Of a stretch of 64,000 nucleotides of DNA, positions 1 to 64,000 are shown in pieces; position 1 is the stretch's first letter, and each line of letters begins with the position of its first letter. The stretch lies in NCBI GenBank assembly GCA_002841275.1, contig PHET01000009.1:1-64000 (forward strand), read 5' to 3'. The notes beneath the pieces are model-generated. The model did not search any database and was not told where the DNA came from. It saw only the letters and a program-made list of their open reading frames with translations. This stretch comes from Actinobacteria bacterium HGW-Actinobacteria-7 (lineage in GTDB: Bacteria; Actinomycetota; Coriobacteriia; Anaerosomatales; PHET01). A program made the position numbers and the translations under genes.

Positions 1-514
<514 letters not shown>

Positions 515-613
515 CTCATTCGTGTGATTTTCAAGCGCTATGCAGCATTCAGGGTAGCCGGTGCACCGTGCCGGTCGCTCTTGACAGCAGCATATAGAAT
601 GCTTCCGACGTGA

Positions 614-758
614 GAACCGTCGGATGCGCTTAGTGGCTATGGCGGAGGGGGTACACCCGATCCCATTCCGAACTCGGTAGTTAAGCCCTCCAGCGCCGAT
701 GGTACTGGGCTGTAGTGGCCTGGGAGAGTAGGACGCCGCTAAGTGCATCCGACGGTTC
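614..758 (+). other. Processing stem enclosing 5S rRNA
   Basis: A perfect 14-base inverted repeat (GAACCGTCGGATGC at 614-627 and its complement at 745-758) flanks the 5S gene. It extends the 5S terminal helix into a long duplex in the precursor. Such stems are the usual substrate for maturation by a double-strand RNase (RNase III or an RNase M5-like enzyme). Which enzyme acts here cannot be told from this window. Confidence 0.8.
629..743 (+). rRNA. rrf: 5S ribosomal RNA
   Basis: A complete 5S gene of about 115 nt. The ends pair as the closing helix (CTTAGTGGC at the 5' end with GCCGCTAAG at the 3' end), and the inside contains the usual CCGAACTCGG and GAGAGTAGG blocks. It lies downstream of the 23S gene in the same direction. 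Ends were set from the terminal helix and may be off by one or two bases. Confidence 0.95.
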
Positions 759-781
759 TTTGTCGTTCGTAGGCACACGAT

Positions 782-802
782 GTGCACATTCCTAATGTGC
801 AC
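782..802. other. Short hairpin/palindrome after rRNA operon
   Basis: GTGCACATT and its exact complement AATGTGCAC are separated by three bases, about 40 bp after 5S. There is no T-tract, so it is either a weak terminator of the rRNA operon or a protein-binding palindrome upstream of the NifU-like gene. Confidence 0.5.
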
Positions 803-900
803 CCGTGAGGTAAGGATTGTGGTACAGTTCTCGCTGTTATGAATCGTCGGTGTGAACGCGGATCGTTCCCCGGCGCTGCAAAACATCGTGAGGAGGCGCA

Positions 901-1128
901 ATGATCAGCAAGGAAAGCGTCCAAGAGGCGCTCGACCTTATCCGTCCGGCCCTGCAGGCTGATGGCGGGGATGTTCAGCTCGTAGATGTCACTGAAGAGG
1001 GCGTCGTCCAGGTGGCGCTTCAGGGCGCATGTAGGGGCTGCCCGATGTCGCAACTGACGCTGGCGAACGGCGTTGAGCGCGTTCTCAAGGAGCAGTTGCC
1101 TGAGGTCGTTCGCGTCGAGGCTGTCTAG
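901..1128 (+). CDS. NifU-like Fe-S scaffold domain protein
   Basis: A 75-residue protein consisting only of the NifU C-terminal (Nfu) domain. The family binds a labile Fe-S cluster between two subunits and hands it to target proteins in the cytoplasm. The conserved CxxC is visible as C44-R-G-C47, preceded by the usual ADGGDVQ stretch (residues 20-26). The start has a strong ribosome binding site, GAGGAGG, about 5 bases upstream. It is transcribed alone: rRNA lies upstream and a strong hairpin (1153-1191) directly downstream. There is no cysteine desulfurase next to it, so it is more likely a carrier than part of a dedicated assembly operon. Confidence 0.93.
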   Translation: MISKESVQEALDLIRPALQADGGDVQLVDVTEEGVVQVALQGACRGCPMSQLTLANGVERVLKEQLPEVVRVEAV

Positions 1129-1152
1129 TTCGTTCTGCATCAGCGTACTGTC

Positions 1153-1191
1153 AACAAGGGCGTCACCCGGGTCATGGGTGACGCCCTTGTT
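1153..1191 (+). terminator. Strong stem-loop after NifU-like gene
   Basis: A perfect 16-bp stem (1153-1168 with 1176-1191) and a 7-base loop lie 25 bases after the NifU-like stop codon. There is no poly-T tail, which is common for terminators in high-GC actinobacteria. Confidence 0.75.
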
Positions 1192-1278
1192 CGCATCCGG
1201 ACCCCCTGGCATTGTGCGTGATTGTCGGCTCGCGCCGCATAGCGGATAGGGCATGCCGCTCGTCGTTTGTGCGTTGAC

Positions 1279-1326
1279 GCACAATATATGGCGGAACTAG
1301 GATGACAAGGCCGCTATATGTTGTAC
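1279..1326 (+). promoter_or_regulatory. Tandem NrdR boxes upstream of nrdJ
   Basis: Two imperfect copies of the NrdR consensus (ACACTATATATAGTGT type) are seen at 1279-1294, with core CACAATATAT, and at 1311-1326, with core CGCTATATGTTGT. They are 32 bp apart centre to centre, the three-turn spacing typical of NrdR operators. By eye they match the consensus at about 11 and 10 of 16 positions. NrdR represses ribonucleotide reductase genes when dATP is high. Placement just before nrdJ supports the assignment. The second box overlaps an upstream in-frame ATG (1318), which argues that translation starts further down, at 1384. Confidence 0.72.
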
Positions 1327-1383
1327 TCAAGGCTGCTTCGCCTGTTTGGGGGGATGACGGCTTGTGATCAGGGAGAGGTTGCG

Positions 1384-3675
1384 ATGACTGAGACCACCGG
1401 CGCGACGGAGTACTCGAGAACCATCGATGAGATTCTTAGTCCCAACTCCCTCAAGGTGCTTCAGCGACGCTACCTGAACAAGGACGAGTCCGGCGAAGCG
1501 GCTGAACAACCCAGCGACATGTTCATCCGCGTGGCCGAGAACATCGCGGCTGCGGAGCGCACGTGGGGTGCCGATGACACACGGGTCGCAGAGGTCTCAC
1601 GGGACTTCTATGAGCTGATGACGTCGCTCGAGTTCCTGCCCAACTCCCCGACTCTGATGAATGCTGGCAGGGATCTTCAACAACTGTCGGCGTGCTTCGT
1701 TTTGCCCGTAGAAGACTCGATGGAGTCGATCTTCGGAGCCGTGCGAGATACCGCGCTCATACACAAATCAGGCGGTGGCACAGGTTTTTCGTTCTCGCGG
1801 CTCCGGCCGGCAGGCGACCAAGTGAAGTCTACGCAGGGCGTATCGAGCGGGCCGGTCTCGTTCATGCGGGTGTTCAACCAGGCGACAGAGGCGGTCAAGC
1901 AGGGGGGCACGCGCCGCGGGGCGAACATGGGCGTGCTGAGAATCGACCACCCGGACATCCTGACGTTCATCAAGTGCAAGGCCGACGGAGACTTCGCCAA
2001 CTTCAACATCTCGGTCGCGGTCACAGAGGAGTTCATGGAGGCGGTCAAGGACGGCACTTCATACACCCTGTATAACCCGCGCGCGAAGGAGCCCGCCGGC
2101 GAACTGGACGCTCGTCAGGTATACGACCTCATCGTTGAGATGGCCTGGGCGACGGGTGATCCCGGAATCATCTTCATCGACCGTATCAATCGAGATAATC
2201 CCACGCCTCATCTAGGCGAGATCGAGTCGACCAATCCGTGTGGCGAGCAGCCGCTGCTTCCCTATGAGGCATGCAACCTTGGCTCGATCAACCTCAGCCG
2301 CATGGTGAGGCCCACCGAGGCGGGTCCCGACGTGGATTGGGATCGGCTGGCTGACATCGTCCACAGAGCGGTTCGTTTTCTCGATAACGTGATCGAGGTC
2401 AACAACTATCCGCTTCCGCAGATTGACGAGCTGGCGCGCGGCAACAGGAAGATCGGCCTTGGCGTCATGGGCTGGGCCGATCTTCTGATCAAGCTCGGTC
2501 TGGGATACGACTCCGATCCGGCCGTCGCGCTTGGCGAGAAGATCATGGGCTTCATCGATGCGGAGGCCAAGTCCGCGTCGCGCAAACTGGCCGAAGAACG
2601 CGGTCGTTTTCCGAATTTCGAAGGTTCGATCTACGACGGCGTTGACGGTTCGGCGATGCGCAACGCCACGGTAACCACGATCGCGCCCACCGGGACGCTT
2701 TCAATCATCGCTAACTGCTCGTCAGGCGTTGAGCCCCTGTTTGCGGTCAGCTACGTTCGTACGGTCATGGACAATGATCGTCTCGTGGAGGTCAATCCAC
2801 TCTTCGAGGAGATAGCCGTCAAGCGAGGGTTCTACAGCAGAGAACTCATGGCGCTCATCGCAGACCACGGGTCGGTCCGTGGAATCGACGAGGTGCCCTC
2901 AGATGTTCAGACGGCATTCGTGACAGCACATGACATCGAACCCGACTGGCACATCCGTATGCAGGCCGCTTTCCAGAAGTACTGCGACAATGCGGTATCA
3001 AAGACGGTGAATTTCGGTCACGAGGCGACACCTGATGACGTGCGACACGTGTATGACCTCGCCTACACGCTCGGCGTCAAAGGTGTCACCATCTACCGAG
3101 ATGGCAGCAAGGATAACCAGGTGCTCTCCACCGGCAAGACGGCGAAGGCCAGCGGTGAAGGCTTGGATGCCACTGGCCAGGGCCGTGTTGGCGAGATCGA
3201 GCCGAGACCACGTCCCTCGATAACCGTCGGACGCACGGAGAAGATCCAGACCGGATGCGGCAACCTCTATGTGACAGTCAACTGGGACGAACAGGGCATG
3301 TGTGAGGTCTTCACTCAGATGGGCAAATCAGGCGGTTGCGCCGCTTCGCAGTCTGAGGCGCTCTCCCGCATGATCTCTGTTGCGTTGCGTGCTGGCGTTG
3401 ACCCAGAGCCGATCATGAAGCACCTTCGCGGGATTCGTTGCCCCTCACCCTGCTGGGCAGAGGGTGGCAAAGTTCTTTCGTGTGCCGATGCGGTGGGCAT
3501 AGTCATGGAGCATGCGGTCGAGTACCGCGAGACGGGAGCGGCGGGCAGCGCTGTCAGCAAACATACTGACATGCTGGATAATCTGTCAGGGGCATGCCCC
3601 GAGTGCGGCGGCTCACTCGAACATGAGAGTGGCTGTTCGGTGTGTCGGAGTTGCGGATACAGCAAATGCGCCTAG
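1384..3675 (+). CDS. nrdJ: Adenosylcobalamin-dependent ribonucleotide reductase (class II)
   Basis: Makes deoxyribonucleotides from ribonucleotides with a B12-generated thiyl radical, so it needs no oxygen. The 763-residue protein carries the active-site block NPCGEQ at residues 283-288 followed by the LPYEACNLGS segment, and the PTGT(L) phosphate-binding stretch in the barrel. The C-terminal tail is rich in cysteine pairs (CPECGG, CSVCRSC, CxxC near the very end), fitting the thioredoxin-reduced tail and a possible zinc knuckle. I chose ATG 1384, which has GGGAGAGG 5 bases upstream. An earlier in-frame ATG at 1318 lies inside a predicted NrdR box and would add 22 non-family residues. dcd follows, giving a nucleotide-supply pair. 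Confidence 0.95.
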   Translation: MTETTGATEYSRTIDEILSPNSLKVLQRRYLNKDESGEAAEQPSDMFIRVAENIAAAERTWGADDTRVAEVSRDFYELMTSLEFLPNSPTLMNAGRDLQQLSACFVLPVEDSMESIFGAVRDTALIHKSGGGTGFSFSRLRPAGDQVKSTQGVSSGPVSFMRVFNQATEAVKQGGTRRGANMGVLRIDHPDILTFIKCKADGDFANFNISVAVTEEFMEAVKDGTSYTLYNPRAKEPAGELDARQVYDLIVEMAWATGDPGIIFIDRINRDNPTPHLGEIESTNPCGEQPLLPYEACNLGSINLSRMVRPTEAGPDVDWDRLADIVHRAVRFLDNVIEVNNYPLPQIDELARGNRKIGLGVMGWADLLIKLGLGYDSDPAVALGEKIMGFIDAEAKSASRKLAEERGRFPNFEGSIYDGVDGSAMRNATVTTIAPTGTLSIIANCSSGVEPLFAVSYVRTVMDNDRLVEVNPLFEEIAVKRGFYSRELMALIADHGSVRGIDEVPSDVQTAFVTAHDIEPDWHIRMQAAFQKYCDNAVSKTVNFGHEATPDDVRHVYDLAYTLGVKGVTIYRDGSKDNQVLSTGKTAKASGEGLDATGQGRVGEIEPRPRPSITVGRTEKIQTGCGNLYVTVNWDEQGMCEVFTQMGKSGGCAASQSEALSRMISVALRAGVDPEPIMKHLRGIRCPSPCWAEGGKVLSCADAVGIVMEHAVEYRETGAAGSAVSKHTDMLDNLSGACPECGGSLEHESGCSVCRSCGYSKCA

Positions 3676-3760
3676 GGCGCCGATGGACATCCGGATTCAG
3701 GGTGGTGGTGGACCACGTGCCCTGCACTAGGTCGGCGACCTCTATTGACAGGGGGCTGTG

Positions 3761-4333
3761 ATGGTTCTCTCGGACCGTACGATCAAGCTCGAAGTCGCCA
3801 AGGGACGCATAGTCATCGCCCCGCTAGATTCGGACGACATCCAGCCCTCGAGTGTGGATCTGCATCTGGGGGCCGACTTCCAGGTGTTCCGTAATTCCCG
3901 CTATCCCTATATCAATCCTGCCACTGAGCAGCCCGGACTGACCGAGTCGGTCACCACGTCCGTCGAGGAGCCATTCGTGCTTCACCCCGGCGAGTTCGTT
4001 CTGGGTACAACGGTGGAGCGCATTGGACTGCCTTCGGACATTGTTGGCAGACTTGAGGGGAAGAGTTCGTTGGGCCGTCTGGGCCTGTTGATCCATTCGA
4101 CCGCGGGCTATGTCGACCCGGGTTGGGACGGAAACCTCACTCTCGAACTGTCCAACGTCGCGAACCTTCCCATCCTGTTGGTGCCGGGTATGGCGATCGG
4201 GCAGATCTCCTTCTCGCTGATGACCACGCCTGTAGACCGGCCGTATGGACATGTGGAGCTGGGAAGCAAGTATCTCGGGCAGACCGTTGCCACTCCCAGC
4301 AAGATGCATCTCAACTGGCCCAAAGAGCGATAA
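3761..4333 (+). CDS. dcd: dCTP deaminase, probably bifunctional Dcd-Dut
   Basis: Converts dCTP toward dUMP for thymidylate synthesis. The 190-residue protein belongs to the Dcd/Dut trimeric family, with the phosphate-binding G100-KSSLGR stretch and the catalytic glutamate E129 in LTLELSN. The HSTAGYVDPGW segment (112-122) resembles the actinobacterial and archaeal bifunctional enzymes, which both deaminate dCTP and cleave dUTP, more than E. coli Dcd. That dual activity is inferred from similarity. The start is ATG 3761 after an AGGGGGCT ribosome site; a GTG one codon upstream is also possible. It lies 85 bp after nrdJ and may share its transcript. Confidence 0.93.
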   Translation: MVLSDRTIKLEVAKGRIVIAPLDSDDIQPSSVDLHLGADFQVFRNSRYPYINPATEQPGLTESVTTSVEEPFVLHPGEFVLGTTVERIGLPSDIVGRLEGKSSLGRLGLLIHSTAGYVDPGWDGNLTLELSNVANLPILLVPGMAIGQISFSLMTTPVDRPYGHVELGSKYLGQTVATPSKMHLNWPKER

Positions 4334-4399
4334 CTGCGGCTGAGTCGAAGGACTCCGACGAGCGCCATAACAGCTTCGAGTGACCTCGTGGGACATCTG

Positions 4400-4424
4400 G
4401 CGTGGTGGCGTGCGAGCACCACGC
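4400..4424 (+). terminator. Stem-loop after dcd
   Basis: An 8-bp perfect stem (GCGTGGTG and CACCACGC) with a 9-base loop lies about 70 bp downstream of dcd. It has no T-run. A TAGAAT hexamer at 4428-4433 directly after it could be the -10 element of the next gene, though no good -35 was seen. Confidence 0.5.
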
Positions 4425-4475
4425 ATAGTAGAATCACTCGACCTGCAACCGGACTACCGGAGGAGCGATCGCTAT

Positions 4476-4718
4476 ATGGCGAAGTGCTGGGAACAACGTG
4501 GCTGCGATGACGAGATGCAGGCCGAGTGTCCGCACTCGAGCCAGCTCCATGACCGCTGCCCCAGCAAGTGCGCATTCGCCGGCTGCGACAGGCCTACCTA
4601 TGAGCTGACGATCGACCCGGAACTCATCTTCTCGGTCGAGGTGGATCGCGACGCCGCAATCAAGGAGAACTGCATGTACTGCGCGTTCTTCCTGAAGAAT
4701 GGCCCCAGAAGAGGCTGA
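4476..4718 (+). CDS. Small cysteine-rich protein with CW-type motif
   Basis: An 80-residue soluble protein with nine cysteines. It opens with CWEQRGC, which resembles the short CWE..xC motifs of two-CW-domain proteins in anaerobes. It continues with C-P and C-P-x-K-C pairs and ends with a CMYC pair before FFLKNG. The spacing suggests metal (zinc or Fe-S) binding, but no function is known to me. ATG 4476 was preferred over an upstream in-frame ATG at 4380 because GGAGGAG lies 11-17 bases before it and the extra residues are not cysteine-rich or conserved-looking. It is the first of three closely spaced same-strand genes ending with the HhH-GPD glycosylase. Confidence 0.75.
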   Translation: MAKCWEQRGCDDEMQAECPHSSQLHDRCPSKCAFAGCDRPTYELTIDPELIFSVEVDRDAAIKENCMYCAFFLKNGPRRG

Positions 4719-4800
4719 TACCACTTGTGGAGCCTTCTCCTTGGGAATCATCTCTTTTGGCGGTCGAGCAGAGCGCCAGACATCTTCGAGGGGAGTACCG

Positions 4801-5019
4801 ATGGACTACTACGACGATGAGATCACCGTCTACGGTCTGGTTCGGGATCTATTCTTCGCTGGCGCGATTACCTGCCTGTTGTATGCGCTGCACCGAGTCG
4901 CCCACGGCCTTGTGCTGTCTGGGCGGGTTCGGGCCTATGATGAACTCGCGGATGCCTATACCGTGGAAGAGCGCGAGGTGTTGATTCATCGAATCAAGCA
5001 GGACTCGCTGCGCGGGTAG
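4801..5019 (+). CDS. Small single-span membrane protein
   Basis: A 72-residue protein. The acidic N-terminus (MDYYDDE) precedes one hydrophobic segment at about residues 15-38, and a charged, probably helical, C-terminus follows. A GAGGGGAG ribosome site precedes the ATG. Its stop codon directly abuts the start of the next gene, so the two are likely translated together. I recognise no family, and the function is unknown. Confidence 0.7.
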   Translation: MDYYDDEITVYGLVRDLFFAGAITCLLYALHRVAHGLVLSGRVRAYDELADAYTVEEREVLIHRIKQDSLRG

Positions 5020-5823
5020 ATGATCGTTCATGATGTCGCTGGCGAGCTGCTGGCATACGGGAGAGAGCTCGAAGCCCAAGGCGCGGCACAGGTCGGCGAC
5101 TCATTTACGGGCGACCAGGATGCTGATGCGGTCCTGGAGAACCCCAACGCGTTCCTGATCGGGGTTCTGTTCACTCAGGGCATAGCGGCGGAGCGCGCAT
5201 GGGCCGGACCCCATCTGCTTGCGCAGCGGTTGGGGACACTCGACCTTGGCTACCTTGCGGCGCATCCGGAGGCCGTCCGCCACGCGGTGCAGACGCCCCC
5301 GATGCTGCATCGGTTCAAAGAGACGCTGCCACAATGGATCATCGCGGCCGCCGTACGGTTGATCGAGAACTACGACTCCGACGCGTCGGCTATCTGGCCT
5401 GCGGGCGACCGCGTCGTAGATGTGATTGCTCGTTTGGGTGAATTTCAAGGAATCGGCCGCAAGAAGGCGGTCATGGCCGTTGAGATTCTCACACGCCACT
5501 TCGGAGTTGAGCTCGCTGGGCGCGAATGCAGCCAAGTCGCATACGACGTGCAGGTACGTCGTGTGTTCCTGCGCTCTGGGCTGGTGGATGAGGACTCAAG
5601 CGTGGCGATAGAGGCGGCGGCATCCGCCGCATACCCGAGCTCGCCAGGCACGTTGGACCTTCCCGCATGGCTGATTGGTCGGCAGAGCTGTCGACCGCGC
5701 AAGCCGTTGTGTGATAGCTGCCGTCTGGGTGCCGTATGCCCTCGTCACGTGTGGCTGGATGTGGTGGGCGTCGGTAGTCGTGGAGCGCGCTCGAACGGGT
5801 CCGACTCTACTCGGCAGACCTGA
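5020..5823 (+). CDS. HhH-GPD family DNA glycosylase (endonuclease III-like)
   Basis: A 267-residue base-excision repair protein of the endonuclease III superfamily. The helix-hairpin-helix is at L139-GEFQGIGRKK, with the family lysine at 148/149. The conserved aspartate is D176 in YDVQVRRV. Four cysteines, C224-x6-C231-x2-C234-x5-C240, give the classical 4Fe-4S cluster spacing. The N-terminal half (FLIGVLFTQGIAAERAW) matches a less studied branch of HhH-GPD proteins rather than typical Nth, so the substrate is uncertain. The ATG follows immediately after the stop of the small membrane protein. The 3' end overlaps the convergent DUF1015 gene by 17 nt. Confidence 0.85.
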   Translation: MIVHDVAGELLAYGRELEAQGAAQVGDSFTGDQDADAVLENPNAFLIGVLFTQGIAAERAWAGPHLLAQRLGTLDLGYLAAHPEAVRHAVQTPPMLHRFKETLPQWIIAAAVRLIENYDSDASAIWPAGDRVVDVIARLGEFQGIGRKKAVMAVEILTRHFGVELAGRECSQVAYDVQVRRVFLRSGLVDEDSSVAIEAAASAAYPSSPGTLDLPAWLIGRQSCRPRKPLCDSCRLGAVCPRHVWLDVVGVGSRGARSNGSDSTRQT

Positions 5824-7099
5824 AGACGAGACCCGACAGCAGCTTCGGGTAGAAGTAGGTGCTCTTCTGAGGCATCGTCTCGCCGGCGAGAGCAACTGCC
5901 CTGAGCTGCTCCATTCGCGTCGGACGCAGTACGAAGGCGACGTCGTGCTCGGGAGTTGAGGAGAGCGCCTCGCTGGCATCCTTGACGAACCGGAGACGCT
6001 CGAGGGTCTCCGGCCGGTCCGGATGGATGTCAAGAAGCGGGTTGAGTACCAACTCCTGCAAAACCGCGACGTCGAGCGACTTCCAGGCCGCTGAGCGGCC
6101 GGATGGCATCACAGAGTCGAGATCGACGTCGGAGCGGACTCGCGCGAGTAGTGGCGTCCCATGACCACGCGTCGTGAAGATGAAGGCCGGCGCATCGAGG
6201 CTACCGACCACGTCGCTGAACTGTCCCGACGGGAGTTCGGAAACCTCGAAATGGGTGGACAGAGAGGAGATGAAATACTGAGGGTCGAACTCCCCGGCTG
6301 CGTCCGCCACGCGGTGGGTCGGAAGAACCACCAAATCAGGGTCGTCCATGTTCACCAGTGCCATTTGAACGAAGTCATACTCCGGGTTGAGAGGGGTCGC
6401 ATCAGCTGCCCGCTCACGGCGTAGATCCCGATAGGCCAGCGCTGTGGTATAGCGGTGGTGGCCGTCCGCGATGAAGATCTTGCGATCCGACATGAACCCG
6501 GAGAGCGCTTGCGCGAGATCAGGAGAGTCGGCCGCCCACAGGATACTCTCGACTCCGTCGGCATCGACTGCGGTGGCGACAGGAGAGGTAGTCATCGCCG
6601 CCTCGAAGAAAGCATCCGTCAGACATGCGGGGTCGTCGAACAGCCCGAACACCTGGCTCAGGTTCGCGCCCGTTGCAACGGTGAGATTGAATCGATCGCC
6701 TAGAGCTTTGGGCAGCGTACGTTCGTGCGGTAGCACGACTCCGGCCGAGAACGGCTCGAGGCCCACCTCGACGATGAATGCCCTGCGACGGACTGGGGAG
6801 AGACCCGACATGTAGCGCTGTTCCAGCACGTAGACCGCGGGGATGGTGTCGCGAACCAGCACTCCGCTTTCCCGCCAGTCATCCCACAGGCGTTTCCCGG
6901 CATCGTAGCGGTTCGACGGATCTGAAGGGTCCGTCGAACCGGCAGGGAGTTCGAGTGCAACGACGTTGTGTGGGTCGCGCGCAAGAAGCTCTTCCCGGGC
7001 CTTCTCGGAGATGACGTCGTATGGCGGGGCACTGAGTGAGGAGATGTCGGTCTGAGTGCTCTGGTAGCGCCAAGCGGCAAAGGGACGAATACGTGCCAT
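5807..7099 (-). CDS. DUF1015 family protein
   Basis: A 430-residue cytoplasmic protein of the widespread DUF1015 family. Visible family features are the N-terminal PPYDVIS segment (about residues 26-32) and the central IADGHHRYTTAL motif, which looks like a nucleotide- or metal-binding site. The biochemical role is not established to my knowledge, so none is assigned. It reads against the HhH-GPD gene and overlaps its 3' end. A possible -10 (TAGACT, 7169-7164 on this strand) lies about 65 bases upstream of the start, with a weak ribosome site between. Confidence 0.88.
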   Translation of the reverse strand: MARIRPFAAWRYQSTQTDISSLSAPPYDVISEKAREELLARDPHNVVALELPAGSTDPSDPSNRYDAGKRLWDDWRESGVLVRDTIPAVYVLEQRYMSGLSPVRRRAFIVEVGLEPFSAGVVLPHERTLPKALGDRFNLTVATGANLSQVFGLFDDPACLTDAFFEAAMTTSPVATAVDADGVESILWAADSPDLAQALSGFMSDRKIFIADGHHRYTTALAYRDLRRERAADATPLNPEYDFVQMALVNMDDPDLVVLPTHRVADAAGEFDPQYFISSLSTHFEVSELPSGQFSDVVGSLDAPAFIFTTRGHGTPLLARVRSDVDLDSVMPSGRSAAWKSLDVAVLQELVLNPLLDIHPDRPETLERLRFVKDASEALSSTPEHDVAFVLRPTRMEQLRAVALAGETMPQKSTYFYPKLLSGLVFRSAE

Positions 7100-7204
7100 C
7101 TGGATGGGGCTCCTCTGGAGGGTGACGTTCCGACTTCGCTGAGTCTGGTCGCGCGGTGCGGGTAGTCTAGCGCGAAACCCGAAGAGGCGGGAAGTACATT
7201 TGGC

Positions 7205-7543
7205 CTAGAAGATGATTGCACGAAGCAGCACGAACGAGACCATTCCTGCGACGGTCGCACCGAGGAAACTTCGGGAATAGCGGAAGACAATGGCGGTGAG
7301 CACGGCGGCATACAGTCCGGGATTGGTGAGTGGCGGCTGCCAGTGAGAGCCGGGTCGAAGGACCTCGGTGGCCACAAGCGCCCCCATGACGCTGATGGGC
7401 ACGTACTCCAGCCATCTGAGAAAGCGGGGATGCAGCTCAATCCGGGAGAACACCGCGATGGGCGCGAATCGCAATGCAAAGTTCACAACCGCCATCCCAA
7501 CGATGACCGCCCAGATCGTCGACTGTGCGGCTACGCTACTCAC
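7205..7543 (-). CDS. azlD: Branched-chain amino acid exporter small subunit AzlD
   Basis: A 112-residue membrane protein with about four hydrophobic segments, matching the small subunit of AzlCD-type branched-chain amino acid exporters. The start is set at GTG 7543, whose GTGA overlaps the azlC stop codon, indicating translational coupling. A longer ATG reading from 7576 would run into azlC and adds only arginine-rich, non-family residues. The partner azlC lies directly upstream. Confidence 0.87.
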   Translation of the reverse strand: MSSVAAQSTIWAVIVGMAVVNFALRFAPIAVFSRIELHPRFLRWLEYVPISVMGALVATEVLRPGSHWQPPLTNPGLYAAVLTAIVFRYSRSFLGATVAGMVSFVLLRAIIF

Positions 7544-8300
7544 TGAATGCCACCGCCGCGATGCTCGCCGAGACAATCGACGCTATCACAACGAACCAGC
7601 TGGGGGAGACGGTGAGTCCCGCCGCGGACAGAGCGGGAAGTGCGAGGGCAACCGCTCCGGCCAGCAAGCCGACAAGCACGTGTCGGCGGTTCTCGGCCAG
7701 TGCGACAAACAGGGCGGCGAACATCGCGGGCATCGCGAAGTCCATGCCCCAGCGGGTGGGATCGCCGATCCACCCAGCGCCTGCGGCACCGATGCCGGTA
7801 CCGAGGACCCATCCGCACCACGCTATGGCTCCGGCGCCAGCCATCGAGGCAGGCGTCGAGAGCCCATCTCTTCTGTCAGCGATGTTGACCGCGAAGGTCT
7901 CGTCAGTGAGCGTGAATGCCAGCCACGACATGACCGTGGGGCGGACGCCGCGAAGGTGGGGCGAGAGTGTGGTCCCGAAGAGCACGTAGCGCGAGTTCAC
8001 CACGGCGGTTGCGAAAACAGTCATCAATGCGCCTGTGCCACCCGATAGAAGAGATAGGGCGATGAACTGCCCTGCGCCGGCGATTGCGGTGGCCGAGCAG
8101 AGCAGCGCCTGAAAGACGGAGAAGCCGATGGTTCGGGCCAGCACCCCGAACGCCACACCAACCGGCACATAGCCAAGGAAGATGGGCAGCCCCAGCCGAG
8201 CTCCTCGGAGAAACCGGATCCATCGCGGTCCGTGCAGTGCACTATGGCGGCCAGGATGAATAGCCGACGCTGGTGGCGAGGTGTAAGGGGTTTGCGGCAT
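7536..8300 (-). CDS. azlC: Branched-chain amino acid exporter large subunit AzlC
   Basis: A 254-residue inner-membrane protein of the AzlC/YgaZ family. The core starts at GLPIFLGYVPVGVAFG and continues with AGAGQF and the conserved TLTDETFAV stretch. With AzlD it should export branched-chain amino acids or analogues. The reading frame is open much further upstream, to 8525, but that part overlaps the divergent gene at 8419 and is unlike the family. ATG 8300 has no ribosome site but sits exactly 7 bases after a TACCAT hexamer with a TG extension, so it may be leaderless. ATG 8309, three codons earlier, is the alternative. Confidence 0.88.
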   Translation of the reverse strand: MPQTPYTSPPASAIHPGRHSALHGPRWIRFLRGARLGLPIFLGYVPVGVAFGVLARTIGFSVFQALLCSATAIAGAGQFIALSLLSGGTGALMTVFATAVVNSRYVLFGTTLSPHLRGVRPTVMSWLAFTLTDETFAVNIADRRDGLSTPASMAGAGAIAWCGWVLGTGIGAAGAGWIGDPTRWGMDFAMPAMFAALFVALAENRRHVLVGLLAGAVALALPALSAAGLTVSPSWFVVIASIVSASIAAVAFSE

Positions 8301-8316
8301 GCGGGGCATGGTAGCA
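8298..8316 (-). promoter_or_regulatory. Extended -10 directly before azlC ATG
   Basis: On the minus strand TGCTACCAT (TG, one base, TACCAT at 8313-8308) is followed by 7 bases and then ATG 8300. This geometry predicts a transcript beginning at or within a base of the start codon. Confidence 0.5.
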
Positions 8317-8418
8317 CGCTGGCGTGGTTCTTGCGGACACGAATGTGTGCGAAAGGACTCGCGCAGGTAGGCGAGCGGTACAATAATGGTGACCGCTAGG
8401 TGAGCGGAGGCAGCGATC

Positions 8419-8802
8419 ATGGAATTCACGATAACCTGCCCCATCGACGGGCCCGTAGAGGTCGGTCTTGAGGACATCGAGACGGTCGTTCTTCGCGATT
8501 CGGATCGTGCTGACATCGCGTTCATCTGCCCGCACTGCGGGACACCCGTGACCGTAACCGCGATAGTGCCGGCGTTCCTTCTTGCGGCTATCGAAGCGCT
8601 CGCAGATGATCCGGATGGTTCACAGACCGACGGGTTTGTGGTGATTCCAAGTGATGAGGTGGTGGCTGCGGTGGAAAGCGGGGCTCCTCGAGTCGACGAT
8701 ACGCGCGTCGACGCCTATTGCGAGTACTTCCGCAGGCAGCTCAGCCAGATCGACTGTGTTGATGACGCGGTAGCAGAGATGGACTCGCCAGCCCGCTCGT
8801 AG
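8419..8802 (+). CDS. Uncharacterised zinc-ribbon-like small protein
   Basis: A 127-residue soluble acidic protein. The N-terminus has a lone CP (C7) and then C-P-H-C-G at about residues 38-42, an arrangement suggestive of a zinc ribbon. The remainder is acidic and helical with two further cysteines. GGAGG precedes the ATG at 8406-8410. A TACAAT hexamer near 8379 may be its -10. It is divergent from azlC. I do not recognise the family. Confidence 0.75.
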   Translation: MEFTITCPIDGPVEVGLEDIETVVLRDSDRADIAFICPHCGTPVTVTAIVPAFLLAAIEALADDPDGSQTDGFVVIPSDEVVAAVESGAPRVDDTRVDAYCEYFRRQLSQIDCVDDAVAEMDSPARS

Positions 8803-8812
8803 TCGCTAGGAG

Positions 8813-9535
8813 TCATGTCCTTCGCCCTTGTGCGCGTCGTGAGGTCGTACGGTTCTTCGACCCATGCTGGGCAATGGCCCTTTTCAGCGCACTTGGAGTG
8901 GCGAGTGCCAGTCCCGCCAAGAAGCCCCCGATGTGAGCCGTCCAGGCGACAGTCGGCGCTGTCGCGCCAGGAACCACCGGTGCCAGCGTCGAGACCACCT
9001 GGAGCGCGAACCAAAGTGCGATCACGAAGGCCGCGGGCAGGGACGCTACTTCGATGACCACGAGGACCGGCACGAGAGTGGTGATCCGGGCGCGCGGTTC
9101 AAGAATGAGGTGGGCGCCGAGTACCCCCGCGATCGCGCCGCTCGCCCCTACGAGTGGGGCTGAGGACGCCGGGTGCACAAGCGAGAATGCCACGGCCGCT
9201 ACAGCGCCCGATGCGAGATACAGGGCCAGAAACCCCCGCCAGCCCAATCTGGCCTGCACCGTGGGGCCGAACACCAGAAGATAGAGCAGATTCGACCCCA
9301 GATGGAGCCAGCCCGCATGTAGGAACGTGGCGGTCACCAAGGTGAGCAGCTGGCCCGGGCTCAGAGGAGCAGCGAGCAGCCGGCGTGGCACGACAGCCAG
9401 GGCGTTGAGAATCGCGAGCGCATGAACGTCCGGTAGCAGTGCAAGCCGGATCATAGCTGCGAGACACAGAATCGCTACGAGCCATACGGCGAGTGGAGGT
9501 CCGGCGAAGCGCTTCTCGGAACGCAATGGAATCAA
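8813..9535 (-). CDS. Rhomboid family intramembrane serine protease
   Basis: A 240-residue, six-span membrane protease. The catalytic serine is S132 in GASGA and the catalytic histidine is H201 in AHIGGFLAG. The HLGSN box (78-82) supplies the oxyanion residues. All core rhomboid elements are present, so it should cleave transmembrane substrates in the inner membrane, but substrates are unknown. It starts with TTG 9535, preceded on its own strand by GAGGACC. A basic C-terminal tail follows the last span. It converges with the gene at 8419 and is divergent from lemA. Confidence 0.92.
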   Translation of the reverse strand: MIPLRSEKRFAGPPLAVWLVAILCLAAMIRLALLPDVHALAILNALAVVPRRLLAAPLSPGQLLTLVTATFLHAGWLHLGSNLLYLLVFGPTVQARLGWRGFLALYLASGAVAAVAFSLVHPASSAPLVGASGAIAGVLGAHLILEPRARITTLVPVLVVIEVASLPAAFVIALWFALQVVSTLAPVVPGATAPTVAWTAHIGGFLAGLALATPSALKRAIAQHGSKNRTTSRRAQGRRT

Positions 9536-9646
9536 ACTGAGGTCCTCGGCGGGTCGGTGCCCTTAGCGTGCGGCGCAGTGAGTGTTACGATTCAACTGAT
9601 GCGAGTCTAACGTACCGGATCGTGATTCCGGTCAAGGAGGGGTCAC

Positions 9647-10204
9647 ATGACCATGTTTGCCTGTCTCAGCGTGGGTGCCGTACTTGTTGTCATAGCGCTC
9701 GCAGTGGTCGCGCTGTTCAATCGCCTTGTGGTGCTTCGCAACCGCGTCGACAACGCGTGGGCGCAGATTGAGGTGCAGCTCAAGCAGCGCTACGATTTGA
9801 TCCCCAATCTTGTCGAGGTTGTGAAGGGCTACGCTTCGCACGAGAAGGACACGCTCGAGCGTGTCGTCCAAGCGCGCAATATGGCCACGAGTGCCTCGGG
9901 CGTCGGCGCACAGGCCCAGGCCGACAATATGCTCACGGGAGCCTTGAAGAGTCTGTTCGCTGTTGCTGAGGCCTATCCGGATCTCAAGGCGAACACGAAC
10001 TTCCTCGATCTGCAGCAGAAGCTCAGTGAGGTTGAGCAGAAGATTGCCTATGCGCGCCAGTTCTACAACGATTCGGTCATGAGCTTCAATACGGGGATCC
10101 AGACGTTCCCAGCCAACATTCTCGCAGGCATCTTCGGATTCACGGCGCGCGATTACTTCGAGGCCGAGCCGGCCGCGGACGAAGCGCCGAAAGTGCAGTT
10201 CTAG
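9647..10204 (+). CDS. lemA: LemA family protein
   Basis: A 185-residue LemA family protein: one N-terminal membrane span (about 5-27), then a long four-helix-bundle domain starting at NRVDNAWAQIEVQLKQR and continuing with DLIPNLVEVVKGY. The C-terminal part has the family stretch ending FGFTARDYFEAE. The function is not well defined. LemA genes often sit beside HtpX-type M48 proteases; here the only M48-like gene is 9 kb away and degenerate. AAGGAGGGG precedes the ATG, with a small hairpin (9614-9632) just upstream. lgt follows after 2 bases. Confidence 0.93.
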   Translation: MTMFACLSVGAVLVVIALAVVALFNRLVVLRNRVDNAWAQIEVQLKQRYDLIPNLVEVVKGYASHEKDTLERVVQARNMATSASGVGAQAQADNMLTGALKSLFAVAEAYPDLKANTNFLDLQQKLSEVEQKIAYARQFYNDSVMSFNTGIQTFPANILAGIFGFTARDYFEAEPAADEAPKVQF

Positions 10205-10206
10205 TT

Positions 10207-11034
10207 GTGGTATTGGCGACCGTAGCCTATCCCCGGATCAATCCGATTGCCCTGAGCCTTGGTCCGATTTCAGTGCACTGGTACGGGCTCGCATACGTCA
10301 CAGGGTTCGTTGCCGCTGCTTGGATTCTTCGAGGACTCGCGCGCCGCTGGGCGCTCGGGCTGACCGATGATGACGTTCTGAATGTCCTGCTCGCAGCTGT
10401 TATCGGCGTCATCGCTGGTGGGCGTTTGGGCTACGTGTTGTTCTACGGCGGCAGCTACTATCTGGAGAGCCCGGCGCGGATTCTTGCATTGTGGGACGGC
10501 GGGATGTCGTTCCATGGAGGACTCATCGGGATTCTTCTGGCGGGAGTGGTCGTCTCGCGGACTATGGGAATCCCTTGGCTGACGTTGTGTGACCTCGGTG
10601 CAGTCGGTGCCCCTATCGGCATCGGCCTAGGGCGGCTTGCGAACTTCGTGAACGGCGAACTGTGGGGTCGCGTTACCACCGCACCTTGGGGGATGGTCTT
10701 CCCCGGGGCAGGACCACTACCCCGGCACCCTTCCCAGCTCTATGAGGCCCTGCTCGAAGGAGCTGTGCTCTTCTGCGTGATGTTGTGGTTGGCTCGGAAG
10801 ACCCCCCCGAGGCCGCGTGGCGAGCTGCTCGGCTGGCTGCTGACGGTCTATGGCACCGCCCGCATCGTGGTGGAGTTCTTCAGGGAGCCGGATGGGCAGC
10901 TCGGGTTCTTGGCGGGAGGCTGGCTTACGATGGGAATGCTCCTCAGCGTGCCCATGGTACTGGCAGGGGTGTGGCTGATCGTGATGGCCCGTCATCGCAA
11001 CCTGCCGCAGGCCGTCCGGACCGGCGGCGTCTAG
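10207..11034 (+). CDS. lgt: Prolipoprotein diacylglyceryl transferase
   Basis: Attaches diacylglycerol from phosphatidylglycerol to the lipobox cysteine of prolipoproteins, the first step of lipoprotein maturation in the membrane. The 275-residue multi-span protein has GPISVHWYGLAY near the N-terminus, GGRLGYVLFY, FHGGLIG, and the Lgt signature GRLANFVNGELWGR. It starts at GTG 10207, 2 bases after the lemA stop, so the two are likely co-translated. Likely clients in this window are the lipoproteins at 11398 and 42423. Confidence 0.95.
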   Translation: MVLATVAYPRINPIALSLGPISVHWYGLAYVTGFVAAAWILRGLARRWALGLTDDDVLNVLLAAVIGVIAGGRLGYVLFYGGSYYLESPARILALWDGGMSFHGGLIGILLAGVVVSRTMGIPWLTLCDLGAVGAPIGIGLGRLANFVNGELWGRVTTAPWGMVFPGAGPLPRHPSQLYEALLEGAVLFCVMLWLARKTPPRPRGELLGWLLTVYGTARIVVEFFREPDGQLGFLAGGWLTMGMLLSVPMVLAGVWLIVMARHRNLPQAVRTGGV

Positions 11035-11045
11035 CCCTCAGGCAC

Positions 11046-11246
11046 CTAGCCTTGTGGCGCGTCGGTCTTCCAGCAGGGAGCGTCCCTGTCGAGACACCGC
11101 GCACTCTCACTGGGTGTGAGCGGTGCTGGCGGCGCACATTGGGCGCAGAAGAGGCGGGGAAACTCACCCACTAGATCCTTGAGTTCAGTGTCCTTGTAGG
11201 GGTCTGGTTCGGGCATCTCGATCATGTGGAGAAGATAGCAGGACAT
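11046..11246 (-). CDS. Possible small cysteine-containing protein
   Basis: A 66-residue open frame in the 363-bp gap between lgt and the YerB-like gene. In its favour are GAAAGG 8 bases before ATG 11246, third-position GC near 68%, and five cysteines with a CxxC. Against it are the lack of any family I recognise and its convergent position. A shorter start at 11225 has no ribosome site. The rest of this gap shows no clear RNA gene. Confidence 0.35.
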   Translation of the reverse strand: MSCYLLHMIEMPEPDPYKDTELKDLVGEFPRLFCAQCAPPAPLTPSESARCLDRDAPCWKTDAPQG

Positions 11247-11397
11247 AGTTGGCCTTTCGTTGGCGAACCCATCGTACGTCCAGAGAGCGTTCGCACGCCA
11301 CTTTCCGGTTGCGATTCGGCCACAGACCCATCTTGTGTAGATGATGACTCCGCGATTGGGCTAGACTGCCAGCAGGTCGACCAAGGAGGAACTCGGT

Positions 11398-12432
11398 ATG
11401 CCGCGTGTCGTCACCGCCCTTGCGGGCACCCTTGTTGTGGTGGTGCTCCTGTCCGGATGCCAGAAGCCGGTGACCGAGGTCACTTCGTCGTGGCCCACCG
11501 CTACGGCGGAGCGCGCCGTACCCCAGCCCGCGGTCAAGCCGCGATGGCCGTATACGGGTGCTGTGGCTGTGGACCCGGCCAAGCTCACTCGTCGTCCGCT
11601 TTCAATCAAGATCGAGAACTCGAACCCATCAAGACCACAGATTGGCTTGAACTCGGCCGATCTCGTCTACGAGACGATGGTCGAGGGTGGGATCACGAGG
11701 TTCAACTGCATATTCCATAGCAGGATTCCGAAGGTCGTGGGACCCGTGCGGAGTGCGCGTCTCTCGGACCAGTGGATCGTTCCGCAGTACGACGGGCTCT
11801 TCTTCTACTCGGGTCGCAGCAGCTCAGTGGCGGGCATCCTCCAGAAGTACGGGCTGCCGGATCTCTCGCAGGACCATGCGTCGGCAGCCTACTACAGGGT
11901 TCATGACCGCGCTGCGCCGCATAACCTGCTGCTCGATACGTCCAAGACGTACGCGGCCGCGCGCAATCGAAAGTATCGAGTGACTGCGGAGGTGACGCCT
12001 TTGCAGTTCGACCGCAGGGTCGTGGTCGCCACATCCACAATCACCCAGATCCAGATTCCGTTCTCGACTGCCAACCGAGTTGAGTGGCGCTACAACGAGA
12101 CGTCCGGTCTCTACCGGCGGTGGAACAATGGGGCCGAGCACCACGATCAGGCCACGGGCAAGCAGGTGACGGCTGACAACGTCGTGGTCATGTGGGCCAA
12201 GTACACACAGGCGACTCACGACATGGTCGGGTCTGTGACGTGGGATATCCGGCTCGGTGGTGAAGGTCGCGTGAGCGTGTTTCACAACGGGCAACGCTAC
12301 GATGGGACATGGAAAGCCAATCGAGACGCTCCACCGCAGTTCACCGACAAGGACGGTCGCCCCATCCGGCTTGCTGTGGGCAGGACCTGGGTCCAGGTCA
12401 TTCCGCTTGATGGGAAGATCACGATGAAGTAG
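11398..12432 (+). CDS. DUF3048 (YerB-like) lipoprotein
   Basis: A 344-residue exported lipoprotein. The signal peptide ends in a lipobox, LLSGC, with the lipidated cysteine at residue 21. The DUF3048 N-terminal domain is recognised by SIKIENSNPSRPQIGLNSAD, the VYETMVEGGITRF block and GPVRSARL. The family includes B. subtilis YerB; its exact role at the cell surface is unclear to me. AAGGAGGA lies 7 bases before ATG 11398. It is a stand-alone gene ahead of pdxS. Confidence 0.9.
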   Translation: MPRVVTALAGTLVVVVLLSGCQKPVTEVTSSWPTATAERAVPQPAVKPRWPYTGAVAVDPAKLTRRPLSIKIENSNPSRPQIGLNSADLVYETMVEGGITRFNCIFHSRIPKVVGPVRSARLSDQWIVPQYDGLFFYSGRSSSVAGILQKYGLPDLSQDHASAAYYRVHDRAAPHNLLLDTSKTYAAARNRKYRVTAEVTPLQFDRRVVVATSTITQIQIPFSTANRVEWRYNETSGLYRRWNNGAEHHDQATGKQVTADNVVVMWAKYTQATHDMVGSVTWDIRLGGEGRVSVFHNGQRYDGTWKANRDAPPQFTDKDGRPIRLAVGRTWVQVIPLDGKITMK

Positions 12433-12457
12433 TTTCCGGCAGTTCCGTCGCCTACGG

Positions 12458-12487
12458 TTGTTCGCTGTTCGTGCGCGTGGGTACAAT
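12458..12487 (+). promoter_or_regulatory. Sigma-70-type promoter of pdxST
   Basis: TTGTTC (12458-12463) and TACAAT (12482-12487) are separated by 18 bases, in the gap before pdxS. The predicted leader is about 70 nt. Confidence 0.65.
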
Positions 12488-12564
12488 GCACGAACCGCAC
12501 TAACCCCCTACAGTCGGTGGCCCCGCCCTTCTCGGCGGTGCCTGTGGAAGGAGTCGCAGCACCA

Positions 12565-13461
12565 GTGTCAGAGACGCAGCGCGAAATAGGGACCCTCAGG
12601 GTCAAGACCGGCCTGGCCGAGATGCTCAAGGGTGGCGTCATCATGGACGTCGTCACGGTAGAGCAGGCGAAGATCGCGGAAGACGCGGGGGCAGTGGCCG
12701 TCATGGCGCTCGAGCGGGTTCCGGCCGACATCCGTGCGGCCGGGGGTGTAGCACGCATGGCGGATCCGACCATCGTCGAGTCAATCGTCGGCTCGGTATC
12801 GATTCCTGTCATGGCGAAGTGCCGCATCGGCCACTTCGTCGAGGCGCAGATCCTCGAGTCGCTGGGCGTGGACTACATCGACGAATCCGAGGTGCTTACC
12901 CCTGCGGACGAGGAATACCACGTCAACAAGTTGGATTTCGGTGTTCCGTTCGTGTGCGGTTGCCGCAACCTGGGCGAGGCGCTTCGGCGCATATCCGAGG
13001 GTGCGGCGATGGTGCGTACGAAGGGCGAGCCGGGTACGGGCAACGTTGTCGAGGCGGTTCGGCATATCCGTACCGTGAACGACGAGATCGCGTGGCTCAC
13101 GGGACTTCGCTCGGAGCAGCTGTTCTCGGCGGCGAAGGATCTCCAGGCTCCCTACAATCTTGTGAAGTGGGTGGCCGAGAATGGCAAGCTGCCTGTAGTG
13201 AACTTCTCGGCGGGCGGAATCGCCACTCCCGCGGATGCCGCTCTGATGATGCAGCTGGGCTGCGACGGCGTGTTCGTCGGCTCGGGCATCTTCAAATCGG
13301 GAGACCCTGCGAAGCGTGCCAAGGCCATCGTCGAGGCGACCACTCATTTCGAAGACGCCGAGGTCATAGCACGAGTGTCGCGCAACCTCGGAGAGGCGAT
13401 GGTGGGTATCAACATCTCCGATATCCCCGATGCCGAGCGCATGCAGGAGCGTGGCTGGTAG
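12565..13461 (+). CDS. pdxS: Pyridoxal 5'-phosphate synthase subunit PdxS
   Basis: Builds PLP from ribose 5-phosphate, glyceraldehyde 3-phosphate and ammonia supplied by PdxT. The 298-residue TIM barrel is highly conserved: GGVIMDVV, the first Schiff-base lysine K85 in [10 protein letters not shown], the second lysine in [11 protein letters not shown], and [12 protein letters not shown] with [14 protein letters not shown] at the phosphate site. It starts at GTG 12565 after GGAAGGAG; an open frame extends upstream to 12517 but is not family-like. pdxT begins on the base after its stop codon. Confidence 0.97.
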
Positions 13462-14061
13462 GTGAAGGTCGGAGTTCTCGCACTACAAGGCGCGTTCAGG
13501 GAGCATATCTACTCACTTGAGGCGCTCGACGTGGGCGCCGTTGCCGTGCGCAAGCCGGAGCAACTGGATGCCTGTGTCGGGCTGATCATCCCTGGCGGTG
13601 AGTCGACGGCTATCTCGAAGCTCATGGCTTCATATGGTTTCTACGCGCCCATTCAGGCACGCCACGGCGAGGGAATGGCTGTCTGGGGTACATGCGCCGG
13701 ATCGATACTGACCGCGCGTGTCGTGGTCGATGGCATAGAGGGGCAGAAGTCGCTCGAACTCATGGACGTCGCGGTTCGACGGAATGCGTACGGACGACAG
13801 GCGGATTCATTCGAGGCCGATCTGGAGTTCGCCGGCCTCTCGGAGGCGTACCGGGGTATCTTCATCCGTGCGCCGTGGATCGAATCGGTAGGAGAAGGGG
13901 TCGAAGTGCTTGCGCGTCACGAGGGGCACATAGTGGCCGCCAGACAGGGGAACTGCCTGTCGACGACATTCCACCCCGAATTGACCGGTGACCCTCGTGT
14001 GCACCGCTACTTCATCGAGAACGTTATTGGTTCGCAGCTCCGTGGGCCGCAAGGACGGTAG
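13462..14061 (+). CDS. pdxT: Pyridoxal 5'-phosphate synthase glutaminase PdxT
   Basis: A glutamine amidotransferase that feeds ammonia to PdxS. The 199-residue protein shows GVLALQGAF at the N-terminus, the PGGEST oxyanion loop (45-50), the nucleophile C78 in WGTCAG, and the His/Glu of the triad in FHPEL near residue 172. It starts with GTG directly abutting the pdxS stop, giving a strictly coupled pdxST operon. Confidence 0.97.
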   Translation: MKVGVLALQGAFREHIYSLEALDVGAVAVRKPEQLDACVGLIIPGGESTAISKLMASYGFYAPIQARHGEGMAVWGTCAGSILTARVVVDGIEGQKSLELMDVAVRRNAYGRQADSFEADLEFAGLSEAYRGIFIRAPWIESVGEGVEVLARHEGHIVAARQGNCLSTTFHPELTGDPRVHRYFIENVIGSQLRGPQGR

Positions 14062-14110
14062 AATCGCGGGCGGCAGACAGTTTCCAAGGACCGAAGGGTA
14101 AGGCGAAGGC

Positions 14111-14866
14111 ATGTCGGGACACTCGAAGTGGGCAACGACGAAACACCGCAAAGGCGCACAGGATGCCAAGCGTTCGGCGCTGTTCTCGAAGCTGACACGC
14201 ATCATCACCGTTGCCGCCAAGACGGGCGGCGACCCGAATCCTGAGAACAACGCCTCACTCGCGGCTGCCATCGACAAGGCGAAGGGCTACTCTCTGCCGA
14301 GAGAGAAGATCCAGGTGGCCATCGACAAGGCTTTCGGCGCGGGCGCCGATGCTGCCAACTTCGAAGAGGTGATCTACGAAGGATACGGGCCGGCAGGCGT
14401 CGCTCTCTACGTCGAGGCACTGACTGACAATCGTAATCGCACCGCTGCCGATGTGCGCGCCGCCTTCACGCGGGCCGGGGGCAATCTGGGCACGACCGGT
14501 TCGGTCGCGTTCATGTTCGAGCGCAAGGGCGAGATCGTCGTCGACAAGGCAGGTGCGCCCGATGAGGACGAGCTGTTCATGTTGGTCGCCGATGCGGGCG
14601 GCGAGGACCTGGAAGTGAGCGAGGACGAGGTTCTGGTCTACACGGTTCCGGCCGATCTGATGGCGGTCAAAGCCGGGCTCGAGGCTGCAGGTCTCACGGT
14701 CAGGGGCGCGGAGCTTGCGATGGAGCCCGTCAATCCCGCGGTCGTCTCGGTGGTGGATGCAAAGAAGGTCTTTCGGCTTGTGGACAAGCTCGAGGAGAGC
14801 GACGACATCCAGAACGTCTATCACACGATGGAACTCACCGACGAGATCCTTGCTGCGCTGGAATAG
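14111..14866 (+). CDS. yebC: YebC/PmpR family protein
   Basis: A 251-residue member of the YebC/TACO1 family, known as a DNA-binding regulator in some bacteria and as a factor that relieves ribosome stalling at proline runs in others. The diagnostic MSGHSKWATTKHRKG start is present, followed by the KIQVAIDKA and YEGYGPAGVA blocks, and the length is normal. ruvCAB lies downstream, as in many bacteria (yebC-ruvC-ruvA-ruvB), but here a minus-strand gene interrupts the run. Confidence 0.96.
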   Translation: MSGHSKWATTKHRKGAQDAKRSALFSKLTRIITVAAKTGGDPNPENNASLAAAIDKAKGYSLPREKIQVAIDKAFGAGADAANFEEVIYEGYGPAGVALYVEALTDNRNRTAADVRAAFTRAGGNLGTTGSVAFMFERKGEIVVDKAGAPDEDELFMLVADAGGEDLEVSEDEVLVYTVPADLMAVKAGLEAAGLTVRGAELAMEPVNPAVVSVVDAKKVFRLVDKLEESDDIQNVYHTMELTDEILAALE

Positions 14867-14868
14867 CG

Positions 14869-15309
14869 CTACTGGTACGTGCTGAACTGGGCATCGTAGG
14901 TGTAGGTGATCGTGGGCGTGTGCGAGCGCCACGTACTCGGCGGGCCGTCGAGGCGGATGGCTTCGGCGATACCCGAGATCATGGCCCAGCGGGCCGGGGT
15001 GGCGAACTGCATGCTGGCGTCCACTCGGGGTCCGAGCGTCGCATTCTGCATCTCGTGTCCGTAGGTTACCAGTACGACGTGGTGGCCGGCCGCTGCCGCT
15101 TGGGCAGCGCGCGACGCCGCGTCGCGATCCGCAGGAGCCTTCTGTACGGCCAGAGAGACGGCGTCTCGTGAATCCCTCGACGCGAGGACTATTCGTGACC
15201 ACGCGATCGAGTATTGCGCTGCCTCGTTGAGCAGGACGAGAATCACAACAGTTGTGACGATGCTGCTGAGGATGTTCGTCGTTCGCTGGGCAGCTGAACT
15301 ACGTGTCAC
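14869..15309 (-). CDS. Hypothetical membrane-anchored protein
   Basis: A 146-residue protein with one N-terminal hydrophobic segment (about residues 12-29) and an alanine-rich helical stretch followed by a predicted extracytoplasmic part. The layout is like minor pseudopilins or TadE-like proteins, but no signature is decisive. GTG 15309 is preceded on its strand by GGAGG, a good ribosome site. It lies between yebC and ruvC on the opposite strand, sharing a divergent promoter region with ruvCAB. Function unknown. Confidence 0.7.
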   Translation of the reverse strand: MTRSSAAQRTTNILSSIVTTVVILVLLNEAAQYSIAWSRIVLASRDSRDAVSLAVQKAPADRDAASRAAQAAAAGHHVVLVTYGHEMQNATLGPRVDASMQFATPARWAMISGIAEAIRLDGPPSTWRSHTPTITYTYDAQFSTYQ

Positions 15310-15383
15310 GGCTCTTGCCTCCGTTTGGGTGTTCTCGTGGCGTTGCGTTCCCGCCGCTAGAGTTCATCTACCCGTTGTGTGCC

Positions 15384-15412
15384 TTGTCGAGCGACTTGCC
15401 CCCTGATACCCT
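15384..15412 (+). promoter_or_regulatory. Promoter of ruvCAB
   Basis: TTGTCG (15384-15389), 17 bases, TACCCT (15407-15412). The LexA box lies immediately downstream, covering the expected transcription start. Confidence 0.6.
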
Positions 15413-15424
15413 GAACATATGTTC
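15413..15424. promoter_or_regulatory. LexA (SOS) box upstream of ruvC
   Basis: GAACATATGTTC is a perfect palindrome matching the Gram-positive and actinobacterial LexA consensus (GAAC-N4-GTTC, with flanking T and GA). It sits right after the predicted -10, 26 bp before the ruvC start, where LexA would block transcription of ruvCAB until DNA damage. Confidence 0.85.
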
Positions 15425-15449
15425 GATTAGGCTTCGGAGGGGAGGCGGC

Positions 15450-15947
15450 GTGATCATCCTTGGAATCGATCCCGGCCTCGCCAATACCGGTTGGGGTGTT
15501 GTCAGCCGAGAAGGCTCCACCTGCCGGGCGCTTGCGTACGGGTGTGTGACCACGAAGGCAGGCGATCCGCTTGCCCAACGGCTCGCGTTGATCCATGACG
15601 AGATACGTGACGTGACCGCACGGTACCGGCCCGTCGAATGCGCGGTGGAAAGCATCTTCTTCGGAACGAATGCCAAGAGTGCTTTCGCCACGGGTCAAGC
15701 CCGGGGAGTGGCGCTGCTCGCTACGTCCGGCGCACGGTTGGTGCTCGCCGAGTACAGCCCTGTGCAGATCAAGAGCGTGATCGCAGGTTCGGGCACGGCT
15801 GACAAGAAGCAGGTCACGTACATGGTCCGGGCGCGGCTCGGCATGGATCATGATCCGCGCCCCGACCACGCCGCCGATGCCCTTGCTGTCGCGCTCACAC
15901 ACGCAACTCTGCGAGATCGTCGCATTCTGGAAGAGGCGAGCGCATGA
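15450..15947 (+). CDS. ruvC: Holliday junction resolvase RuvC
   Basis: An endonuclease that cuts Holliday junctions, working with RuvAB. The 165-residue RNase H-fold protein has the first catalytic aspartate D7 in IILGIDPG, a glutamate in AVESIFF, the GTADKKQV loop, and the last acidic cluster in DHAADALAVAL. GTG 15450 was chosen because GGAGGGGAGG lies just upstream and the family begins here; the frame is open to 15303. It is the first gene of the LexA-controlled ruvCAB operon. Confidence 0.96.
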   Translation: MIILGIDPGLANTGWGVVSREGSTCRALAYGCVTTKAGDPLAQRLALIHDEIRDVTARYRPVECAVESIFFGTNAKSAFATGQARGVALLATSGARLVLAEYSPVQIKSVIAGSGTADKKQVTYMVRARLGMDHDPRPDHAADALAVALTHATLRDRRILEEASA

Positions 15948-16540
15948 TCGCGTTTCTCACGGGGATCGTCGCGGCCAAGGGGACCGGGTTCGTGGTGCTC
16001 GATGTCGCGGGAGTCGGATATCAGTTGAACATGCCGACCGGCTCGCTGGCTTCGCTTCCCCCCGAGGGCGGCCGCGCGACGATTCACACCCACCTGCATG
16101 TTCGTGAGGACGAGTTGTCGTTGTTCGGGTTCGCAGATGACACTGAGAAGTCGGCCTTCGAGCTTCTGATCACGGTGAGCGGCGTCGGCCCCAAGGTAGC
16201 CCTTGCGACCCTGTCGGCCCTCTCGCCCGATGCGCTAGCCGCCGCGATCGCGGCTGATGACGTGGCTTTGATATCCAGCGTGCCAGGTATCGGCAAGAAG
16301 ACGGCTCAGCGCATCATCTTGGACCTGTCGGAGAAGTTCGACGTGGAGGTGCTGCGCGGTGGTATTGGCGGTCGCGGATCCGGGGCTTCGGGGAGCGCCG
16401 CCTCCGAAGCACGCGATGCGCTTCAAGTCATGGGCTTCTCGGCAGCGGAGATTGTTGCGGCGATGAAGGGCGTGCCGGACGGTGCTGAGACGCAGTACGT
16501 GCTTCAATGGGCGCTGAAGCGCCTGGGCGGGGGCCGGTGA
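15944..16540 (+). CDS. ruvA: Holliday junction helicase subunit RuvA
   Basis: Binds the four-way junction as a tetramer and loads RuvB. The 198-residue protein shows the N-terminal OB domain ([18 protein letters not shown]), two helix-hairpin-helix motifs ([10 protein letters not shown] and [10 protein letters not shown]), and the C-terminal RuvB-contact domain. The ATGA start overlaps the ruvC stop by 4 nt. Confidence 0.97.
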
Positions 16541-17616
16541 GCGTGGGGACTGTGTGGGAAGCAGACAACGGTGCGGGGCCTGAAGACCGAGATATCGACC
16601 GGTTGGTCGCCGCCGAGTTCACAGAGGACGACCTCGAGATCGACCGCAGCCTCAGGCCCAAGACTCTGGATGACTACCTGGGGCAGGAGCGGGTCAAAGA
16701 GAACCTGTCGGTGTTGATACAGGCGGCACGGGCACGTGATGAAGCGCTCGACCACGCGCTTCTCTCAGGACCGCCCGGGCTGGGGAAGACCACCCTGGCC
16801 GGCGTCATCGCAAATGAACTCGGTGTGAAGCTCAAGACAACGAGTGGTCCGGCAATCGAGCGAGCAGGCGATCTTGCGGCCATTCTGACCAACCTTGAAG
16901 AGCGCGACGTGTTGTTCATCGATGAGATCCATCGTCTCAACAGGGCCGTTGAGGAAGTGCTCTATCCGGCGATGGAGGACTTCAACCTCGATATCGTCAT
17001 CGGCAAGGGCCCTGCCGCGCGCTCGTTGCGGTTGGAGATTCCGCGATTCACCCTTGTTGGTGCCACAACGCGCACGGGGATGCTTACAGGGCCACTCAGA
17101 GACCGGTTTGGCATGGCTTTTCGACTTGACTACTACACGCCTGTCGAGCTCTCCGACATCGTGTTGAGAAGTGCGACTATCCTCGGTGTCTCGATCGATG
17201 ACGAGGGAGCAGCCGAGATCGCTCGACGCGGCCGTGGAACTCCTCGGCTCGCGAACCGTTTGTTGAAGCGTGTTCGTGACTACGCGCAGGTTCGTCACTC
17301 GGGAAGCATCGATGAGGATATCGCCGCCGAGGCGCTGGCGTTCTTCGAGGTCGACCATCTGGGGCTCGACACTATGGATGTGCGGATTCTGGCGACTCTC
17401 GCCGACACCTTCCAAGGGAGGCCTGTCGGTCTGAACACCTTAGCCAGTGCCACGGGCGAGGAGGCTGAGACGCTTGAGGATGTCTACGAGCCGTACCTGC
17501 TTCAGCTGGGACTGATAGTCAGAACTCCGAAAGGGCGTCAGGCTACACAGCGTGCCTATGAGCACTTGGGTATCGCGCCGCCTTCGAGTGCTCCCGACCA
17601 GAAGGGGCTCTTCTGA
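16537..17616 (+). CDS. ruvB: Holliday junction branch-migration ATPase RuvB
   Basis: A AAA+ motor that drives branch migration with RuvA. In 359 residues it has Walker A GPPGLGKT (78-85), Walker B FIDEIHR, sensor 1 GATTR, the arginine finger region PLRDRFG, and the C-terminal winged helix with GLNTLA. GTG 16537 forms a GTGA overlap with the ruvA stop. The first 30 residues are a variable acidic tail before [13 protein letters not shown]. Confidence 0.97.
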
Positions 17617-17673
17617 GAGATGGAGCGCTAGACTGTTACCGCACACAGGTAGGATCAATGAGGAGATACGCAA

Positions 17674-18033
17674 GTGACTGATGAGCGGGACTCCGACACT
17701 CGGCCGGCCGATACACAGCGACTCGAGGCGGAACTCACGCGCGGCGAGCTGCCATCGCTGCCCCCTAACCAGCCCAAGGGCATGCTTGGAGAGAAGGGTC
17801 TCAACCTCTACAAGGAGGAGTCGTTCACTCCTGACCTGAACTCAGGTATTTCGCAGGAGAACGATTTGCCGGTTGTGTGGCTGGGAATCCTGCTTGCCTA
17901 CATCGTCTTCTTCCCGCTGGCGTACTGGCTGCTCTGGCGTTCTCGGCTCTTTAGCCGTCGTTCCAAGATCATCACGAGCGTCATCGGCGCAATCGGCGTC
18001 GTCGCCGTGGCCGTGGCCGCGTATTCGCGCTGA
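17674..18033 (+). CDS. Small two-span membrane protein
   Basis: A 119-residue protein with a charged N-terminal half and two hydrophobic segments at about 65-88 and 97-117, separated by a short basic loop (RSRLFSRRSK). GTG 17674 follows GAGGAG. It is 57 bp after ruvB in the same direction. No family recognised. The basic loop suggests both ends lie outside the cytoplasm, but this is only a positive-inside guess. Confidence 0.75.
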   Translation: MTDERDSDTRPADTQRLEAELTRGELPSLPPNQPKGMLGEKGLNLYKEESFTPDLNSGISQENDLPVVWLGILLAYIVFFPLAYWLLWRSRLFSRRSKIITSVIGAIGVVAVAVAAYSR

Positions 18034-18106
18034 TGCAGAAACACTAGACGGCCGCAGTTCGGTTCTTGCATAATCTGGGCTGGAGTCGAAAGCGGCTCCA
18101 TGGTTT

Positions 18107-18174
18107 GCGGCGTGGCGTACGCGTGGCAACCTGACGCGATGCGCGCGCCGCTTTGTTTTGCCCCACGCAGGGGC
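18107..18174 (+). promoter_or_regulatory. Structured leader of cold-shock gene
   Basis: Two structures lie in the leader. A GC-rich stem, GCGGCG (18107-18112) with CGCCGC (18146-18151), is followed by TTTGTTTT, like an intrinsic terminator. A second small hairpin, GCCCC-ACGCA-GGGGC (18160-18174), sits directly before the ribosome site. They may end transcription from upstream or form a temperature-sensitive leader. A CATAAT near 18069 could be the -10 but lacks a good -35. Confidence 0.45.
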
Positions 18175-18190
18175 GGAAAGTAGGGTTTGC

Positions 18191-18394
18191 ATGGCTACTG
18201 GTACCGTCAAGTGGTTCAACCCCGACAAGGGCTACGGCTTCATCGAGCAGGAGGGCGGCGAGGACCTCTTCGTTCACTTCAGCGAGATCCAGGGCGACGG
18301 CTTCAAGACCCTCGACGAGGGGCAGGCCGTGGATTTCGATGTAACTACCGGTCGCAACGGCAAGGAGCAGGCGAGCAACGTTCGCAAGCTTTAG
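18191..18394 (+). CDS. Cold-shock protein (CspA family)
   Basis: A 67-residue single cold-shock domain that binds single-stranded nucleic acid. Both RNA-binding motifs are intact: KGYGFI (RNP1) and LFVHFS (RNP2), preceded by [11 protein letters not shown]. The ATG is at 18191 with GGAAAG 10 bases upstream; an upstream in-frame start at 18158 adds non-family residues. It has its own leader with hairpins and a stem-loop downstream, so it appears monocistronic. Confidence 0.95.
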
Positions 18395-18420
18395 CCTGAA
18401 CATAGGACGAACTGAGTACG

Positions 18421-18456
18421 CAGAGGCGGCGGGCCCGAACGGGAGCGTCGCCTCTG
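18421..18456 (+). terminator. Stem-loop after cold-shock gene
   Basis: CAGAGGCG (18421-18428) pairs with CGCCTCTG (18449-18456), with an inner CCCGAACGGG hairpin, 27 bp after the csp stop. No T-run. A TATACT hexamer right after it (18458-18463) could be the -10 of the next gene. Confidence 0.55.
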
Positions 18457-18501
18457 GCTATACTGCTCTTGCGATCGACGATGGTCCCAGAAGGAGAGCC
18501 C

Positions 18502-19608
18502 GTGCCCACCGAATCCGTGGTTGCCAGCAGGCTAAGGGTCTCGGCGCTGTGGGTCCGCGTTGACCAGAATCGCGCCAAGATCACGACGTTCGTTGTTCTG
18601 TTCGTCGCTGGTTCGGCAGTCCTACTGGATCTCGCACTGGTAGCGGTGCCGGGGAGCCTCCTGAGTCTGGTGTTCGCCGATCAGAACCGGTCGTGGTTCC
18701 GTGGGCTGTTCGTGGTGTGGGTGGTCGCACTGGCTGTTCTGCTTCTGGTTGGTGGGCTGGCAGCAGCAGTCCAGCTATCGAATGCCGAGGACTGGGTACG
18801 GAATCGTTTTGCTGGCAGAGACCCCCGCGAGGGTGAGGCGCTCGAGCTCAAGTTGGCCGTCGAGGACATGAGATTGGCCTCAGGGCTTGCTGCACCGCTG
18901 CGCATCATCATTCTTGAGGCACCAGGCGACAGCGTCAACGCGCTTGCGCTGGGAACGACACGCACAAGTCCGCTTATCGGGGTGACCCCGGGCTTTCTCA
19001 CGGCACTTGATGTTGACGAACAGCGTGCGATCATTGCGACACTCACTGCGCGCATCCTCGCTGGAGACATCATGTTCGGCACGGCGTTGGCAGCGCTGAT
19101 GGGACCGCTGAAGTTGATACGCGAATCGCGCAAGGCGACGGGCAATGCGGCTGGTGCGGTGGCGGATGCCGGATGCTCGGATCCAGGATGTAGCTCCGGG
19201 TGCGGCGATGGATGTATCGATGGTCTGGGCGACTCGGATGGATGTGCAGGCGCCATAGTCATGATTGTCTTCGTGGCAGTCGTCATAGCGCTCACGTATG
19301 CGGCGGTTGTCACGGCGGCATGGATCGTGACCTTGTGGGGTCGCGCACTGCATCGAACAGCGTACGAGAAGGCCGATGCGGAAGGCATGTTGCTGCTGAA
19401 GGACCCCGCTGCGATGCTCTCCGCGCTCAGAAAGACGGCGACCAGCTCGAATGTCGTTGGCGACGGCGACGAGAGCTACGACGGAATCTTCTATGCCGCG
19501 ACAAGTGGGACCGCAAAAGTGGAGCGAATCGAGCGGCGACGGTATGACCGGCTGCGCGAGGTCCTTGGCATCGATGGTCTGGCCGCAGCGCCAATGGTCG
19601 AGCGGTAG
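18502..19608 (+). CDS. M48-like membrane protein lacking the zinc site (pseudopeptidase)
   Basis: A 368-residue multi-span protein laid out like M48 (HtpX/YugP-type) peptidases. Two spans lie at about 30-100. A soluble segment with NALALGTT (from N146) and GVTPGFLTALDVDEQRAIIA follows, then further spans, and finally YEKADAEGMLL. The zinc motif HExxH is replaced by TLTAR (180-184), and the downstream third-ligand glutamate is not in place, so it should be inactive as a protease. Between the core and the next span is an insertion with five cysteines (about 224-250) rich in Gly, Asp and Ser. GTG 18502 follows AAGGAG. No partner is adjacent. It may be a scaffold or chaperone-like relative, or have a new metal site. 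Confidence 0.75.
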   Translation: MPTESVVASRLRVSALWVRVDQNRAKITTFVVLFVAGSAVLLDLALVAVPGSLLSLVFADQNRSWFRGLFVVWVVALAVLLLVGGLAAAVQLSNAEDWVRNRFAGRDPREGEALELKLAVEDMRLASGLAAPLRIIILEAPGDSVNALALGTTRTSPLIGVTPGFLTALDVDEQRAIIATLTARILAGDIMFGTALAALMGPLKLIRESRKATGNAAGAVADAGCSDPGCSSGCGDGCIDGLGDSDGCAGAIVMIVFVAVVIALTYAAVVTAAWIVTLWGRALHRTAYEKADAEGMLLLKDPAAMLSALRKTATSSNVVGDGDESYDGIFYAATSGTAKVERIERRRYDRLREVLGIDGLAAAPMVER

Positions 19609-19688
19609 CACCTCTCGGTTCGCACGTCGGGTGCGGAGATGCGCTTGGGGTATCTACTCCGCAGGAACCTATACCGAGAGAGGGCCAC

Positions 19689-21242
19689 GTGGCAGTTCCA
19701 GAATCGAGTGCACCGCGTACCAAAGTCGTGCTGGTCACTGGTGCCACTGGGTACGTAGGTTCGCACATTGTGGTGCCGCTCTCAGAGGCGGGCTACTCAG
19801 TCAGGGTGTCAGCGCGAAACACCGCCGGCGTCACTGCGTCGGTGCGCAAGCATGCGTTCGAGCTGGTCGAAGCCGACGCTTTGGATCCGCAAGCGGTGGC
19901 AGCGTCGCTTCGTGGCGTGGACATCGCGTATTACTTGGTGCACACACTTGGCCAGGGCGCAGATTACGCCGACCGCGACCGAACCGCGGCTGAGATATTC
20001 GCCAAAGCGGCCAAAGAGTCGGGCGTGGCACGGATCGTATATCTGGGCGGGCTGGGGCACGACACCGAGCGTCTGTCGGAGCATCTCGCGAGCCGGCATG
20101 AGGTCGGCGTCACGCTCGCGGGCCAAGGTAGTGCGGTCATCGAGTTTCGAGCATCAATCGTCCTCGGGAGCGGTTCAACGAGCTTCGAGATGATTCGAAA
20201 CCTGACCGAGAAGATTCCCGTGATGACGACGCCTCGGTGGGTTCGCATGAGCGCTCAGCCCATCGGCGTCCACGATGTCGTCGCTTATCTCGTGGCTGCA
20301 GCGTCGATTGAGTTGCCAGACGGGCCGTCGCATCGGATCTATGAGATTGGGGGCGCCGATGTGGTCAGCTACGGGGATCTGCTCCGTTTGTACGCGGAGT
20401 CCCGACAGTTGAAGCGTCTGGTTATCCCGGTACCGGTGCTTTCCCCGGGACTTTCTGGCTGGTGGCTCTACCTCTTCACACCAAGGGAGGCGACGGTCGG
20501 CCGCCAGCTCGCCGAGTCACTCAGGTTCCCAACGGTGGTCACTACCCAGGATGCGGCACGTGATTTCCCGGACATAGCCCCTGCGGGAGCGCGCGACGCA
20601 ATGGACCGCGCATTCGCTGACGAGAACACGGCGTTCTCGGCGACCCGCTGGAGCGACGAGCTGGGAACGTACGCCACACCGGTGCATCTTCAGCGAGAGG
20701 GGCGCTATATCGACTCGCGGCTCATCGCCACGGGTTGCCCGCCTGAAGCAGCCTTTGACCCCATCGCATGTATCGGCGCGGAGCGCGGGTGGTACGCATT
20801 CGACACACTGTGGGACATTCGGGGGTTCATCGACATCCTTCTGGGCGGACCCGGGCATCGCCGTGGTCGCCGCGACCAGTACGCACTGATTGAAGGCGAT
20901 TATCTGGAGTGGTGGCGGGTCGAGAGGGTCATTGCGCCGGAGCTTCTCAGGCTCCACGCCGAGATGAAGGTTCCCGGCGAGGGGTGGCTGCAGTACGAAC
21001 TGACTCCTGTGAAGGACGGAACACTGGTGCGTCAGACAGCCATTTTTGACGCCAAAGGCATCCTTGGTCGACTCTACTGGTACGCTGTACTGCCGCTGCA
21101 TCACTTCGTCTTCAACGGCACACTCGAGGGAATCCGTCGTGAGTGCAGCGCTCTGGTCGCTGGACCGAACACCTGCCCGTTGCCGGGGGAGTGGGAGCGC
21201 TCAGCGCTAGCCCGAGAAGCGGCCGAGATCAAGAGGAGCTGA
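19689..21242 (+). CDS. SDR-type NAD(P)-binding protein with DUF2867 domain
   Basis: A 517-residue two-domain protein. The N-terminal extended-SDR Rossmann domain has TGATGYVG (17-24) and the YLVH and YLGGLG stretches of NmrA/YbjT-like proteins. The C-terminal half, from about residue 340, looks like DUF2867, an SRPBCC-like domain often fused to such Rossmann domains. The substrate is unknown, and ubiquinone- or lipid-related roles are only suggested for relatives. GTG 19689 follows GAGAGAGGG. A TTG-started small gene follows after 4 bases. Confidence 0.85.
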   Translation: MAVPESSAPRTKVVLVTGATGYVGSHIVVPLSEAGYSVRVSARNTAGVTASVRKHAFELVEADALDPQAVAASLRGVDIAYYLVHTLGQGADYADRDRTAAEIFAKAAKESGVARIVYLGGLGHDTERLSEHLASRHEVGVTLAGQGSAVIEFRASIVLGSGSTSFEMIRNLTEKIPVMTTPRWVRMSAQPIGVHDVVAYLVAAASIELPDGPSHRIYEIGGADVVSYGDLLRLYAESRQLKRLVIPVPVLSPGLSGWWLYLFTPREATVGRQLAESLRFPTVVTTQDAARDFPDIAPAGARDAMDRAFADENTAFSATRWSDELGTYATPVHLQREGRYIDSRLIATGCPPEAAFDPIACIGAERGWYAFDTLWDIRGFIDILLGGPGHRRGRRDQYALIEGDYLEWWRVERVIAPELLRLHAEMKVPGEGWLQYELTPVKDGTLVRQTAIFDAKGILGRLYWYAVLPLHHFVFNGTLEGIRRECSALVAGPNTCPLPGEWERSALAREAAEIKRS

Positions 21243-21246
21243 CCCG

Positions 21247-21603
21247 TTGCAGTACCAATCCGACTACATACTGCGTCTTATCGAGCAGATGGGCGGACTG
21301 ATACGCCGTGCCACGGAGAAGATGCGAACCGGAGGCGCCGAGGAGCCCTACGAACTCGCTGACCAAGCCATCGGCCTGGCGCTCGACATGGACCCCTCGA
21401 TTGCCTCGCGACTCTCGCCCCAGAGTCTGGCGTCGCTACTGGAACTGGGCAACCTAGATGACCGCGTGGTCGAGCTGGTGGCGCAGGCTATCGAGCTCGA
21501 AGCCGACGTACTCCAATCGGGCGGCGAACTCATAGCGGCAGATGTGAGGCGCGATCAGGCCAACGCGGTTCGTTCGCTGCTGGGGCCGATGCACGCGAAC
21601 TGA
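21247..21603 (+). CDS. Small helical protein of unknown function
   Basis: A 118-residue, wholly helical, soluble acidic protein. It begins with QYQSDYILRLIEQMGGLIRR, a pattern I associate with short conserved proteins of unknown function (possibly the DUF6483 type), but I cannot confirm this. TTG 21247 follows AAGAGGAG, 4 bases after the SDR stop, so the two genes are likely one operon. Confidence 0.75.
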   Translation: MQYQSDYILRLIEQMGGLIRRATEKMRTGGAEEPYELADQAIGLALDMDPSIASRLSPQSLASLLELGNLDDRVVELVAQAIELEADVLQSGGELIAADVRRDQANAVRSLLGPMHAN

Positions 21604-21623
21604 CCCTCGCTGTTGCCGCGCAA

Positions 21624-21974
21624 CTAGGGCGCAACAGCTGTTGCGAGCCATGCTCCGTGGAGGTTGCAGTTCTCCATTGCCGCTATCTCGGTGCCTGCAT
21701 CGATGTTGAGAACGCACGTCAGAATGGGGTCCACGGCCACCGCTGAAGCATCGAATCGCGCGACTGGCGTGCCTGCTGCGTGGACCTCTATCCACTGGAT
21801 GAAGTGGTCGGGCTGATTGGGGTGTGAGACGAGGTGGCCCACGATGACAGTGACAGCAACCCTGTCGCCGTCACGAACGCACGCTATGTGGGGCAGATGC
21901 TTCTTCTCGAAATCACTTGCAGAATCGACATCGGCTACGGTGTTGATTCCTGACAGAATCGGCGCGTCGTTCAT
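21624..21974 (-). CDS. Superoxide reductase (neelaredoxin-type)
   Basis: Reduces superoxide to hydrogen peroxide without making oxygen, a typical defence of anaerobes. The 116-residue protein holds all five ligands of the catalytic iron: H26 in EKKHLP, H51 and H57 in HPNQPDHFIQWIE, C103 and H106 in ENCNLHG. There is no N-terminal desulforedoxin Cys4 domain, so it is the one-iron type. ATG 21974 is preceded by GGAGG with 5-base spacing; the upstream ATG at 21986 overlaps that site. It converges on the gene at 21247 and is divergent from the isochorismatase-like gene. Confidence 0.92.
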   Translation of the reverse strand: MNDAPILSGINTVADVDSASDFEKKHLPHIACVRDGDRVAVTVIVGHLVSHPNQPDHFIQWIEVHAAGTPVARFDASAVAVDPILTCVLNIDAGTEIAAMENCNLHGAWLATAVAP

Positions 21975-22112
21975 CTGTACCTCCATGTCATTGGCGGCTG
22001 GGCTCCGGCCGTTCGCCGGTAAGCAGGTATATACCCTCGCAACGTGCAGCTAGAATCGTCTTCGAGGGCAGTTCGCCCACGACAACGCTTCCCTGTGGTT
22101 CGGAGGTACGCT

Positions 22113-22697
22113 TTGGCCGTCGTCGACTCAGTAGCCAACCGCGACGATGCGGTCTTGGTGATCATTGACGTGCAAGAGGGACTGGCGACGGTCATGCAAC
22201 ACCGCGAGCGGTTGTTGCGGCAGACCGCTCTGCTGGTTGAGTCGGCCGCAATTGTCGGTGTCCCTGTTCTCATCACTCGACAGTACCCCAAAGGACTGGG
22301 GGATCTGTGCCCCGAGCTCGAGCTTGTGCTCGCGAGCGCGCAAACCGACTCGGCGAGCATCCACCGCGTGGACAAGCTCGCTTTCGATTGTTTTGGCGAG
22401 CCCGAATTCGTTCGTGCTCTGGAGCTGACCGGTCGCGCGCAGCTGGTGATAGCCGGCATGGAGTCGCATATCTGCGTCTGCCAGACTGCACTCGCGGCGT
22501 TGCGGCGAAGCCATGATGTCCATGTGGTTCAAGACGCATGTTGTTCGCGCGACGAGCGTTCGAGTGATTCTGCGTTTTCCCGGATGGCGCGAGCAGGAGC
22601 GGTGGTCACTACGGCGGAGTCGGTCGCGTACGAGCTGGTCGGGCAAGCGGGCTCCCCGGAATTCAAGAGGCTATTGGCTGCCGTGAAGCGCGGCTGA
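22113..22697 (+). CDS. Isochorismatase-like cysteine hydrolase
   Basis: A 194-residue alpha/beta hydrolase of the isochorismatase-like family (nicotinamidase/YcaC relatives). The triad is visible: D19 in IIDVQ, K88 in HRVDKLAF, and C121 in ESHICV. The cis-peptide VxGME stretch before the cysteine is also present. The substrate cannot be told from sequence. It starts at TTG 22113, 6 bases after GGAGG; the open frame extends to 22044 but that part is arginine-rich and not family-like. Divergent from superoxide reductase. Confidence 0.88.
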   Translation: MAVVDSVANRDDAVLVIIDVQEGLATVMQHRERLLRQTALLVESAAIVGVPVLITRQYPKGLGDLCPELELVLASAQTDSASIHRVDKLAFDCFGEPEFVRALELTGRAQLVIAGMESHICVCQTALAALRRSHDVHVVQDACCSRDERSSDSAFSRMARAGAVVTTAESVAYELVGQAGSPEFKRLLAAVKRG

Positions 22698-22772
22698 GCC
22701 AGCCAGTGGCCCTCGATTCTGCGATAATGCCTGTGCGTTCAACGCTGCTCTGACCACCGGAAAGGTGGACCT

Positions 22773-23507
22773 ATGACATCCATGTCCTTTCGCTCGTCCA
22801 TCGTCGGCTTCCTTCTGTGCGTTTCGATCGTGGTGCCGAGCACCTGCTTTGCCGCTTCGCCCCAGGCAACGGGCGCCCTTGATTATCAGATATGGATGGC
22901 GCCCGAGCCGGGCAAGGCGATAGTGCTGGTTTCGTCGACTATCCCTCAGACGGTGGAGTTGCCTGCTACCGTTCGAATCCCGATTCCTGCGGGGATGACG
23001 GTTGAATGGGCGGGGGAGCTGGGCGGCGGCGATGCGTCCAGCGACATTGAGCGGCCTTACACTGTTGGGGAAGGAAGCGGCGGCCAGTACGCTGAGTTCG
23101 AGATCCAGCAGTTCAGGCAGGCGCAGATCGACGTCTCCGGCAAGACCATTCCGGTTGGAGTAGGCGAAGTGAAGGCGTCGTTCGGCTTCGTCCAGGCCGT
23201 CCCCTCGGATCAAGCAGGGTTCTCGGTGCGCGTTCCCGCCGGGGCCAGCAACGTCAAGATCACTCCGAAGCCGGTCGGGAATCCTGAGACGAATCAAGCG
23301 GGTGAGTCGCTCTACACACTCGCAGGCAAGCAGCTGAAGCTTGGCGACACGACCACCATCGAGGTCGCCTACAAGGTCGGAGCGGCAACGTCGTCTGGTG
23401 GGGGTTCGGGCGCGACGGGCACCGTGGTGGCTGTGCTCGTGTTCGGGCTGCTGCTCGCGGTTGTGGCTCTAGTCGTGGCGCTGCGCCGAAGTCGCGCCCG
23501 TGACTGA
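22773..23507 (+). CDS. Exported protein with C-terminal membrane anchor
   Basis: A 244-residue protein with a signal peptide (about 1-28, ending TCFAAS), a beta-rich extracellular domain, a Ser/Gly-rich linker (SSGGGSG, about 205), one C-terminal span and a short basic tail RRSRARD. The tail layout resembles wall-anchored proteins, but no LPxTG-type sortase motif is present. GAAAGGTGG precedes the ATG. I do not recognise the domain. The GDT1-type gene starts 21 bp downstream, so they may be co-transcribed. Confidence 0.75.
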   Translation: MTSMSFRSSIVGFLLCVSIVVPSTCFAASPQATGALDYQIWMAPEPGKAIVLVSSTIPQTVELPATVRIPIPAGMTVEWAGELGGGDASSDIERPYTVGEGSGGQYAEFEIQQFRQAQIDVSGKTIPVGVGEVKASFGFVQAVPSDQAGFSVRVPAGASNVKITPKPVGNPETNQAGESLYTLAGKQLKLGDTTTIEVAYKVGAATSSGGGSGATGTVVAVLVFGLLLAVVALVVALRRSRARD

Positions 23508-23528
23508 CGCCACTCGAGGACTCGACTT

Positions 23529-24200
23529 GTGACCTACGTATTCGGTGTTGCTGCCCTGCTCATAATGATCGGCGAGCTGGCTGACAAGTCCCAACTCCTC
23601 GCGCTGTGTTTGGCGACTCGCTACAGGGCATGGCAGGTTCTCGTCGGCATCTTCATCGCGACATTCATCGTCCACTTCTTCTCGACATTGGTAGGTCAGA
23701 CTCTGGGCGCGTTCATCCCCCAGGGCGTGTTGCCCCGGGTGACAGGCGTGCTCTTCGTCGGTTTCGGAATCTGGACTCTGCGTGGAGACACCGTGGATGA
23801 TTCGGACGCTGAGCGCGGAGCGGGTAGATTCGGGCCGATTGTCGCAACCGGTATCGCCTTCTTCTTCGCCGAGCTAGGCGATAAGACGCAGATTATGACG
23901 ATGACCATTGCGGCTGACCCGGGCCATGCGCTCCTCGCGTTTGCCGAGCGTCTGGGCGTCACATTGCCCGGATGGGTGACTGCCGCCGGCGCGAGCGCGA
24001 ACGGCTTGGGGCAGGTAGCGCAGTTCTGGGCGGTGACGCTCGGCTCGACCGTGGGCATGGTGATCGCGGATGCACTCGCAATCGGCGTCGGTGTGCTTCT
24101 GGGGAAGCATCTGCCGGAGCTGCTGGTTCGTCGGATCTCAGGCGCTCTGTTCATCATCTTTGGACTGGTCACGGTGTTGTCGGCCGTATTGGGCTCCTAG
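23529..24200 (+). CDS. GDT1/TMEM165 family (UPF0016) cation transporter
   Basis: A 223-residue six-span membrane protein with the two family signatures E-x-G-D-K-x-Q. The first copy is the variant IGELADKSQ starting at residue 15; the second is AELGDKTQ in the second half. Bacterial relatives export manganese; eukaryotic ones move Ca2+/Mn2+. Mn export is the likely role here (inference). The insert between halves is longer than in minimal members. GTG 23529 starts it, with the upstream exported protein 21 bp away. Confidence 0.9.
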   Translation: MTYVFGVAALLIMIGELADKSQLLALCLATRYRAWQVLVGIFIATFIVHFFSTLVGQTLGAFIPQGVLPRVTGVLFVGFGIWTLRGDTVDDSDAERGAGRFGPIVATGIAFFFAELGDKTQIMTMTIAADPGHALLAFAERLGVTLPGWVTAAGASANGLGQVAQFWAVTLGSTVGMVIADALAIGVGVLLGKHLPELLVRRISGALFIIFGLVTVLSAVLGS

Positions 24201-24216
24201 CGAGTATGCTTCGGCC

Positions 24217-24825
24217 ATGAGTGCATCCATGACATCTGCGCCCAGTGGAAAGCGAGTAGCGCTGCATGCATGTTGCGGCCCCTGCCTGCTTGAGCCCTAC
24301 GACGCATTGGTGGATGAGGGCGCCGAGGTCGTTGTCGTGTACTACAACCCCAATATCCACCCTGAGGGCGAGTATCAACGGCGCCGAGACACCCTGCTCG
24401 GGCACGCTCTCGCCGCCGGCATTGAGGTCGAAGTCCGACCCTATGATCCGGTCGTCTGGTTTGAGACTGTTGCACCGCACGGGAGCTCTCGCTCAGAACG
24501 GTGTCGGGCCTGCTATCGGCTGAGGCTCACGGAGGTAGCCCGATGGGCTGCCGAGAATGGCTTCGAAGCCGTTGCCAGCACGCTGACGGTCAGTCCGTAT
24601 CAGGATGCCGACACCATCACTGAGGAGGGTCGTCTCGCGTGCGAAGCGGTCGGGCTGGAGTACCTCCAGCGAGACTACCGAGACCGCTACCCCGACGCAA
24701 CGCGGCGCTCGCGCGATTTGGGAATGTATCGGCAGAACTACTGTGGTTGCGTGCTGAGTGCGACCGAGGCTGCTGAAGAGAGGACCGCTCGCAAGGCCGA
24801 GCGACAGGCGCGCCGTCAGGCCTAG
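24217..24825 (+). CDS. queH: Epoxyqueuosine reductase QueH
   Basis: Catalyses the last step of queuosine synthesis, reducing epoxyqueuosine in tRNA. The 202-residue protein (former DUF208) has CCGPC at 19-23, the ERCRACY pair in the middle and the C-terminal YCGC, which together hold the Fe-S cluster and second metal site. ATG 24217 has no ribosome site; a TATGCT hexamer lies 6 bases upstream, so the mRNA may be leaderless. ATG 24229 is an alternative. The 3' end overlaps the PHP gene by 3 nt. queA and tgt, from the same pathway, lie within 4 kb. Confidence 0.93.
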   Translation: MSASMTSAPSGKRVALHACCGPCLLEPYDALVDEGAEVVVVYYNPNIHPEGEYQRRRDTLLGHALAAGIEVEVRPYDPVVWFETVAPHGSSRSERCRACYRLRLTEVARWAAENGFEAVASTLTVSPYQDADTITEEGRLACEAVGLEYLQRDYRDRYPDATRRSRDLGMYRQNYCGCVLSATEAAEERTARKAERQARRQA

Positions 24826-25562
24826 GCGCCCGCGTCCGCATTGTCGCGGTCGGCCTCCCGCTGCTTCCTCTCGGCGTCCCGCATCCGAATCTCGGGCACT
24901 CTGCGAGCGTACCGGTAGGCGCGCAGTGGCTGGAAGCTGGGTCCCCAACCTCGCGTGGTGCGCATCTCTATGGCCCTTCGCAGATCGTCTTGCGTCGTGC
25001 CCGGGAAGATAGTACGGCTGGTGCCGACCACTGAGAGCATGTGCGCGTCGCTTCCGCCGGTCGCGGCAAGCCTATCCGCATTGGCGCGGTGGTAGCCGCG
25101 TGCACGGAAGTTGGCGAGGAAGAGCAGCGGTGTCGAGTTGGCCACTTCCACGCCGTCGTAGTCCACGCAGTCGTAGACCGAACGTTCTCCTCGGCAGAGG
25201 CCGTGCTTGTGCCACCAGCGCGGTGCAAAGGGGTGGGCGGCGATCGCCAAGCCCCCCTGAGCATGGATCCGAGCTACCGTTTCATGCGCGTCCAGCTCCG
25301 CCGGGATCAGTTCGGGGGTCCAGAGTCCCAGAATATGGCCGTCGCTACTCTCGACTTCCTGTCCGACGATGACGTCGACTCGGAAGCGGTGTGCGAGGGC
25401 CGCCGCTTCGAGTGCACCTTCGTTGGTGTTGTGGTCGCAAATGGCGACCACGGACAGGTCCGTGGCCTCAGAGGCCCACTCCAACAACTCCTCGGGATTA
25501 GCGGTCCCGTCGGACGCGGTGGTATGTACGTGTAGATCTGCTGCTGAGTATCCGTGTCTCAT
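24822..25562 (-). CDS. PHP domain metal-dependent phosphoesterase
   Basis: A 246-residue PHP protein, like YciV/TrpH-type 5'-3' exonuclease or 3',5'-nucleotide phosphatase relatives. Metal ligands visible are H11-x-H13 in LHVHTTASDG, the CDHN segment, a histidine in IAAHPFAPR, and D/H in GGSDAH. The C-terminus is charged and helical. The frame stays open far upstream, to 26204, but overlaps queA on the other strand, so I start at ATG 25562. A TACCAT lies 9 bases before that ATG and no ribosome site is seen. It is divergent from queA. Confidence 0.88.
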   Translation of the reverse strand: MRHGYSAADLHVHTTASDGTANPEELLEWASEATDLSVVAICDHNTNEGALEAAALAHRFRVDVIVGQEVESSDGHILGLWTPELIPAELDAHETVARIHAQGGLAIAAHPFAPRWWHKHGLCRGERSVYDCVDYDGVEVANSTPLLFLANFRARGYHRANADRLAATGGSDAHMLSVVGTSRTIFPGTTQDDLRRAIEMRTTRGWGPSFQPLRAYRYARRVPEIRMRDAERKQREADRDNADAGA

Positions 25563-25649
25563 GACTTGCGTATGGTAGCACCGAGCCGCTGTGTCGCGGT
25601 GTGCTGAGGTACACTTCGCTCGTAAACCGTACGAGAGGACTCCCGATAG

Positions 25650-26665
25650 ATGCGCACCGCCGACTTCGACTACGACCTCCCCAGTGGCCGGATCGCACAA
25701 CGGCCTGCTGAGCCGCGAGACAGCTGCAGGTTGCTCGTGCTTGACCGCGCCAGCGGCCAGGCCGACCATCGCACGTTCTCCGATCTCCCTGAGTATCTGC
25801 GCGACGGTGACCTGCTTGTGGTCAATGAGACCCGTGTGCTGCCGGCACGGCTCAACGGCGTCAAGGACGAGACGGGTGGCGCTGCGGAGATACTGCTGCT
25901 CCGGGAGCGCTACGAGAACGCATGGGAGTGTCTGGTCAAGCCTGGGCGGCGGCTCAAGCCCGGCACACGTCTGATCTTCGGTGACGGCGCGATGACCGGG
26001 TTGATCGTGGACACGCTCGACGAGGGCGGGGGCCGCCTGATCCAGTTCTCGCCCAAAGAGGGACGTTTCCTGGATATCGTTCATCGGATAGGCGAGATGC
26101 CGCTTCCTCCCTACATCACGGAGCCGTTGGCCGATCCCGATTCGTACCAGACTGTGTTCTCGCGCGACGAACGCAGTGCCGCTGCGCCCACGGCTGGTCT
26201 GCACTTCACCCCTGAGCTGCTCGACCGCTGTCGAGAGGCGGGAGCCCGCGTCGAGACCGTCGAACTCGACGTGGGGCTTGATACATTCACCCCAACGCCC
26301 ATCGTATCCACACCGAGCACTTTCGAGTTCCCAGCTACGCCGCCGATGCGGTCAACCTGACGCGGGAACGAGGCGGGCGCGTGATCGCCGTGGGGACGAC
26401 GTCGGTTCGTGCGCTTGAGAGCGCATACGACGTGGAGGCTGGAGTTGTGAGCGCTGTTGAGGGATCCACGAGCCTGTTCATCTTGCCCGGGTACCGGTTC
26501 CGCGCAACGGACGCGATCATCACCAACTTCCATGTCCCGTGCTCGACGCTACTCATGATGATCAGTGCGTTCGCTGGCCGAGAATCCATCATGCGGGCCT
26601 ACGAAGACGCCCTCGAGCGCCACTACCGCTTCCTGAGCTTCGGGGACGCGATGCTCATCCTCTAG
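25650..26665 (+). pseudogene. queA: tRNA preQ1(34) ribosyltransferase-isomerase QueA, frameshifted
   Basis: The normal product transfers and rearranges the ribosyl group of SAM onto preQ1 in tRNA. The first part (25650 to about 26299, 216 codons) matches QueA through TAGLHFTPELL and VGLDTFTP. The match then continues in another frame from about 26300 (HRIHTEHFRVPSYAAD, then VIAVGTTSVRALES and ITNFHVP) to the normal GDAMLIL end at 26665. Compared with the family, about 20 bases are missing at the junction (26295-26299), causing the shift; the first frame stops at 26360. Both parts are otherwise well conserved, so this is either a very recent mutation or a sequence error. GAGAGGACT precedes ATG 25650. 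Confidence 0.88.
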
Positions 26666-26670
26666 GGGGC

Positions 26671-27729
26671 TCACTCGGCCGGCGCCCACCACGTCCAGTC
26701 GGGATTGCCTGCAGCAGGATCGGTGCTGTTTGTTCCGGGCGCCACGAGAATGCCCTGCGCAGTGGAGCCTCCTGGTCCGAAGATGGCGACTCCGCGGCTG
26801 TCGTTGCCCACCAACGCGTAGGTCGGTGAACCGTCGTCCGACTTCGGGCGTTCTACGACGCTCGGCAAGGAAGGCCATTGGCCATAGGACGGAATCCCAC
26901 CGCTTTGGAGAGCGTAAACGCGGTCCTGGTAGATGCGCGTCACTCGCTCGAACCCAAGGTAGCCTCCGGTGCCGTCTGAGAGGTAGACATAGCTTCTGTC
27001 ATCCAAGGCGAGGACTTCCCGGCTGGTGGGCGGAGACTGCCCATCGAGCGCGGTCAGCGACGTGCCGACCCGTTTGAGTGCGGTCGCGTCAAGGGCGGAC
27101 GTGGCACCGGTGGATCGGTAGACCGTCGTTCCGACCGAAATGAAGCGCGGTGGCGAGGCGGCGGTCGATGGCGCAGCCTGCACGGCAGGCGCATTGGTAC
27201 CGTCGGACTGTGCGCTACCGGCCCCGGATGCATCGAACTCCATCTGAGCTCCTGGAGCCGACGAACGGGAGGCGAGCGTCTGGGCCGTGTTCGGTTGCGG
27301 GGTGAACATCTGCCGCACGCCCGTGACTGCGCCGATACCTGCCGCGACGAAGACCACGGCCGCTGCCAGCCCCCACGCGATGACCGCCTGCCGGTGGACG
27401 GGGTCGCGCAGGATGGAACCCAGCCGCTTCGGGGGCTCGTCTGGGGATGTCTCGGCCGGGCGAACCGTCACACCGGAAGCGACCGGCTCCGGGGCGGCAG
27501 CTTCAGCGGCGGCGGCCTCCCGGCGAACCGCGGCCATGATTCGGCTATGTAGCTCGTCAGACGGTTGCGGAAGCGGGGCTCTGCTTACGCTCAGCAACGC
27601 GCGAACGTATGCAGAGCACTCGGGACAGGTGCGAGAGTGTTCCTTAGCGCGCTCCAAGAGCGCTGCGTCCACATCGACGTGGTCGAGCTTCTCGGAAATC
27701 AGTCTCTGCGTCTCCAGGCAGTCCATCAT
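26671..27729 (-). CDS. Anti-sigma factor with zinc-finger (ZAS) domain
   Basis: A 352-residue membrane protein. The N-terminal cytoplasmic ZAS motif is H-S-R-T-C-P-E-C (about residues 31-38), which binds and holds the partner sigma. An alanine-rich linker, one span at about 113-136 (VIAWGLAAAVVFVAAGIG), and a 210-residue Ser/Pro/Gly-rich and then beta-rich outside domain follow. It starts 4 nt before the stop of the ECF sigma gene (ATGA overlap). The outer domain is the probable sensor, and its signal is unknown. Confidence 0.87.
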   Translation of the reverse strand: MMDCLETQRLISEKLDHVDVDAALLERAKEHSRTCPECSAYVRALLSVSRAPLPQPSDELHSRIMAAVRREAAAAEAAAPEPVASGVTVRPAETSPDEPPKRLGSILRDPVHRQAVIAWGLAAAVVFVAAGIGAVTGVRQMFTPQPNTAQTLASRSSAPGAQMEFDASGAGSAQSDGTNAPAVQAAPSTAASPPRFISVGTTVYRSTGATSALDATALKRVGTSLTALDGQSPPTSREVLALDDRSYVYLSDGTGGYLGFERVTRIYQDRVYALQSGGIPSYGQWPSLPSVVERPKSDDGSPTYALVGNDSRGVAIFGPGGSTAQGILVAPGTNSTDPAAGNPDWTWWAPAE

Positions 27730-28271
27730 GCACCTCGTCCCGACATGCCCAAGGCAGACGCGAGCGTGCGCCGTGCGCGAAAGACACGCGACTTGACCGT
27801 ACCGGCCGGTACACCCAGCGCTGCGGCCGCTTCTATGTATGTCAGTCCGAAGACCGACACGGCGGAGAGGGCGTCGCGGTCCTCGGGTGGTAGCGCACGC
27901 ATCGCCAGCTCGACGGTCGCCGAGAGCGCGGCGCTGTCGGCCAGGTCCTCTCCGGCGAAGTCATGGTCGAGCGGGTCCACCGGGACGGGCCGTCTGCGCC
28001 CGGCACGGACTTCGTCGAGGCAGGTGTTGCGCGTGATGCGATACAGCCACGTTGTGAAGCGTGCGCGCTCATCAAAGGAGCTCAGCGAGCGGAACACCTT
28101 GATGAACACCTCCTGCGTCACGTCCTCGGCCATCTGAGAATCGCCGAAGAACCGCAGGGCATGCGCGTATACGACACGTGTGTGCCGACGCACGAGTGCC
28201 TCAAACCCTGCGATATCCCCCGCACGTGCCACGGTGACCAGTGCGGGGTCGTCGGCTGTCTCGTAGTTCAT
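27726..28271 (-). CDS. ECF-type RNA polymerase sigma factor
   Basis: A 181-residue extracytoplasmic-function sigma factor. Region 2 is seen in FEALVRRHTRVVYAHALRFF and DVTQEVFIKVFRSL, and the FTTWLYRITRN segment is typical of -10 recognition. Region 4 has LPPEDRDALSAVSVFGLTYIEAA and GVPAGTVKSRVFRARRTL. GGAG precedes ATG 28271. It is followed and overlapped by its anti-sigma. It faces away from tgt. Confidence 0.93.
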   Translation of the reverse strand: MNYETADDPALVTVARAGDIAGFEALVRRHTRVVYAHALRFFGDSQMAEDVTQEVFIKVFRSLSSFDERARFTTWLYRITRNTCLDEVRAGRRRPVPVDPLDHDFAGEDLADSAALSATVELAMRALPPEDRDALSAVSVFGLTYIEAAAALGVPAGTVKSRVFRARRTLASALGMSGRGA

Positions 28272-28325
28272 TCTGCTCCGTTAGACGGCATCCGGTGCCC
28301 AGCGGTTCATACGACATCAGTCTAG

Positions 28326-29489
<1,164 letters not shown>

Positions 29490-29594
29490 CCGGGACCAGC
29501 TTACACAAACAGCGCTTCCGTAGAGGGCGGCGTACAGGTAAGATAATCCGTCGGCTGTGAGTCGGCAGGCACGTGAGTTCAGAGGAGAGTGTTG

Positions 29595-29918
29595 ATGAGT
29601 TCACAATTCACGAACCTGGTCTTCATCGGTGCCATGGTCGCCATCTTCTACTTCTTGCTGATTCGACCACAGCAGCGTCGCGCGAAGCAGCAGCAGAAGA
29701 TGCTTTCCGAGCTTACCCCGGGCACTTCCATCGTAACGGTGGGCGGCATCTTCGCCACCGTTGTCGAAGTCGGCGCTCGTGTTCGCGTGCGCGTGTTCGA
29801 TGGCTCAGTGTTGGAGATCGCTAAGAACGCGATCAGCAACGTCGTCGATCCCGCGGGCGAAGAACTAGACGTGGTCGCGGAAGCCGCGGATGAGGCCGTG
29901 CCCGAGAGCGACGAATGA
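29595..29918 (+). CDS. yajC: Preprotein translocase subunit YajC
   Basis: A 107-residue single-span accessory subunit of the SecDF complex. The span (about 8-25) is followed by the family signature FLLIRPQQRR and LTPGTSIVTVGGI. The C-terminal tail is acidic. GAGGAGAG precedes ATG 29595; a TTG two codons upstream is also in frame. The tgt-yajC-secDF order supports the call. Confidence 0.93.
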   Translation: MSSQFTNLVFIGAMVAIFYFLLIRPQQRRAKQQQKMLSELTPGTSIVTVGGIFATVVEVGARVRVRVFDGSVLEIAKNAISNVVDPAGEELDVVAEAADEAVPESDE

Positions 29919-29942
29919 GTTGAGTTTGATTTGAATGCTCTC

Positions 29943-29960
29943 GGCCCGCGACAGCGGGCC
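29943..29960 (+). terminator. Stem-loop after yajC
   Basis: GGCCCGC-GACA-GCGGGCC, a 7-bp GC stem with a 4-base loop, 25 bp after yajC. No T-run follows. The 200-bp gap to secD may therefore hold a separate secD promoter, but none is convincing. Confidence 0.5.
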
Positions 29961-30120
29961 TCGGAGCGTGCATAATCGCCCACGAGCGTAACTCGCACTC
30001 GTGGGGTGAGCGTTGGAGTGAGAGACGGGCCAACAGACATCGTCAGCGGTCCGCTCATTCCTCAACAATGGAATCAGGCTCTCGCAAGAGCTGACAACGC
30101 AGGGTACGGAAGGTAGGGGC

Positions 30121-31473
30121 ATGGACCAGAAACAGAAGAACATACTGTTGTTCGCGCTAGCGGTGGTGCTCACGATATCGTCGTGGGTGATTCTATGGCC
30201 CCCCGCCACCAAGATCACCCAGGGTCTCGACCTGCAGGGTGGACTCTCGGTGATTCTGACGGCCCAGGAAACCACGAAGACGCCAATCACCGCGTCGGTC
30301 ATGGACCGTGCGGAACTCATCGTGCGCAACAGAGTCGACCGTCTCGGAGTGCGCGAGGCATCGATTGCCAAGCAAGGCAACGATTCGCTGCTCGTCCAGA
30401 TACCGGGCATCAAGAACGCACAGGAAGCGATTCAGGTCCTGGGTAGCACCGGCCAGCTCGAGTTTGTGGACGTTGCTTCGATCACTGACTCGGCCACCGT
30501 CACCGCGATCAATAGCGGCGAGGATAACGTGAAGCTCAAGGCGGGGACCTACCAGCCATTCATGACTGGTGAGGTCGTCCGAACGGCTGCTGTTACGCAG
30601 AACCCGACGACCGGTCAGATCGAGGTCAACCTGACGATGGACACCAAGGGCACCAAGACGTGGGGTGACTACACGACTCAGAGTGTCGGCAAGCTCATCG
30701 CCATCGTGCTGGACGGGACCGTACAGTCTGCCCCTCGCGTCAACGAGCCCATAACAGATGGGAAGACCGCGATCTCGGGCAGCTTTACCGCCGAGAGCGC
30801 CAAGCAGCTGAAGACCGTTCTGGAGACGGGCGCGTTGCCCGTCACTCTGGCGTTCTCGGAGTCCAGGGTGGTTGGTCCGACGCTTGGCCAGGACTCGCTG
30901 CGTCAGGGCGTACTGGCGGCACTGATAGGGCTGGGTCTGGTCGCGCTCTATGTCTTGTTCTTCTACCGGGGGCTGGGAATGCTCACGGTTGGCGCGCTGG
31001 TTACCTTCGCGTCGTTCTTCATGGGCATCATCGCCACGATGTCTCAATTCGGTATCTTCTCTCTCACGCTCCCGGGAATCGCAGGAATCGTGCTGACGAT
31101 CGGTCTGGCGGCCGACTCGTCGATTCTGATTCTTGAGCGTTTCAAGGAGGAGGTCCGACTCGGCAAGACCATCCGTTCGGCGGCCAACTCGGGTTCGCGT
31201 CACGGAATCCTGACCAGCGTCGATGCGGACCTCGTCACGCTTGTTTCGGCCGCAGTACTGTTCTTGGTCGCTATCGGACCGGTGAGAGGTTTCGCGCTCA
31301 CGCTGATGATTGGTATCGCCTGCGACATCGTGATGATGCTGCTGTTCAAGCGACCTGCGCTGATGATGCTCGCAGAGTCGGTGATCCCCAAGGCTCCTGG
31401 ATTCTGGGGAGTACCCAAGGAGCGCGTCATGACACCTGGTGGCGCTGGGAAGGGGGGTGTTGCACGTGGCTAA
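30121..31473 (+). CDS. secD: Protein translocase subunit SecD
   Basis: Uses the proton gradient to help pull exported proteins out of SecYEG. The 450-residue protein has an N-terminal span, ITQGLDLQGGL, the P1 periplasmic domain, IVLDGTVQSAPRVN, and a block of five C-terminal spans starting at RQGVLAALIGLGLVALYV with AADSSILILERFKEE. It is shorter than E. coli SecD but normal for Gram-positives. GGAAGGTAGGGG precedes the ATG. secF overlaps its last 8 bases. Confidence 0.96.
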   Translation: MDQKQKNILLFALAVVLTISSWVILWPPATKITQGLDLQGGLSVILTAQETTKTPITASVMDRAELIVRNRVDRLGVREASIAKQGNDSLLVQIPGIKNAQEAIQVLGSTGQLEFVDVASITDSATVTAINSGEDNVKLKAGTYQPFMTGEVVRTAAVTQNPTTGQIEVNLTMDTKGTKTWGDYTTQSVGKLIAIVLDGTVQSAPRVNEPITDGKTAISGSFTAESAKQLKTVLETGALPVTLAFSESRVVGPTLGQDSLRQGVLAALIGLGLVALYVLFFYRGLGMLTVGALVTFASFFMGIIATMSQFGIFSLTLPGIAGIVLTIGLAADSSILILERFKEEVRLGKTIRSAANSGSRHGILTSVDADLVTLVSAAVLFLVAIGPVRGFALTLMIGIACDIVMMLLFKRPALMMLAESVIPKAPGFWGVPKERVMTPGGAGKGGVARG

Positions 31474-32374
31474 GCTCAACATCGACTTCATGGGCCATCG
31501 CAACATCATGTTCGGGATCTCGATCGTGTTGGTTGTCGTGTCGATCGGCGCGCTCGCTGTACGCGGTCTGACGTTCGGCGTGGAGTTTCTGGGCGGTACT
31601 TCGGTCACGATCGCGAACACCGGGGGCATCACCTCTTCCCAAGTGGGCGACGCATTCAAGGCTGTCGGCGTGAGCGCACCCAACGTTCAGACGACTGAGG
31701 CTCAGGGCGTCAAAGGGTTCATCGTCCGCACCGAGGTCGCAAGCCCGGAAGTCGCCAACCAGCAGGCTGGTGAGGTGGCGAAGGCGCTGAAGCTCTCGGC
31801 GGATTCGTTCCAAGTGACGACCATCGGTGGCGGGTGGGGCAAGAACATCACGGACCGCGCGATGATGGCGCTCATCCTTTCGATCGCCGCGATTCTCCTC
31901 TACATCTCGGTTAGGTTCGAATACAAGATGTCGCTGACTGCGGTTCTCGCGTTGGTTCACGACATTCTGATCACATTGGGCATCTATGCGCTTCTGGGCG
32001 CCGAGGTGACACCGAACACGATCGCCGCGCTCCTGACGATTCTGGGTTACTCGCTCTACGACACGATTGTCGTGTTCCACCGTGTCAAAGAGAATTCGCA
32101 GCACCTTGTGAAGCAGTCGTTCATGAGTATGGCCAACGAGTCGATCAACGAGGTGATCGTGCGTTCGCTCAACACCTCGCTGACATCGCTTGCCCCCGTG
32201 GTCGTGATGCTCTTCTTCGGTGGCGACACACTGCGCGACTTCGCTCTCGCGCTCACCATCGGCCTGACGGTCGGCGCGTACTCCTCGATCGGAGTCGCCT
32301 CGCCGATCTATGCGCTGTGGAAAGAGACCGAGCCGAAGTACGCAGCTCTTCGCAAGAAGTACGCGAGCGTCTAG
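31466..32374 (+). CDS. secF: Protein translocase subunit SecF
   Basis: Partner of SecD in the same membrane complex. In 302 residues it shows one N-terminal span, the FGVEFLGGTSVTI motif, a small outside domain and five further spans containing LGYSLYDTIVVFHRVKEN and NTSLTS. GTG 31466 lies inside the secD 3' end, 11 bases after GGGGGG, giving tight coupling. Confidence 0.96.
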   Translation: MAKLNIDFMGHRNIMFGISIVLVVVSIGALAVRGLTFGVEFLGGTSVTIANTGGITSSQVGDAFKAVGVSAPNVQTTEAQGVKGFIVRTEVASPEVANQQAGEVAKALKLSADSFQVTTIGGGWGKNITDRAMMALILSIAAILLYISVRFEYKMSLTAVLALVHDILITLGIYALLGAEVTPNTIAALLTILGYSLYDTIVVFHRVKENSQHLVKQSFMSMANESINEVIVRSLNTSLTSLAPVVVMLFFGGDTLRDFALALTIGLTVGAYSSIGVASPIYALWKETEPKYAALRKKYASV

Positions 32375-32394
32375 CGATCAAACGGAGAGAACCC

Positions 32395-32428
32395 GACGGG
32401 GTCGGCACCTTCCGGTGTCGGCCCCGTC
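32395..32428 (+). terminator. Long stem-loop between secF and recJ
   Basis: A 15-bp stem with two G-U pairs (32395-32409 with 32414-32428) and a TTCC loop. It ends only 15 bases before the recJ start, so it ends the sec operon or acts on recJ expression. No T-run. Confidence 0.65.
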
Positions 32429-32443
32429 CGCTAGGATGAGGAT

Positions 32444-35400
32444 ATGGTGACGGAATGCCCACATACACCGTGGTATTCGGAATCGGTCGATGAAGACACG
32501 GTAACCGCTGTTGTTGGCGCGACGGGCCTCTCTCGGGTGGTGGCACGGATCCTTGCCGTTCGGGGTCTGACCGACCCTGTGAAGATCCGTGAGTTCCTTG
32601 AGCCATCGCTTCGGCGGGACTGGTCGGACCCTTTGCTCATCCCTGGGATGGAGCATGGCGCCGCGCGCGTGGCCGAGAGTGTGCGTTCTGGTGAGAAGAT
32701 CGTGGTGTTCGGTGATTTCGACCTCGACGGGATCAGCGCAGCTGCCCTAGCAACCCGCGGGCTTCGGGAGATGGGCGCCGTGGTCGATGCGATTGTGCCC
32801 CATCGCTTCCGGGAGGGGTATGGGTTGTCGGCGACTGCCATCGAGCGGCTCATGACTCATGAGCCGAAGTTGGTGGTCACCGTAGACTGCGGCATCTCCT
32901 CGCAGGCAGAAGTCGCGCTCTTGCTGGACCGCGGAGTCGACGTCGTGGTGACCGATCATCATGAGCCGGCCGGAAGCGTCCCGGAACTGGTACCCGTGGT
33001 GAATCCCAAACTTGAGCGTGGATGTCCCTCTCGGGATTTGGCGGGGGCCGGCGTTGCGCTCAAGCTGGTTCATGCGGTGGGCCATCTGCTCGGATATGAG
33101 GGCGTGTGGGAGGGCCTGACCGACCTCGCGATGCTCGGGACGATTGCTGACATCGTGCCATTGCGCGGAGAGAACCGCGCACTCGTCGCTCACGGCATCT
33201 CTGCGACGCGTCAAGGGCCCAGGACACCGCTTGCGGCCCTGTGCGCAGTCTCGGGGGTCTCGGTCGAGATGCTCACGGCTGACAACGTGGCGTTCGCGCT
33301 CGCCCCTCGGCTCAACGCCGCTGGCCGCATGGCGGATCCACGGATCGCACTGGATCTGCTGTTGACTGATGACCCGCAGGAAGCCGAAGCCCATTCGCAG
33401 GCACTCGATGAACACAACAAGCTTCGTCAGACCACTGAGGCGGACCTCTCGGAGGCGGCCACGGCGCTCGCTGAGCGCAGCTACCACGGCCAGCGGGCAC
33501 TGGTACTGGCAGGCGAGGGATGGCACGAGGGCGTCAAGGGTATCGTCGCCTCTCGGATCGCTCGCACGTACGGCGTTCCGGTCTTTCTGTTCGCAATCGA
33601 GAACGGTGTGGCCAAAGGTTCAGCGCGAAGCGTTGGCACCGTCGATCTGTTCAAAGCCACCGAGGAGAGCTCGGGAACGGTCGAACGATTCGGGGGCCAT
33701 GCGGCAGCCGTCGGACTCACTCTGCCCGCAGCGGACCTTGGCCGGTTCGAGTCGGATCTCCTTGCGCATCTCGACGAGCTTCCCGAGGTCGCCTTCGAGT
33801 CAGGGCTTAGAATCGACGCGGAAGTCACGCTCGACGAGTTGAGCGTCGAGCTGGGAACCGAGCTCTCGTTGCTCGCACCGTTTGGCCACAGCAATCCTCG
33901 CCCCCTGCTCGCACTACGGTCTGTCTTCATGAACGGTCGTGACCGAGTTGGCCGTGGGGGAGTCCACCTCAAGTTCACCGCGTACGATGGGGCGTTCTCC
34001 GTGCCAGCGATCTCGTTTCGCTGTGCCGACATCGAACGGCTGAGCGCCCGCGATGGCGCGGTCGACTTGGCTTTCGAACTCGATGTGGATGAGTGGAGAG
34101 GTCGCAAGCGGGCCCAGTTGATCGTTAGGGACATCGTGATCCACGACCTTGAGCGACCCGGTGGTGACACTGCGGAGCTACTCGAGGATCTGTTTGCGCG
34201 CGCGGACGAGCTTCTGGCTCGTGAAGAATACGCGGGAATCGAGGACGCGCCGTCTTTCCACACGAAACTGGCCGGGGTCACCTTCGAGGGCAGGCAGGAC
34301 GTTCTGGCCCGCCTTGAGGTCGGTCTGCCTCTGCGCATCGAGCGCGAGCCTGAGAACCCCTACGACCCGCAAGCGTGTGCGGTGTTCGATCCGCATGGCA
34401 GACAGGTGGGATACCTCAATCGGCGACTCGCGTCGGTTCTGGCCCCGGCTATTGACGCTGGGGTGGAGTACGACATTGAGATCAGTGACATCACTGGCGG
34501 CGAACCGGGGCAGTCGCGAGGGGTGAACGTACTGGTCTCTCGCCGAGACGCCGCGGGTGCACGGGCCGAGGGGCCCGAGGATATGGCAGCTCGACGGACA
34601 GCGCTTACGTTGCTCGAACCAGAGGAGTTGGATGCCGAACTGGTCGCGAGCTTCATAGGCGATCGCTCCCTGCACGACGCGCAGTCTGAGGCGCTCGCGG
34701 CGCTTGCGCAGAGGGAGAACACGCTCGTGGTCATGGCGACCGGGCGTGGGAAGTCCCTGATCTTTCACTTGCACGCTGCGCGCATTGCACTTCGCGACTC
34801 GGCGGCGAGCGTGTTCGTCTTCCCGTTGCGGGCCCTTGTTGCAGACCAGGCATTCCATCTCCAGGAGTCGTTCTCGAAGGTTGGTGTGACCGTCCGCACG
34901 GTGACCGGTGAGACCTCGCAGACAGAGCGCGACGAGGCTTTTGCCGAGTTGGCCCAAGGAGCGCTTGATGTGGTTCTGACCACGCCAGAGTTCCTGCACT
35001 TTCACGTCAGGCGATTCGTGGACACAGGGCGTGTGGGTTTCGTCGTCATCGATGAGGCGCACCATGTGGGCTTGTCGCGCGCCGGCAACCGTCCTGCGTA
35101 CGCGAGAATCGGTGAGGCTGTCACAGCACTGGGAAACCCCACCGTCTTGGCGGTCACGGCGACGGCGTCGGATGAGATTGCCGATCAGATCCGCGCCACC
35201 CTCGGCATATCGAAGATGGTGCTTGACCCGACGGTCCGCGACAATCTCTTGATCGAGGACCGTCGCGCAGGTACGGACAGGGACGGCTATCTGGTGGCGC
35301 TCGCCGCCCGGCACGAGAAGATGGTCGTGTATGTGAACTCTCGCGATGCTTCCGTGCGCTTGGCTCGCATGCTGCGCAAGAAGGTGCCCGAGCTTGCCTG

Positions 35401-36073
35401 GAAGACGGCATTCTACAATGGCGGGCTCTCTCGATCGGTACGCCAGGCGGTCGAAGCGGCCTTCAGGTCAGGGGAGGTTCAGGTAGTGATCGCCACCAGC
35501 GCGTTCGGTGAGGGCGTCAACATCCCCGACATTCGCCACGTGAGTCTGTACCATCTGCCGTTCAACGCCGTCGAGTTCAACCAGATGGCCGGTCGGGCGG
35601 GGCGCGACGGAGCGGTGGCGCGAATCCACCTGCTGTTCGGTGAGAAGGACGCCCGCATCAACGAGAACATCCTCTCGACGCTGGCCCCCACCAGAGACGA
35701 CCTGGCCGTCCTGTATCGCGTGCTCAGGGAGATCTCGGAGCGAGAAGGCGAGGGCTTCGAGATCACCAACGCTGAACTCGCCGAGAAATGCTCGGCGCTC
35801 TCCCGTAGTACCCGGCTCGACGACCGAGGTGTCTCCTCGGCACTTGGGATCTTCCGTGATCTCGGTCTTGTGGTTGGCGAGGGCCATGGAGCCTATCGTC
35901 GCCTGACGTTCGTTCCCAGCTCAGACAAACTCGAACTGACTGACAGCGTGCGATATGCGGAGGGCCTAGATGAGATCGAGGAGTTCGGCTTCTTCCGCGA
36001 GTGGGTGCTGAGTGCGACCGCAGAGGAGTTGCTCGTGCGCTTCAACCGTCCTATCCTTCCCACACACTCGTGA
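32444..36073 (+). CDS. recJ: RecJ exonuclease with inserted HIRAN domain and SF2 helicase
   Basis: A 1209-residue DNA-repair protein, about twice normal RecJ length. Residues 1-600 are RecJ: DHH motifs DFDLDG (D91, D93, D95), VDCG (D148), TDHH (D171-H173), the DHHA1 part with GGHAAAVG near 417, and an OB region. A HIRAN domain (about 604-700) with LRIEREPENPYDPQA and VGYLNRR follows. Next is a complete RecQ-like helicase: Walker A ATGRGKS (765-771), DEAH (870-873), TATAS (about 904), and QMAGRAGRDG (about 1047). The last 130 residues resemble the usual RecJ C-terminal domain (KLELTDSVRYAEG), so the extra domains look inserted rather than appended. The RecQ Cys4 zinc site is absent. Spacing from TAGGAT to ATG is 6 bases. 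rel follows. Confidence 0.93.
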   Translation: MVTECPHTPWYSESVDEDTVTAVVGATGLSRVVARILAVRGLTDPVKIREFLEPSLRRDWSDPLLIPGMEHGAARVAESVRSGEKIVVFGDFDLDGISAAALATRGLREMGAVVDAIVPHRFREGYGLSATAIERLMTHEPKLVVTVDCGISSQAEVALLLDRGVDVVVTDHHEPAGSVPELVPVVNPKLERGCPSRDLAGAGVALKLVHAVGHLLGYEGVWEGLTDLAMLGTIADIVPLRGENRALVAHGISATRQGPRTPLAALCAVSGVSVEMLTADNVAFALAPRLNAAGRMADPRIALDLLLTDDPQEAEAHSQALDEHNKLRQTTEADLSEAATALAERSYHGQRALVLAGEGWHEGVKGIVASRIARTYGVPVFLFAIENGVAKGSARSVGTVDLFKATEESSGTVERFGGHAAAVGLTLPAADLGRFESDLLAHLDELPEVAFESGLRIDAEVTLDELSVELGTELSLLAPFGHSNPRPLLALRSVFMNGRDRVGRGGVHLKFTAYDGAFSVPAISFRCADIERLSARDGAVDLAFELDVDEWRGRKRAQLIVRDIVIHDLERPGGDTAELLEDLFARADELLAREEYAGIEDAPSFHTKLAGVTFEGRQDVLARLEVGLPLRIEREPENPYDPQACAVFDPHGRQVGYLNRRLASVLAPAIDAGVEYDIEISDITGGEPGQSRGVNVLVSRRDAAGARAEGPEDMAARRTALTLLEPEELDAELVASFIGDRSLHDAQSEALAALAQRENTLVVMATGRGKSLIFHLHAARIALRDSAASVFVFPLRALVADQAFHLQESFSKVGVTVRTVTGETSQTERDEAFAELAQGALDVVLTTPEFLHFHVRRFVDTGRVGFVVIDEAHHVGLSRAGNRPAYARIGEAVTALGNPTVLAVTATASDEIADQIRATLGISKMVLDPTVRDNLLIEDRRAGTDRDGYLVALAARHEKMVVYVNSRDASVRLARMLRKKVPELAWKTAFYNGGLSRSVRQAVEAAFRSGEVQVVIATSAFGEGVNIPDIRHVSLYHLPFNAVEFNQMAGRAGRDGAVARIHLLFGEKDARINENILSTLAPTRDDLAVLYRVLREISEREGEGFEITNAELAEKCSALSRSTRLDDRGVSSALGIFRDLGLVVGEGHGAYRRLTFVPSSDKLELTDSVRYAEGLDEIEEFGFFREWVLSATAEELLVRFNRPILPTHS

Positions 36074-36094
36074 GATGCAAGATGAAGGGCTGAC

Positions 36095-38314
36095 GTGCCG
36101 GCTACACTCGAACAGATCGAAGCTCAGGTTCGTGCCTACAATCCTGAAGCCGACCTCAGTGACCTGAGTGCGACGTACGAGTTCGCTTTCGCCGCACACC
36201 AGGGCCAGATGCGAAAGAGCGGCGAGCCGTTCGTCAATCACCCGCTCGAAGTCGCGCTCATTCTGGCCGAGCTGCATCTCGACACCGCCACCCTGAAGGC
36301 GGCGCTTCTACATGACGTAGTCGAGGACTCGGATGTGACGCTTGAGGAGGTCCGCGAGAAGTTCGGCAACGAGGTCGCGGAGCTGGTCGATGGCGTCACC
36401 AAGCTTGGCCGAATCGAGTTCGAGTCGTTGTCAGAGCAGCAGAGCAACAACCTGCGCAAGATGCTCATCGCCATGGCCAAGGACATTCGCGTCATCTTGA
36501 TCAAGCTCGCCGACCGACTGCACAACATGCGTACGCTCTCAGCGCTTCCGGAGGAGCGGCGGTTGGACAAGGCGCGCGAGACTATCGAGATCTACGCGCC
36601 TCTCGCGCACCGTTTGGGGATCTCCCAGGTCAAATGGGAGCTCGAGGACTTGGCCTTCTTCTATCTGGAGCCTGCGAAGTTCCATCAGGTTTCGAGGATG
36701 GTGGCGGAGAGCAGGCAGAAGCGTGAGGAATACGCGAATCAGGTCATCGAGCAGTTGCGCGAGGAGCTTGCCAAGGTCGGAATCGAGGCGGAGATTGCGG
36801 GGCGACCCAAACATCTGTACAGCATCTATCAGAAGATGTCGGGCCAGAGCAAGGACTTCAGCGAGATCCACGATCTGATCGCACTGCGTGTCGTTGTCGA
36901 CTCTGTGAAGGACGTCTACGGGGCACTCGGAACCGTTCACAGCATCTGGAAGCCGATGCCGGGACGGTTCAAGGACTACGTGGCCATGCCCAAGTTCAAC
37001 ATGTACCAGTCGCTGCATACGACCGTCATCGGGCCGTCGGGACGACCTCTCGAGATCCAGATGCGCACCGAGGACATGCATCGGACCGCCGAGTACGGCG
37101 TGGCTGCCCACTGGCGCTACAAGGAGGGCGGTCGCGGCGACGAGAGCTTCGACGAGCGGCTCGCTTGGCTCCGGCAGATGCTGGAATGGCAGACCGAACT
37201 AAAGGACCCCCGTGAGTTCATGGAGGCTCTGAAGATCGACCTCTTCGAAGAGGAGGTCTTCGTCTTCACGCCCAAAGGTGATGTGGTCTCGCTCAAGCGC
37301 GGTTCCACCCCCATCGACTTCGCCTACATGATTCACACCGAGGTGGGCAACCACTGCGTTGGCGCGAAGGTCAACGGCTCGATTGTTCCGCTTGCCTATG
37401 AGCTACAGAACGGCGACCGAGTCGACGTTCTGACGAACAAGAACTCCAACCCCAGCCGAGACTGGCTCAACATCGTCAAGACTTCCTCGGCGCGTTCGAA
37501 GATACGCAACTACTTTGCGAAGGCCACTCGCGTTGATGACTTGGGCCGTGGTCGAGATGAGCTCGCCAAGGTGATGCGCAAGCACGGCATGGGAATCGGT
37601 AGCAAGTCCGCCGAGAAGGCGCTTGATGCGGTTGCGAGTGAGATGAACTATGCCAAGGGCGAGGACCTGCTCGCCCAGATCGGCGCCGGGAAGCTTTCCG
37701 CCAAGCTGGTCGGCACGCGCCTTCTCAAGCTGATGAGCAAGGACACGTCACCGTCTGAGCCGGCGAAACCCGCAGACGAACCGCTTGCTCTCAATCAACC
37801 CATGACTCCGCCAAGAAGGGCGCGTCGCAAGACGGGCGGGGGCGTGGTGGTCAAAGGCATCGACGACGTGCTTGTGAGACTGGCGCGGTGCTGCAATCCG
37901 GTTCCCGGTGACGAGATCATCGGCTTCGTGACGCGTGGCCGGGGCGTATCGGTCCACCGAACGAGCTGCCCCAACGCCACCGAGCTGCTGTCTTCGCCTG
38001 AGCGGATCATAGATGTCGAGTGGGATGCCGGTAGCAGAGCCACCTACCAAGTCGAGATACTGATCGAAGCGATGGACCGACTACGACTCCTCCAGGATGT
38101 GACCATGGCCATCGGTGAGTCGGGGGTCAACATTCTCTCGTCTGCCACCACCACACATCGAGATGGAATCGTGGACATGAGGTTCCTGTTCGAGATTGGG
38201 GAGATGGCCCGGCTCGACGCCCTGCTGCGCGACGTGCGCCACGTCGAGGGTGTGTTCGAGGCGCGCCGCATGCTTGCAGGAGAAGTGACCACCAAGAAGG
38301 GCGGCATGAGCTGA
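36095..38314 (+). CDS. rel: Bifunctional (p)ppGpp synthetase/hydrolase Rel
   Basis: Makes and breaks the alarmone (p)ppGpp in the stringent response. The 739-residue protein has the HD hydrolase domain with H35, H49 and H73-D74 in LLHDVVEDS and DRLHNMRTL. The synthetase domain with RPKHLYSIYQKM, YVAMPKFNMYQSLHTTV and QMRTEDMH follows, then TGS (VFVFTPKGDVVSL), a zinc-finger-like segment with RCCNPVPGD, and a C-terminal ACT domain. HD residues are intact, so hydrolase activity is expected. GTG 36095 lies 22 bp after recJ. Confidence 0.96.
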   Translation: MPATLEQIEAQVRAYNPEADLSDLSATYEFAFAAHQGQMRKSGEPFVNHPLEVALILAELHLDTATLKAALLHDVVEDSDVTLEEVREKFGNEVAELVDGVTKLGRIEFESLSEQQSNNLRKMLIAMAKDIRVILIKLADRLHNMRTLSALPEERRLDKARETIEIYAPLAHRLGISQVKWELEDLAFFYLEPAKFHQVSRMVAESRQKREEYANQVIEQLREELAKVGIEAEIAGRPKHLYSIYQKMSGQSKDFSEIHDLIALRVVVDSVKDVYGALGTVHSIWKPMPGRFKDYVAMPKFNMYQSLHTTVIGPSGRPLEIQMRTEDMHRTAEYGVAAHWRYKEGGRGDESFDERLAWLRQMLEWQTELKDPREFMEALKIDLFEEEVFVFTPKGDVVSLKRGSTPIDFAYMIHTEVGNHCVGAKVNGSIVPLAYELQNGDRVDVLTNKNSNPSRDWLNIVKTSSARSKIRNYFAKATRVDDLGRGRDELAKVMRKHGMGIGSKSAEKALDAVASEMNYAKGEDLLAQIGAGKLSAKLVGTRLLKLMSKDTSPSEPAKPADEPLALNQPMTPPRRARRKTGGGVVVKGIDDVLVRLARCCNPVPGDEIIGFVTRGRGVSVHRTSCPNATELLSSPERIIDVEWDAGSRATYQVEILIEAMDRLRLLQDVTMAIGESGVNILSSATTTHRDGIVDMRFLFEIGEMARLDALLRDVRHVEGVFEARRMLAGEVTTKKGGMS

Positions 38315-38315
38315 C

Positions 38316-38954
38316 GTGCAGGTTCAGCGAGTGATCGTGGGGCCACTGGAAGCCAACTGCTGGATCGTTGATGACGGCAACGGCGGCCCCGCGCTGGTTA
38401 TCGATCCAGGCGATGACGCAGACGCCATCCTCGAACGGATCCGAGGGATGGATGTCTCGGCAATCATTCTCACGCACTGTCACTTCGATCACCTCGGCGC
38501 CGTACACGAGCTGATGCAGGCTACCGGAGCACCACTCATGGTGCACGTGGATGACGCCGAATTCATCACCACACCTGAGGGGACCGGTGGCGCACTTTTC
38601 GGCTTCGAACAGTGCGTGGCTCCGCCGGCCGACGTTGTCCTTGTGCAGGACGACGTCGTCACCGCAGGCGAGATCCGGCTGAAGGTGCTCCACACGCCCG
38701 GACACACGCCTGGGGGCATCTGCCTCGAAGCCAGCCAAGAGGATGGCCCCTTACACCTCTTTTCCGGTGACACGCTCTTTGCCGGAAGTGTGGGACGCAC
38801 GGACTTTCCGCGCGGCAGTAGCCGCGAGTTGGCAGAATCGATTTCAGCGAAGTTGAGCTTGTTGCCTCCTTCGACAGTGGTGCATCCCGGTCATGGGCCG
38901 GACACTACCATCGAGCGCGAGCAGCGCATCAACCCGTTCTGGCCTCGCGCCTGA
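38316..38954 (+). CDS. MBL-fold metallo-hydrolase (glyoxalase II-like)
   Basis: A 212-residue metallo-beta-lactamase-fold hydrolase of the YcbL/GloB-like group. The metal motif is HCHFDH, followed by HTPGHTPGG, the metal-bridging aspartate in SGDTLFAGSVGRTD, and the last histidine in HPGHGPDTT. Relatives hydrolyse thioesters such as S-lactoylglutathione analogues; the substrate here is unknown. GTG 38316 is 1 bp past the rel stop, in the rel-MBL-hisS-aspS order common in Gram-positives. Confidence 0.9.
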   Translation: MQVQRVIVGPLEANCWIVDDGNGGPALVIDPGDDADAILERIRGMDVSAIILTHCHFDHLGAVHELMQATGAPLMVHVDDAEFITTPEGTGGALFGFEQCVAPPADVVLVQDDVVTAGEIRLKVLHTPGHTPGGICLEASQEDGPLHLFSGDTLFAGSVGRTDFPRGSSRELAESISAKLSLLPPSTVVHPGHGPDTTIEREQRINPFWPRA

Positions 38955-39082
38955 GGGATATGCGCCGAGTGGTGCGCTCGTTTCTCGGCGGTGTTGTCCC
39001 TGGGCGAACTGCCCCTGACGCCCCGTGGGCGCTTGCGTTAGAGTAGAGAGCCGCATTCCTGACCCTGAGCGTGGAGTGATCG

Positions 39083-40363
39083 ATGAACGCACGAGCCCCA
39101 AAGGGCACATCAGACATGCTGCCGGATGTTGGGGCAGCGTGGGAATACCTGCAACGAACAGCCGCCGCGCTCTTCGCGCGCTACGGCTATGCACCTGTGT
39201 ACACCCCTCTGTTTGAGCACACGGAGGTCTTCACGCGCGGAATCGGTGAAGCGACCGATATCGTCTCAAAGGAGATGTACACCTTTGAGGACAAGGGTGG
39301 CCGGTCGATAACGCTACGCCCAGAGGGCACAGCGAGCGTCGTGCGCGCGGCGCTTGAACACAACCTCACAGCCAATGGCCAGGGAACCAAGTTGTACTAC
39401 GCGGGCCCGATGTTTCGGTACGAACGCCCCCAGAAGGGCAGGATGCGCCAGTTCTGGCAGATTGGTGCGGAAGCACTGAACATGCCCGATCCAAGTGTGG
39501 ACGCCGAGGTCATCGTCATGCTGTGGCGGTTCTTCGAGACTCTGGGTATCCCGACGTCTCACATGCGGTTGCTACTCAACACGATGGGCGATGAGCAATG
39601 TCGTCCGGCCTATCGCGAGAAGGTTGCCGGCTTCATCCGTGAGCACTCGGCAGAACTGTGCGAGGAGTGCAACCGACGAGAGGCGACCAATCCTCTGCGT
39701 GCTTTCGACTGCAAGAACCCTCAGTGCAGAGAAGTCATGGCGGGGGCTCCACTCCTGCGAGACGAGCTGTGTGAGGGGTGCGCCGCTCACTATTCTGCGG
39801 TGAAGGACTCACTGGATGCGCTTGGCGTTCCGTATGTGGAGGATCCGCGATTGGTCAGAGGCCTCGACTACTACACCCGAACCGTCTTCGAAGTTCAGGT
39901 CGACGCCGGGCTCGGGTCACAGAACGCCATCGGCGGTGGAGGGCGCTACGACAGGCTCATGGAGCAGTACGGTGGACCGCCTACGCCGGGACTGGGTTTT
40001 GCGCTGGGATTCGAGCGCACGCTGATGGCGATGCAGGCGACCGGCGCGTTTGTGCCCGCCGCCACGGTCACACAGGTGTACGTGGCTCGAGTCGACGAGA
40101 GCGTCTCGGGGGCGGCATTCGGAGTCGCCGCCGCCTTGCGTGATTCGGGGGTCGCCACGGAGATGGACCACCAGTCCCGCAGCCTCAAGTCCCAGTTCAA
40201 GCAGGCCGACCGGCTAGGTGCTCGGATGGTCGTTGTCGTGGGACCCGACGAACTCAGCTCGGGGCAAGTGACTTTGCGTGACATGGGTAGCAAAGAAGAG
40301 ACACGTGTTGCGCTTGGGGCCATCACGGCCGCAGTGCGCGATGCCCTATCAATAGCTGAATAG
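39083..40363 (+). CDS. hisS: Histidyl-tRNA synthetase
   Basis: Charges tRNA-His. The 426-residue class II enzyme has APKGTSDMLPD at the start, motif 2 in FRYERPQKGRMRQFWQ, the histidine A motif LVRGLDYYTRTVFE, GGGGRYD, motif 3 GLGFALGFERT, and a C-terminal anticodon domain. An insertion with CEECNRR and DCKNPQCR cysteines is also seen in many bacterial HisRS. ATG 39083 has a weak GTGGAG site. aspS follows after 43 bp. Confidence 0.97.
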   Translation: MNARAPKGTSDMLPDVGAAWEYLQRTAAALFARYGYAPVYTPLFEHTEVFTRGIGEATDIVSKEMYTFEDKGGRSITLRPEGTASVVRAALEHNLTANGQGTKLYYAGPMFRYERPQKGRMRQFWQIGAEALNMPDPSVDAEVIVMLWRFFETLGIPTSHMRLLLNTMGDEQCRPAYREKVAGFIREHSAELCEECNRREATNPLRAFDCKNPQCREVMAGAPLLRDELCEGCAAHYSAVKDSLDALGVPYVEDPRLVRGLDYYTRTVFEVQVDAGLGSQNAIGGGGRYDRLMEQYGGPPTPGLGFALGFERTLMAMQATGAFVPAATVTQVYVARVDESVSGAAFGVAAALRDSGVATEMDHQSRSLKSQFKQADRLGARMVVVVGPDELSSGQVTLRDMGSKEETRVALGAITAAVRDALSIAE

Positions 40364-40406
40364 CACGCGGTGCCGGATGGCACCCTGAAACCGGAAGGCG
40401 CCACTC

Positions 40407-42176
40407 ATGCTTGACGCACGATATTCGATGCGATCGCATACTGCAGGTTCTTTGAACAAGGCGACCGTCGGCGAGACGGTTCGACTCACCGGATGGGTCG
40501 GCAAGCGGCGCGATCACGGCGGGCTGATCTTCCTCGATCTGAGAGACCGGTCCGGCATAGTCCAGTGCACGTTCGACCCTGATGCTTCCGGCGCGGCGTT
40601 CGTGGTGGCCGAGCAGGTTCGGCCCGAGTGGGTTGTCATGCTCGATGGCGTTGTCCGTGAACGCCCGGAGGGCACCCTGAACCCCGCGATGCCGACGGGT
40701 GAGATCGAAGTGATCATCACCGCCGCGACCGTATTGAACCGCTCAGAGACGCCGCCGTTCGAGATCGAGGCCGGTATTGACACTGATGAGCTCACTCGGA
40801 TGAAGTGGCGGTATCTCGATATCCGCCGTCCCGAGGTGGCTGCGGCACTGGTGCTGCGCGACCGGGTCTCGCAGCGCTTCCGCAAGTCTCTGGAGACACG
40901 CGGCTTCATAGAGGTCGAGACGCCCATCTTGGGACGATCGACCCCTGAGGGTGCGCGCGACTTCATCGTGCCCAGCAGAATGAGCCCGGGCAAGTTCTAT
41001 GCGCTCCCACAGTCTCCGCAGTTGTTCAAGCAGCTTCTGATGGTGGGGGGCATCGAGCGCTACTACCAGATCGCGAGATGCTTCCGCGATGAGGACCTGA
41101 GGGCCGATCGTCAGCCCGAGTTCACGCAGATCGACATCGAGATGAGCTTCGTCGAGGTGAACGACATTCTGCAGATGATGGAAGACGTGATGAGGGAGAT
41201 CATGCACGAGGTCGGCCATGATCTCCCGGTTCCGCTGCCGCGCATGACGTGGCACGACGCCATGGATCGTTTCGGTTCTGACAGGCCCGACACCCGTTTC
41301 GGACTCGAGCTTGTGGACCTCTCGGGAGTGTTCGCGTCGAGCGAGTTCAAGGTCTTCGCAGGTGCGCTGTCCTCCGGCGGAGTCATCAAGGCCATAACCG
41401 CCACCGGCGCGGGCGACTGGAGCCGCAGCCGTATCGATGCCCTCAACCAGCTGGCTATCGATTCGGGCGCCAAGGGCCTTGCATGGGTCGCATTCACGGG
41501 TGACGGCGAGGTGAAGAGCCCGGTCTCCAAGTTCTTCTCGGCAGAGGAGATGGAGGCGCTCAGGCTCGCGACCGGAGCGAAGGCCGGCGACCTGGTCTGC
41601 ATGGTCGCCGATGCGCGCGCAACCGCCAACGAGGTCCTCGGAGTGCTGCGTTTGCGCCTGGCCGATGAGCTGGGCATCGAGCGTACCGGTTTCGATACTC
41701 TCTGGGTCGTCGACTTCCCCATGTTCAAGTACGACGCGGGGGAGGATCGCTGGGCGGCGAACCACCACCCGTTCACCTTGCCGTTTGCAGAGCACGAAGA
41801 GCTCGTCGAGACCGATCCCGGTGCCGTGCTCAGCTACGCCTACGACCTCGTCATGAACGGTCTGGAAATCGGTGGCGGGACCTTGCGTATCCACAATCCC
41901 GAGCTGCAGTCCCGAGTGCTTCGCCGGCTGGGACTCGAACAAGACGAGATCACCGAGAAGTTCGGGTTCCTCATCGAGGCTCTGTCGTTCGGTGCCCCCC
42001 CTCACGGTGGTATCGCACTTGGTCTCGACAGGCTCGTGATGCTGTTGGCCGGTTCACAGTCGATTCGCGATGTCATCGCGTTCCCAAAGACATCATCGGG
42101 CGCGGACCCCATGACGCAGGCTCCGGATGTGGTTTCAGCGCGGCAGCTCAAAGACGTACACCTGCGAGTGGACTGA
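40407..42176 (+). CDS. aspS: Aspartyl-tRNA synthetase, probably non-discriminating
   Basis: Charges tRNA-Asp. The 589-residue bacterial-type enzyme has the OB anticodon domain, motif 2 (RCFRDEDLRADRQPEFTQ), the GAD insertion, and motif 3 with GLDRLVMLLAG. In the anticodon domain the segment is KRRDHGGLIF with H37. E. coli-type discriminating enzymes have Leu at this spot, while non-discriminating bacterial enzymes such as that of Pseudomonas aeruginosa have His. This suggests that it also charges tRNA-Asn and relies on a GatCAB amidotransferase elsewhere. GGAAGG precedes ATG 40407; Met at 40428 is the alternative start. Confidence 0.95.
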   Translation: MLDARYSMRSHTAGSLNKATVGETVRLTGWVGKRRDHGGLIFLDLRDRSGIVQCTFDPDASGAAFVVAEQVRPEWVVMLDGVVRERPEGTLNPAMPTGEIEVIITAATVLNRSETPPFEIEAGIDTDELTRMKWRYLDIRRPEVAAALVLRDRVSQRFRKSLETRGFIEVETPILGRSTPEGARDFIVPSRMSPGKFYALPQSPQLFKQLLMVGGIERYYQIARCFRDEDLRADRQPEFTQIDIEMSFVEVNDILQMMEDVMREIMHEVGHDLPVPLPRMTWHDAMDRFGSDRPDTRFGLELVDLSGVFASSEFKVFAGALSSGGVIKAITATGAGDWSRSRIDALNQLAIDSGAKGLAWVAFTGDGEVKSPVSKFFSAEEMEALRLATGAKAGDLVCMVADARATANEVLGVLRLRLADELGIERTGFDTLWVVDFPMFKYDAGEDRWAANHHPFTLPFAEHEELVETDPGAVLSYAYDLVMNGLEIGGGTLRIHNPELQSRVLRRLGLEQDEITEKFGFLIEALSFGAPPHGGIALGLDRLVMLLAGSQSIRDVIAFPKTSSGADPMTQAPDVVSARQLKDVHLRVD

Positions 42177-42186
42177 GCGGTCGCTG

Positions 42187-42216
42187 TTGTTTTGGGCACC
42201 CTGCGAGCGCTACACT
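42187..42216 (+). promoter_or_regulatory. Promoter of 6S RNA gene
   Basis: TTGTTT (42187-42192), 18 bases, TACACT (42211-42216). Transcription should start near 42223, at the base of the predicted 6S closing stem. Confidence 0.6.
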
Positions 42217-42222
42217 TGCGAT

Positions 42223-42396
42223 AGGCTTCGCCTTGCCAGCGGCCCGGCTCATACGGTCGAACCAACATCTCTCTTTCGGGAGCCTCACATTTCGTGGCAG
42301 ACAGGGATCCCTGATTCAGGGGGAAGCTGGAAGTCGCGGTGCGGGCACCCACCTGCTGAGGCAGGTTCACCCGTCGGGCTATGGCAGGGCGGGGCG
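42223..42396 (+). ncRNA. ssrS: 6S RNA
   Basis: A roughly 174-nt RNA in the 246-bp gap between aspS and the lipoprotein gene. Its ends pair: CGCCTTGCCA (229-238 of the 42-kb block) with TGGCAGGGCG (382-391). The 3' half has the GCACCCACCT...AGGTTCACCC block seen in many 6S RNAs, with an ACCTGC-TGAG-GCAGGT hairpin. The large central bubble lies between (about 42260-42290). 6S RNA binds the housekeeping RNA polymerase holoenzyme and curbs transcription in stationary phase. The location next to aspS and rarA is the same as that of 6S-1 in Bacillus and other Firmicutes. Ends are approximate. Confidence 0.78.
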
Positions 42397-42422
42397 TAAA
42401 CGTCGCAGTTGGAGGCAGGAGC

Positions 42423-43007
42423 ATGCGCAGACTAGTCGTAGCATTTGTCGTAGCAGGGCTGGCGTTCTCGCTTGTCGGATGTGGTGGAGGGGGCGATGCA
42501 CCCGCGGCTGAGACCCCGGCCGTTGTTCCCGATGCATTCGCACCATCCGGCGCTCCTGCAGAGCCTGTCCCCGACTACTCCGCCGAGGAGACGGCGACCT
42601 TCGAGCTGTTTCCGATGGGCGAAGACGTCCCGAAGACCGTCTCGGACAGGCTCGCCGAGAAGCAGCCGATGGCACTTCTGTTCGTGGACTCCGCCCAGAA
42701 GGACAGCGATGACTTGACGGCCGAGGTCAAAGCCGTTGTTGAGGAGAACAAGGGACTCATCGATCTTCTTGTCTACGATGTCGGCAAGTACTCCGGCGTG
42801 GACAAAGACGGGCGGATCACAATTGATGAACAGCAACTCAATGAAGACCCGAAGGCACAGGAATCGGTAGTGCTTGCTCGGGCGCTCGGTGTGAATTTCT
42901 CGCCATACGTCATCATCGTGGATGACCAGGGATACATCATCTACCGGCACAGTGGCTACGTTGATTCGGGCCTCCTCGAGCGCCAGGTGCAGCGTGTGAC
43001 TGAGTGA
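42423..43007 (+). CDS. Thioredoxin-fold lipoprotein without CxxC
   Basis: A 194-residue lipoprotein. The signal peptide ends in LVGC (C20), followed by a Gly/Pro/Ala-rich linker (to about residue 50). The domain then looks thioredoxin-like: LLFVDSAQKDSDD in the place of the active-site helix, DLLVYDVGKYSG, GVNFSPYVIIVDDQG with the cis-proline region, and a last helix. The catalytic cysteine pair is absent, so a redox role is unlikely; it may be a binding domain. GGAGGCAGG precedes ATG 42423. It overlaps rarA by 4 nt and may share transcription with the 6S gene. Confidence 0.82.
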   Translation: MRRLVVAFVVAGLAFSLVGCGGGGDAPAAETPAVVPDAFAPSGAPAEPVPDYSAEETATFELFPMGEDVPKTVSDRLAEKQPMALLFVDSAQKDSDDLTAEVKAVVEENKGLIDLLVYDVGKYSGVDKDGRITIDEQQLNEDPKAQESVVLARALGVNFSPYVIIVDDQGYIIYRHSGYVDSGLLERQVQRVTE

Positions 43008-44299
43008 CGGTTCACGTGCAGTCCCTCTTTGACGAAGATGAGAAGAAGGCGCGTGCTGCCGTTGCGCCGCTCGCTGCTCGTATGAGGCCCAGAACACTCG
43101 ACGAATTCGTTGGTCAGGGCAAGGCGGTCGGCGAGGGCACGTGGCTGCGCAGGGCAATCCAAAACGACGCTCTCTCGTCTGTTGTGCTGTTCGGTCCGGC
43201 CGGGACGGGAAAGACGAGCCTCGCGCGAATCGTCGCCGACGCAACGAACGCTCACTTCGAAGAGGTCTCTGCGGTCACATCCGGCGTTGCGGATCTGAGG
43301 CGGGCTATCGAGGCCGCCACCGAGCGTCTGGCTATGAACGGACGCCGGACGATTCTGTTCATCGACGAGATTCATCGCTTCAGCAAGTCCCAGCAGGACG
43401 CGTTGTTGCACGCCGTGGAGGACAGGATCGTGGTTCTCATAGGTGCAACCACCGAGAACCCGTTGTTCGAAGTGAATGCGCCCCTGGTCAGCCGCTCGCG
43501 TGTGATTGAGCTTGAGTCACTTTCCGATGAAGATGTTTCCAAGCTGCTTGATCGCGCCTTGAGTGATGAGCGCGGTCTGTCCGGAGCGATGGAACTCGCT
43601 GACGCTGCGCGCGAGGCGATAGTTAGAAGTGCTGGCGGAGATGCCAGAGTCGCCCTGACGACGCTCGAACTCGCCGCGGAGTGCGTGACCTCCGCTGCTG
43701 GGCAAGCGCCGCGCATCACTCTGGAGCAGGTCGCCGAGGCAAGCCCGTCGCGGATACTCCCGTACGACAAGAACGGTGATGTTCACTACGATGTGGTGAG
43801 CGCTTTCATCAAGTCCATGCGAGGCAGCGATCCCGATGCGGCGGTGTACTGGCTTGCCCGCATGCTCCATGGGGGTGAGGACCCGAAGTTCATCGCTCGC
43901 CGGATGGTCATCCTGGCGTCCGAAGACATCGGAAATGCAGATTCCCAGGCGCTGCTCATCGCGGATGCTGCTTTTCGCGCCGTTGAGACAATCGGGTTGC
44001 CCGAGTGCCGAATCGCTCTCTCACAGGCCGCGATCTACCTGGCTTTGGCTCCCAAATGCAATGCGGAGTACGTGGCGATCGATGCTGCACTCGCTGAGGT
44101 CAACAACGGACCCGCGCGCCGTGTCCCCAACCATCTCAGGGATCGTCATCGACCCGGTTCCGACAATTACGCCAGCTATGTGTATCCACATGACCATCCT
44201 GCCGAGGCAGCTGTTCAGGAATACCTGCCTGAAGGTCTGAGCAGGGGAGACTTCTACAGACCACGACATTTGGAAGGCGGAGCCACCGGGCCGGAGTGA
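43004..44299 (+). CDS. rarA: Replication-associated recombination protein RarA
   Basis: A AAA+ ATPase of the RarA/MgsA/WRNIP1 family that acts at stalled replication forks. The 431-residue protein has MRPRTLDEFVGQ, Walker A GPAGTGKT (64-71), Walker [16 protein letters not shown], sensor GATTENP, and the C-terminal tetramer domain with YDKNGDVHYD, MLHGGEDP and SEDIGNAD. GTG 43004 overlaps the upstream stop. Position after aspS and 6S RNA mirrors Firmicutes. Confidence 0.95.
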   Translation: MTVHVQSLFDEDEKKARAAVAPLAARMRPRTLDEFVGQGKAVGEGTWLRRAIQNDALSSVVLFGPAGTGKTSLARIVADATNAHFEEVSAVTSGVADLRRAIEAATERLAMNGRRTILFIDEIHRFSKSQQDALLHAVEDRIVVLIGATTENPLFEVNAPLVSRSRVIELESLSDEDVSKLLDRALSDERGLSGAMELADAAREAIVRSAGGDARVALTTLELAAECVTSAAGQAPRITLEQVAEASPSRILPYDKNGDVHYDVVSAFIKSMRGSDPDAAVYWLARMLHGGEDPKFIARRMVILASEDIGNADSQALLIADAAFRAVETIGLPECRIALSQAAIYLALAPKCNAEYVAIDAALAEVNNGPARRVPNHLRDRHRPGSDNYASYVYPHDHPAEAAVQEYLPEGLSRGDFYRPRHLEGGATGPE

Positions 44300-44406
44300 A
44301 TGGCTCCCCAGCGGTGTATTTGGCGATTCCCACCTCGGGCCGACAGCCAGAAGTTCGTGTGGCTCTGATAGACTGATTGTGGTCATGTTGCCATTCAGGA
44401 GGCCCT

Positions 44407-44823
44407 GTGGACGTGCTTCAGATCGTGCTCGTTGCGGTACTTGTCCTGGCCGGCGCGCTTTGTGGCGTGGCGGTGTGGGCCCTGCGTGATCTGGTCGTGA
44501 CTTCCCGGTCCCTTCGCCTGACGTCCGAGCAGGTTCGTTCTCGTCTCGTTCCATTGCTCGACAAGGCCGATGTCACGGTGGACGCTGTCAACGTCGAGCT
44601 GCTTCGTCTTGACGGCATCATCACGCAGTTTGAGGACACTTCATCTCGCGTGAGCCACGCCTCGGCGACCATCACCGATATCGTAAATGCGCCCGCGGGG
44701 CTGGTGAGTGAGGCGGCGTTGCGAATGAGGCAGGCGTGGAAGGATCGCAAACGCACTCAGTCAGCCGGCGGATCGTCCGAGCCGCACCACAACCGTGATG
44801 AAGAAGGCGACCAGATTTCGTGA
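44407..44823 (+). CDS. DUF948-like membrane-anchored protein
   Basis: A 138-residue protein with an N-terminal span (about 4-24) and a helical cytoplasmic or exposed part with repeats like TVDAVNVELLRLDGIITQFE, typical of DUF948-type proteins. The C-terminus is charged and disordered. GGAGG lies 4 bases before GTG 44407. The following gene begins about 17 bp later. DUF948 genes near alaS are common in actinobacteria. Function unknown. Confidence 0.75.
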   Translation: MDVLQIVLVAVLVLAGALCGVAVWALRDLVVTSRSLRLTSEQVRSRLVPLLDKADVTVDAVNVELLRLDGIITQFEDTSSRVSHASATITDIVNAPAGLVSEAALRMRQAWKDRKRTQSAGGSSEPHHNRDEEGDQIS

Positions 44824-44840
44824 GCGCGACCGGAGGTACT

Positions 44841-45236
44841 ATGTCTAGTGATCAGGTGATCGTGACCGTTCCGGCCATGGGGGCGTATGCCAAGACCCTG
44901 AGGATGACTGCGGCGGTATTGGCGGCCCGATTGGGCATGAGCTACGACGAAGTCGAGGATGTACGACTCGCTGCAGAAGAGGCATTCGTCTACGCGGCTG
45001 ACACGGTGGCGGAGGGTGAGCCACTTTCGTTTGTCTTTACCGTAGGCAGCGATGAACTCGGCCTCGCTGTGGGACTGGGATCAGAGCGACTCACCGACGA
45101 AGAGGTCGAACGCCGCGCTTCATATGCGACCTTCATTCTCGAGTCTGTGTGCGACACCTTTGAACTCGTGAGTGACGAGTTCGGCGTTGGTTCTTTGCGG
45201 CTCTCCAAGCGCTCGGAGTGCGTCGATGGTCTATAG
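44841..45236 (+). CDS. RsbW-like anti-sigma factor serine kinase
   Basis: A 131-residue GHKL-type ATP-binding protein. The N-box is in VRLAAEEAFVYAADT (about 43-57), weaker than the standard EAxxNAxxH, and the G-box is hard to see (LAVGLGSERL). It probably holds the sigma factor encoded next, as RsbW holds SigB. ATG 44841 follows GGAGG; GTG 44820 is the alternative. It overlaps the sigma gene by 11 nt. No RsbV-like antagonist is adjacent, so the switch partner must be elsewhere. Confidence 0.78.
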   Translation: MSSDQVIVTVPAMGAYAKTLRMTAAVLAARLGMSYDEVEDVRLAAEEAFVYAADTVAEGEPLSFVFTVGSDELGLAVGLGSERLTDEEVERRASYATFILESVCDTFELVSDEFGVGSLRLSKRSECVDGL

Positions 45237-46011
45237 TCGTCGCCCTGCCAAGCAGACGCGCAGATTGACCTGGGACAAGCCCCACACCAAGGAGCTCTTT
45301 CGCCGGTATCGTCTTGAGGCCGACGAGGACGCGCGCGACGAGCTGATCACGATGTACCTCAACTTGGTGAAGTACCTTGCGAGCCGGTTCAGGAATCGCG
45401 GCGAACCCATCGATGACCTGATCCAGGTCGGCACCATCGGTCTCATTAAGGCTATCGATCGGTTCGACATCGAGCGCCAAGTGGAGTTCACCACGTACGC
45501 CACACCCACGATTGTCGGTGAGCTCAAGCGGTACTTCCGAGACAAGGGGTGGGCGATCAAGGTTCCTCGTCGCCTGCAGGAGCTGTCGTTCAAGGTGAAC
45601 CAAGCGGTGGACGCACTCACCCAGCGGCTTCAGCGTTCTCCGTCAATCGCCGAGATCGCTGAGTATCTTGAAGTGACAACGGAAGAAGTTCTTGAGGCGA
45701 TGGAAACCAGCGAAGCATACAACTTCGTATCGCTCGAGAACGATCGCAGCGGGGATGGCGCTGAGACATTCAGCATCTTGGAGTACGTGGGTAAAGACGA
45801 TGTGTTGATGCTCGCGGTCGACGACAGAACCACACTCCAGGCGGCTTTCAAAGAACTGAGTCCGCAAGAACAGCGGGTCATGTACCTTCGCTTCTTCCGA
45901 GGGCTCACGCAGACCGAGATCGCGCGGCAGCTCGATATTTCCCAGATGCAGGTGTCCCGACTGCTGCGAAGGACTCTGAGAATCCTGCGCGAGAATATCG
46001 TGAGGGACTAG
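45226..46011 (+). CDS. SigB/SigF/SigG-family RNA polymerase sigma factor
   Basis: A 261-residue group 3 sigma factor. Region 2 shows YLASRFRNRGEPIDDLIQVGTIGLIKAIDRF and FTTYATPTIVGELKRYFRD. Region 3 starts at IKVPRRLQEL. Region 4 has LSPQEQRVMYLRFFRGLTQTEIARQLDISQMQVSRLLRR. It belongs to the stress/sporulation type controlled by partner switching. GGAG precedes ATG 45226, inside the RsbW-like gene. Confidence 0.95.
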   Translation: MVYSRRPAKQTRRLTWDKPHTKELFRRYRLEADEDARDELITMYLNLVKYLASRFRNRGEPIDDLIQVGTIGLIKAIDRFDIERQVEFTTYATPTIVGELKRYFRDKGWAIKVPRRLQELSFKVNQAVDALTQRLQRSPSIAEIAEYLEVTTEEVLEAMETSEAYNFVSLENDRSGDGAETFSILEYVGKDDVLMLAVDDRTTLQAAFKELSPQEQRVMYLRFFRGLTQTEIARQLDISQMQVSRLLRRTLRILRENIVRD

Positions 46012-47220
46012 ATGATGAACACTCCCGAATCGCGGCTCATGCGTTGGCGCACGACGGCCAACGCAGCGTGGGCGATCATTGGCGTGCTGCTGCTTGTGAG
46101 CGCAGCCGGCCTGCTGATCGGGCGGATATCCAGTGCGCTGGCCCCTTTCGTGTTGGCGTTCGTCGTGGTCTTTCTCATGCAGGGTGCGGTGGCGTGGCTT
46201 GAGAAGCGACACATGCCACGTACGCAAGCCGTAGCAGCGTGCTTCCTGCTGGGCTTTGTGGTGCTGACGATTGTGGGCGTAGTGCTCGTGCCGATCGTCG
46301 GTCGTCAGCTTGCAGAGTTCGCTTCGGCGGTTCCGGGATACCTGACCAAAGGCGAAGCGGTCATTCAGCAGATGCAGACGCAGTACAACAACGTGGTGAT
46401 TCCCGACTGGGTCAGGGAAGTTGCGACTTCGGTTGCGCAGTCGTTCTCGCAGGTCTTGGTGCGGCTCGGAAACGGCATCGCTTCGGGGATTGTCGGTGCG
46501 GGATCCGGCATTGCTGCCGTGGTGTTCGACCTGTTTCTCGGATCGGTCATCGCATTCTGGGTGCTCAAGGACTTGCCCAAGATCCGTGAGGAACTGATCA
46601 CTCTCGCTGGCGAGAAGTACGAGGCGGATCTTGAGAACCTGGTGTCCACGGTCGTCCGTGTCGTAGGGGGTTACCTCAACGGGCAGACCGTGGCTTCTGT
46701 GGTCACAGGGACGCTTGCGGGCATCGGGCTGGCCATTCTGCACGTGCCCTTCGCACTTGTTCTTGGAATCATCACGCTCGTCTTGAACTACGTGCCCTAT
46801 GTGGGCCCGCTTGTCTCCGGGCTGATCGCTGCAGTGGTGGCCGGGCTTATGGTAAGTCCACTTGCCGCGCTTCTGGCAATCGTCATCGTAGTTGCAGCCC
46901 AGCAGCTCACTGACCTGTTCGTGACTCCGCGGGTCATGGCCGAGCAGGTCGACCTGCATCCGACCCTCGTGATATTCTCGCTCCTCGTTGGCGGCACGCT
47001 GTTCGGGTTCTGGGGCATGATATTCGCCATTCCAGTGGCTGCTACCGGTAAAGGTCTGTTCGTGTACTACTGGGAGAGGCGCACGCAGCGCACGCTGGGT
47101 TCGCACGATGGCGCGCTCTTTCGTGTGTGCCCCGAGGTGGGCACGGAGCATGTTCACGCTGAAGCGAAAGCCGATACGGTTTCGGAGTCGGATGAACCCA
47201 CTGGGAAGGTGAGCGAGTAA
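46012..47220 (+). CDS. AI-2E family transporter
   Basis: A 402-residue membrane protein of the AI-2E/PerM/YdiK family, with about eight spans. The family core LNYVPYVGPLVSG, QQLTDLFVTPRVMAEQVDLHP and GGTLFGFWGMIFAIPVAA is complete. The C-terminal 45 residues form an acidic tail. Members move diverse substrates (autoinducer-2, Na+/H+), so specificity is unknown. ATG 46012 follows directly on the sigma stop; ATG 46015 is equally possible. alaS starts on the next base after its stop. Confidence 0.9.
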   Translation: MMNTPESRLMRWRTTANAAWAIIGVLLLVSAAGLLIGRISSALAPFVLAFVVVFLMQGAVAWLEKRHMPRTQAVAACFLLGFVVLTIVGVVLVPIVGRQLAEFASAVPGYLTKGEAVIQQMQTQYNNVVIPDWVREVATSVAQSFSQVLVRLGNGIASGIVGAGSGIAAVVFDLFLGSVIAFWVLKDLPKIREELITLAGEKYEADLENLVSTVVRVVGGYLNGQTVASVVTGTLAGIGLAILHVPFALVLGIITLVLNYVPYVGPLVSGLIAAVVAGLMVSPLAALLAIVIVVAAQQLTDLFVTPRVMAEQVDLHPTLVIFSLLVGGTLFGFWGMIFAIPVAATGKGLFVYYWERRTQRTLGSHDGALFRVCPEVGTEHVHAEAKADTVSESDEPTGKVSE

Positions 47221-49851
47221 GTGAACTCCGCTGAGATCCGTGAGAGTTTCCTGACATTCTTTGAAAGCAAGGGATGTCGTCGGTGGCCGAGCTCGTCGCT
47301 GATACCTGACGATCCATCGCTGCTGTTGACGACCGCTGGCATGGTGCAGTTCAAGCCGGTGTTCCTCGGTTTTCAGGATCTCGGATTCACACGCGCCACG
47401 ACCGTGCAGAAGTGCGTCAGGACGACCGACATCGACATCATCGGCACGACCGGCCGTCATCACAGCTTCTTCGAGATGCTGGGCAATTTCAGTTTTGGTG
47501 ACTATTTCAAGCGCGAAGCGATCCGTTGGTCATGGGAGTATTCAGCTGATGTGCTCGGTCTCGATATGAATCGAGTGTGGGCATCGATCTACGAGGACGA
47601 CGACGAGTCGGAGACGCTCTGGCTTGAGGAGTCCGGCGTGCCGCTGGAGCGGATCGTGCGGATGGGCGCGAAGGACAACTTCTGGTCTGCCGGCCCCACA
47701 GGGCCGTGCGGTCCGTGTTCGGAGCTCTACTACGATCAAGGTGCCGAAGTCGGTTGCGGTTCTGCCGACTGCGCCCCCGGTTGTGACTGCGACAGGTTCC
47801 TCGAGTACTGGAACCTGGTCTTTATGCAGTACGACCGCCAGGAGGATGGCACGCTGATGCCTCTACCGAAGCAGAACATCGACACAGGGATGGGTCTCGA
47901 ACGTATCGCGGCTATTCTGCAGGGTGTGCACTCGAACTATGAGACCGATGTCTTGCGTGGACTCATGGCCTTGGCCGAGCAAATCACGGGCGTCGAATAC
48001 GGGCACGGTGGGCGAGATGACACGTCACTTCGCATCATCGCCGATCACGCGCGTGCAGTGACGTTCATGATCGCGGACGGCATTCTGCCCTCGAATGAAG
48101 GCCGCGGATACGTCCTGCGCCGCTTGTTGCGACGTGCTGTTCGTCACGGCAGACTGCTTGGCGTCGATGACGTCTTCTTCATCCGTCTAGTGGCCGATGT
48201 CATCGAGCGCATGGGCGCCGCGTACCCCGAGATCGTCAGTCACAGGGACCTGATCGACCGGATCGTACGCAGTGAGGAAGATCGTTTCGGCGCCACCTTG
48301 AAGACGGGCGTCTCGTTCCTGGACGCCGAGCTTGCCGCTTTGGCTGCGAGCGGCTCCTCCCAGCTCGATGGACAGATTGCATTCACACTCCATGATACCT
48401 ATGGATTCCCATTCGAACTGACCGCAGAGATCGCGGCCGAGAAGGGGCTGACCGTCGACGAAGCGTCCTTCAAAGCAGAGATGGAACTCCAGCGGAAGCG
48501 TGCGCGCTCGCACGTGAAGGACGATTCGTGGAAGACCTACGGTGGCACCTACTCGGAGATGGCGAAGCGTGTCCCGCCCACCGACTTTGTCGGGTACGAG
48601 TTTGACGAGGCGGACGCCACGGTACTCGGTCTTGTTGCCGACGGTCGACCGATTGAATTGGGCACCAAGGGCATGAAGGTTGAGGTCGTCTTGGACCGCA
48701 CCCCGTTCTACGGCGAACAGGGCGGCCAGGTGGGCGACACGGGATTCCTCTATACCGATTCCGGCGCTCGAATCCGAATCGACAACACGCTGATTCCCGA
48801 GGCCGGGCTCTACGCTCACACGGGAGAGATCGAGGAAGGTACCCTTGGCGCCGGCGAGGCTGTGCACGGCGCCATCGACGTGATGCGGCGCGAAAGGATA
48901 AGGCGCAACCACACGGCGACCCACCTGTTGCACTGGGCGCTTCGGCTGGTCTTGGGTGAGCATGCGACACAGGCGGGCTCGATGGTGTCACCCGATAGGC
49001 TGAGGTTCGACTTCACCCATTTCGAGGGCATGAGCCAGGCCCAGATCGACAAGGTTGAGCGTCTGGTCAACGCGAAGGTGTTTGAGAATCATCCCGTTCG
49101 CGCCTACGAGACGTCGCTGGCTTCGGCGCGAGAAGCGGGGGTCACCGCACTCTTTGGTGAGAAGTACCACGACTTCGTTCGGGTGCTTGAGGTCGGAAAC
49201 TTCAGCAAGGAACTGTGTGGTGGCACGCACATCTCATCGACAACGGAGATCGGGTTCATCAAGATCACGTCAGAAAGCTCTGTGGGTGCGAGCCTGCGAC
49301 GCATCGAGGCTGTCACCAGCGGTGATGCGTATGCATACGTTCGCGGTGAAGAGGACGAATTGTCACAGGCAGCAGCCGCGCTCAAGGTCTCCGCGCGCGA
49401 TGTGGCCGAGAAGGCTGCGGCCTTGGTCAAGCGCGCCAAGGAACTCGAGGCCGGAGCATCCAAGATCAAGGCCGCCGTTTCGGATGACGTGCTCGAGTCA
49501 ATGATGGCCACATCGATCGATGTCGGCGGGTATCGCGTTGTCGTGGCGCGCGTTGCAGAGGTTCAAGCGCAAGGCCTGCGGGGCGTATGGGACATTCTTC
49601 GAGAGCGGGGAGCCGACGCAGCGGTTCTGATTGCGACTGATCCACAGACCGCGAAAGCTGTATTCCTTGCAGCTGGATGTGATTCAGCAGTGGGCGCAGG
49701 CTTCAATGCGGGCGCTGTCGTTCGTGCGATGGCCGAGGCGGTCGGTGGTCGTGGTGGGGGAAAGCCGGCGATGGCGCAAGGCGGAGCCGACGATGGTTCA
49801 CGAATCGATCAAGCGGTTGACGCCGCTCGCACGGCTCTCGGCGTCGGATAG
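47221..49851 (+). CDS. alaS: Alanyl-tRNA synthetase
   Basis: Charges tRNA-Ala and edits mis-charged Ser/Gly. The 876-residue enzyme has motif 2 near TTDIDIIGTTGRHHSFFEML, the GPTGPCGPCSE catalytic stretch, the editing domain with RNHTATHLLHWAL (H564, H568) and C666-GGTH670, the coiled region and the C-terminal DHHA1 domain with GGRGGGKPAMAQGG. GTG 47221 abuts the previous stop. yqgF follows, as in many bacteria. Confidence 0.97.
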   Translation: MNSAEIRESFLTFFESKGCRRWPSSSLIPDDPSLLLTTAGMVQFKPVFLGFQDLGFTRATTVQKCVRTTDIDIIGTTGRHHSFFEMLGNFSFGDYFKREAIRWSWEYSADVLGLDMNRVWASIYEDDDESETLWLEESGVPLERIVRMGAKDNFWSAGPTGPCGPCSELYYDQGAEVGCGSADCAPGCDCDRFLEYWNLVFMQYDRQEDGTLMPLPKQNIDTGMGLERIAAILQGVHSNYETDVLRGLMALAEQITGVEYGHGGRDDTSLRIIADHARAVTFMIADGILPSNEGRGYVLRRLLRRAVRHGRLLGVDDVFFIRLVADVIERMGAAYPEIVSHRDLIDRIVRSEEDRFGATLKTGVSFLDAELAALAASGSSQLDGQIAFTLHDTYGFPFELTAEIAAEKGLTVDEASFKAEMELQRKRARSHVKDDSWKTYGGTYSEMAKRVPPTDFVGYEFDEADATVLGLVADGRPIELGTKGMKVEVVLDRTPFYGEQGGQVGDTGFLYTDSGARIRIDNTLIPEAGLYAHTGEIEEGTLGAGEAVHGAIDVMRRERIRRNHTATHLLHWALRLVLGEHATQAGSMVSPDRLRFDFTHFEGMSQAQIDKVERLVNAKVFENHPVRAYETSLASAREAGVTALFGEKYHDFVRVLEVGNFSKELCGGTHISSTTEIGFIKITSESSVGASLRRIEAVTSGDAYAYVRGEEDELSQAAAALKVSARDVAEKAAALVKRAKELEAGASKIKAAVSDDVLESMMATSIDVGGYRVVVARVAEVQAQGLRGVWDILRERGADAAVLIATDPQTAKAVFLAAGCDSAVGAGFNAGAVVRAMAEAVGGRGGGKPAMAQGGADDGSRIDQAVDAARTALGVG

Positions 49852-49862
49852 CGCTGCACCCG

Positions 49863-50312
49863 GTGAGGGTTATCGGTCTCGATATCGGTGAGAAGCGAAT
49901 CGGTGTGGCGGTGTCCGACCCGTCGCAGACCGTCGCATCGCCTCTTGTGGTCTTGGATGCCGCACGCGTTCGGGGTGACGCGCGGGAACTGCTGCGCTTG
50001 GTCGAGGACTATGAGGCGGGCTGTATCGTCGTGGGGCTGCCGCTCTCACTCGACGGAACTGAGGGGCCTCAAGCCACTCATGTGAGGGTGGTGGCGGCTC
50101 GCCTCGCCTCAGTGATACCGATTCCCTTCGAGTACTTCGATGAGCGACACTCCTCATCGCAGGCCAGGCGAGCCCTCACTTTGGGTGGAGTCTCCGAACG
50201 GCGGCAGCGTGGGGCGGTTGACAGTGTGGCTGCAGCGCTGTTCCTTCAGAACTATCTTGACTCGCGTCGACCTCCCGGAGAAGGAGTGACCGATGATGCC
50301 GGTGTTGTCTAG
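49863..50312 (+). CDS. yqgF: Putative pre-16S rRNA nuclease YqgF/RuvX
   Basis: A 149-residue RNase H-fold protein that matures the 16S rRNA 5' end. It begins RVIGLDIGEKRIGVAVSDP, followed by VVGLPLSLDGTEGPQA, FEYFDERHSSSQA and DSVAAALFLQNYL, covering all conserved acidic positions. GTG 49863 has only a weak ribosome site, 11 bp past alaS. The usual next gene, mltG, is not here; an ABC operon follows instead. Confidence 0.93.
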   Translation: MRVIGLDIGEKRIGVAVSDPSQTVASPLVVLDAARVRGDARELLRLVEDYEAGCIVVGLPLSLDGTEGPQATHVRVVAARLASVIPIPFEYFDERHSSSQARRALTLGGVSERRQRGAVDSVAAALFLQNYLDSRRPPGEGVTDDAGVV

Positions 50313-50426
50313 TCCTCAGAGTGAATACCGATACTATGGGGAAGGGCCCGGACGGCATGCGGGTGACTCGACCGGCCGTCCGCGTACGTGTGCTGTTCCG
50401 CCGCGTTCCATGGAGGTGCAAGGGCA

Positions 50427-51392
50427 GTGAGTGCGTCTCAACCTGTGGTGACGCCACAAACCCCGGCCATCGTGATCGAACACGCCCGTAAGGGCTACGG
50501 ATCCGCCGCAGTCGGTCGCAAGGACGCGGTCTCCGATGTGTCCATCACTGTTTCGCGTGGTGCAATTCACGGGCTGCTCGGACCCAACGGTGCGGGAAAG
50601 ACAACCACACTGAAGATGCTCCTTGGTCTCGTCCGCCCGACCAGTGGCCGTTTCGAGATCCTGGGCAGGCCCGCATCTGCGGCGGGCACCCGATCCAAGT
50701 TGGGATTCCTCCCTGAGCAACCGTATTTTCCGACACAGTTGCAGGCCGCCGAGGCGCTCAGGCTCTACGGGCAACTTGCAGGACTGACGAAGAGCATGAT
50801 TGCCGAGCAGACCCCGCTGTTGCTCGAGAAAGTGGGGCTCGAGGGTAAGGAAACTCAGTCTCTGTCGCGCTTCTCTCGCGGGATGCTGCAGCGGCTCGGT
50901 CTGGCTCAAGCGCTCCTGGGTTCCCCGGAGGTTGTGGTCCTCGATGAGCCTGCATCCGGGCTGGATCCGGTTGGGCAGAGGGACATTCGCAACCTGATGC
51001 TTGAGCTGCGCACGCAAGGCACAAGCATCCTGCTTTCATCTCATCAGCTTTCTGAGATAGAGGCCGTCTGCGACGAGGTGACCATCCTCAACCGCGGCAT
51101 GGTGGCAGCTGTGGGCCATATCGACGACCTGCTCAATGTTGAAGGGCAGGCGTCGATACGTGCTCGCGGTGGGAATGAGCTGCCGGCGGGTGTACGGCCC
51201 TATGTCACCCAGACAGCTGTCAGTGGTGGCGTATGGGTCTTATCGGTGGCGAAGTCGGATGTTCGCGGGGTGGTTGACGCGTTTGACGATGCCGGCTGGA
51301 CGCTCGACTCGGTAACACCCAAGCGAGATAGCCTTGAGGACTACTTCACGCGGCTCCTTGAGACGCCTGAGGCGGGGGGAGTCATTCAGTGA
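50427..51392 (+). CDS. ABC transporter ATP-binding protein
   Basis: A 321-residue ATPase subunit. Walker A is GPNGAGKTT, the signature is the variant SRFSRGMLQR, Walker B VVVLDEPASGLDP, and the switch histidine is in SSHQLSE. The C-terminal 90 residues are the extra domain typical of export/ABC-2-type drug or peptide transporters. GTG 50427 follows GGAGG; an open frame runs back to 50388 but is not family-like. It is the first gene of a three-gene overlapping operon with a permease and a TPR-like membrane protein. Confidence 0.92.
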   Translation: MSASQPVVTPQTPAIVIEHARKGYGSAAVGRKDAVSDVSITVSRGAIHGLLGPNGAGKTTTLKMLLGLVRPTSGRFEILGRPASAAGTRSKLGFLPEQPYFPTQLQAAEALRLYGQLAGLTKSMIAEQTPLLLEKVGLEGKETQSLSRFSRGMLQRLGLAQALLGSPEVVVLDEPASGLDPVGQRDIRNLMLELRTQGTSILLSSHQLSEIEAVCDEVTILNRGMVAAVGHIDDLLNVEGQASIRARGGNELPAGVRPYVTQTAVSGGVWVLSVAKSDVRGVVDAFDDAGWTLDSVTPKRDSLEDYFTRLLETPEAGGVIQ

Positions 51393-52120
51393 ACAAGGTC
51401 CTTGCCATCGGTTCCGCCGTCGTTGCCGATGCGATACGCCGCAAGGTCGTGTGGGTGGTCGTGGTCTTCGCGGCTCTTCTGGCGTTCGCGATTCCGACTC
51501 TGCCGAGTTATGGAGTCGGGGTGGTCGAGGGTGTGTACAAAGAGGTCGTCATCGCGCTCATGTTCGCCGCGGCGTTCGTCGTGACGCTCGCCCTAGCGGC
51601 CACCAGGATCCCTTCAGAAGTTGAACGACGAACGGTCTTCAACGTACTTTCGAGAGACGTTCGTCGTTGGCAGTACCTGCTGGGCACTTGGTTCGGCATC
51701 GTTGTGGTTTCGGGTGCGGCGCTAGTGGCGCTGACGGCAATCTCGGTCGCTGCCGCTGCCGTCGTCTACCATGCCGCCCTCATAGAGCTCTTTGCCGCGA
51801 CGTTCGCGGTCTGGCTTGAGATGGGAGTGATCTCCGCCTTTGCCATCATGATGTCAACGCGCATGGGGAGTGTGACATCGATCGTGGGTGCGACCGCATT
51901 CGCATTCATCGGCCATTCGCTCGGCTCTCTCTTCGCAGGGGCCTCAGGGGTTCCCCGATGGTACGTGCCGTCCCTTGACGTGTTCAACGTGATCGACCCT
52001 GTCGCTTACGGGACGGGCTACGGCATCGGGTACGCGCTTGGTATGGTGGGTGCGTTCCTTGCTTGGTCGGCGCTGCTGATGCTGATTGCGACGGTCATGT
52101 TTGAAGGCCGTGATCTGTGA
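51389..52120 (+). CDS. ABC-2-type permease
   Basis: A 243-residue integral membrane protein with about six spans, and the ERRTVFNVLSRDVRRWQYLLG segment typical of ABC-2 permeases related to NosY/GldF types. GTG 51389 overlaps the ATPase stop by 4 nt. It should pair with the upstream ATPase. The exported substrate is unknown. Confidence 0.87.
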   Translation: MNKVLAIGSAVVADAIRRKVVWVVVVFAALLAFAIPTLPSYGVGVVEGVYKEVVIALMFAAAFVVTLALAATRIPSEVERRTVFNVLSRDVRRWQYLLGTWFGIVVVSGAALVALTAISVAAAAVVYHAALIELFAATFAVWLEMGVISAFAIMMSTRMGSVTSIVGATAFAFIGHSLGSLFAGASGVPRWYVPSLDVFNVIDPVAYGTGYGIGYALGMVGAFLAWSALLMLIATVMFEGRDL

Positions 52121-52791
52121 TGTTTGCCCTCGACGCCCGACTGAGGACGGCCCTGATCGCGTTCGCGCTGATCCTCTGTCTGTTGGGTGCGCAGGCAGTT
52201 GCCTTCAGCGTGGCGCCCGCTGCTCGGAAGTCAGCGGGAGAGAGTCTCGGCAGTGCGGGTTTCGCCTATCTTGGGGGGCTTCGTACGTTCGCTGCCGCGG
52301 TGATATGGAACGGGATCGACTCACAGCATGATTACTACTTCAGCGGCGTTTCTCTGACCAAGCAGACGTTCATGGTTCCCAAGATGCGATTGGTCACCCT
52401 GCTCGATCCCACATTCACCGAGGCGTACTACATCATGTCGTATATCGTGTACACGAGATCCGGCCCGGCGCAGGGAATCGAGGCGGCGCGCGAGGGCCTC
52501 ACCGCCAATCCGGACTCGGGAATCCTACGGGCGAACCTCGCACAGTTGCTGTTTCTGCACGACAAACAGCGCAATCGTGCGGAAATCGTGCGTCTGGCGA
52601 AGTCGGCGGTCGCATCAGACTCCCAGTGGCATGGCGTGGAAGAGAGATTCGAGGGCTACGCTACTTCGATGCAGCTACTTCGCGACGAAGGGGAGGTCCA
52701 GCTGGCGCGCGAGATCGCAAAGCAGCTCGACACGTGGAACGCAGCCGGTATCGGCGTTGGCAGTCAGAACCAGAATGGCAATGGGAAGTAG
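52117..52791 (+). CDS. Membrane-anchored TPR-like protein
   Basis: A 224-residue protein with one N-terminal span (about 9-30). The outside part is helical and TPR-like (LLDPTFTEAYYIMSYIVYTR, AREGLTANPDSGILRANLAQL). GTG 52117 overlaps the permease stop by 4 nt; ATG 52120 is the alternative. As the third gene of the ABC operon it may recruit the transported molecule or organise the complex (inference). No specific family recognised. Confidence 0.78.
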   Translation: MMFALDARLRTALIAFALILCLLGAQAVAFSVAPAARKSAGESLGSAGFAYLGGLRTFAAAVIWNGIDSQHDYYFSGVSLTKQTFMVPKMRLVTLLDPTFTEAYYIMSYIVYTRSGPAQGIEAAREGLTANPDSGILRANLAQLLFLHDKQRNRAEIVRLAKSAVASDSQWHGVEERFEGYATSMQLLRDEGEVQLAREIAKQLDTWNAAGIGVGSQNQNGNGK

Positions 52792-52802
52792 GACCGTGAG
52801 CC

Positions 52803-53291
52803 GTGCTTTCACCAGATAGCTACCTGAAGTCGGTACACGACATCGATCTCACTGAACTGAGATCGGTCGGTATCGACACAATGCTGGTCGATCTCGACAA
52901 CACCATCTTGCCCCGAGACACCAATGAGGTGCCTGACGATCTACGCGAATGGTCTGCGCGACTGGCACAAGAGGGGTTCAGGGTGTGTCTCGTCTCGAAC
53001 AACTGGCACGAGCGCGTGCAGTCGGTCGCTCAGGAGCTTGGCTTCGACCTGGTGGCCAAAGCGGTCAAGCCGCTGCCGTTCGCCTTCGTCCTTGCCCTCA
53101 GGAAGGTCGGTGCACGAAGGGGGTCTGCGGTGGTCGTGGGCGACCAGCTGTTCACTGACGTACTCGGAGGCAAGCTCATGGGGATGAGAACCATACTCGT
53201 TGCACCCCTGTCAGAGTCTGACCTTCCGCACACTCTGCTGCTGCGCCGACTGGAGCGACTGCTATTGGCGGGAAGACAGCCGCTGCCCTAG
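52803..53291 (+). CDS. YqeG-type HAD phosphatase
   Basis: A 162-residue HAD IIIA phosphatase. The nucleophile motif is DLDNTIL (with DxDN in place of DxDGT), motif II is VSNNW, the lysine is in KAVKPLPFAF, and motif III is VVGDQLFTDVLGG. B. subtilis YqeG and mitochondrial PTPMT1-like GEP4 relatives act on phosphatidylglycerophosphate, so a role in phosphatidylglycerol synthesis is plausible. YqeG and aroE are neighbours in many Gram-positives. GTG 52803 start. Confidence 0.9.
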   Translation: MLSPDSYLKSVHDIDLTELRSVGIDTMLVDLDNTILPRDTNEVPDDLREWSARLAQEGFRVCLVSNNWHERVQSVAQELGFDLVAKAVKPLPFAFVLALRKVGARRGSAVVVGDQLFTDVLGGKLMGMRTILVAPLSESDLPHTLLLRRLERLLLAGRQPLP

Positions 53292-53337
53292 ACTCGACAC
53301 GCAAGGCATAGGATGCCTTCCAAGGGAGACTCGCACG

Positions 53338-54225
53338 ATGATCTCGATTGACGGAGCAACCAAGCTGGCGGGGGTCATCGGCAATCCGATTGGCCACACG
53401 CTGTCCCCGGCCATGCACAACGCGGCATACGAGACCCTTGGGCTGAACTGGGTGTACGTGCCGCTCCTGATCAAGGACGAGATCGGACTGAGGCGGTTTG
53501 CCGCGGCAGCCGCAGGCATGTCCTTCGTGGGCTTCAACATCACCATGCCATTCAAGCAGGGCGTTTTGGAGCTCTGTGACGAGGTCGCGATGGCCGCCAC
53601 GATGGCGGGAGCCGTCAACACGGTCCACTGCGTCGACGGACGACTGCTCGGCTACAACACCGACGGCCGCGGGCTTGTTGAGTCCTTGGAAAGCGAAGCG
53701 AACTTCGATGTGGCCGGCAAGAGGGTCGTCATCTTGGGTGCGGGGGGTGCGGCGGGCTCTGCGCTGGTGTCCTTTGTGCTGTCGCGCGCCGCTGAAGTGG
53801 TTGTACTCAGCAGAGACCCTGACGCAGCCGAGATCCTGGTCGACCGCGTGCGGCCACACCTGAACGATTCGAGAGCCGAGGCGTCATCTCTTGCGGATGC
53901 CGAGCAGCATGTGGGCAACGCCGAGCTGATAGTCAATGCCACATCGCTCGGCATGCGGTCAGGTGATCCGAGCCCCGTCGATGCAAGTTGGTTGCACGAG
54001 GGGCAAGTCGTCTACGACATGGTGTACGGAAGACGTGAGTCGACGACGCTTCTCACTGATGCGCGGGCGGCAGGTGCCCGTGGCTTTGACGGCCTGGGGA
54101 TGCTTGTGGCACAAGGTGCTACCGCGATCGACATCTGGAACGGCGATGACCAGCTTCGTACCCCACGAGATGTGATGAGGCAGGCGGCTGAGGAACAACT
54201 GGCCACACGCGGGGTTGTCGAATGA
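53338..54225 (+). CDS. aroE: Shikimate dehydrogenase
   Basis: Reduces 3-dehydroshikimate with NADPH in aromatic amino acid synthesis. The 295-residue protein has GNPIGHTLSPAMHN, the catalytic lysine and Asn in NITMPFKQ and GAVNTVH, GYNTDGRG, the nucleotide loop GAGGAAGSA, NATSLGM, and DMVYGR. ATG 53338 follows AAGGGAG; an in-frame opening to 53200 overlaps the upstream phosphatase gene. The pilB-like gene starts 11 bp after. Confidence 0.96.
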   Translation: MISIDGATKLAGVIGNPIGHTLSPAMHNAAYETLGLNWVYVPLLIKDEIGLRRFAAAAAGMSFVGFNITMPFKQGVLELCDEVAMAATMAGAVNTVHCVDGRLLGYNTDGRGLVESLESEANFDVAGKRVVILGAGGAAGSALVSFVLSRAAEVVVLSRDPDAAEILVDRVRPHLNDSRAEASSLADAEQHVGNAELIVNATSLGMRSGDPSPVDASWLHEGQVVYDMVYGRRESTTLLTDARAAGARGFDGLGMLVAQGATAIDIWNGDDQLRTPRDVMRQAAEEQLATRGVVE

Positions 54226-54235
54226 GGAAGAGCAG

Positions 54236-55906
54236 ATGACCGAGGCGACACAACAGCGTCTGGGCCGCATGCTCGTCAGAGCAGGGGTCATCGACGACCT
54301 CCAACTCGCGGAGGCCATGAGCGGCGCCAGCGGACGCTCGCTTCCCGCCGTCTTGGAGGAACTCGGCTACGCGACCGAGACGCGCGTCGCCCAGGCTCTT
54401 GCAGAACAGATGGGGCTCGCCTTCATCGATGTAGGATCCTATGACGTCGATCCCAATGTAGCCGTGCTTGTGCCTCAGGAACTCATGCGCAAGCACCTCG
54501 TCATGCCCATACGGGAGGAAAACGGCGAGCTGGTCGTGGCAATGGCAGACCCGGCCAACATCTTCGCCATCGATGACCTGCGCATCGTCACACGCAAGGA
54601 GATCCGGGCAGTCGTCGCGGTCGAAAGTGAGCTCTCAATCGCAATCGACCGTTTCACCACGAGCCAGACCAACGTGGGCGAGATGCTGGGTGATCTCGAA
54701 GACTCGGTGCGGGTCTCTGAGGGCGAAGACGAGGCGGATCTGGGCTCGAATTCGGCCGTGGCCAAGCTCATGAACCAGATCGTCACCGATGCGATACGGC
54801 AAGGCGCCGGCGACATCTACATCGAGCCGGGCGAGGCCGAGATGCGCATCCGGTTCCGCATAGACGGTGTGTGCCAGGAGATGTTCACGGCCCCCAAACG
54901 AATGCAGCGACAGCTGATCAGCCGGTTGAAGATCACTTCCAATATGGACATTTCTGAGCGGCGCATCCCGTTGGATGGGCGCTTCGGCGTGGTGCTCGAT
55001 GGGAAGTCCGTCGACTTCCGCGTCGCAACGCTTCCGCTTGTCCATGGTGAGCTCGCCGTCCTCCGGCTCTTGCGCAAGGATTCGATCATGATGTCGCTCA
55101 GGGATCTTGGGTTCCTTGAGCAGAACATGCAGCGGCTGCTGGCTGCATTGGCGCTTCCGTACGGCGCGATTCTCGTGACGGGGCCAACCGGTTCCGGCAA
55201 ATCGACGACGTTGTACGCGGCGATCAATGAGACCAACGACCCCAAGACCAATCTGATCACCGTTGAGGACCCGGTCGAGTACCGCTTGTCCGGCCTCTCG
55301 CAGGTGCATGTCAATGAGAAGGCGGGACTGACGTTCGCCGCCGCTCTACGCTCGATTCTGCGGCAGGACCCCGACAAGGTGATGATCGGTGAGATTCGTG
55401 ACAAGGAGACCGGCACCATTGCCATTGAGGCCGCGCTTACCGGCCACCTCGTGCTGTCCACCCTCCACACGAACGACGCGCCGAGCGCGCTGACCCGTCT
55501 TACCGAGATGGGCATCGAGCCCTTTCTGTCAGCATCCGCCATCACTCTGGTCGTCGCGCAGAGGCTTGCTCGCCGCCTATGCTCTGAGTGCAAGGAAGAG
55601 TACACGCCGGACGAGACCGCTCTCGCACGCGTCAACTTCCCCTTCGAACCTGGCCGCCCGCCCCGACTGTTCAGGGCCCGCGGTTGCAAGAAGTGCAACG
55701 GCATCGGTTACAAGGGGCGTATGGGTATCCACGAGGTCATGTCGATGTCGGAGACCCTGGAGCGACTGACCGTCGAAAGCGCATCGGCCGATGAGATCGC
55801 GCGTCAGGCGATCTCAGAAGGGATGCTGACCTTGAGAGAAGATGGCTTCTCCAAAGTCCTGGCCGGCCAGACCTCCATCGAGGAGATTCTCCGCGTAGTC
55901 GTGTGA
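54236..55906 (+). CDS. Type IV pilus assembly ATPase PilB-like, copy 1
   Basis: A 556-residue GspE/PilB secretion ATPase that should drive pilin polymerisation from the cytoplasmic face. The N-terminal MshEN domain (residues 1-150; RLGRMLVRAGVIDD) may bind cyclic di-GMP. Then come the Asp box (DIYIEPGEAEM), Walker A GPTGSGKS (316-323), RQDPDKVMIGEIRD with E386, HTND, and a zinc knuckle at C449, C452, C484 and C487. ATG 54236 follows GAGGAAG. It opens a seven-gene same-strand cluster ending with pilC. A second PilB lies 5 kb downstream, so the two may serve different machines or modes. Confidence 0.92.
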   Translation: MTEATQQRLGRMLVRAGVIDDLQLAEAMSGASGRSLPAVLEELGYATETRVAQALAEQMGLAFIDVGSYDVDPNVAVLVPQELMRKHLVMPIREENGELVVAMADPANIFAIDDLRIVTRKEIRAVVAVESELSIAIDRFTTSQTNVGEMLGDLEDSVRVSEGEDEADLGSNSAVAKLMNQIVTDAIRQGAGDIYIEPGEAEMRIRFRIDGVCQEMFTAPKRMQRQLISRLKITSNMDISERRIPLDGRFGVVLDGKSVDFRVATLPLVHGELAVLRLLRKDSIMMSLRDLGFLEQNMQRLLAALALPYGAILVTGPTGSGKSTTLYAAINETNDPKTNLITVEDPVEYRLSGLSQVHVNEKAGLTFAAALRSILRQDPDKVMIGEIRDKETGTIAIEAALTGHLVLSTLHTNDAPSALTRLTEMGIEPFLSASAITLVVAQRLARRLCSECKEEYTPDETALARVNFPFEPGRPPRLFRARGCKKCNGIGYKGRMGIHEVMSMSETLERLTVESASADEIARQAISEGMLTLREDGFSKVLAGQTSIEEILRVVV

Positions 55907-56023
55907 TTGTTCTTTCGAGGCACAGGACTTGCCGTTTGGGGTATCGTCGCAGGTCGGTTGTGTCGTCGGTGCGTTTCTGCGAGTATTGGAATCGCTCGTC
56001 CTCGAGGCGGCGTTGTTGTTTCG

Positions 56024-56042
56024 CGCCCGCGCTCAGCGGGCG
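56024..56042 (+). terminator. Stem-loop between pilB copy 1 and the Roadblock gene
   Basis: CGCCCGC-GCTCA-GCGGGCG, a 7-bp GC stem, in the 169-bp gap. No T-run. It could partly separate pilB copy 1 from the downstream regulatory genes. Confidence 0.4.
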
Positions 56043-56075
56043 TGTGTTCATGGGCCTGTGGGAGGTGCTCTCGGC

Positions 56076-56678
56076 ATGGCGGACAACGCATTCGGTGACT
56101 TCTTTCTGAGCGACGCTGACGATGAACTGATCGAGGAAGACGACGAACTGATCGCCCCTCCGGTGGTAGTCGCGCCGGTGAGTCCGTCTGCGCCTGCATC
56201 GGCAGGCACCGTTGCGGATACCGCCCCGGCGGCGCCCGTTGCTGTCGCCGCTCCGGCGCCGTTATCCCCCGACGAGCCCGTTCGCCGGCCTGCCGCTGCC
56301 GTGAGGCAAGTGACGCGTGAAGAGCGGCTTGCCGATGCACTCAATCGGCTGATGGACGAAAGCCAGGAGGTGTCCGCTGCGGCGCTCGTGTCGCTGGACG
56401 GCTTCATCATGGCTTCCGCGCTGCCGGAAGGAATGCAGGAGGACCGTGTCGGCGCCATGTCAGCGGCGATACTCGGTCTGGGCGAGCGCGCTGCGGTCGA
56501 GTTGGGCCGCGGCCAGTTGTCCCAGGTATTCATCGAAGGCGACGGCGGATACGTGATGCTCATCGCGGCGGGTGACCGTGCGGTGCTCACGTGCCTTGCC
56601 GAGACTGACGCGAAGCTCGGATTGGTGCTCTACGACATGCGCGCCGCAGCCCTGGAAATTGCCGAGATTCTCGGCTGA
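56076..56678 (+). CDS. Roadblock/LC7 domain protein (MglB/CvnB-like)
   Basis: A 200-residue protein. The first half is an acidic stretch (DADDELIEEDDE) plus an Ala/Pro-rich linker. The second half, from about residue 80, is a Roadblock/LC7 domain: LMDESQEVSAAALVSLDGF, a LGERAAVELGRG helix, GDGGYVMLIAAGDRAVL and the last helix. Such proteins act as GTPase-activating or scaffold partners of small Ras-like GTPases (MglB with MglA, CvnB with CvnD). A matching GTPase is encoded 2.4 kb downstream. GGAGG lies 10 bases before ATG 56076. Confidence 0.87.
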   Translation: MADNAFGDFFLSDADDELIEEDDELIAPPVVVAPVSPSAPASAGTVADTAPAAPVAVAAPAPLSPDEPVRRPAAAVRQVTREERLADALNRLMDESQEVSAAALVSLDGFIMASALPEGMQEDRVGAMSAAILGLGERAAVELGRGQLSQVFIEGDGGYVMLIAAGDRAVLTCLAETDAKLGLVLYDMRAAALEIAEILG

Positions 56679-56720
56679 GCCCGACTCGACGCACGATGAG
56701 GAACGGATTCGGATCGCCCT

Positions 56721-59039
56721 ATGGCGCTGCGCGGTAACCTCAGAGACTTCAGTCTCCCCGATGTGTTCCAGCTGGTTACTTTCAGCAGGAAGACCGGGGT
56801 GCTGCGCATTGTGCGTGAGGACCAGGCCGAGGGCAGTGTCTGGTTTCGAGAAGGCGACGTGTTCTTCGCGTCATCGAACTGGCATGCCGACCCACTCGGT
56901 CAGCGGCTGGTCAATGCACAGCGACTGACTCCCCAGGCCTTGAACAGGGCGCTTGAGTTGCGTTCGCGCGAGGCCGCGGAGGGCAGGCGGCTGGGCCAGA
57001 TTCTGATCGACGAAGGCTACATTACTGACAAAGTGCTCGAATCGTTCGTGTCCGAGCAGATCCAGGACACGATCTTCGACCTCATGCGTTGGGAAGACGG
57101 TGACTTCGATTTCGAGGCTATGCCTGAGGTCGTGGACGAGGACATCGGCCTTACCGTGTCGATTGAGAATGTCGTCATGGAGGGCTCGCGCAGGCTCGAG
57201 GAATGGGGACGGATCAAGAAGAAGATCCCGTCGACCGACGTGGTCTTCAAGATGGCCACGGCTCCCGGGGAAGGCACGTTCGAGATTTCCCTCAAGCCGA
57301 TAGAGTGGCAACTACTTCTTCTCATAGACGGTACTCGGAGTGTGGCCGAGATGGCCACCGAGACGGGGCGTACCGACTTCGAGGTCGCGCGCATCGTCTA
57401 CGGTCTATTCAGTGCGGGGCTTCTCGAATTCGCAACCGACGAAGAGATCAAACACAACCGCGAGGAGAGGACTTCCCGAGAGGTGAAGCTCGCCGAGATC
57501 GCGGCTGAAGAACTCCGTGTTCGAGAAGCGGCCCACGCTGCAGAGTTGGAGCGCGAGGAGGCGCTTGCCGCCGATGCTCGCCGGCGTCAACAGGAGGAGT
57601 CGGCGGCAGCGCCCGCAGCGCCCGTGTCAGAGTTCGACACCTTGGGCGCCGACGCGGGTGTGGATGCAACTCCGGGCCCTGCTGAGGAGCCGGAGTTCCT
57701 CACGGAGGGTGCTGTCGCCTCCAGCGCCGACGACCAGGCGGCGTTGGACGAGTTCATGGGGGCAGTGCTATCCGTATCTGATGCGACCTCATCGGGAGCC
57801 AGCGTCCAGAAGAGTGATGAGAAATCAGCCCCGTACGTCCCGGTTGAGGAGCCTGCCTTCATCTCGGCCGGACGCGACGTTGCCGCTGAAGATGAATTCG
57901 CGCAAGCACCATCTGTCGAGGAACTCCTCGGCATCACCCCGCTCGCTGAACCGGCAGGCGCAGTCGAAGATATGAGATCTGCCCAGGCCGAGGAACTTGC
58001 GGTCGACCTTGGTGTCGAGCCCTTCGAGCGGTCGGCTGAGCTTGCGAGCGAGATGCTCGCGGCTGAGCCGTCAGTTCCGGAGTTCCTGCCTGAGCTCATA
58101 GTGGAACGGGCCGCCGACGAACCAGATGATCTCTTCATGTCGCCAATCGTGCCTGAGCCGATTGAAGGCGAGATGGAGGCCGCGGTTGAACCTCTGGGGT
58201 TACAGCCCCCCGAAGGGCCAAGCTCCATCGCGGGTGAACCGTTCGTGCCGGTTGTGCCGGAATCCGATGTCGCGGAGTTCGTGCCGGTTCCCGCAGCCAT
58301 CGATTTCGAGCGCGACTTGATGGCGCTCGGCCTGGGGGAACTGCCACCAGATCTGCTTGGAGCGGACTTTCAGGTCGAACCGCGACCGATTGCCGGCGGG
58401 ACCGCGGACATGGGTTCTCCCACCTTTGTTGAGTTGTCCGACGAGACCGAGCTGGTGTTTGATACTGAATCCGAGGGAGCGCCAAGGTATCTTGCTGGGG
58501 ACGATCTCGCGCCGCCGGTCTCGGAGCCGATGTCCGAGGTGCCGGTCTGGGTCGCAGGCCCCGACTCTGTTCCCGGCGCGGAGCAACCCGCTCCATTCAT
58601 CGAGCCGCAGTCGGTGGAGTCCGATGGCTCGATTGTCGATGGTTCGGTGTCTCGATATGTGATCGACGAGGGCCCTGAGGACGGCATGGACTTCTCGGCG
58701 CTCATCGAGTCGTTGGACGTGGATGCCGACGAAGCAGGGTCGCTTGCGGCGTCAGCAGGATTCGATGCCGAACTGCTACGCGACGAGGCAACCGCTCTTG
58801 CGGGCGGAGTCATTTCGACTGATGCCTTCCTTGAGGATATCGTCATCGAGGAGCTCGGTTTCTCGGGGGGCCTGACAGATGAATTGTCCGCACTAACCGG
58901 GGCACAGAGGCGCCCGGCCCAGCGGCCTCAGGCCAGTGTCAACGCGATTCCCGAAGAAGGCACGGGGCTTCTCCAACGTGATGTTCGTGTTGATAGGGAT
59001 ACTCTGCTCAAGATCATCGACGGCATAAAGAAACTGTAG
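56721..59039 (+). CDS. Long DUF4388 (PATAN) domain protein
   Basis: A 772-residue multidomain protein. Residues 1-140 form a DUF4388/PATAN domain (LRDFSLPDVFQLVTFSRKTGVL, WFREGDVFFA, and DTIFDLMRWEDGDFDF). The family helix VVMEGSRRLEEWGRIKKKIP is near 150-172. A winged-helix-like part (WQLLLLIDGTRSVAEMA) is at 196-237 and a charged coiled coil at about 238-295. Then comes a 440-residue acidic, Pro/Ala-rich low-complexity region, and a short C-terminal helix (RDTLLKIIDGIKKL). PATAN proteins link signalling switches to motility machines. It lies between the Roadblock and GTPase genes and is the likely effector or adaptor. Confidence 0.85.
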   Translation: MALRGNLRDFSLPDVFQLVTFSRKTGVLRIVREDQAEGSVWFREGDVFFASSNWHADPLGQRLVNAQRLTPQALNRALELRSREAAEGRRLGQILIDEGYITDKVLESFVSEQIQDTIFDLMRWEDGDFDFEAMPEVVDEDIGLTVSIENVVMEGSRRLEEWGRIKKKIPSTDVVFKMATAPGEGTFEISLKPIEWQLLLLIDGTRSVAEMATETGRTDFEVARIVYGLFSAGLLEFATDEEIKHNREERTSREVKLAEIAAEELRVREAAHAAELEREEALAADARRRQQEESAAAPAAPVSEFDTLGADAGVDATPGPAEEPEFLTEGAVASSADDQAALDEFMGAVLSVSDATSSGASVQKSDEKSAPYVPVEEPAFISAGRDVAAEDEFAQAPSVEELLGITPLAEPAGAVEDMRSAQAEELAVDLGVEPFERSAELASEMLAAEPSVPEFLPELIVERAADEPDDLFMSPIVPEPIEGEMEAAVEPLGLQPPEGPSSIAGEPFVPVVPESDVAEFVPVPAAIDFERDLMALGLGELPPDLLGADFQVEPRPIAGGTADMGSPTFVELSDETELVFDTESEGAPRYLAGDDLAPPVSEPMSEVPVWVAGPDSVPGAEQPAPFIEPQSVESDGSIVDGSVSRYVIDEGPEDGMDFSALIESLDVDADEAGSLAASAGFDAELLRDEATALAGGVISTDAFLEDIVIEELGFSGGLTDELSALTGAQRRPAQRPQASVNAIPEEGTGLLQRDVRVDRDTLLKIIDGIKKL

Positions 59040-59054
59040 GGGGACATACGCGAC

Positions 59055-59582
59055 ATGCAGTCAGTCAAAGTCGTTGTCACAGGCCCTTTCAACGCTGGCA
59101 AGACCACGTTCATAAAGGCAGTCAGTGAGATCACCGTTCTGTCGACCGAGCGTCAGGTGAGTGATGCCTCGGGTGAGGGATCCGGCGAGACCACCGTAGC
59201 AATGGATTTCGGTCGCATCACTGTCTCCGATGACGTGGTCCTCTATCTGTTCGGAACTCCTGGGCAGTCCCGGTTCTCGTTCATGTGGGAAACGCTTTCT
59301 GAGGGCATGCTCGGTTTTGTGTTGCTGGTCGACGCGACTGAACCACAGACGTTCGCGGACGCGAAGGAGATGATAGGGTTCTTCGGTGAGATGTCCGAGG
59401 TTCCGTTTGTGGTCGCCGCCAACAAGGTGGAGGCCGACGACGTGGATACTATCCGGCAGGTCCGCACGGATCTTGGGCTCGCTGATAGCGTGCCGCTGCT
59501 CCCTGTGGACGCCAGAGACAAGGACTCGGTCAAAGCCGCCCTTCTCGGTCTGCTGTATGAGATCCTCGAAAGCATGAGCTAG
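59055..59582 (+). CDS. Small Ras-like GTPase (MglA/CvnD-type)
   Basis: A 175-residue single-domain GTPase. The P-loop is GPFNAGKTT (10-18). Switch I has ETTVAMDFGRI, G3 is FGTPGQSRF (as in CvnD/MglA-like bacterial GTPases that lack the Asp), and G4 is ANKVEADD, with Glu in the place of Asp. The last helix ends at ILESMS without a lipidation tail. GGGGGAC precedes the ATG. It lies 15 bp after the DUF4388 gene and 6 bp before the next, so these are co-transcribed. The Roadblock protein is its likely regulator. Confidence 0.9.
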   Translation: MQSVKVVVTGPFNAGKTTFIKAVSEITVLSTERQVSDASGEGSGETTVAMDFGRITVSDDVVLYLFGTPGQSRFSFMWETLSEGMLGFVLLVDATEPQTFADAKEMIGFFGEMSEVPFVVAANKVEADDVDTIRQVRTDLGLADSVPLLPVDARDKDSVKAALLGLLYEILESMS

Positions 59583-59588
59583 GCCGGT

Positions 59589-60917
59589 ATGAGCGTTTCG
59601 CCGCTGCAGATTGTCGCCGGGACGACTCTCCTCTTCCTCGTTGCGCTGATAGTCTTTGTCATCACGCTGATTCGAGCCGCCCGTGCAGCGCGTGCGCGAC
59701 GCTGGGCGACGAACATCCCGGCGCATGATGCGCCTGCATCGGATCAGCGTCCTGTGGACACCAGCCTCGAGGGGCTTGAGGTTGAAGTCTCACAAGACGC
59801 TCCAAGCGCCGTGTTGCTGACGCCTCTGCGCACCGGTGACTGGAAGCCGCCGATCGAACCTGCACCGCTCGGCAGTCTTGAGGCTGCGTCGCTGGATGGT
59901 CGTATTGCCGAGTACCAATCTGCGCCCAACATTGCGGATCCCTCCTTCTCCATCAGACAGTACGCAGGGTGGGAGATGGGAACAGAGGGTACCCCGCAAG
60001 ACGAGTCGGCCGTGACGTCGTCCATGCCGCGCCTCCCGGAATCGGTGGGGGACGCTGAGCTCGATGCCGAGCTGGCAGCACTTCTTCCTGAACTGGATGA
60101 TGGGCCACGTCCTGTGAGCTCGGCGCTGATCCCGGTACAGCCTGAGCGCGAACGTACACCTGCCACCGAGCAGGAACCAGAGCGATTGCACGCTCACGGT
60201 TCGGAACCGGAACCGGCGCCGGAGCCAGGACAGGTGCTCGCTCCCATGCCACTGCCGGAGCCGGTGCTGGAACCAGAACCAGAACTGATCCCTGCACCTC
60301 AGTCGGCTCCGATGGCGCCGATGCCGAGCGAGACCGTGTCTCGCGCGGTCGAGATGATCGCACCCGAACTCATGGCGGCGCCAGAGCCTGATTCTGTGAT
60401 GTGGCTTGCGCCCGTGCCTGAATCCGCACCCGGCTCTGACCTGGAGAGCGCGCCCAAGACGGAGATCGAGTCTGACGAGGATACGGAGTTCTGGAGTGGG
60501 CTGATGGCTCAGCAGAGCAAAGAGCAGGTGCATGCGGCTACCCCTGCGGCGCCACTCGTGCCGCGCCCGGAGGTCAAGGTGGTTCCCGATATCGCCACCG
60601 CCATCGCACCGCCGGTTCCCGAGGTGGACGCGCCGCCAATCGCCCCATCTCGCCCTCAAGTCCGAGTGCACGTTGCTGCAGTTGATTCGTCCCAAACCAT
60701 CCGAGCGGGTGCGTCCGGTGTCACTCTGGTCATGAACCAGGAGCGCAATGACCGCGAATCCGTTATTCCGCAGCTCGTGCTGGCCGCGCCCGTTGAGATG
60801 TGGTTCGGCGACGCACGGGTCGGGGTCAAGGCGGGGACTGCGACCTACGACCGATTTCGGAAGTACGCTGACGTGTTGTTGACTGACTTGAAGGCCTCGC
60901 GTCCTCCGGAACGGTAG
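59589..60917 (+). CDS. Membrane protein with Pro/Glu-rich linker in pilus locus
   Basis: A 442-residue protein. One N-terminal span (about 8-30) is followed by basic residues (RAARAARARRW), indicating a cytoplasmic remainder. The middle, about 180-330, is a Pro/Glu/Ala-rich disordered region with PEPE-type repeats. A compact C-terminal domain of about 80 residues follows, with MNQERNDRESVIPQLVL and MWFGDARVGVKAGTATYDRF. No family is recognised. The position between the GTPase and pilB copy 2 suggests that it tethers a regulator to the pilus base. Confidence 0.75.
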   Translation: MSVSPLQIVAGTTLLFLVALIVFVITLIRAARAARARRWATNIPAHDAPASDQRPVDTSLEGLEVEVSQDAPSAVLLTPLRTGDWKPPIEPAPLGSLEAASLDGRIAEYQSAPNIADPSFSIRQYAGWEMGTEGTPQDESAVTSSMPRLPESVGDAELDAELAALLPELDDGPRPVSSALIPVQPERERTPATEQEPERLHAHGSEPEPAPEPGQVLAPMPLPEPVLEPEPELIPAPQSAPMAPMPSETVSRAVEMIAPELMAAPEPDSVMWLAPVPESAPGSDLESAPKTEIESDEDTEFWSGLMAQQSKEQVHAATPAAPLVPRPEVKVVPDIATAIAPPVPEVDAPPIAPSRPQVRVHVAAVDSSQTIRAGASGVTLVMNQERNDRESVIPQLVLAAPVEMWFGDARVGVKAGTATYDRFRKYADVLLTDLKASRPPER

Positions 60918-61009
60918 TCTGCTGTGGTGCAGGTCAGGATGGGCGCGCTATCATAGTGTGGCATGCAGCAATTCAGTTGAGCCGCGGAGGTCTTTCGCAG
61001 ACGTAGAGG

Positions 61010-62689
61010 ATGTCGCAGGTGGCGGAAGCAGGACAAAGGCTCGGCCAGCTCCTGATGAGAGCCGGCATCATCACCGACAAGCAGCTCAACGATGCGCTTG
61101 AGGTCTATCGCGCAACAGGAAGCCCGCTCGGTCGTGTTCTGGTCGACTTGGGATATGCGACTCAAGGCGCGATCCTGTCGGTGATGGCGAAGCAGATCGG
61201 TATCGAGTACATCGATTTTGCCGACCGTCGCCCGGAACCCGCGGCAATCGCGGCAGTGCCCAAGGAACTCGCGCAGCGTTACACACTGATGCCTGTCAGC
61301 ATCACGGATGGGACGCTGCTGGTCGCGATGGCAGACCCGCAGAACGTGCTGGCACTAGACGATCTCAGAATCATCACAAACTACGATATCAAGCCTGCGA
61401 TCTCGACCAAAGATGACATCATTTCCACCATCGAGGAGTACTACAAGCTCGCCGAGCACCGCGAGGACAACGACTTCATCGGTACTGAGGATGTCGGAGA
61501 CAATCTTCTTGCGGAGCTGACGGATGTCACGTCTGAGGCGCCTGCGGTCAAGTTGGTCAACTACATCATCCAGAAGGCCGTCGCCGATAGGGCGTCGGAT
61601 ATTCACATTGAGCCCCAGGAGTCTGATCTCAGGGTGCGCTTCCGAGTCGATGGTGTGCTCCTTGAAGTCATGCGCAGTCCCAAGTCGACACAGCAGGCGA
61701 TGATCTCGCGATTCAAGATCATGGCCGATATGGACATCGCCGACTCTCGCAGGCCCCAGGATGGGCACTGTGCGGTCACTGTCGGACAGCACAATCTAGA
61801 CTTTCGTGTGTCCACTCTCCCGACCGTATACGGTGAACGGGTCGTCTTGCGAATCCTGCGGAAGGATTCGATTCTCCTACAGCTGACCGACCTTGGTTTC
61901 TCGAAGGTCTCGCTGGATCGGTTTCAAGCGTCGTTCACCAAACCCTACGGCGCGATTCTTGTCACCGGGCCTACTGGCTCGGGCAAGTCGACGACGTTGT
62001 ACGCCGCCATCAACGTGCTGAACGATCCGGGCCGCCATATCCTCACAGCAGAGGATCCGGTCGAGTACCGTCTGCCAGGAGTGAACCAGTGTCAGATCAA
62101 CCACAAGGCGGGCCTCACTTTTGGCAAGGCGCTGAGGTCGTTCCTGAGGTGCTCGCCCGATGTCATCCTTGTGGGTGAGATACGCGACCAGGAGACCGCG
62201 CAGATTGCAATCGAATCGGCACTCACGGGCCACCTTGTCCTATCGACGCTCCATACCAATGATTCATCGAGTGCCGTGACGCGACTCATCGAGATGGGGG
62301 TCGAGCCGTTCCTCGTGTCGTCTTCGGTGGACTGTATTCTGGCTCAGCGGCTCGCCCGCAAGCTCTGCCCGGACTGCAAACAGGAATGGCGGCCCAAACA
62401 GGAAGTGCTCATCGAGGCGGGCTTCACTGCCGATAACCTTCCTGAGGTTGTATACCGGGCCAACGGGTGCAAGAAGTGTGGGAACACCGGATACCGTGGC
62501 CGGGTCGGAGTACACGAAGTGCTTCTCATGAGCGAAGAGATATCGCGTCTCTGCGTCGAAGAAGCCACGGCCGAGGACATCAAGCGTATTGCAATCGAGC
62601 AGGGAATGTTGACGCTCAGGCAAGACGGGCTTGGCAAGGTCAGGTCGGGCCTTACTTCGATTGAAGAGGTCATGAGAGTGATCGTGTAG
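61010..62689 (+). CDS. pilB: Type IV pilus assembly ATPase PilB, copy 2
   Basis: A 559-residue PilB/GspE ATPase, closely similar in layout to copy 1. MshEN N-terminal domain (RLGQLLMRAGIITD), SDIHIEPQESDLRVRFRVDG, Walker A GPTGSGKS (320-327), and RCSPDVILVGEIRD in place of the usual R-x-D-P-D. A HTNDSS stretch and zinc cysteines in CPDCKQEW and CKKCGNTG follow. Directly upstream of pilC, so this is the more canonical assembly ATPase. ATG 61010; the ribosome site is unclear (GGAGG lies 22 bases off). Confidence 0.94.
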   Translation: MSQVAEAGQRLGQLLMRAGIITDKQLNDALEVYRATGSPLGRVLVDLGYATQGAILSVMAKQIGIEYIDFADRRPEPAAIAAVPKELAQRYTLMPVSITDGTLLVAMADPQNVLALDDLRIITNYDIKPAISTKDDIISTIEEYYKLAEHREDNDFIGTEDVGDNLLAELTDVTSEAPAVKLVNYIIQKAVADRASDIHIEPQESDLRVRFRVDGVLLEVMRSPKSTQQAMISRFKIMADMDIADSRRPQDGHCAVTVGQHNLDFRVSTLPTVYGERVVLRILRKDSILLQLTDLGFSKVSLDRFQASFTKPYGAILVTGPTGSGKSTTLYAAINVLNDPGRHILTAEDPVEYRLPGVNQCQINHKAGLTFGKALRSFLRCSPDVILVGEIRDQETAQIAIESALTGHLVLSTLHTNDSSSAVTRLIEMGVEPFLVSSSVDCILAQRLARKLCPDCKQEWRPKQEVLIEAGFTADNLPEVVYRANGCKKCGNTGYRGRVGVHEVLLMSEEISRLCVEEATAEDIKRIAIEQGMLTLRQDGLGKVRSGLTSIEEVMRVIV

Positions 62690-62716
62690 GCAAAGTCACG
62701 TAACGACGAGGAGTCG

Positions 62717-63928
62717 ATGATGGCCACGTTCACCTACACCGTAAGAGACAAGGTCGGCAAGATAGCCAAGGGTAAGTTGGACGGCGATAGCAAAGAGGCT
62801 GTCCAGGCCAAGCTTACTCAGATGGGCTATATCATCCTTGAGCTCGACCAGCAGGGTGGATTGGCCTCGCTGAACAACATCACCTTCGGGACCGGGGTGA
62901 AGACCAAGGATGTCACGATCTTTGCCCGTCAGTTCTCGACCATGATCAACGCCGGCCTGTCGCTCACGAAGTGCCTGACCATTCTTGCGGGCCAGACTGA
63001 CAATACATACCTCCGCGACGTGATCCAGCAGGTAGGCAAGGACGTCGAATCTGGGCAGTTCCTCTCTGATTCCATGTCCAAACATTCAAAGATCTTTCCG
63101 CCAATCTTCGTCAACATGGTCCGTGCCGGCGAAACCGGTGGTGTTCTCGATGAAGTGCTGAACCGTGTTGCGGATCACTTCGAGCAGGAACAGAAGTTGA
63201 AGGCCAAGATCAAGTCTGCAATGACCTACCCGATTGCCATGGGTGGGATGGTTCTCGTGGTTCTCGCGGCGATGATGGTCTTCGTTGTGCCGACTTTCGA
63301 GAAGATGTTCTCAGACATGGGCGGGAAGCTTCCGCTCATGACGCAGGTCCTTGTCGACGCGTCGCACTTCCTTGTAGGCATTGGCGGGGTCGTGATCGTC
63401 GTAGTCTCCGTCGGGACGATTGTCTTCTTCAAGTGGTGGACCAAGGGACCCGGTGTGCTGGTCTGGGATGGCGCCAAACTCAACATGCCCGTGTTCGGAT
63501 CGATGACGCGTAAGATCGCACTCGCCAAGTTCACCCGTACTTTTGGCACGCTGATCTCGGCCGGTGTCCCGATTCTCTCGGCCTTGGACATCGTTGCGGA
63601 CACCGCAGGCAACGAAGTCGTCGCGCAGGCAGTCAAGCAGGCGCGCAATGCGATCAAGGAAGGCGAGACCATCGCCAAACCGCTCTCTGAGAGCAAGGTC
63701 TTTCCGTCGATGCTCGTGCAGATGATCGCTGTTGGCGAGGAGACCGGTGCGCTGGACGCGATGCTCAACAAGATCGCGGACTTCTATGACGAAGAAGTGG
63801 GCGCTGCCGTCGAGGGTCTGACTTCGCTGATTGAGCCTCTGATGATGGCGACGCTGGGCGTCGTCGTAGGTGGAATGGTCGTGGCGCTGTATCTGCCGAT
63901 GTTCCAGGTCATCACACTGGTGAAGTAG
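62717..63928 (+). CDS. pilC: Type IV pilus inner-membrane platform protein PilC
   Basis: A 403-residue polytopic protein of the GspF/PilC family. Two homologous cytoplasmic domains (FARQFSTMINAGLSLTKCL and FTRTFGTLISAGVPILSAL) are each followed by spans. The MVRAGETGGVLDEVL and MIAVGEETGALDAML repeats are conserved, as is LIEPLMMATLGVVVGGMVVALYLPMF at the end. GAGGAG precedes the double ATG. The 72 bp after it hold no gene; pilin genes are expected just beyond the window. Confidence 0.96.
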   Translation: MMATFTYTVRDKVGKIAKGKLDGDSKEAVQAKLTQMGYIILELDQQGGLASLNNITFGTGVKTKDVTIFARQFSTMINAGLSLTKCLTILAGQTDNTYLRDVIQQVGKDVESGQFLSDSMSKHSKIFPPIFVNMVRAGETGGVLDEVLNRVADHFEQEQKLKAKIKSAMTYPIAMGGMVLVVLAAMMVFVVPTFEKMFSDMGGKLPLMTQVLVDASHFLVGIGGVVIVVVSVGTIVFFKWWTKGPGVLVWDGAKLNMPVFGSMTRKIALAKFTRTFGTLISAGVPILSALDIVADTAGNEVVAQAVKQARNAIKEGETIAKPLSESKVFPSMLVQMIAVGEETGALDAMLNKIADFYDEEVGAAVEGLTSLIEPLMMATLGVVVGGMVVALYLPMFQVITLVK

Positions 63929-64000
63929 CCGCGCCTCCCTGAGAACAGCCCTGTTCCCGGATTGCGCGCACGGATCCCCCATACAATCTTCAGATTTCGC

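Follow-up and report, generated by a model that had tools for sequence, protein, structure and literature searches.

Gene organization at the ruvB locus

The analysed DNA, hereafter called the window, is a 64,000-nucleotide stretch of contig PHET01000009.1 from Actinobacteria bacterium HGW-Actinobacteria-7. Positions 18502..19608 (+) encode a 368-aa membrane protein that belongs to subfamily A of a family of M48/HtpX-derived pseudoproteases. The gene likely starts with the GTG codon at 18502, as the sequence reads AGAAGGAG (18489..18496, +), a Shine-Dalgarno-like element, 5 bases upstream of it. Promoter and terminator scan of the region upstream of the gene yielded nothing useful.

The gene is preceded by ruvB (16507..17616, +), a conserved neighbour. 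Among 20 loci compared, ruvB is found upstream of A and on the same strand in 15 and lies outside the contig in four; L099 lacks the A gene and carries tandem B-type genes (see below) instead. On the downstream side, a desulfoferrodoxin-like gene (21624..21986, -) is conserved with or without the pseudoprotease. In genomes devoid of A, all 20 fetched ruvB loci contain both ruvB and the desulfoferrodoxin gene with no A match between them; in L157 the two are separated by about 90 bases. Since the desulfoferrodoxin gene stays in 20/20 loci without A, its link to A is not specific. An A-level match is absent from 41 of 61 related genomes and present in 20. A is thus a dispensable gene with one fixed home, after ruvB.

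Two small ORFs of the window lie on the same strand between ruvB and the pseudoprotease gene, one coding for a 119-aa membrane protein (17674-18033) and one cold-shock-like (about 18185-18391). They occur at this place in only a few relatives.

Relationship to M48 peptidases and predicted fold

The initial annotation had aligned the protein to M48 peptidases by eye and proposed a profile search and a fold prediction. The kinship is borne out by profile-profile comparison (hhalign) with active HtpX, which gave E 6.9e-31 and covered nearly the whole protein. When searched alone with the M48 profile PF01435, the window protein scores 20.1 bits, marginally less than the cut-off of 20.3. This cut-off is exceeded by several orthologues, of which the A gene of G009 scores highest with 38.9 bits, and a match at E<=1 is obtained for 33 of the 39 proteins of the family (best 1.7e-12). 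With NCBIfam HtpX models, the window protein gives E-values down to 2e-15, yet its best score of 56.8 bits is far below the equivalog cut-off of 355. The solved HtpX domain 3cqb was found by the family profile at 3.8e-12. A tetraspanin identity (14.4 bits vs cut-off 32.1) is not credible.

The AlphaFold model of the window protein, built from a 39-row alignment, has pLDDT 84.8 and pTM 0.80 and displays an M48 zincin fold with membrane helices. M48 structures are its best matches. According to VIA, these are Ste24 (Z 12.7) and BepA (12.5), while the HtpX domain is matched with Z 9.8 and 2.2 A over 94 residues. VIA also lists BlaR1, ABC transporters and kinases; we interpret these rows either as different zincin families or as a general resemblance between helical proteins. 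With Foldseek the first nine ranks are M48 proteins, but the best E is only 9.4e-3, so that this tool alone gives no match to the model at E<=0.001. Ste24/ZMPSTE24 and BepA share the M48 fold with subfamily A but differ from it in being active zinc proteases, with seven spans in Ste24 and TPRs in BepA.

HtpX (M48, PF01435) and A have in common homology over nearly the whole length, two N-terminal membrane helices, the NA motif, a hairpin of helices 3 and 4 and the conserved AD after the place of the third ligand. In contrast to HtpX, A lacks HExxH, the third ligand and the THPP end motif, and possesses a large acidic cysteine loop. Profiles and model together indicate that the window protein descends from an HtpX-like M48 membrane metalloprotease, a type of quality-control protease widespread in bacteria.

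In the model, supported by hydropathy, the predicted transmembrane helices 1 (residues 16-57; 18547..18672, +; also supported by charges) and 2 (63-93; 18688..18780, +) lie near the N-terminus, which is basic ahead of helix 1. Helix 3 (189-222; 19066..19167, +) is a weak transmembrane candidate by hydropathy, and transmembrane helix 4 (247-299; 19240..19398, +) continues into the EKADAEG helix. From this HtpX-like layout and from charge we infer a cytoplasmic-membrane protein with four spans and with the loop between helices 3 and 4 outside. Helix 3, however, has weak hydrophobicity and about three Lys/Arg residues come after it, so it is uncertain whether the loop really faces outward.

Loss of the zinc site

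An alignment of 39 inactive proteins was constructed. It contains 17 members of subfamily A (the window protein and orthologues sharing 53-65% identity with it) and 22 of subfamily B (23-36%), the latter comprising paralogues and divergent members. Left outside were the A loci L011, L015 and L020/L050, which were not needed, partial or split in two frames, as well as L024, L025, L028, L029, L030, L039, L042, L049 and a short L048 frame, all B or more divergent. For comparison we used fifty HtpX-type proteins, of which 30 belong to the same order and 20 to other parts of the phylum.

Profile alignment reveals that TLTAR (residues 180-184; 19039..19053, +) occupies the place of HExxH, column for column with HELAH/HELSH of HtpX, just as the initial annotation had read it. 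Similarly, YEKAD (288-292; 19363..19377, +) occupies the ExxAD place and aligns with EYLAD of HtpX; a tyrosine stands where the glutamate should be, so the third zinc ligand is indeed gone. HExxH is found at the site in none of the 17 A and none of the 22 B proteins. The catalytic glutamate is replaced by leucine and the second histidine by arginine in 39/39. The first-histidine column holds T, A or P in A; in B it holds N in 18 proteins and H in 4. The third-ligand column holds Tyr or His in A and Ala or Ser in B. HtpX-type proteins, for comparison, retain HExxH in 50/50 cases and ExxAD in 49/50. The Asn-Ala pair (146-147; 18937..18942, +), common to the NAFA motif of active HtpX, is invariant in all 39 inactive proteins and, like L181, R184 and EKADAEG, is among the strongly conserved elements of the peptidase-like part of A.

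The same inactive pattern, with 4-8 loop cysteines, was observed in L011, L015, L020, L119 and 16 named loci (L100-L115), the named loci being mostly from genomes already counted. L011 and L108 add M as a further first residue of the xLxAR-type motif. In G011:C199 (L020/L050) the A gene is split over two frames, due to either real decay or assembly error.

Conservation of the TLTAR-type replacement in relatives had been proposed as a test, and an intact HExxH in them would have pointed to a local mutation. All orthologues share the change. Moreover, seven pairs of A genes gave dN/dS values of 0.08-0.32; in several of them dS is close to saturation. A local mutation or a decaying gene is therefore ruled out, and the A gene is under purifying selection. 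The zinc cutting site, with all three ligands and the catalytic glutamate, was lost long ago and the loss is fixed across the family; the suspicion of a pseudoenzyme is thus supported. As for the suggested new role, purifying selection combined with absent catalytic residues supports it only indirectly.

Two subfamilies of inactive proteins

To the maximum-likelihood tree 89 proteins contributed. The 39 inactive ones are split from the 50 HtpX-type ones by a branch supported 100/99, and A is a single clade, set apart by a 100/100 branch. Because A is nested among B, the latter is not a clade in this tree. The root and the place of divergent L044 and L048 are unsure, since long branches meet in the tree (tool warning).

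Subfamily B paralogues, from the same order, resemble A in the inactive xLxAR, EKADAEG and the RVDxNR start and stand on the same side of the tree. They differ in lacking the cysteine cluster, in the first ligand (N or H, against T/A/P in A) and in the third (Ala/Ser). The genome of the window itself holds such a second inactive M48 paralogue without the cysteine cluster (L031 4161-5321, G000:C4:92214-93203). In many of the ten B loci inspected (of 18), B adjoins histidine-biosynthesis genes; hisB, hisH, hisA, hisF and hisE were named by reading translations.

Some members are strongly divergent. L044 3552-5813 (G003) comprises two tandem B-type genes with HLVAR, in which the first histidine is kept and the glutamate and second histidine are lost. 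Two very divergent members outside the tree, at L049 4220-5374 and 8571-9500 (G031), display HLVAR and SLLGR at the site.

The cysteine-rich loop of subfamily A

Residues 213-248 (19138..19245, +) form an acidic Gly/Asp/Ser loop. It contains Cys 225, 230, 234, 238 and 248, the sole cysteines of the window protein. If five positions are drawn at random from 368 residues, they all fit into a stretch of 24 residues with a frequency of about 3.5e-5. The initial annotation was right in noticing five closely spaced cysteines, but it placed them between the core and the membrane spans. Alignment and model locate all five at the tip that joins helices 3 and 4. The active HtpX proteins of this order carry a short Gly/Arg/Ser loop in that position. 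The cysteine stretch is an enlarged, rewritten loop rather than a new domain. Confidence of the model is low in this part (block means about 49-69).

Conservation of the cysteine loop in relatives had likewise been proposed as a test: 4-8 loop cysteines are found in 17/17 A proteins. Cys 238 and 248 are invariant in these, and 225, 230 and 234 are at least 90% conserved. The corresponding segment of B contains no cysteine in 19 of 22 proteins; L037 has one, one L044 gene has one and the other L044 gene three. Averages per loop in A are 0.2 K/R, 6.9 D/E and 6.1 Cys, against 4.1, 5.7 and 0 in B. In A, the tip connecting helices 1 and 2 is acidic as well. Judged from these sequences, the cysteine cluster is a trait of subfamily A.

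We considered whether the loop might be a tolerated low-complexity stretch with no specific role, the protein being an inactive membrane scaffold like B. Its length and spacing do vary, its Gly/Asp/Ser/Cys make-up is simple, and the corresponding loop of active HtpX is Gly-rich and variable too. On the other hand, cysteines are otherwise rare (23 in 15601 residues of the 50 HtpX-type proteins), yet at least four are kept in each A protein. We rate this explanation as rather unlikely.

Conversely, the loop might be the main function, i.e. a membrane metal/thiol sensor or a metal store for which the inactive M48 part serves as scaffold or signal relay. The conservation of the five cysteines is in favour of this idea. 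However, the peptidase-like core is itself strongly conserved, and B keeps the same core without cysteines, which argues that the core has a function of its own. We regard such a loop-centred role as unlikely.

In A, steps of the form CxxxxC are common, as is a distance of 9-13 residues for the last gap; the variation in spacing and length speaks against one rigid metal site. Search for disulphide machinery in the genome of the window revealed one DsbA-like match and no VKOR match, which fails to decide between metal and disulphide.

Distribution and relation to active HtpX

A-level matches (E<=1e-130) were detected in 22 of 296 class genomes sampled, all of the same order, which we take to be OPB41/Anaerosomatales. 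At E<=0.001 matches occur in 69/296, of which 67 are in the same order (own family included) and two others give 1.5e-6 and 1.8e-5. Named matches come from MAGs labelled Actinomycetota/Actinobacteria, Coriobacteriia, Coriobacteriales or Coriobacteriaceae. In a phylum sample searched at 1e-8, 319 of 396 genomes match, and the 20 fetched proteins are HtpX with HExxH; with 20 of 319 matches inspected, inactive members may occur elsewhere in the phylum.

In many relatives active htpX is located between lemA and lgt. In the window, lemA (9647-10204) is directly followed by lgt (10207-11034), together spanning 9647..11034 (+). PF01435 search of the genome gave no match at E<=0.001, and search with an HtpX alignment retrieved two genes, A (C14) and B (C4), with no active HtpX among them. 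The assembly, in 38 contigs, has a completeness rating of 100%, so htpX has likely been lost from this genome. lemA is kept without htpX here, and the same tight lemA-lgt junction is present in G001 and G026.

This distribution bears on the possibility that A acts as a partner or decoy that regulates the active HtpX of its own cell. htpX co-occurs with A in 12 of 20 A-bearing genomes, and in several relatives both lie on the same contig, about 7-10 kb apart. The remaining eight A-bearing genomes, including that of the window, show no htpX. Loss of htpX while A is kept speaks against HtpX regulation as a general role, which is very unlikely, and an obligate regulator is rejected for the window's genome. 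htpX is lacking in 8/20 genomes with A vs 4/41 without A (Fisher p 0.013; contig-end fragments in G040 and G047 scored as htpX present). This association of A with htpX loss was not relied on, as the genomes are related and some assemblies are fragmentary.

Possible function

Taken together, the A protein is a pseudoprotease, kept by selection in one actinobacterial group, that probably does a non-cutting job. As to its nature, we favour, with a probability of roughly 0.4, a non-catalytic membrane scaffold or adaptor whose acidic, outward cysteine loop would bind metal or form disulphides. The peptidase-like domain would be cytoplasmic and no longer able to cut. The old substrate groove, along with the helix bundle, might bind membrane proteins or a partner, in the manner of inactive rhomboids. 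The acidic tip joining helices 3 and 4, with its many cysteines, would face outward and, by binding a metal ion or making disulphides, could give the protein a metal or redox input. FtsH, which is present in the window's genome, is a possible partner.

Among membrane pseudoproteases, those of the rhomboid family are the best known. The adaptor idea is drawn by analogy with rhomboid pseudoproteases and YqgP. The literature describes membrane protease families (iRhom, YqgP) that act without, or apart from, cutting (PMC6451368, PMC3149277, PMC7231995). The likeness of the A protein to iRhom pseudoproteases and the FtsH adaptor YqgP is an analogy only: rhomboids are unrelated serine intramembrane proteases and YqgP itself is active, whereas the adaptor role of the A protein is putative.

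A broader scenario can be imagined, though we consider it improbable. The M48 protease family would have turned once into non-cutting receptors, the cysteine metal/redox site being new on the outside in A. Here and in certain other lineages, these receptors would have outlived active HtpX and taken its niche in membrane quality control, e.g. by feeding clients to FtsH.

That A keeps enzymatic activity via another catalytic arrangement is most improbable: at the old active site L181, R184 and D292 are invariant and E289 nearly so in the 39 aligned proteins, but all zinc ligands and the general base, which M48 catalysis requires, are gone in A. R184 might instead form a salt bridge with E289/D292 and so close the old site.

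The inactive proteins offer a second case, inside M48/HtpX, for asking what a membrane protease does after cutting stops. They constitute a deep, fixed and selected pseudoprotease clade of M48/HtpX that comprises a paralogue split and a cysteine loop specific to one lineage. Annotation by homology only could wrongly label A and B genes as zinc proteases. In the part of the literature covered, nothing was found on inactive M48/HtpX proteins of these bacteria, nor any paper linking HtpX to Coriobacteriia or to pseudoproteases, or M48 to pseudopeptidases. The terms M48 and non-peptidase homolog do occur together in five papers, so inactive M48 homologues from elsewhere may well already be on record.

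Apart from this family, the window contains a gene (32444-36073, +) coding for a 1209-aa protein that combines RecJ (DHH, DHHA1, RecJ OB) with HIRAN and a DEAD/Helicase_C helicase, which looks like an unusual fusion.

Follow-up and report, generated by a model that had tools for sequence, protein, structure and literature searches.

An analysis of the window, the 64,000-nt stretch of contig PHET01000009.1, identified a single-copy gene for 6S RNA (ssrS type), about 177 nt long, at 42222-42398 on the forward strand; the bacterium belongs to the class Coriobacteriia. The gene lies 46 nt downstream of aspS and carries its own promoter, a reading to which a probability of about 94% is given. The 6S RNA of other bacteria imitates an open promoter and restrains RNA polymerase. 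Such RNAs have been described as widespread except in Actinobacteria (PMC9130861, 2022), and a later account knows of no identified example in this group except a single disputed candidate from Streptomyces (PMC11077062, 2024). The window locus itself is an ordinary, well-supported 6S RNA gene. What goes beyond the routine is that the whole sampled class, together with other classes of the phylum, carries 6S RNA, contrary to the published statement. The original prediction had placed a 6S RNA gene at 42187-42396 and had called actinobacterial 6S RNAs poorly described; the identity is confirmed, and the literature indeed calls these RNAs absent or unproven. The gene is found at this location with corrected coordinates, the RNA extending over about 42222-42398 and position 42187 being the first base of the -35-like box TTGTTT (Table 1).

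Table 1. Positions in the window of the 6S RNA gene, its structural elements and its neighbors.
Feature	Position	Strand	Basis or remark
aspS (aspartyl-tRNA synthetase)	40407..42176	+	Pfam tRNA-synt_2, GAD and OB-fold domains
-35-like box TTGTTT	42187..42192	+	weak, 3/6; spacer of 18 to the -10; read from sequence
-10 element TACACT	42211..42216	+	TANNNT kept in own-order loci
6S RNA	42222..42398	+	approximate ends, inferred from closing stem and -10
Closing stem P1, 5' arm	42225..42238	+	minimum-free-energy fold; covariation
Predicted pRNA template	42253..42266	+	pRNA 5'-GUUGGUUCGACCGU opposite C42266; prediction only
Helix P2, 5' strand GAACC (also pRNA template)	42259..42263	+	Rfam alignment and minimum-free-energy fold
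Central bubble, 5' side	42264..42277	+	unpaired in Rfam and RNAalifold consensus structures
Apical arm, GGGAGCC to GGGCACCC	42278..42350	+	compensatory pairs, helices 3-6
3' central-bubble hairpin ACCUGC/GCAGGU	42351..42366	+	97-100% of cells pair at base in 100 sequences
Helix P2, 3' strand GGUUC (overlaps hairpin)	42364..42368	+	Rfam alignment and minimum-free-energy fold
Closing stem P1, 3' arm	42382..42395	+	minimum-free-energy fold; covariation
Thioredoxin-like lipoprotein gene	42423..43007	+	signal peptide with lipobox; weak Pfam Thioredoxin_2, 21.8 bits, under cut-off 27
rarA (MgsA/RarA AAA+ ATPase)	43004..44299	+	Pfam MgsA_C and AAA

The identity of the RNA was established with a search of 801 nt around the locus against all 4227 Rfam families. 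The 6S RNA model RF00013 matched at 42227-42399 on the forward strand over model positions 1-187 of 187, with 42.0 bits and an E value of 5.3e-7, and this was the sole match of the model in the whole 2.53-Mb genome (E = 4.0e-7). The region thus gives a significant, full-length match to the 6S sequence-structure model, a mark of family membership, and the scan of all 4227 families at E values up to 10 added to it just one chance microRNA match. The score lies under the curated gathering cut-off of RF00013 (46.4 bits), which is a reporting threshold for automatic annotation and not a biological feature; orthologues from the same family reach or pass it, with 46.4 bits in G001 and 51.7 bits in G002. 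Because of this score, a standard annotation run misses the 6S gene of the window, for which just 23S and 5S rRNA are listed. The rRNA in question, the 3' end of a 23S rRNA and a 5S rRNA gene, occupies positions 1-744.

The slight shortfall against the cut-off could be taken to suggest that the 6S gene has here decayed into a non-functional relic, which is scarcely credible. The core motifs show no departure from the nearly invariant positions of the order, the fold is far better than that of shuffled sequences, and the locus scores 169.5 bits with an order-specific model, although the window was in the training set of that model. A functional 6S RNA gene therefore remains the preferred reading.

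The RNA structure was examined by folding and by covariation. The region folds at -89.1 kcal/mol, compared with a mean of -70.6 for dinucleotide-shuffled sequences (z = -4.2), and none of 200 shuffles folded as well. RNAfold by itself closes part of the central bubble with local pairs, so the bubble was taken from the Rfam and alignment structures instead. In a MAFFT alignment of relatives from the window's own order, compensatory changes were found in 19 of 44 pairs, and 86 doubly changed cells kept their pairing compared with 33 in shuffles; none of 500 shuffles reached any of the observed measures, and sliding the partners destroyed the signal. Helix P1 accounts for compensatory changes in 7 of its 13 pairs (alignment A1). 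Across classes, 39/44 pairs were compensatory among 100 sequences in an alignment fitted to the model. When 18 sequences of other orders were aligned separately with MAFFT, 9 of 28 pairs were compensatory, and P2, the apical arm and the 3' hairpin recurred. The rod of closing stem, central bubble and apical arm that is expected of a 6S RNA is thus backed by covariation.

P2, which lies beside the bubble, and the 3'-bubble hairpin are both present in nearly all sequences, as in members of the family. P2 is kept in most of the 100 sequences, with pairs that are chiefly invariant or changed on one side, so that this helix is supported by conservation and is not proven by covariation. All elements described in the original prediction (closing stem, 3' block, central bubble and promoter) are present in the sequence. 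That prediction was to be abandoned if a sub-threshold score came together with an absence of covarying pairs in relatives; the score is sub-threshold (42.0 versus 46.4), but the strong covariation, in 19/44 pairs, keeps the prediction in place.

The gene has the length expected of a 6S RNA gene of its own (about 160-200 nt) and a housekeeping-type promoter with a kept -10 element and a weak -35. Generic scans of the region returned neither a promoter site nor a terminator, and conservation across relatives was used instead. In 27 of 29 own-order loci, a TANNNT box precedes the closing stem by 13-16 nt. At the other end, the window has no 3' U-run, defined as at least 5 T in the 8 positions after the closing stem. 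Such a run is present in 22/35 loci of other classes and in 16/26 loci of the class's other orders, compared with 9/39 in the window's own order, differences that G+C content may partly explain. The RNA ends about 25 nt upstream of the start codon of the lipoprotein gene, into the leader of which it extends. Since the usual U-run is often missing in the order, read-through into the lipoprotein-rarA genes is possible; as a guess, transcription may continue into these genes, and the 3' end may come from processing.

The gene neighborhood is kept across the order. Of 37 own-order loci, 33 have aspS no more than 600 nt upstream of 6S (median 67 nt), and all have a homologue of the thioredoxin-like lipoprotein gene downstream; in 35 of them rarA follows in the same orientation, at a median of 607 nt from 6S. 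The lipoprotein gene is possibly cotranscribed with 6S and rarA. The placement of the gene between aspS and rarA in the original prediction therefore holds as a neighborhood, while the lipoprotein gene intervenes, so that 6S and rarA are not direct neighbors in the window. Downstream of rarA, positions 44820-46011 of the window hold a candidate RsbW-like anti-sigma ATPase (weak HATPase_c_2 match, under cut-off) together with a factor of the sigma-70 family that has regions 2, 3 and 4; the pair resembles a stress-sigma module, separated from 6S by a few genes.

The same data bear on whether the element is instead a cis-acting leader of the lipoprotein-rarA genes and not a free RNA. The short distance to the lipoprotein start codon, the lack of a U-run in the window and in most loci of the order (present in 9/39), and the constant presence of the lipoprotein gene (37/37) would be consistent with a leader. 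Elsewhere, however, 6S is followed by other genes, such as tRNA-Ala(CGC), or has a divergent rarA in Eggerthellaceae-type loci; moreover, structure and motifs are those of 6S, and cotranscription is compatible with a 6S role. A leader is accordingly judged highly improbable, and a 6S RNA gene is retained as the explanation of the locus.

The arrangement varies between loci. In other classes, aspS lies within 600 nt upstream in 27/35 loci and rarA downstream in 12/35. The distance between aspS and 6S is 2.4-3.7 kb in loci L071, L072, L123 and L124, and in L123 and L124 the 6S gene lies directly upstream of rarA. In Eggerthellaceae-type loci, rarA is divergent from 6S, 131-309 nt apart. Six loci from other orders of the Coriobacteriia (L153, L160, L161, L162, L163 and L167) have a tRNA-Ala(CGC) gene about 55-145 nt after 6S on the same strand, near positions 3800-4400, which recalls the tRNA-Lys gene after 6S in Streptococcaceae (PMC8414754). 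In Bacillus subtilis, bsrA is flanked by aspS and yrvM (PMC11077062), and both in this species and in lactic acid bacteria rarA is found near 6S (PMC8414754). Based on these two observations, the aspS-6S-rarA order is likely an old order shared with Bacillota, in agreement with the original prediction, which took the order known from Firmicutes as a hint of old shared order.

A template for product RNA (pRNA) was predicted on the 5' side of the bubble. Its CCAAC motif is nearly invariant within the order, and reading the template from C42266 gives a predicted pRNA 5'-GUUGGUUCGACCGUAUGAGC, with GG at positions 4/5 and an A adjacent to the start; known pRNAs also have an early GG and an A beside the start (PMC8414754). 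P2 and the ACCUGC/GCAGGU hairpin share GGU at 42364-42366, so that the two compete in part and a switch is possible on paper. From what is known of the family, the RNA would fold into a rod whose central bubble gives it the look of an open promoter, and it would occupy the housekeeping sigma-RNA polymerase holoenzyme (sigma-70/sigma-A) as growth slows. The bound polymerase would then use the 5' bubble strand as a template and initiate a pRNA opposite C42266 (5'-GUUGGUUCGACCGU...). Growth of this pRNA would unwind P2 (GAACC/GGUUC), the freed 3' strand of P2 would complete the hairpin, and the refolding of the RNA would release the polymerase. In B. subtilis, the pRNA unwinds P2 and stabilizes the 3'-bubble hairpin (PMC8876501), and a release path of this type likely also applies here.

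The distribution of 6S RNA was surveyed in the order, the class and the phylum. RF00013 matched in 53 of 61 genomes of the own order, 37 of them above the cut-off. A model built from 29 own-order 6S sequences, called R1, coincides with the RF00013 match in the window and finds all 100 loci tested. It adds a full match in G003 and matches cut by contig ends in G004, G033 and G049, bringing the count to 57/61; with these four matches, it was no longer held that 6S is absent from all 8 genomes of the order in which RF00013 had no match. In G012, G018, G027 and G044 nothing convincing was found; these are fragmentary assemblies, three of them with a completeness of 64-74%, and G012 consists of 520 contigs. 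Trained on the own order only, R1 finds 6S in 10/10 named Coriobacteriia genomes, with Gordonibacter sp. Marseille-P2775, Adlercreutzia caecimuris B7 and Paraeggerthella hongkongensis among the carriers, and it finds none in two named Actinomycetes genomes, Propioniciclava tarda and Propionibacterium sp. The 6S matches of G376, G230 and G113 have the contig coordinates of those in the three Coriobacteriia genomes just listed, and Gordonibacter is placed by taxonomy in the Coriobacteriia, which identifies the class.

Using a broader model, R2, 149 of 396 genomes of the phylum, from 25 families, were found to match, once each. All 51 sampled Coriobacteriia genomes are included, as are 98/345 genomes (~28%) of other classes, usually with the match right after aspS. 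Among 39 RF00013-negative genomes of other classes, R1 gave a clear match in G075 and G102 only, and a weak one in G071. Family f30, which is not part of the class, is divided: a 65-bit 6S with a convergent aspS occurs in G086, and G071, G101 and G112 are without a clear 6S, which makes this family a candidate place for recent 6S loss. A metagenome-assembled genome titled Aeromicrobium sp. (JADIIM010000053.1) has an AspS 75% identical to that of the window and a 166-bit 6S of the order's type; its label is probably wrong, and the genome resembles Coriobacteriia.

None of 44 matches from the class's other orders exceeds the cut-off with RF00013 alone. The Rfam cut-off thus hides the 6S gene in the sampled Coriobacteriia outside the own order, which may explain the published absence from actinobacteria. 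Genomes above the cut-off may already figure in the tables of Rfam, and 6S genes of Coriobacteriia may have been listed before. A literature search on 6S RNA in Coriobacteriia, including Eggerthella and Collinsella, which did not cover Wehner et al. (2014), returned nothing relevant; PMC2864571 mentions added 6S representatives, which are placed in its supplement. The balance tips slightly towards a 6S gene after aspS being ancestral in Actinomycetota, retained throughout the Coriobacteriia and in several further classes, and lost in Actinomycetes, with Ms1 or other RNAs taking over. If so, the published absence of 6S holds for only part of the phylum, and the timing and manner of the replacement of 6S by Ms1 become testable. 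The carriers include gut species (Gordonibacter pamelaeae, Slackia and Adlercreutzia), and cultured actinobacteria are thus available for a direct comparison of sigma-bound 6S with core-bound Ms1.

Among known systems, Ms1 of Actinomycetes is similar in being a 6S-like rod from actinobacteria that binds RNA polymerase (PMC9130861), and differs in binding the core enzyme, in its greater length and in its genomic location. The locus might be expected to encode an Ms1-type RNA, the 6S-like RNA described from mycobacteria and Streptomyces that associates with the RNA polymerase core in the absence of sigma, as the genome is actinobacterial and Ms1 rather than 6S has been reported in the phylum (PMC9130861, PMC11077062). 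The length of ~177 nt is that of 6S, compared with ~300 nt for Ms1 (PMC11077062); the 6S core motifs and the pRNA template are conserved; and the locus resembles that of 6S in Bacillota. At E values up to 10, no 6S-like family other than RF00013 matched among the 4227 Rfam families. An Ms1-type RNA is thus considered very unlikely, and assignment to 6S is preferred. Str11 (scr1506) of Streptomyces coelicolor is a small RNA with a 6S-1-like neighborhood and a 6S-like predicted fold, which was tested and showed no RNA polymerase binding (PMC9130861).

The closest likeness in form is to 6S-1 RNA (bsrA) of B. subtilis, which shares the rod, the central bubble and a 3'-bubble hairpin that the free RNA already contains, as well as a pRNA (predicted here) that starts with GUU and has an early GG, an upstream aspS and a nearby rarA (PMC8876501, PMC11077062, PMC8414754). 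In contrast to the B. subtilis type, the 3' U-run is often absent here, the score is just under the Rfam cut-off, and the downstream gene encodes a thioredoxin-like lipoprotein instead of yrvM. The pRNAs also differ, GUUGGUUC being predicted here compared with GUUCGGUC in B. subtilis 6S-1, and the GG at positions 4/5 is placed as in Gram-negatives, unlike in B. subtilis 6S-1.
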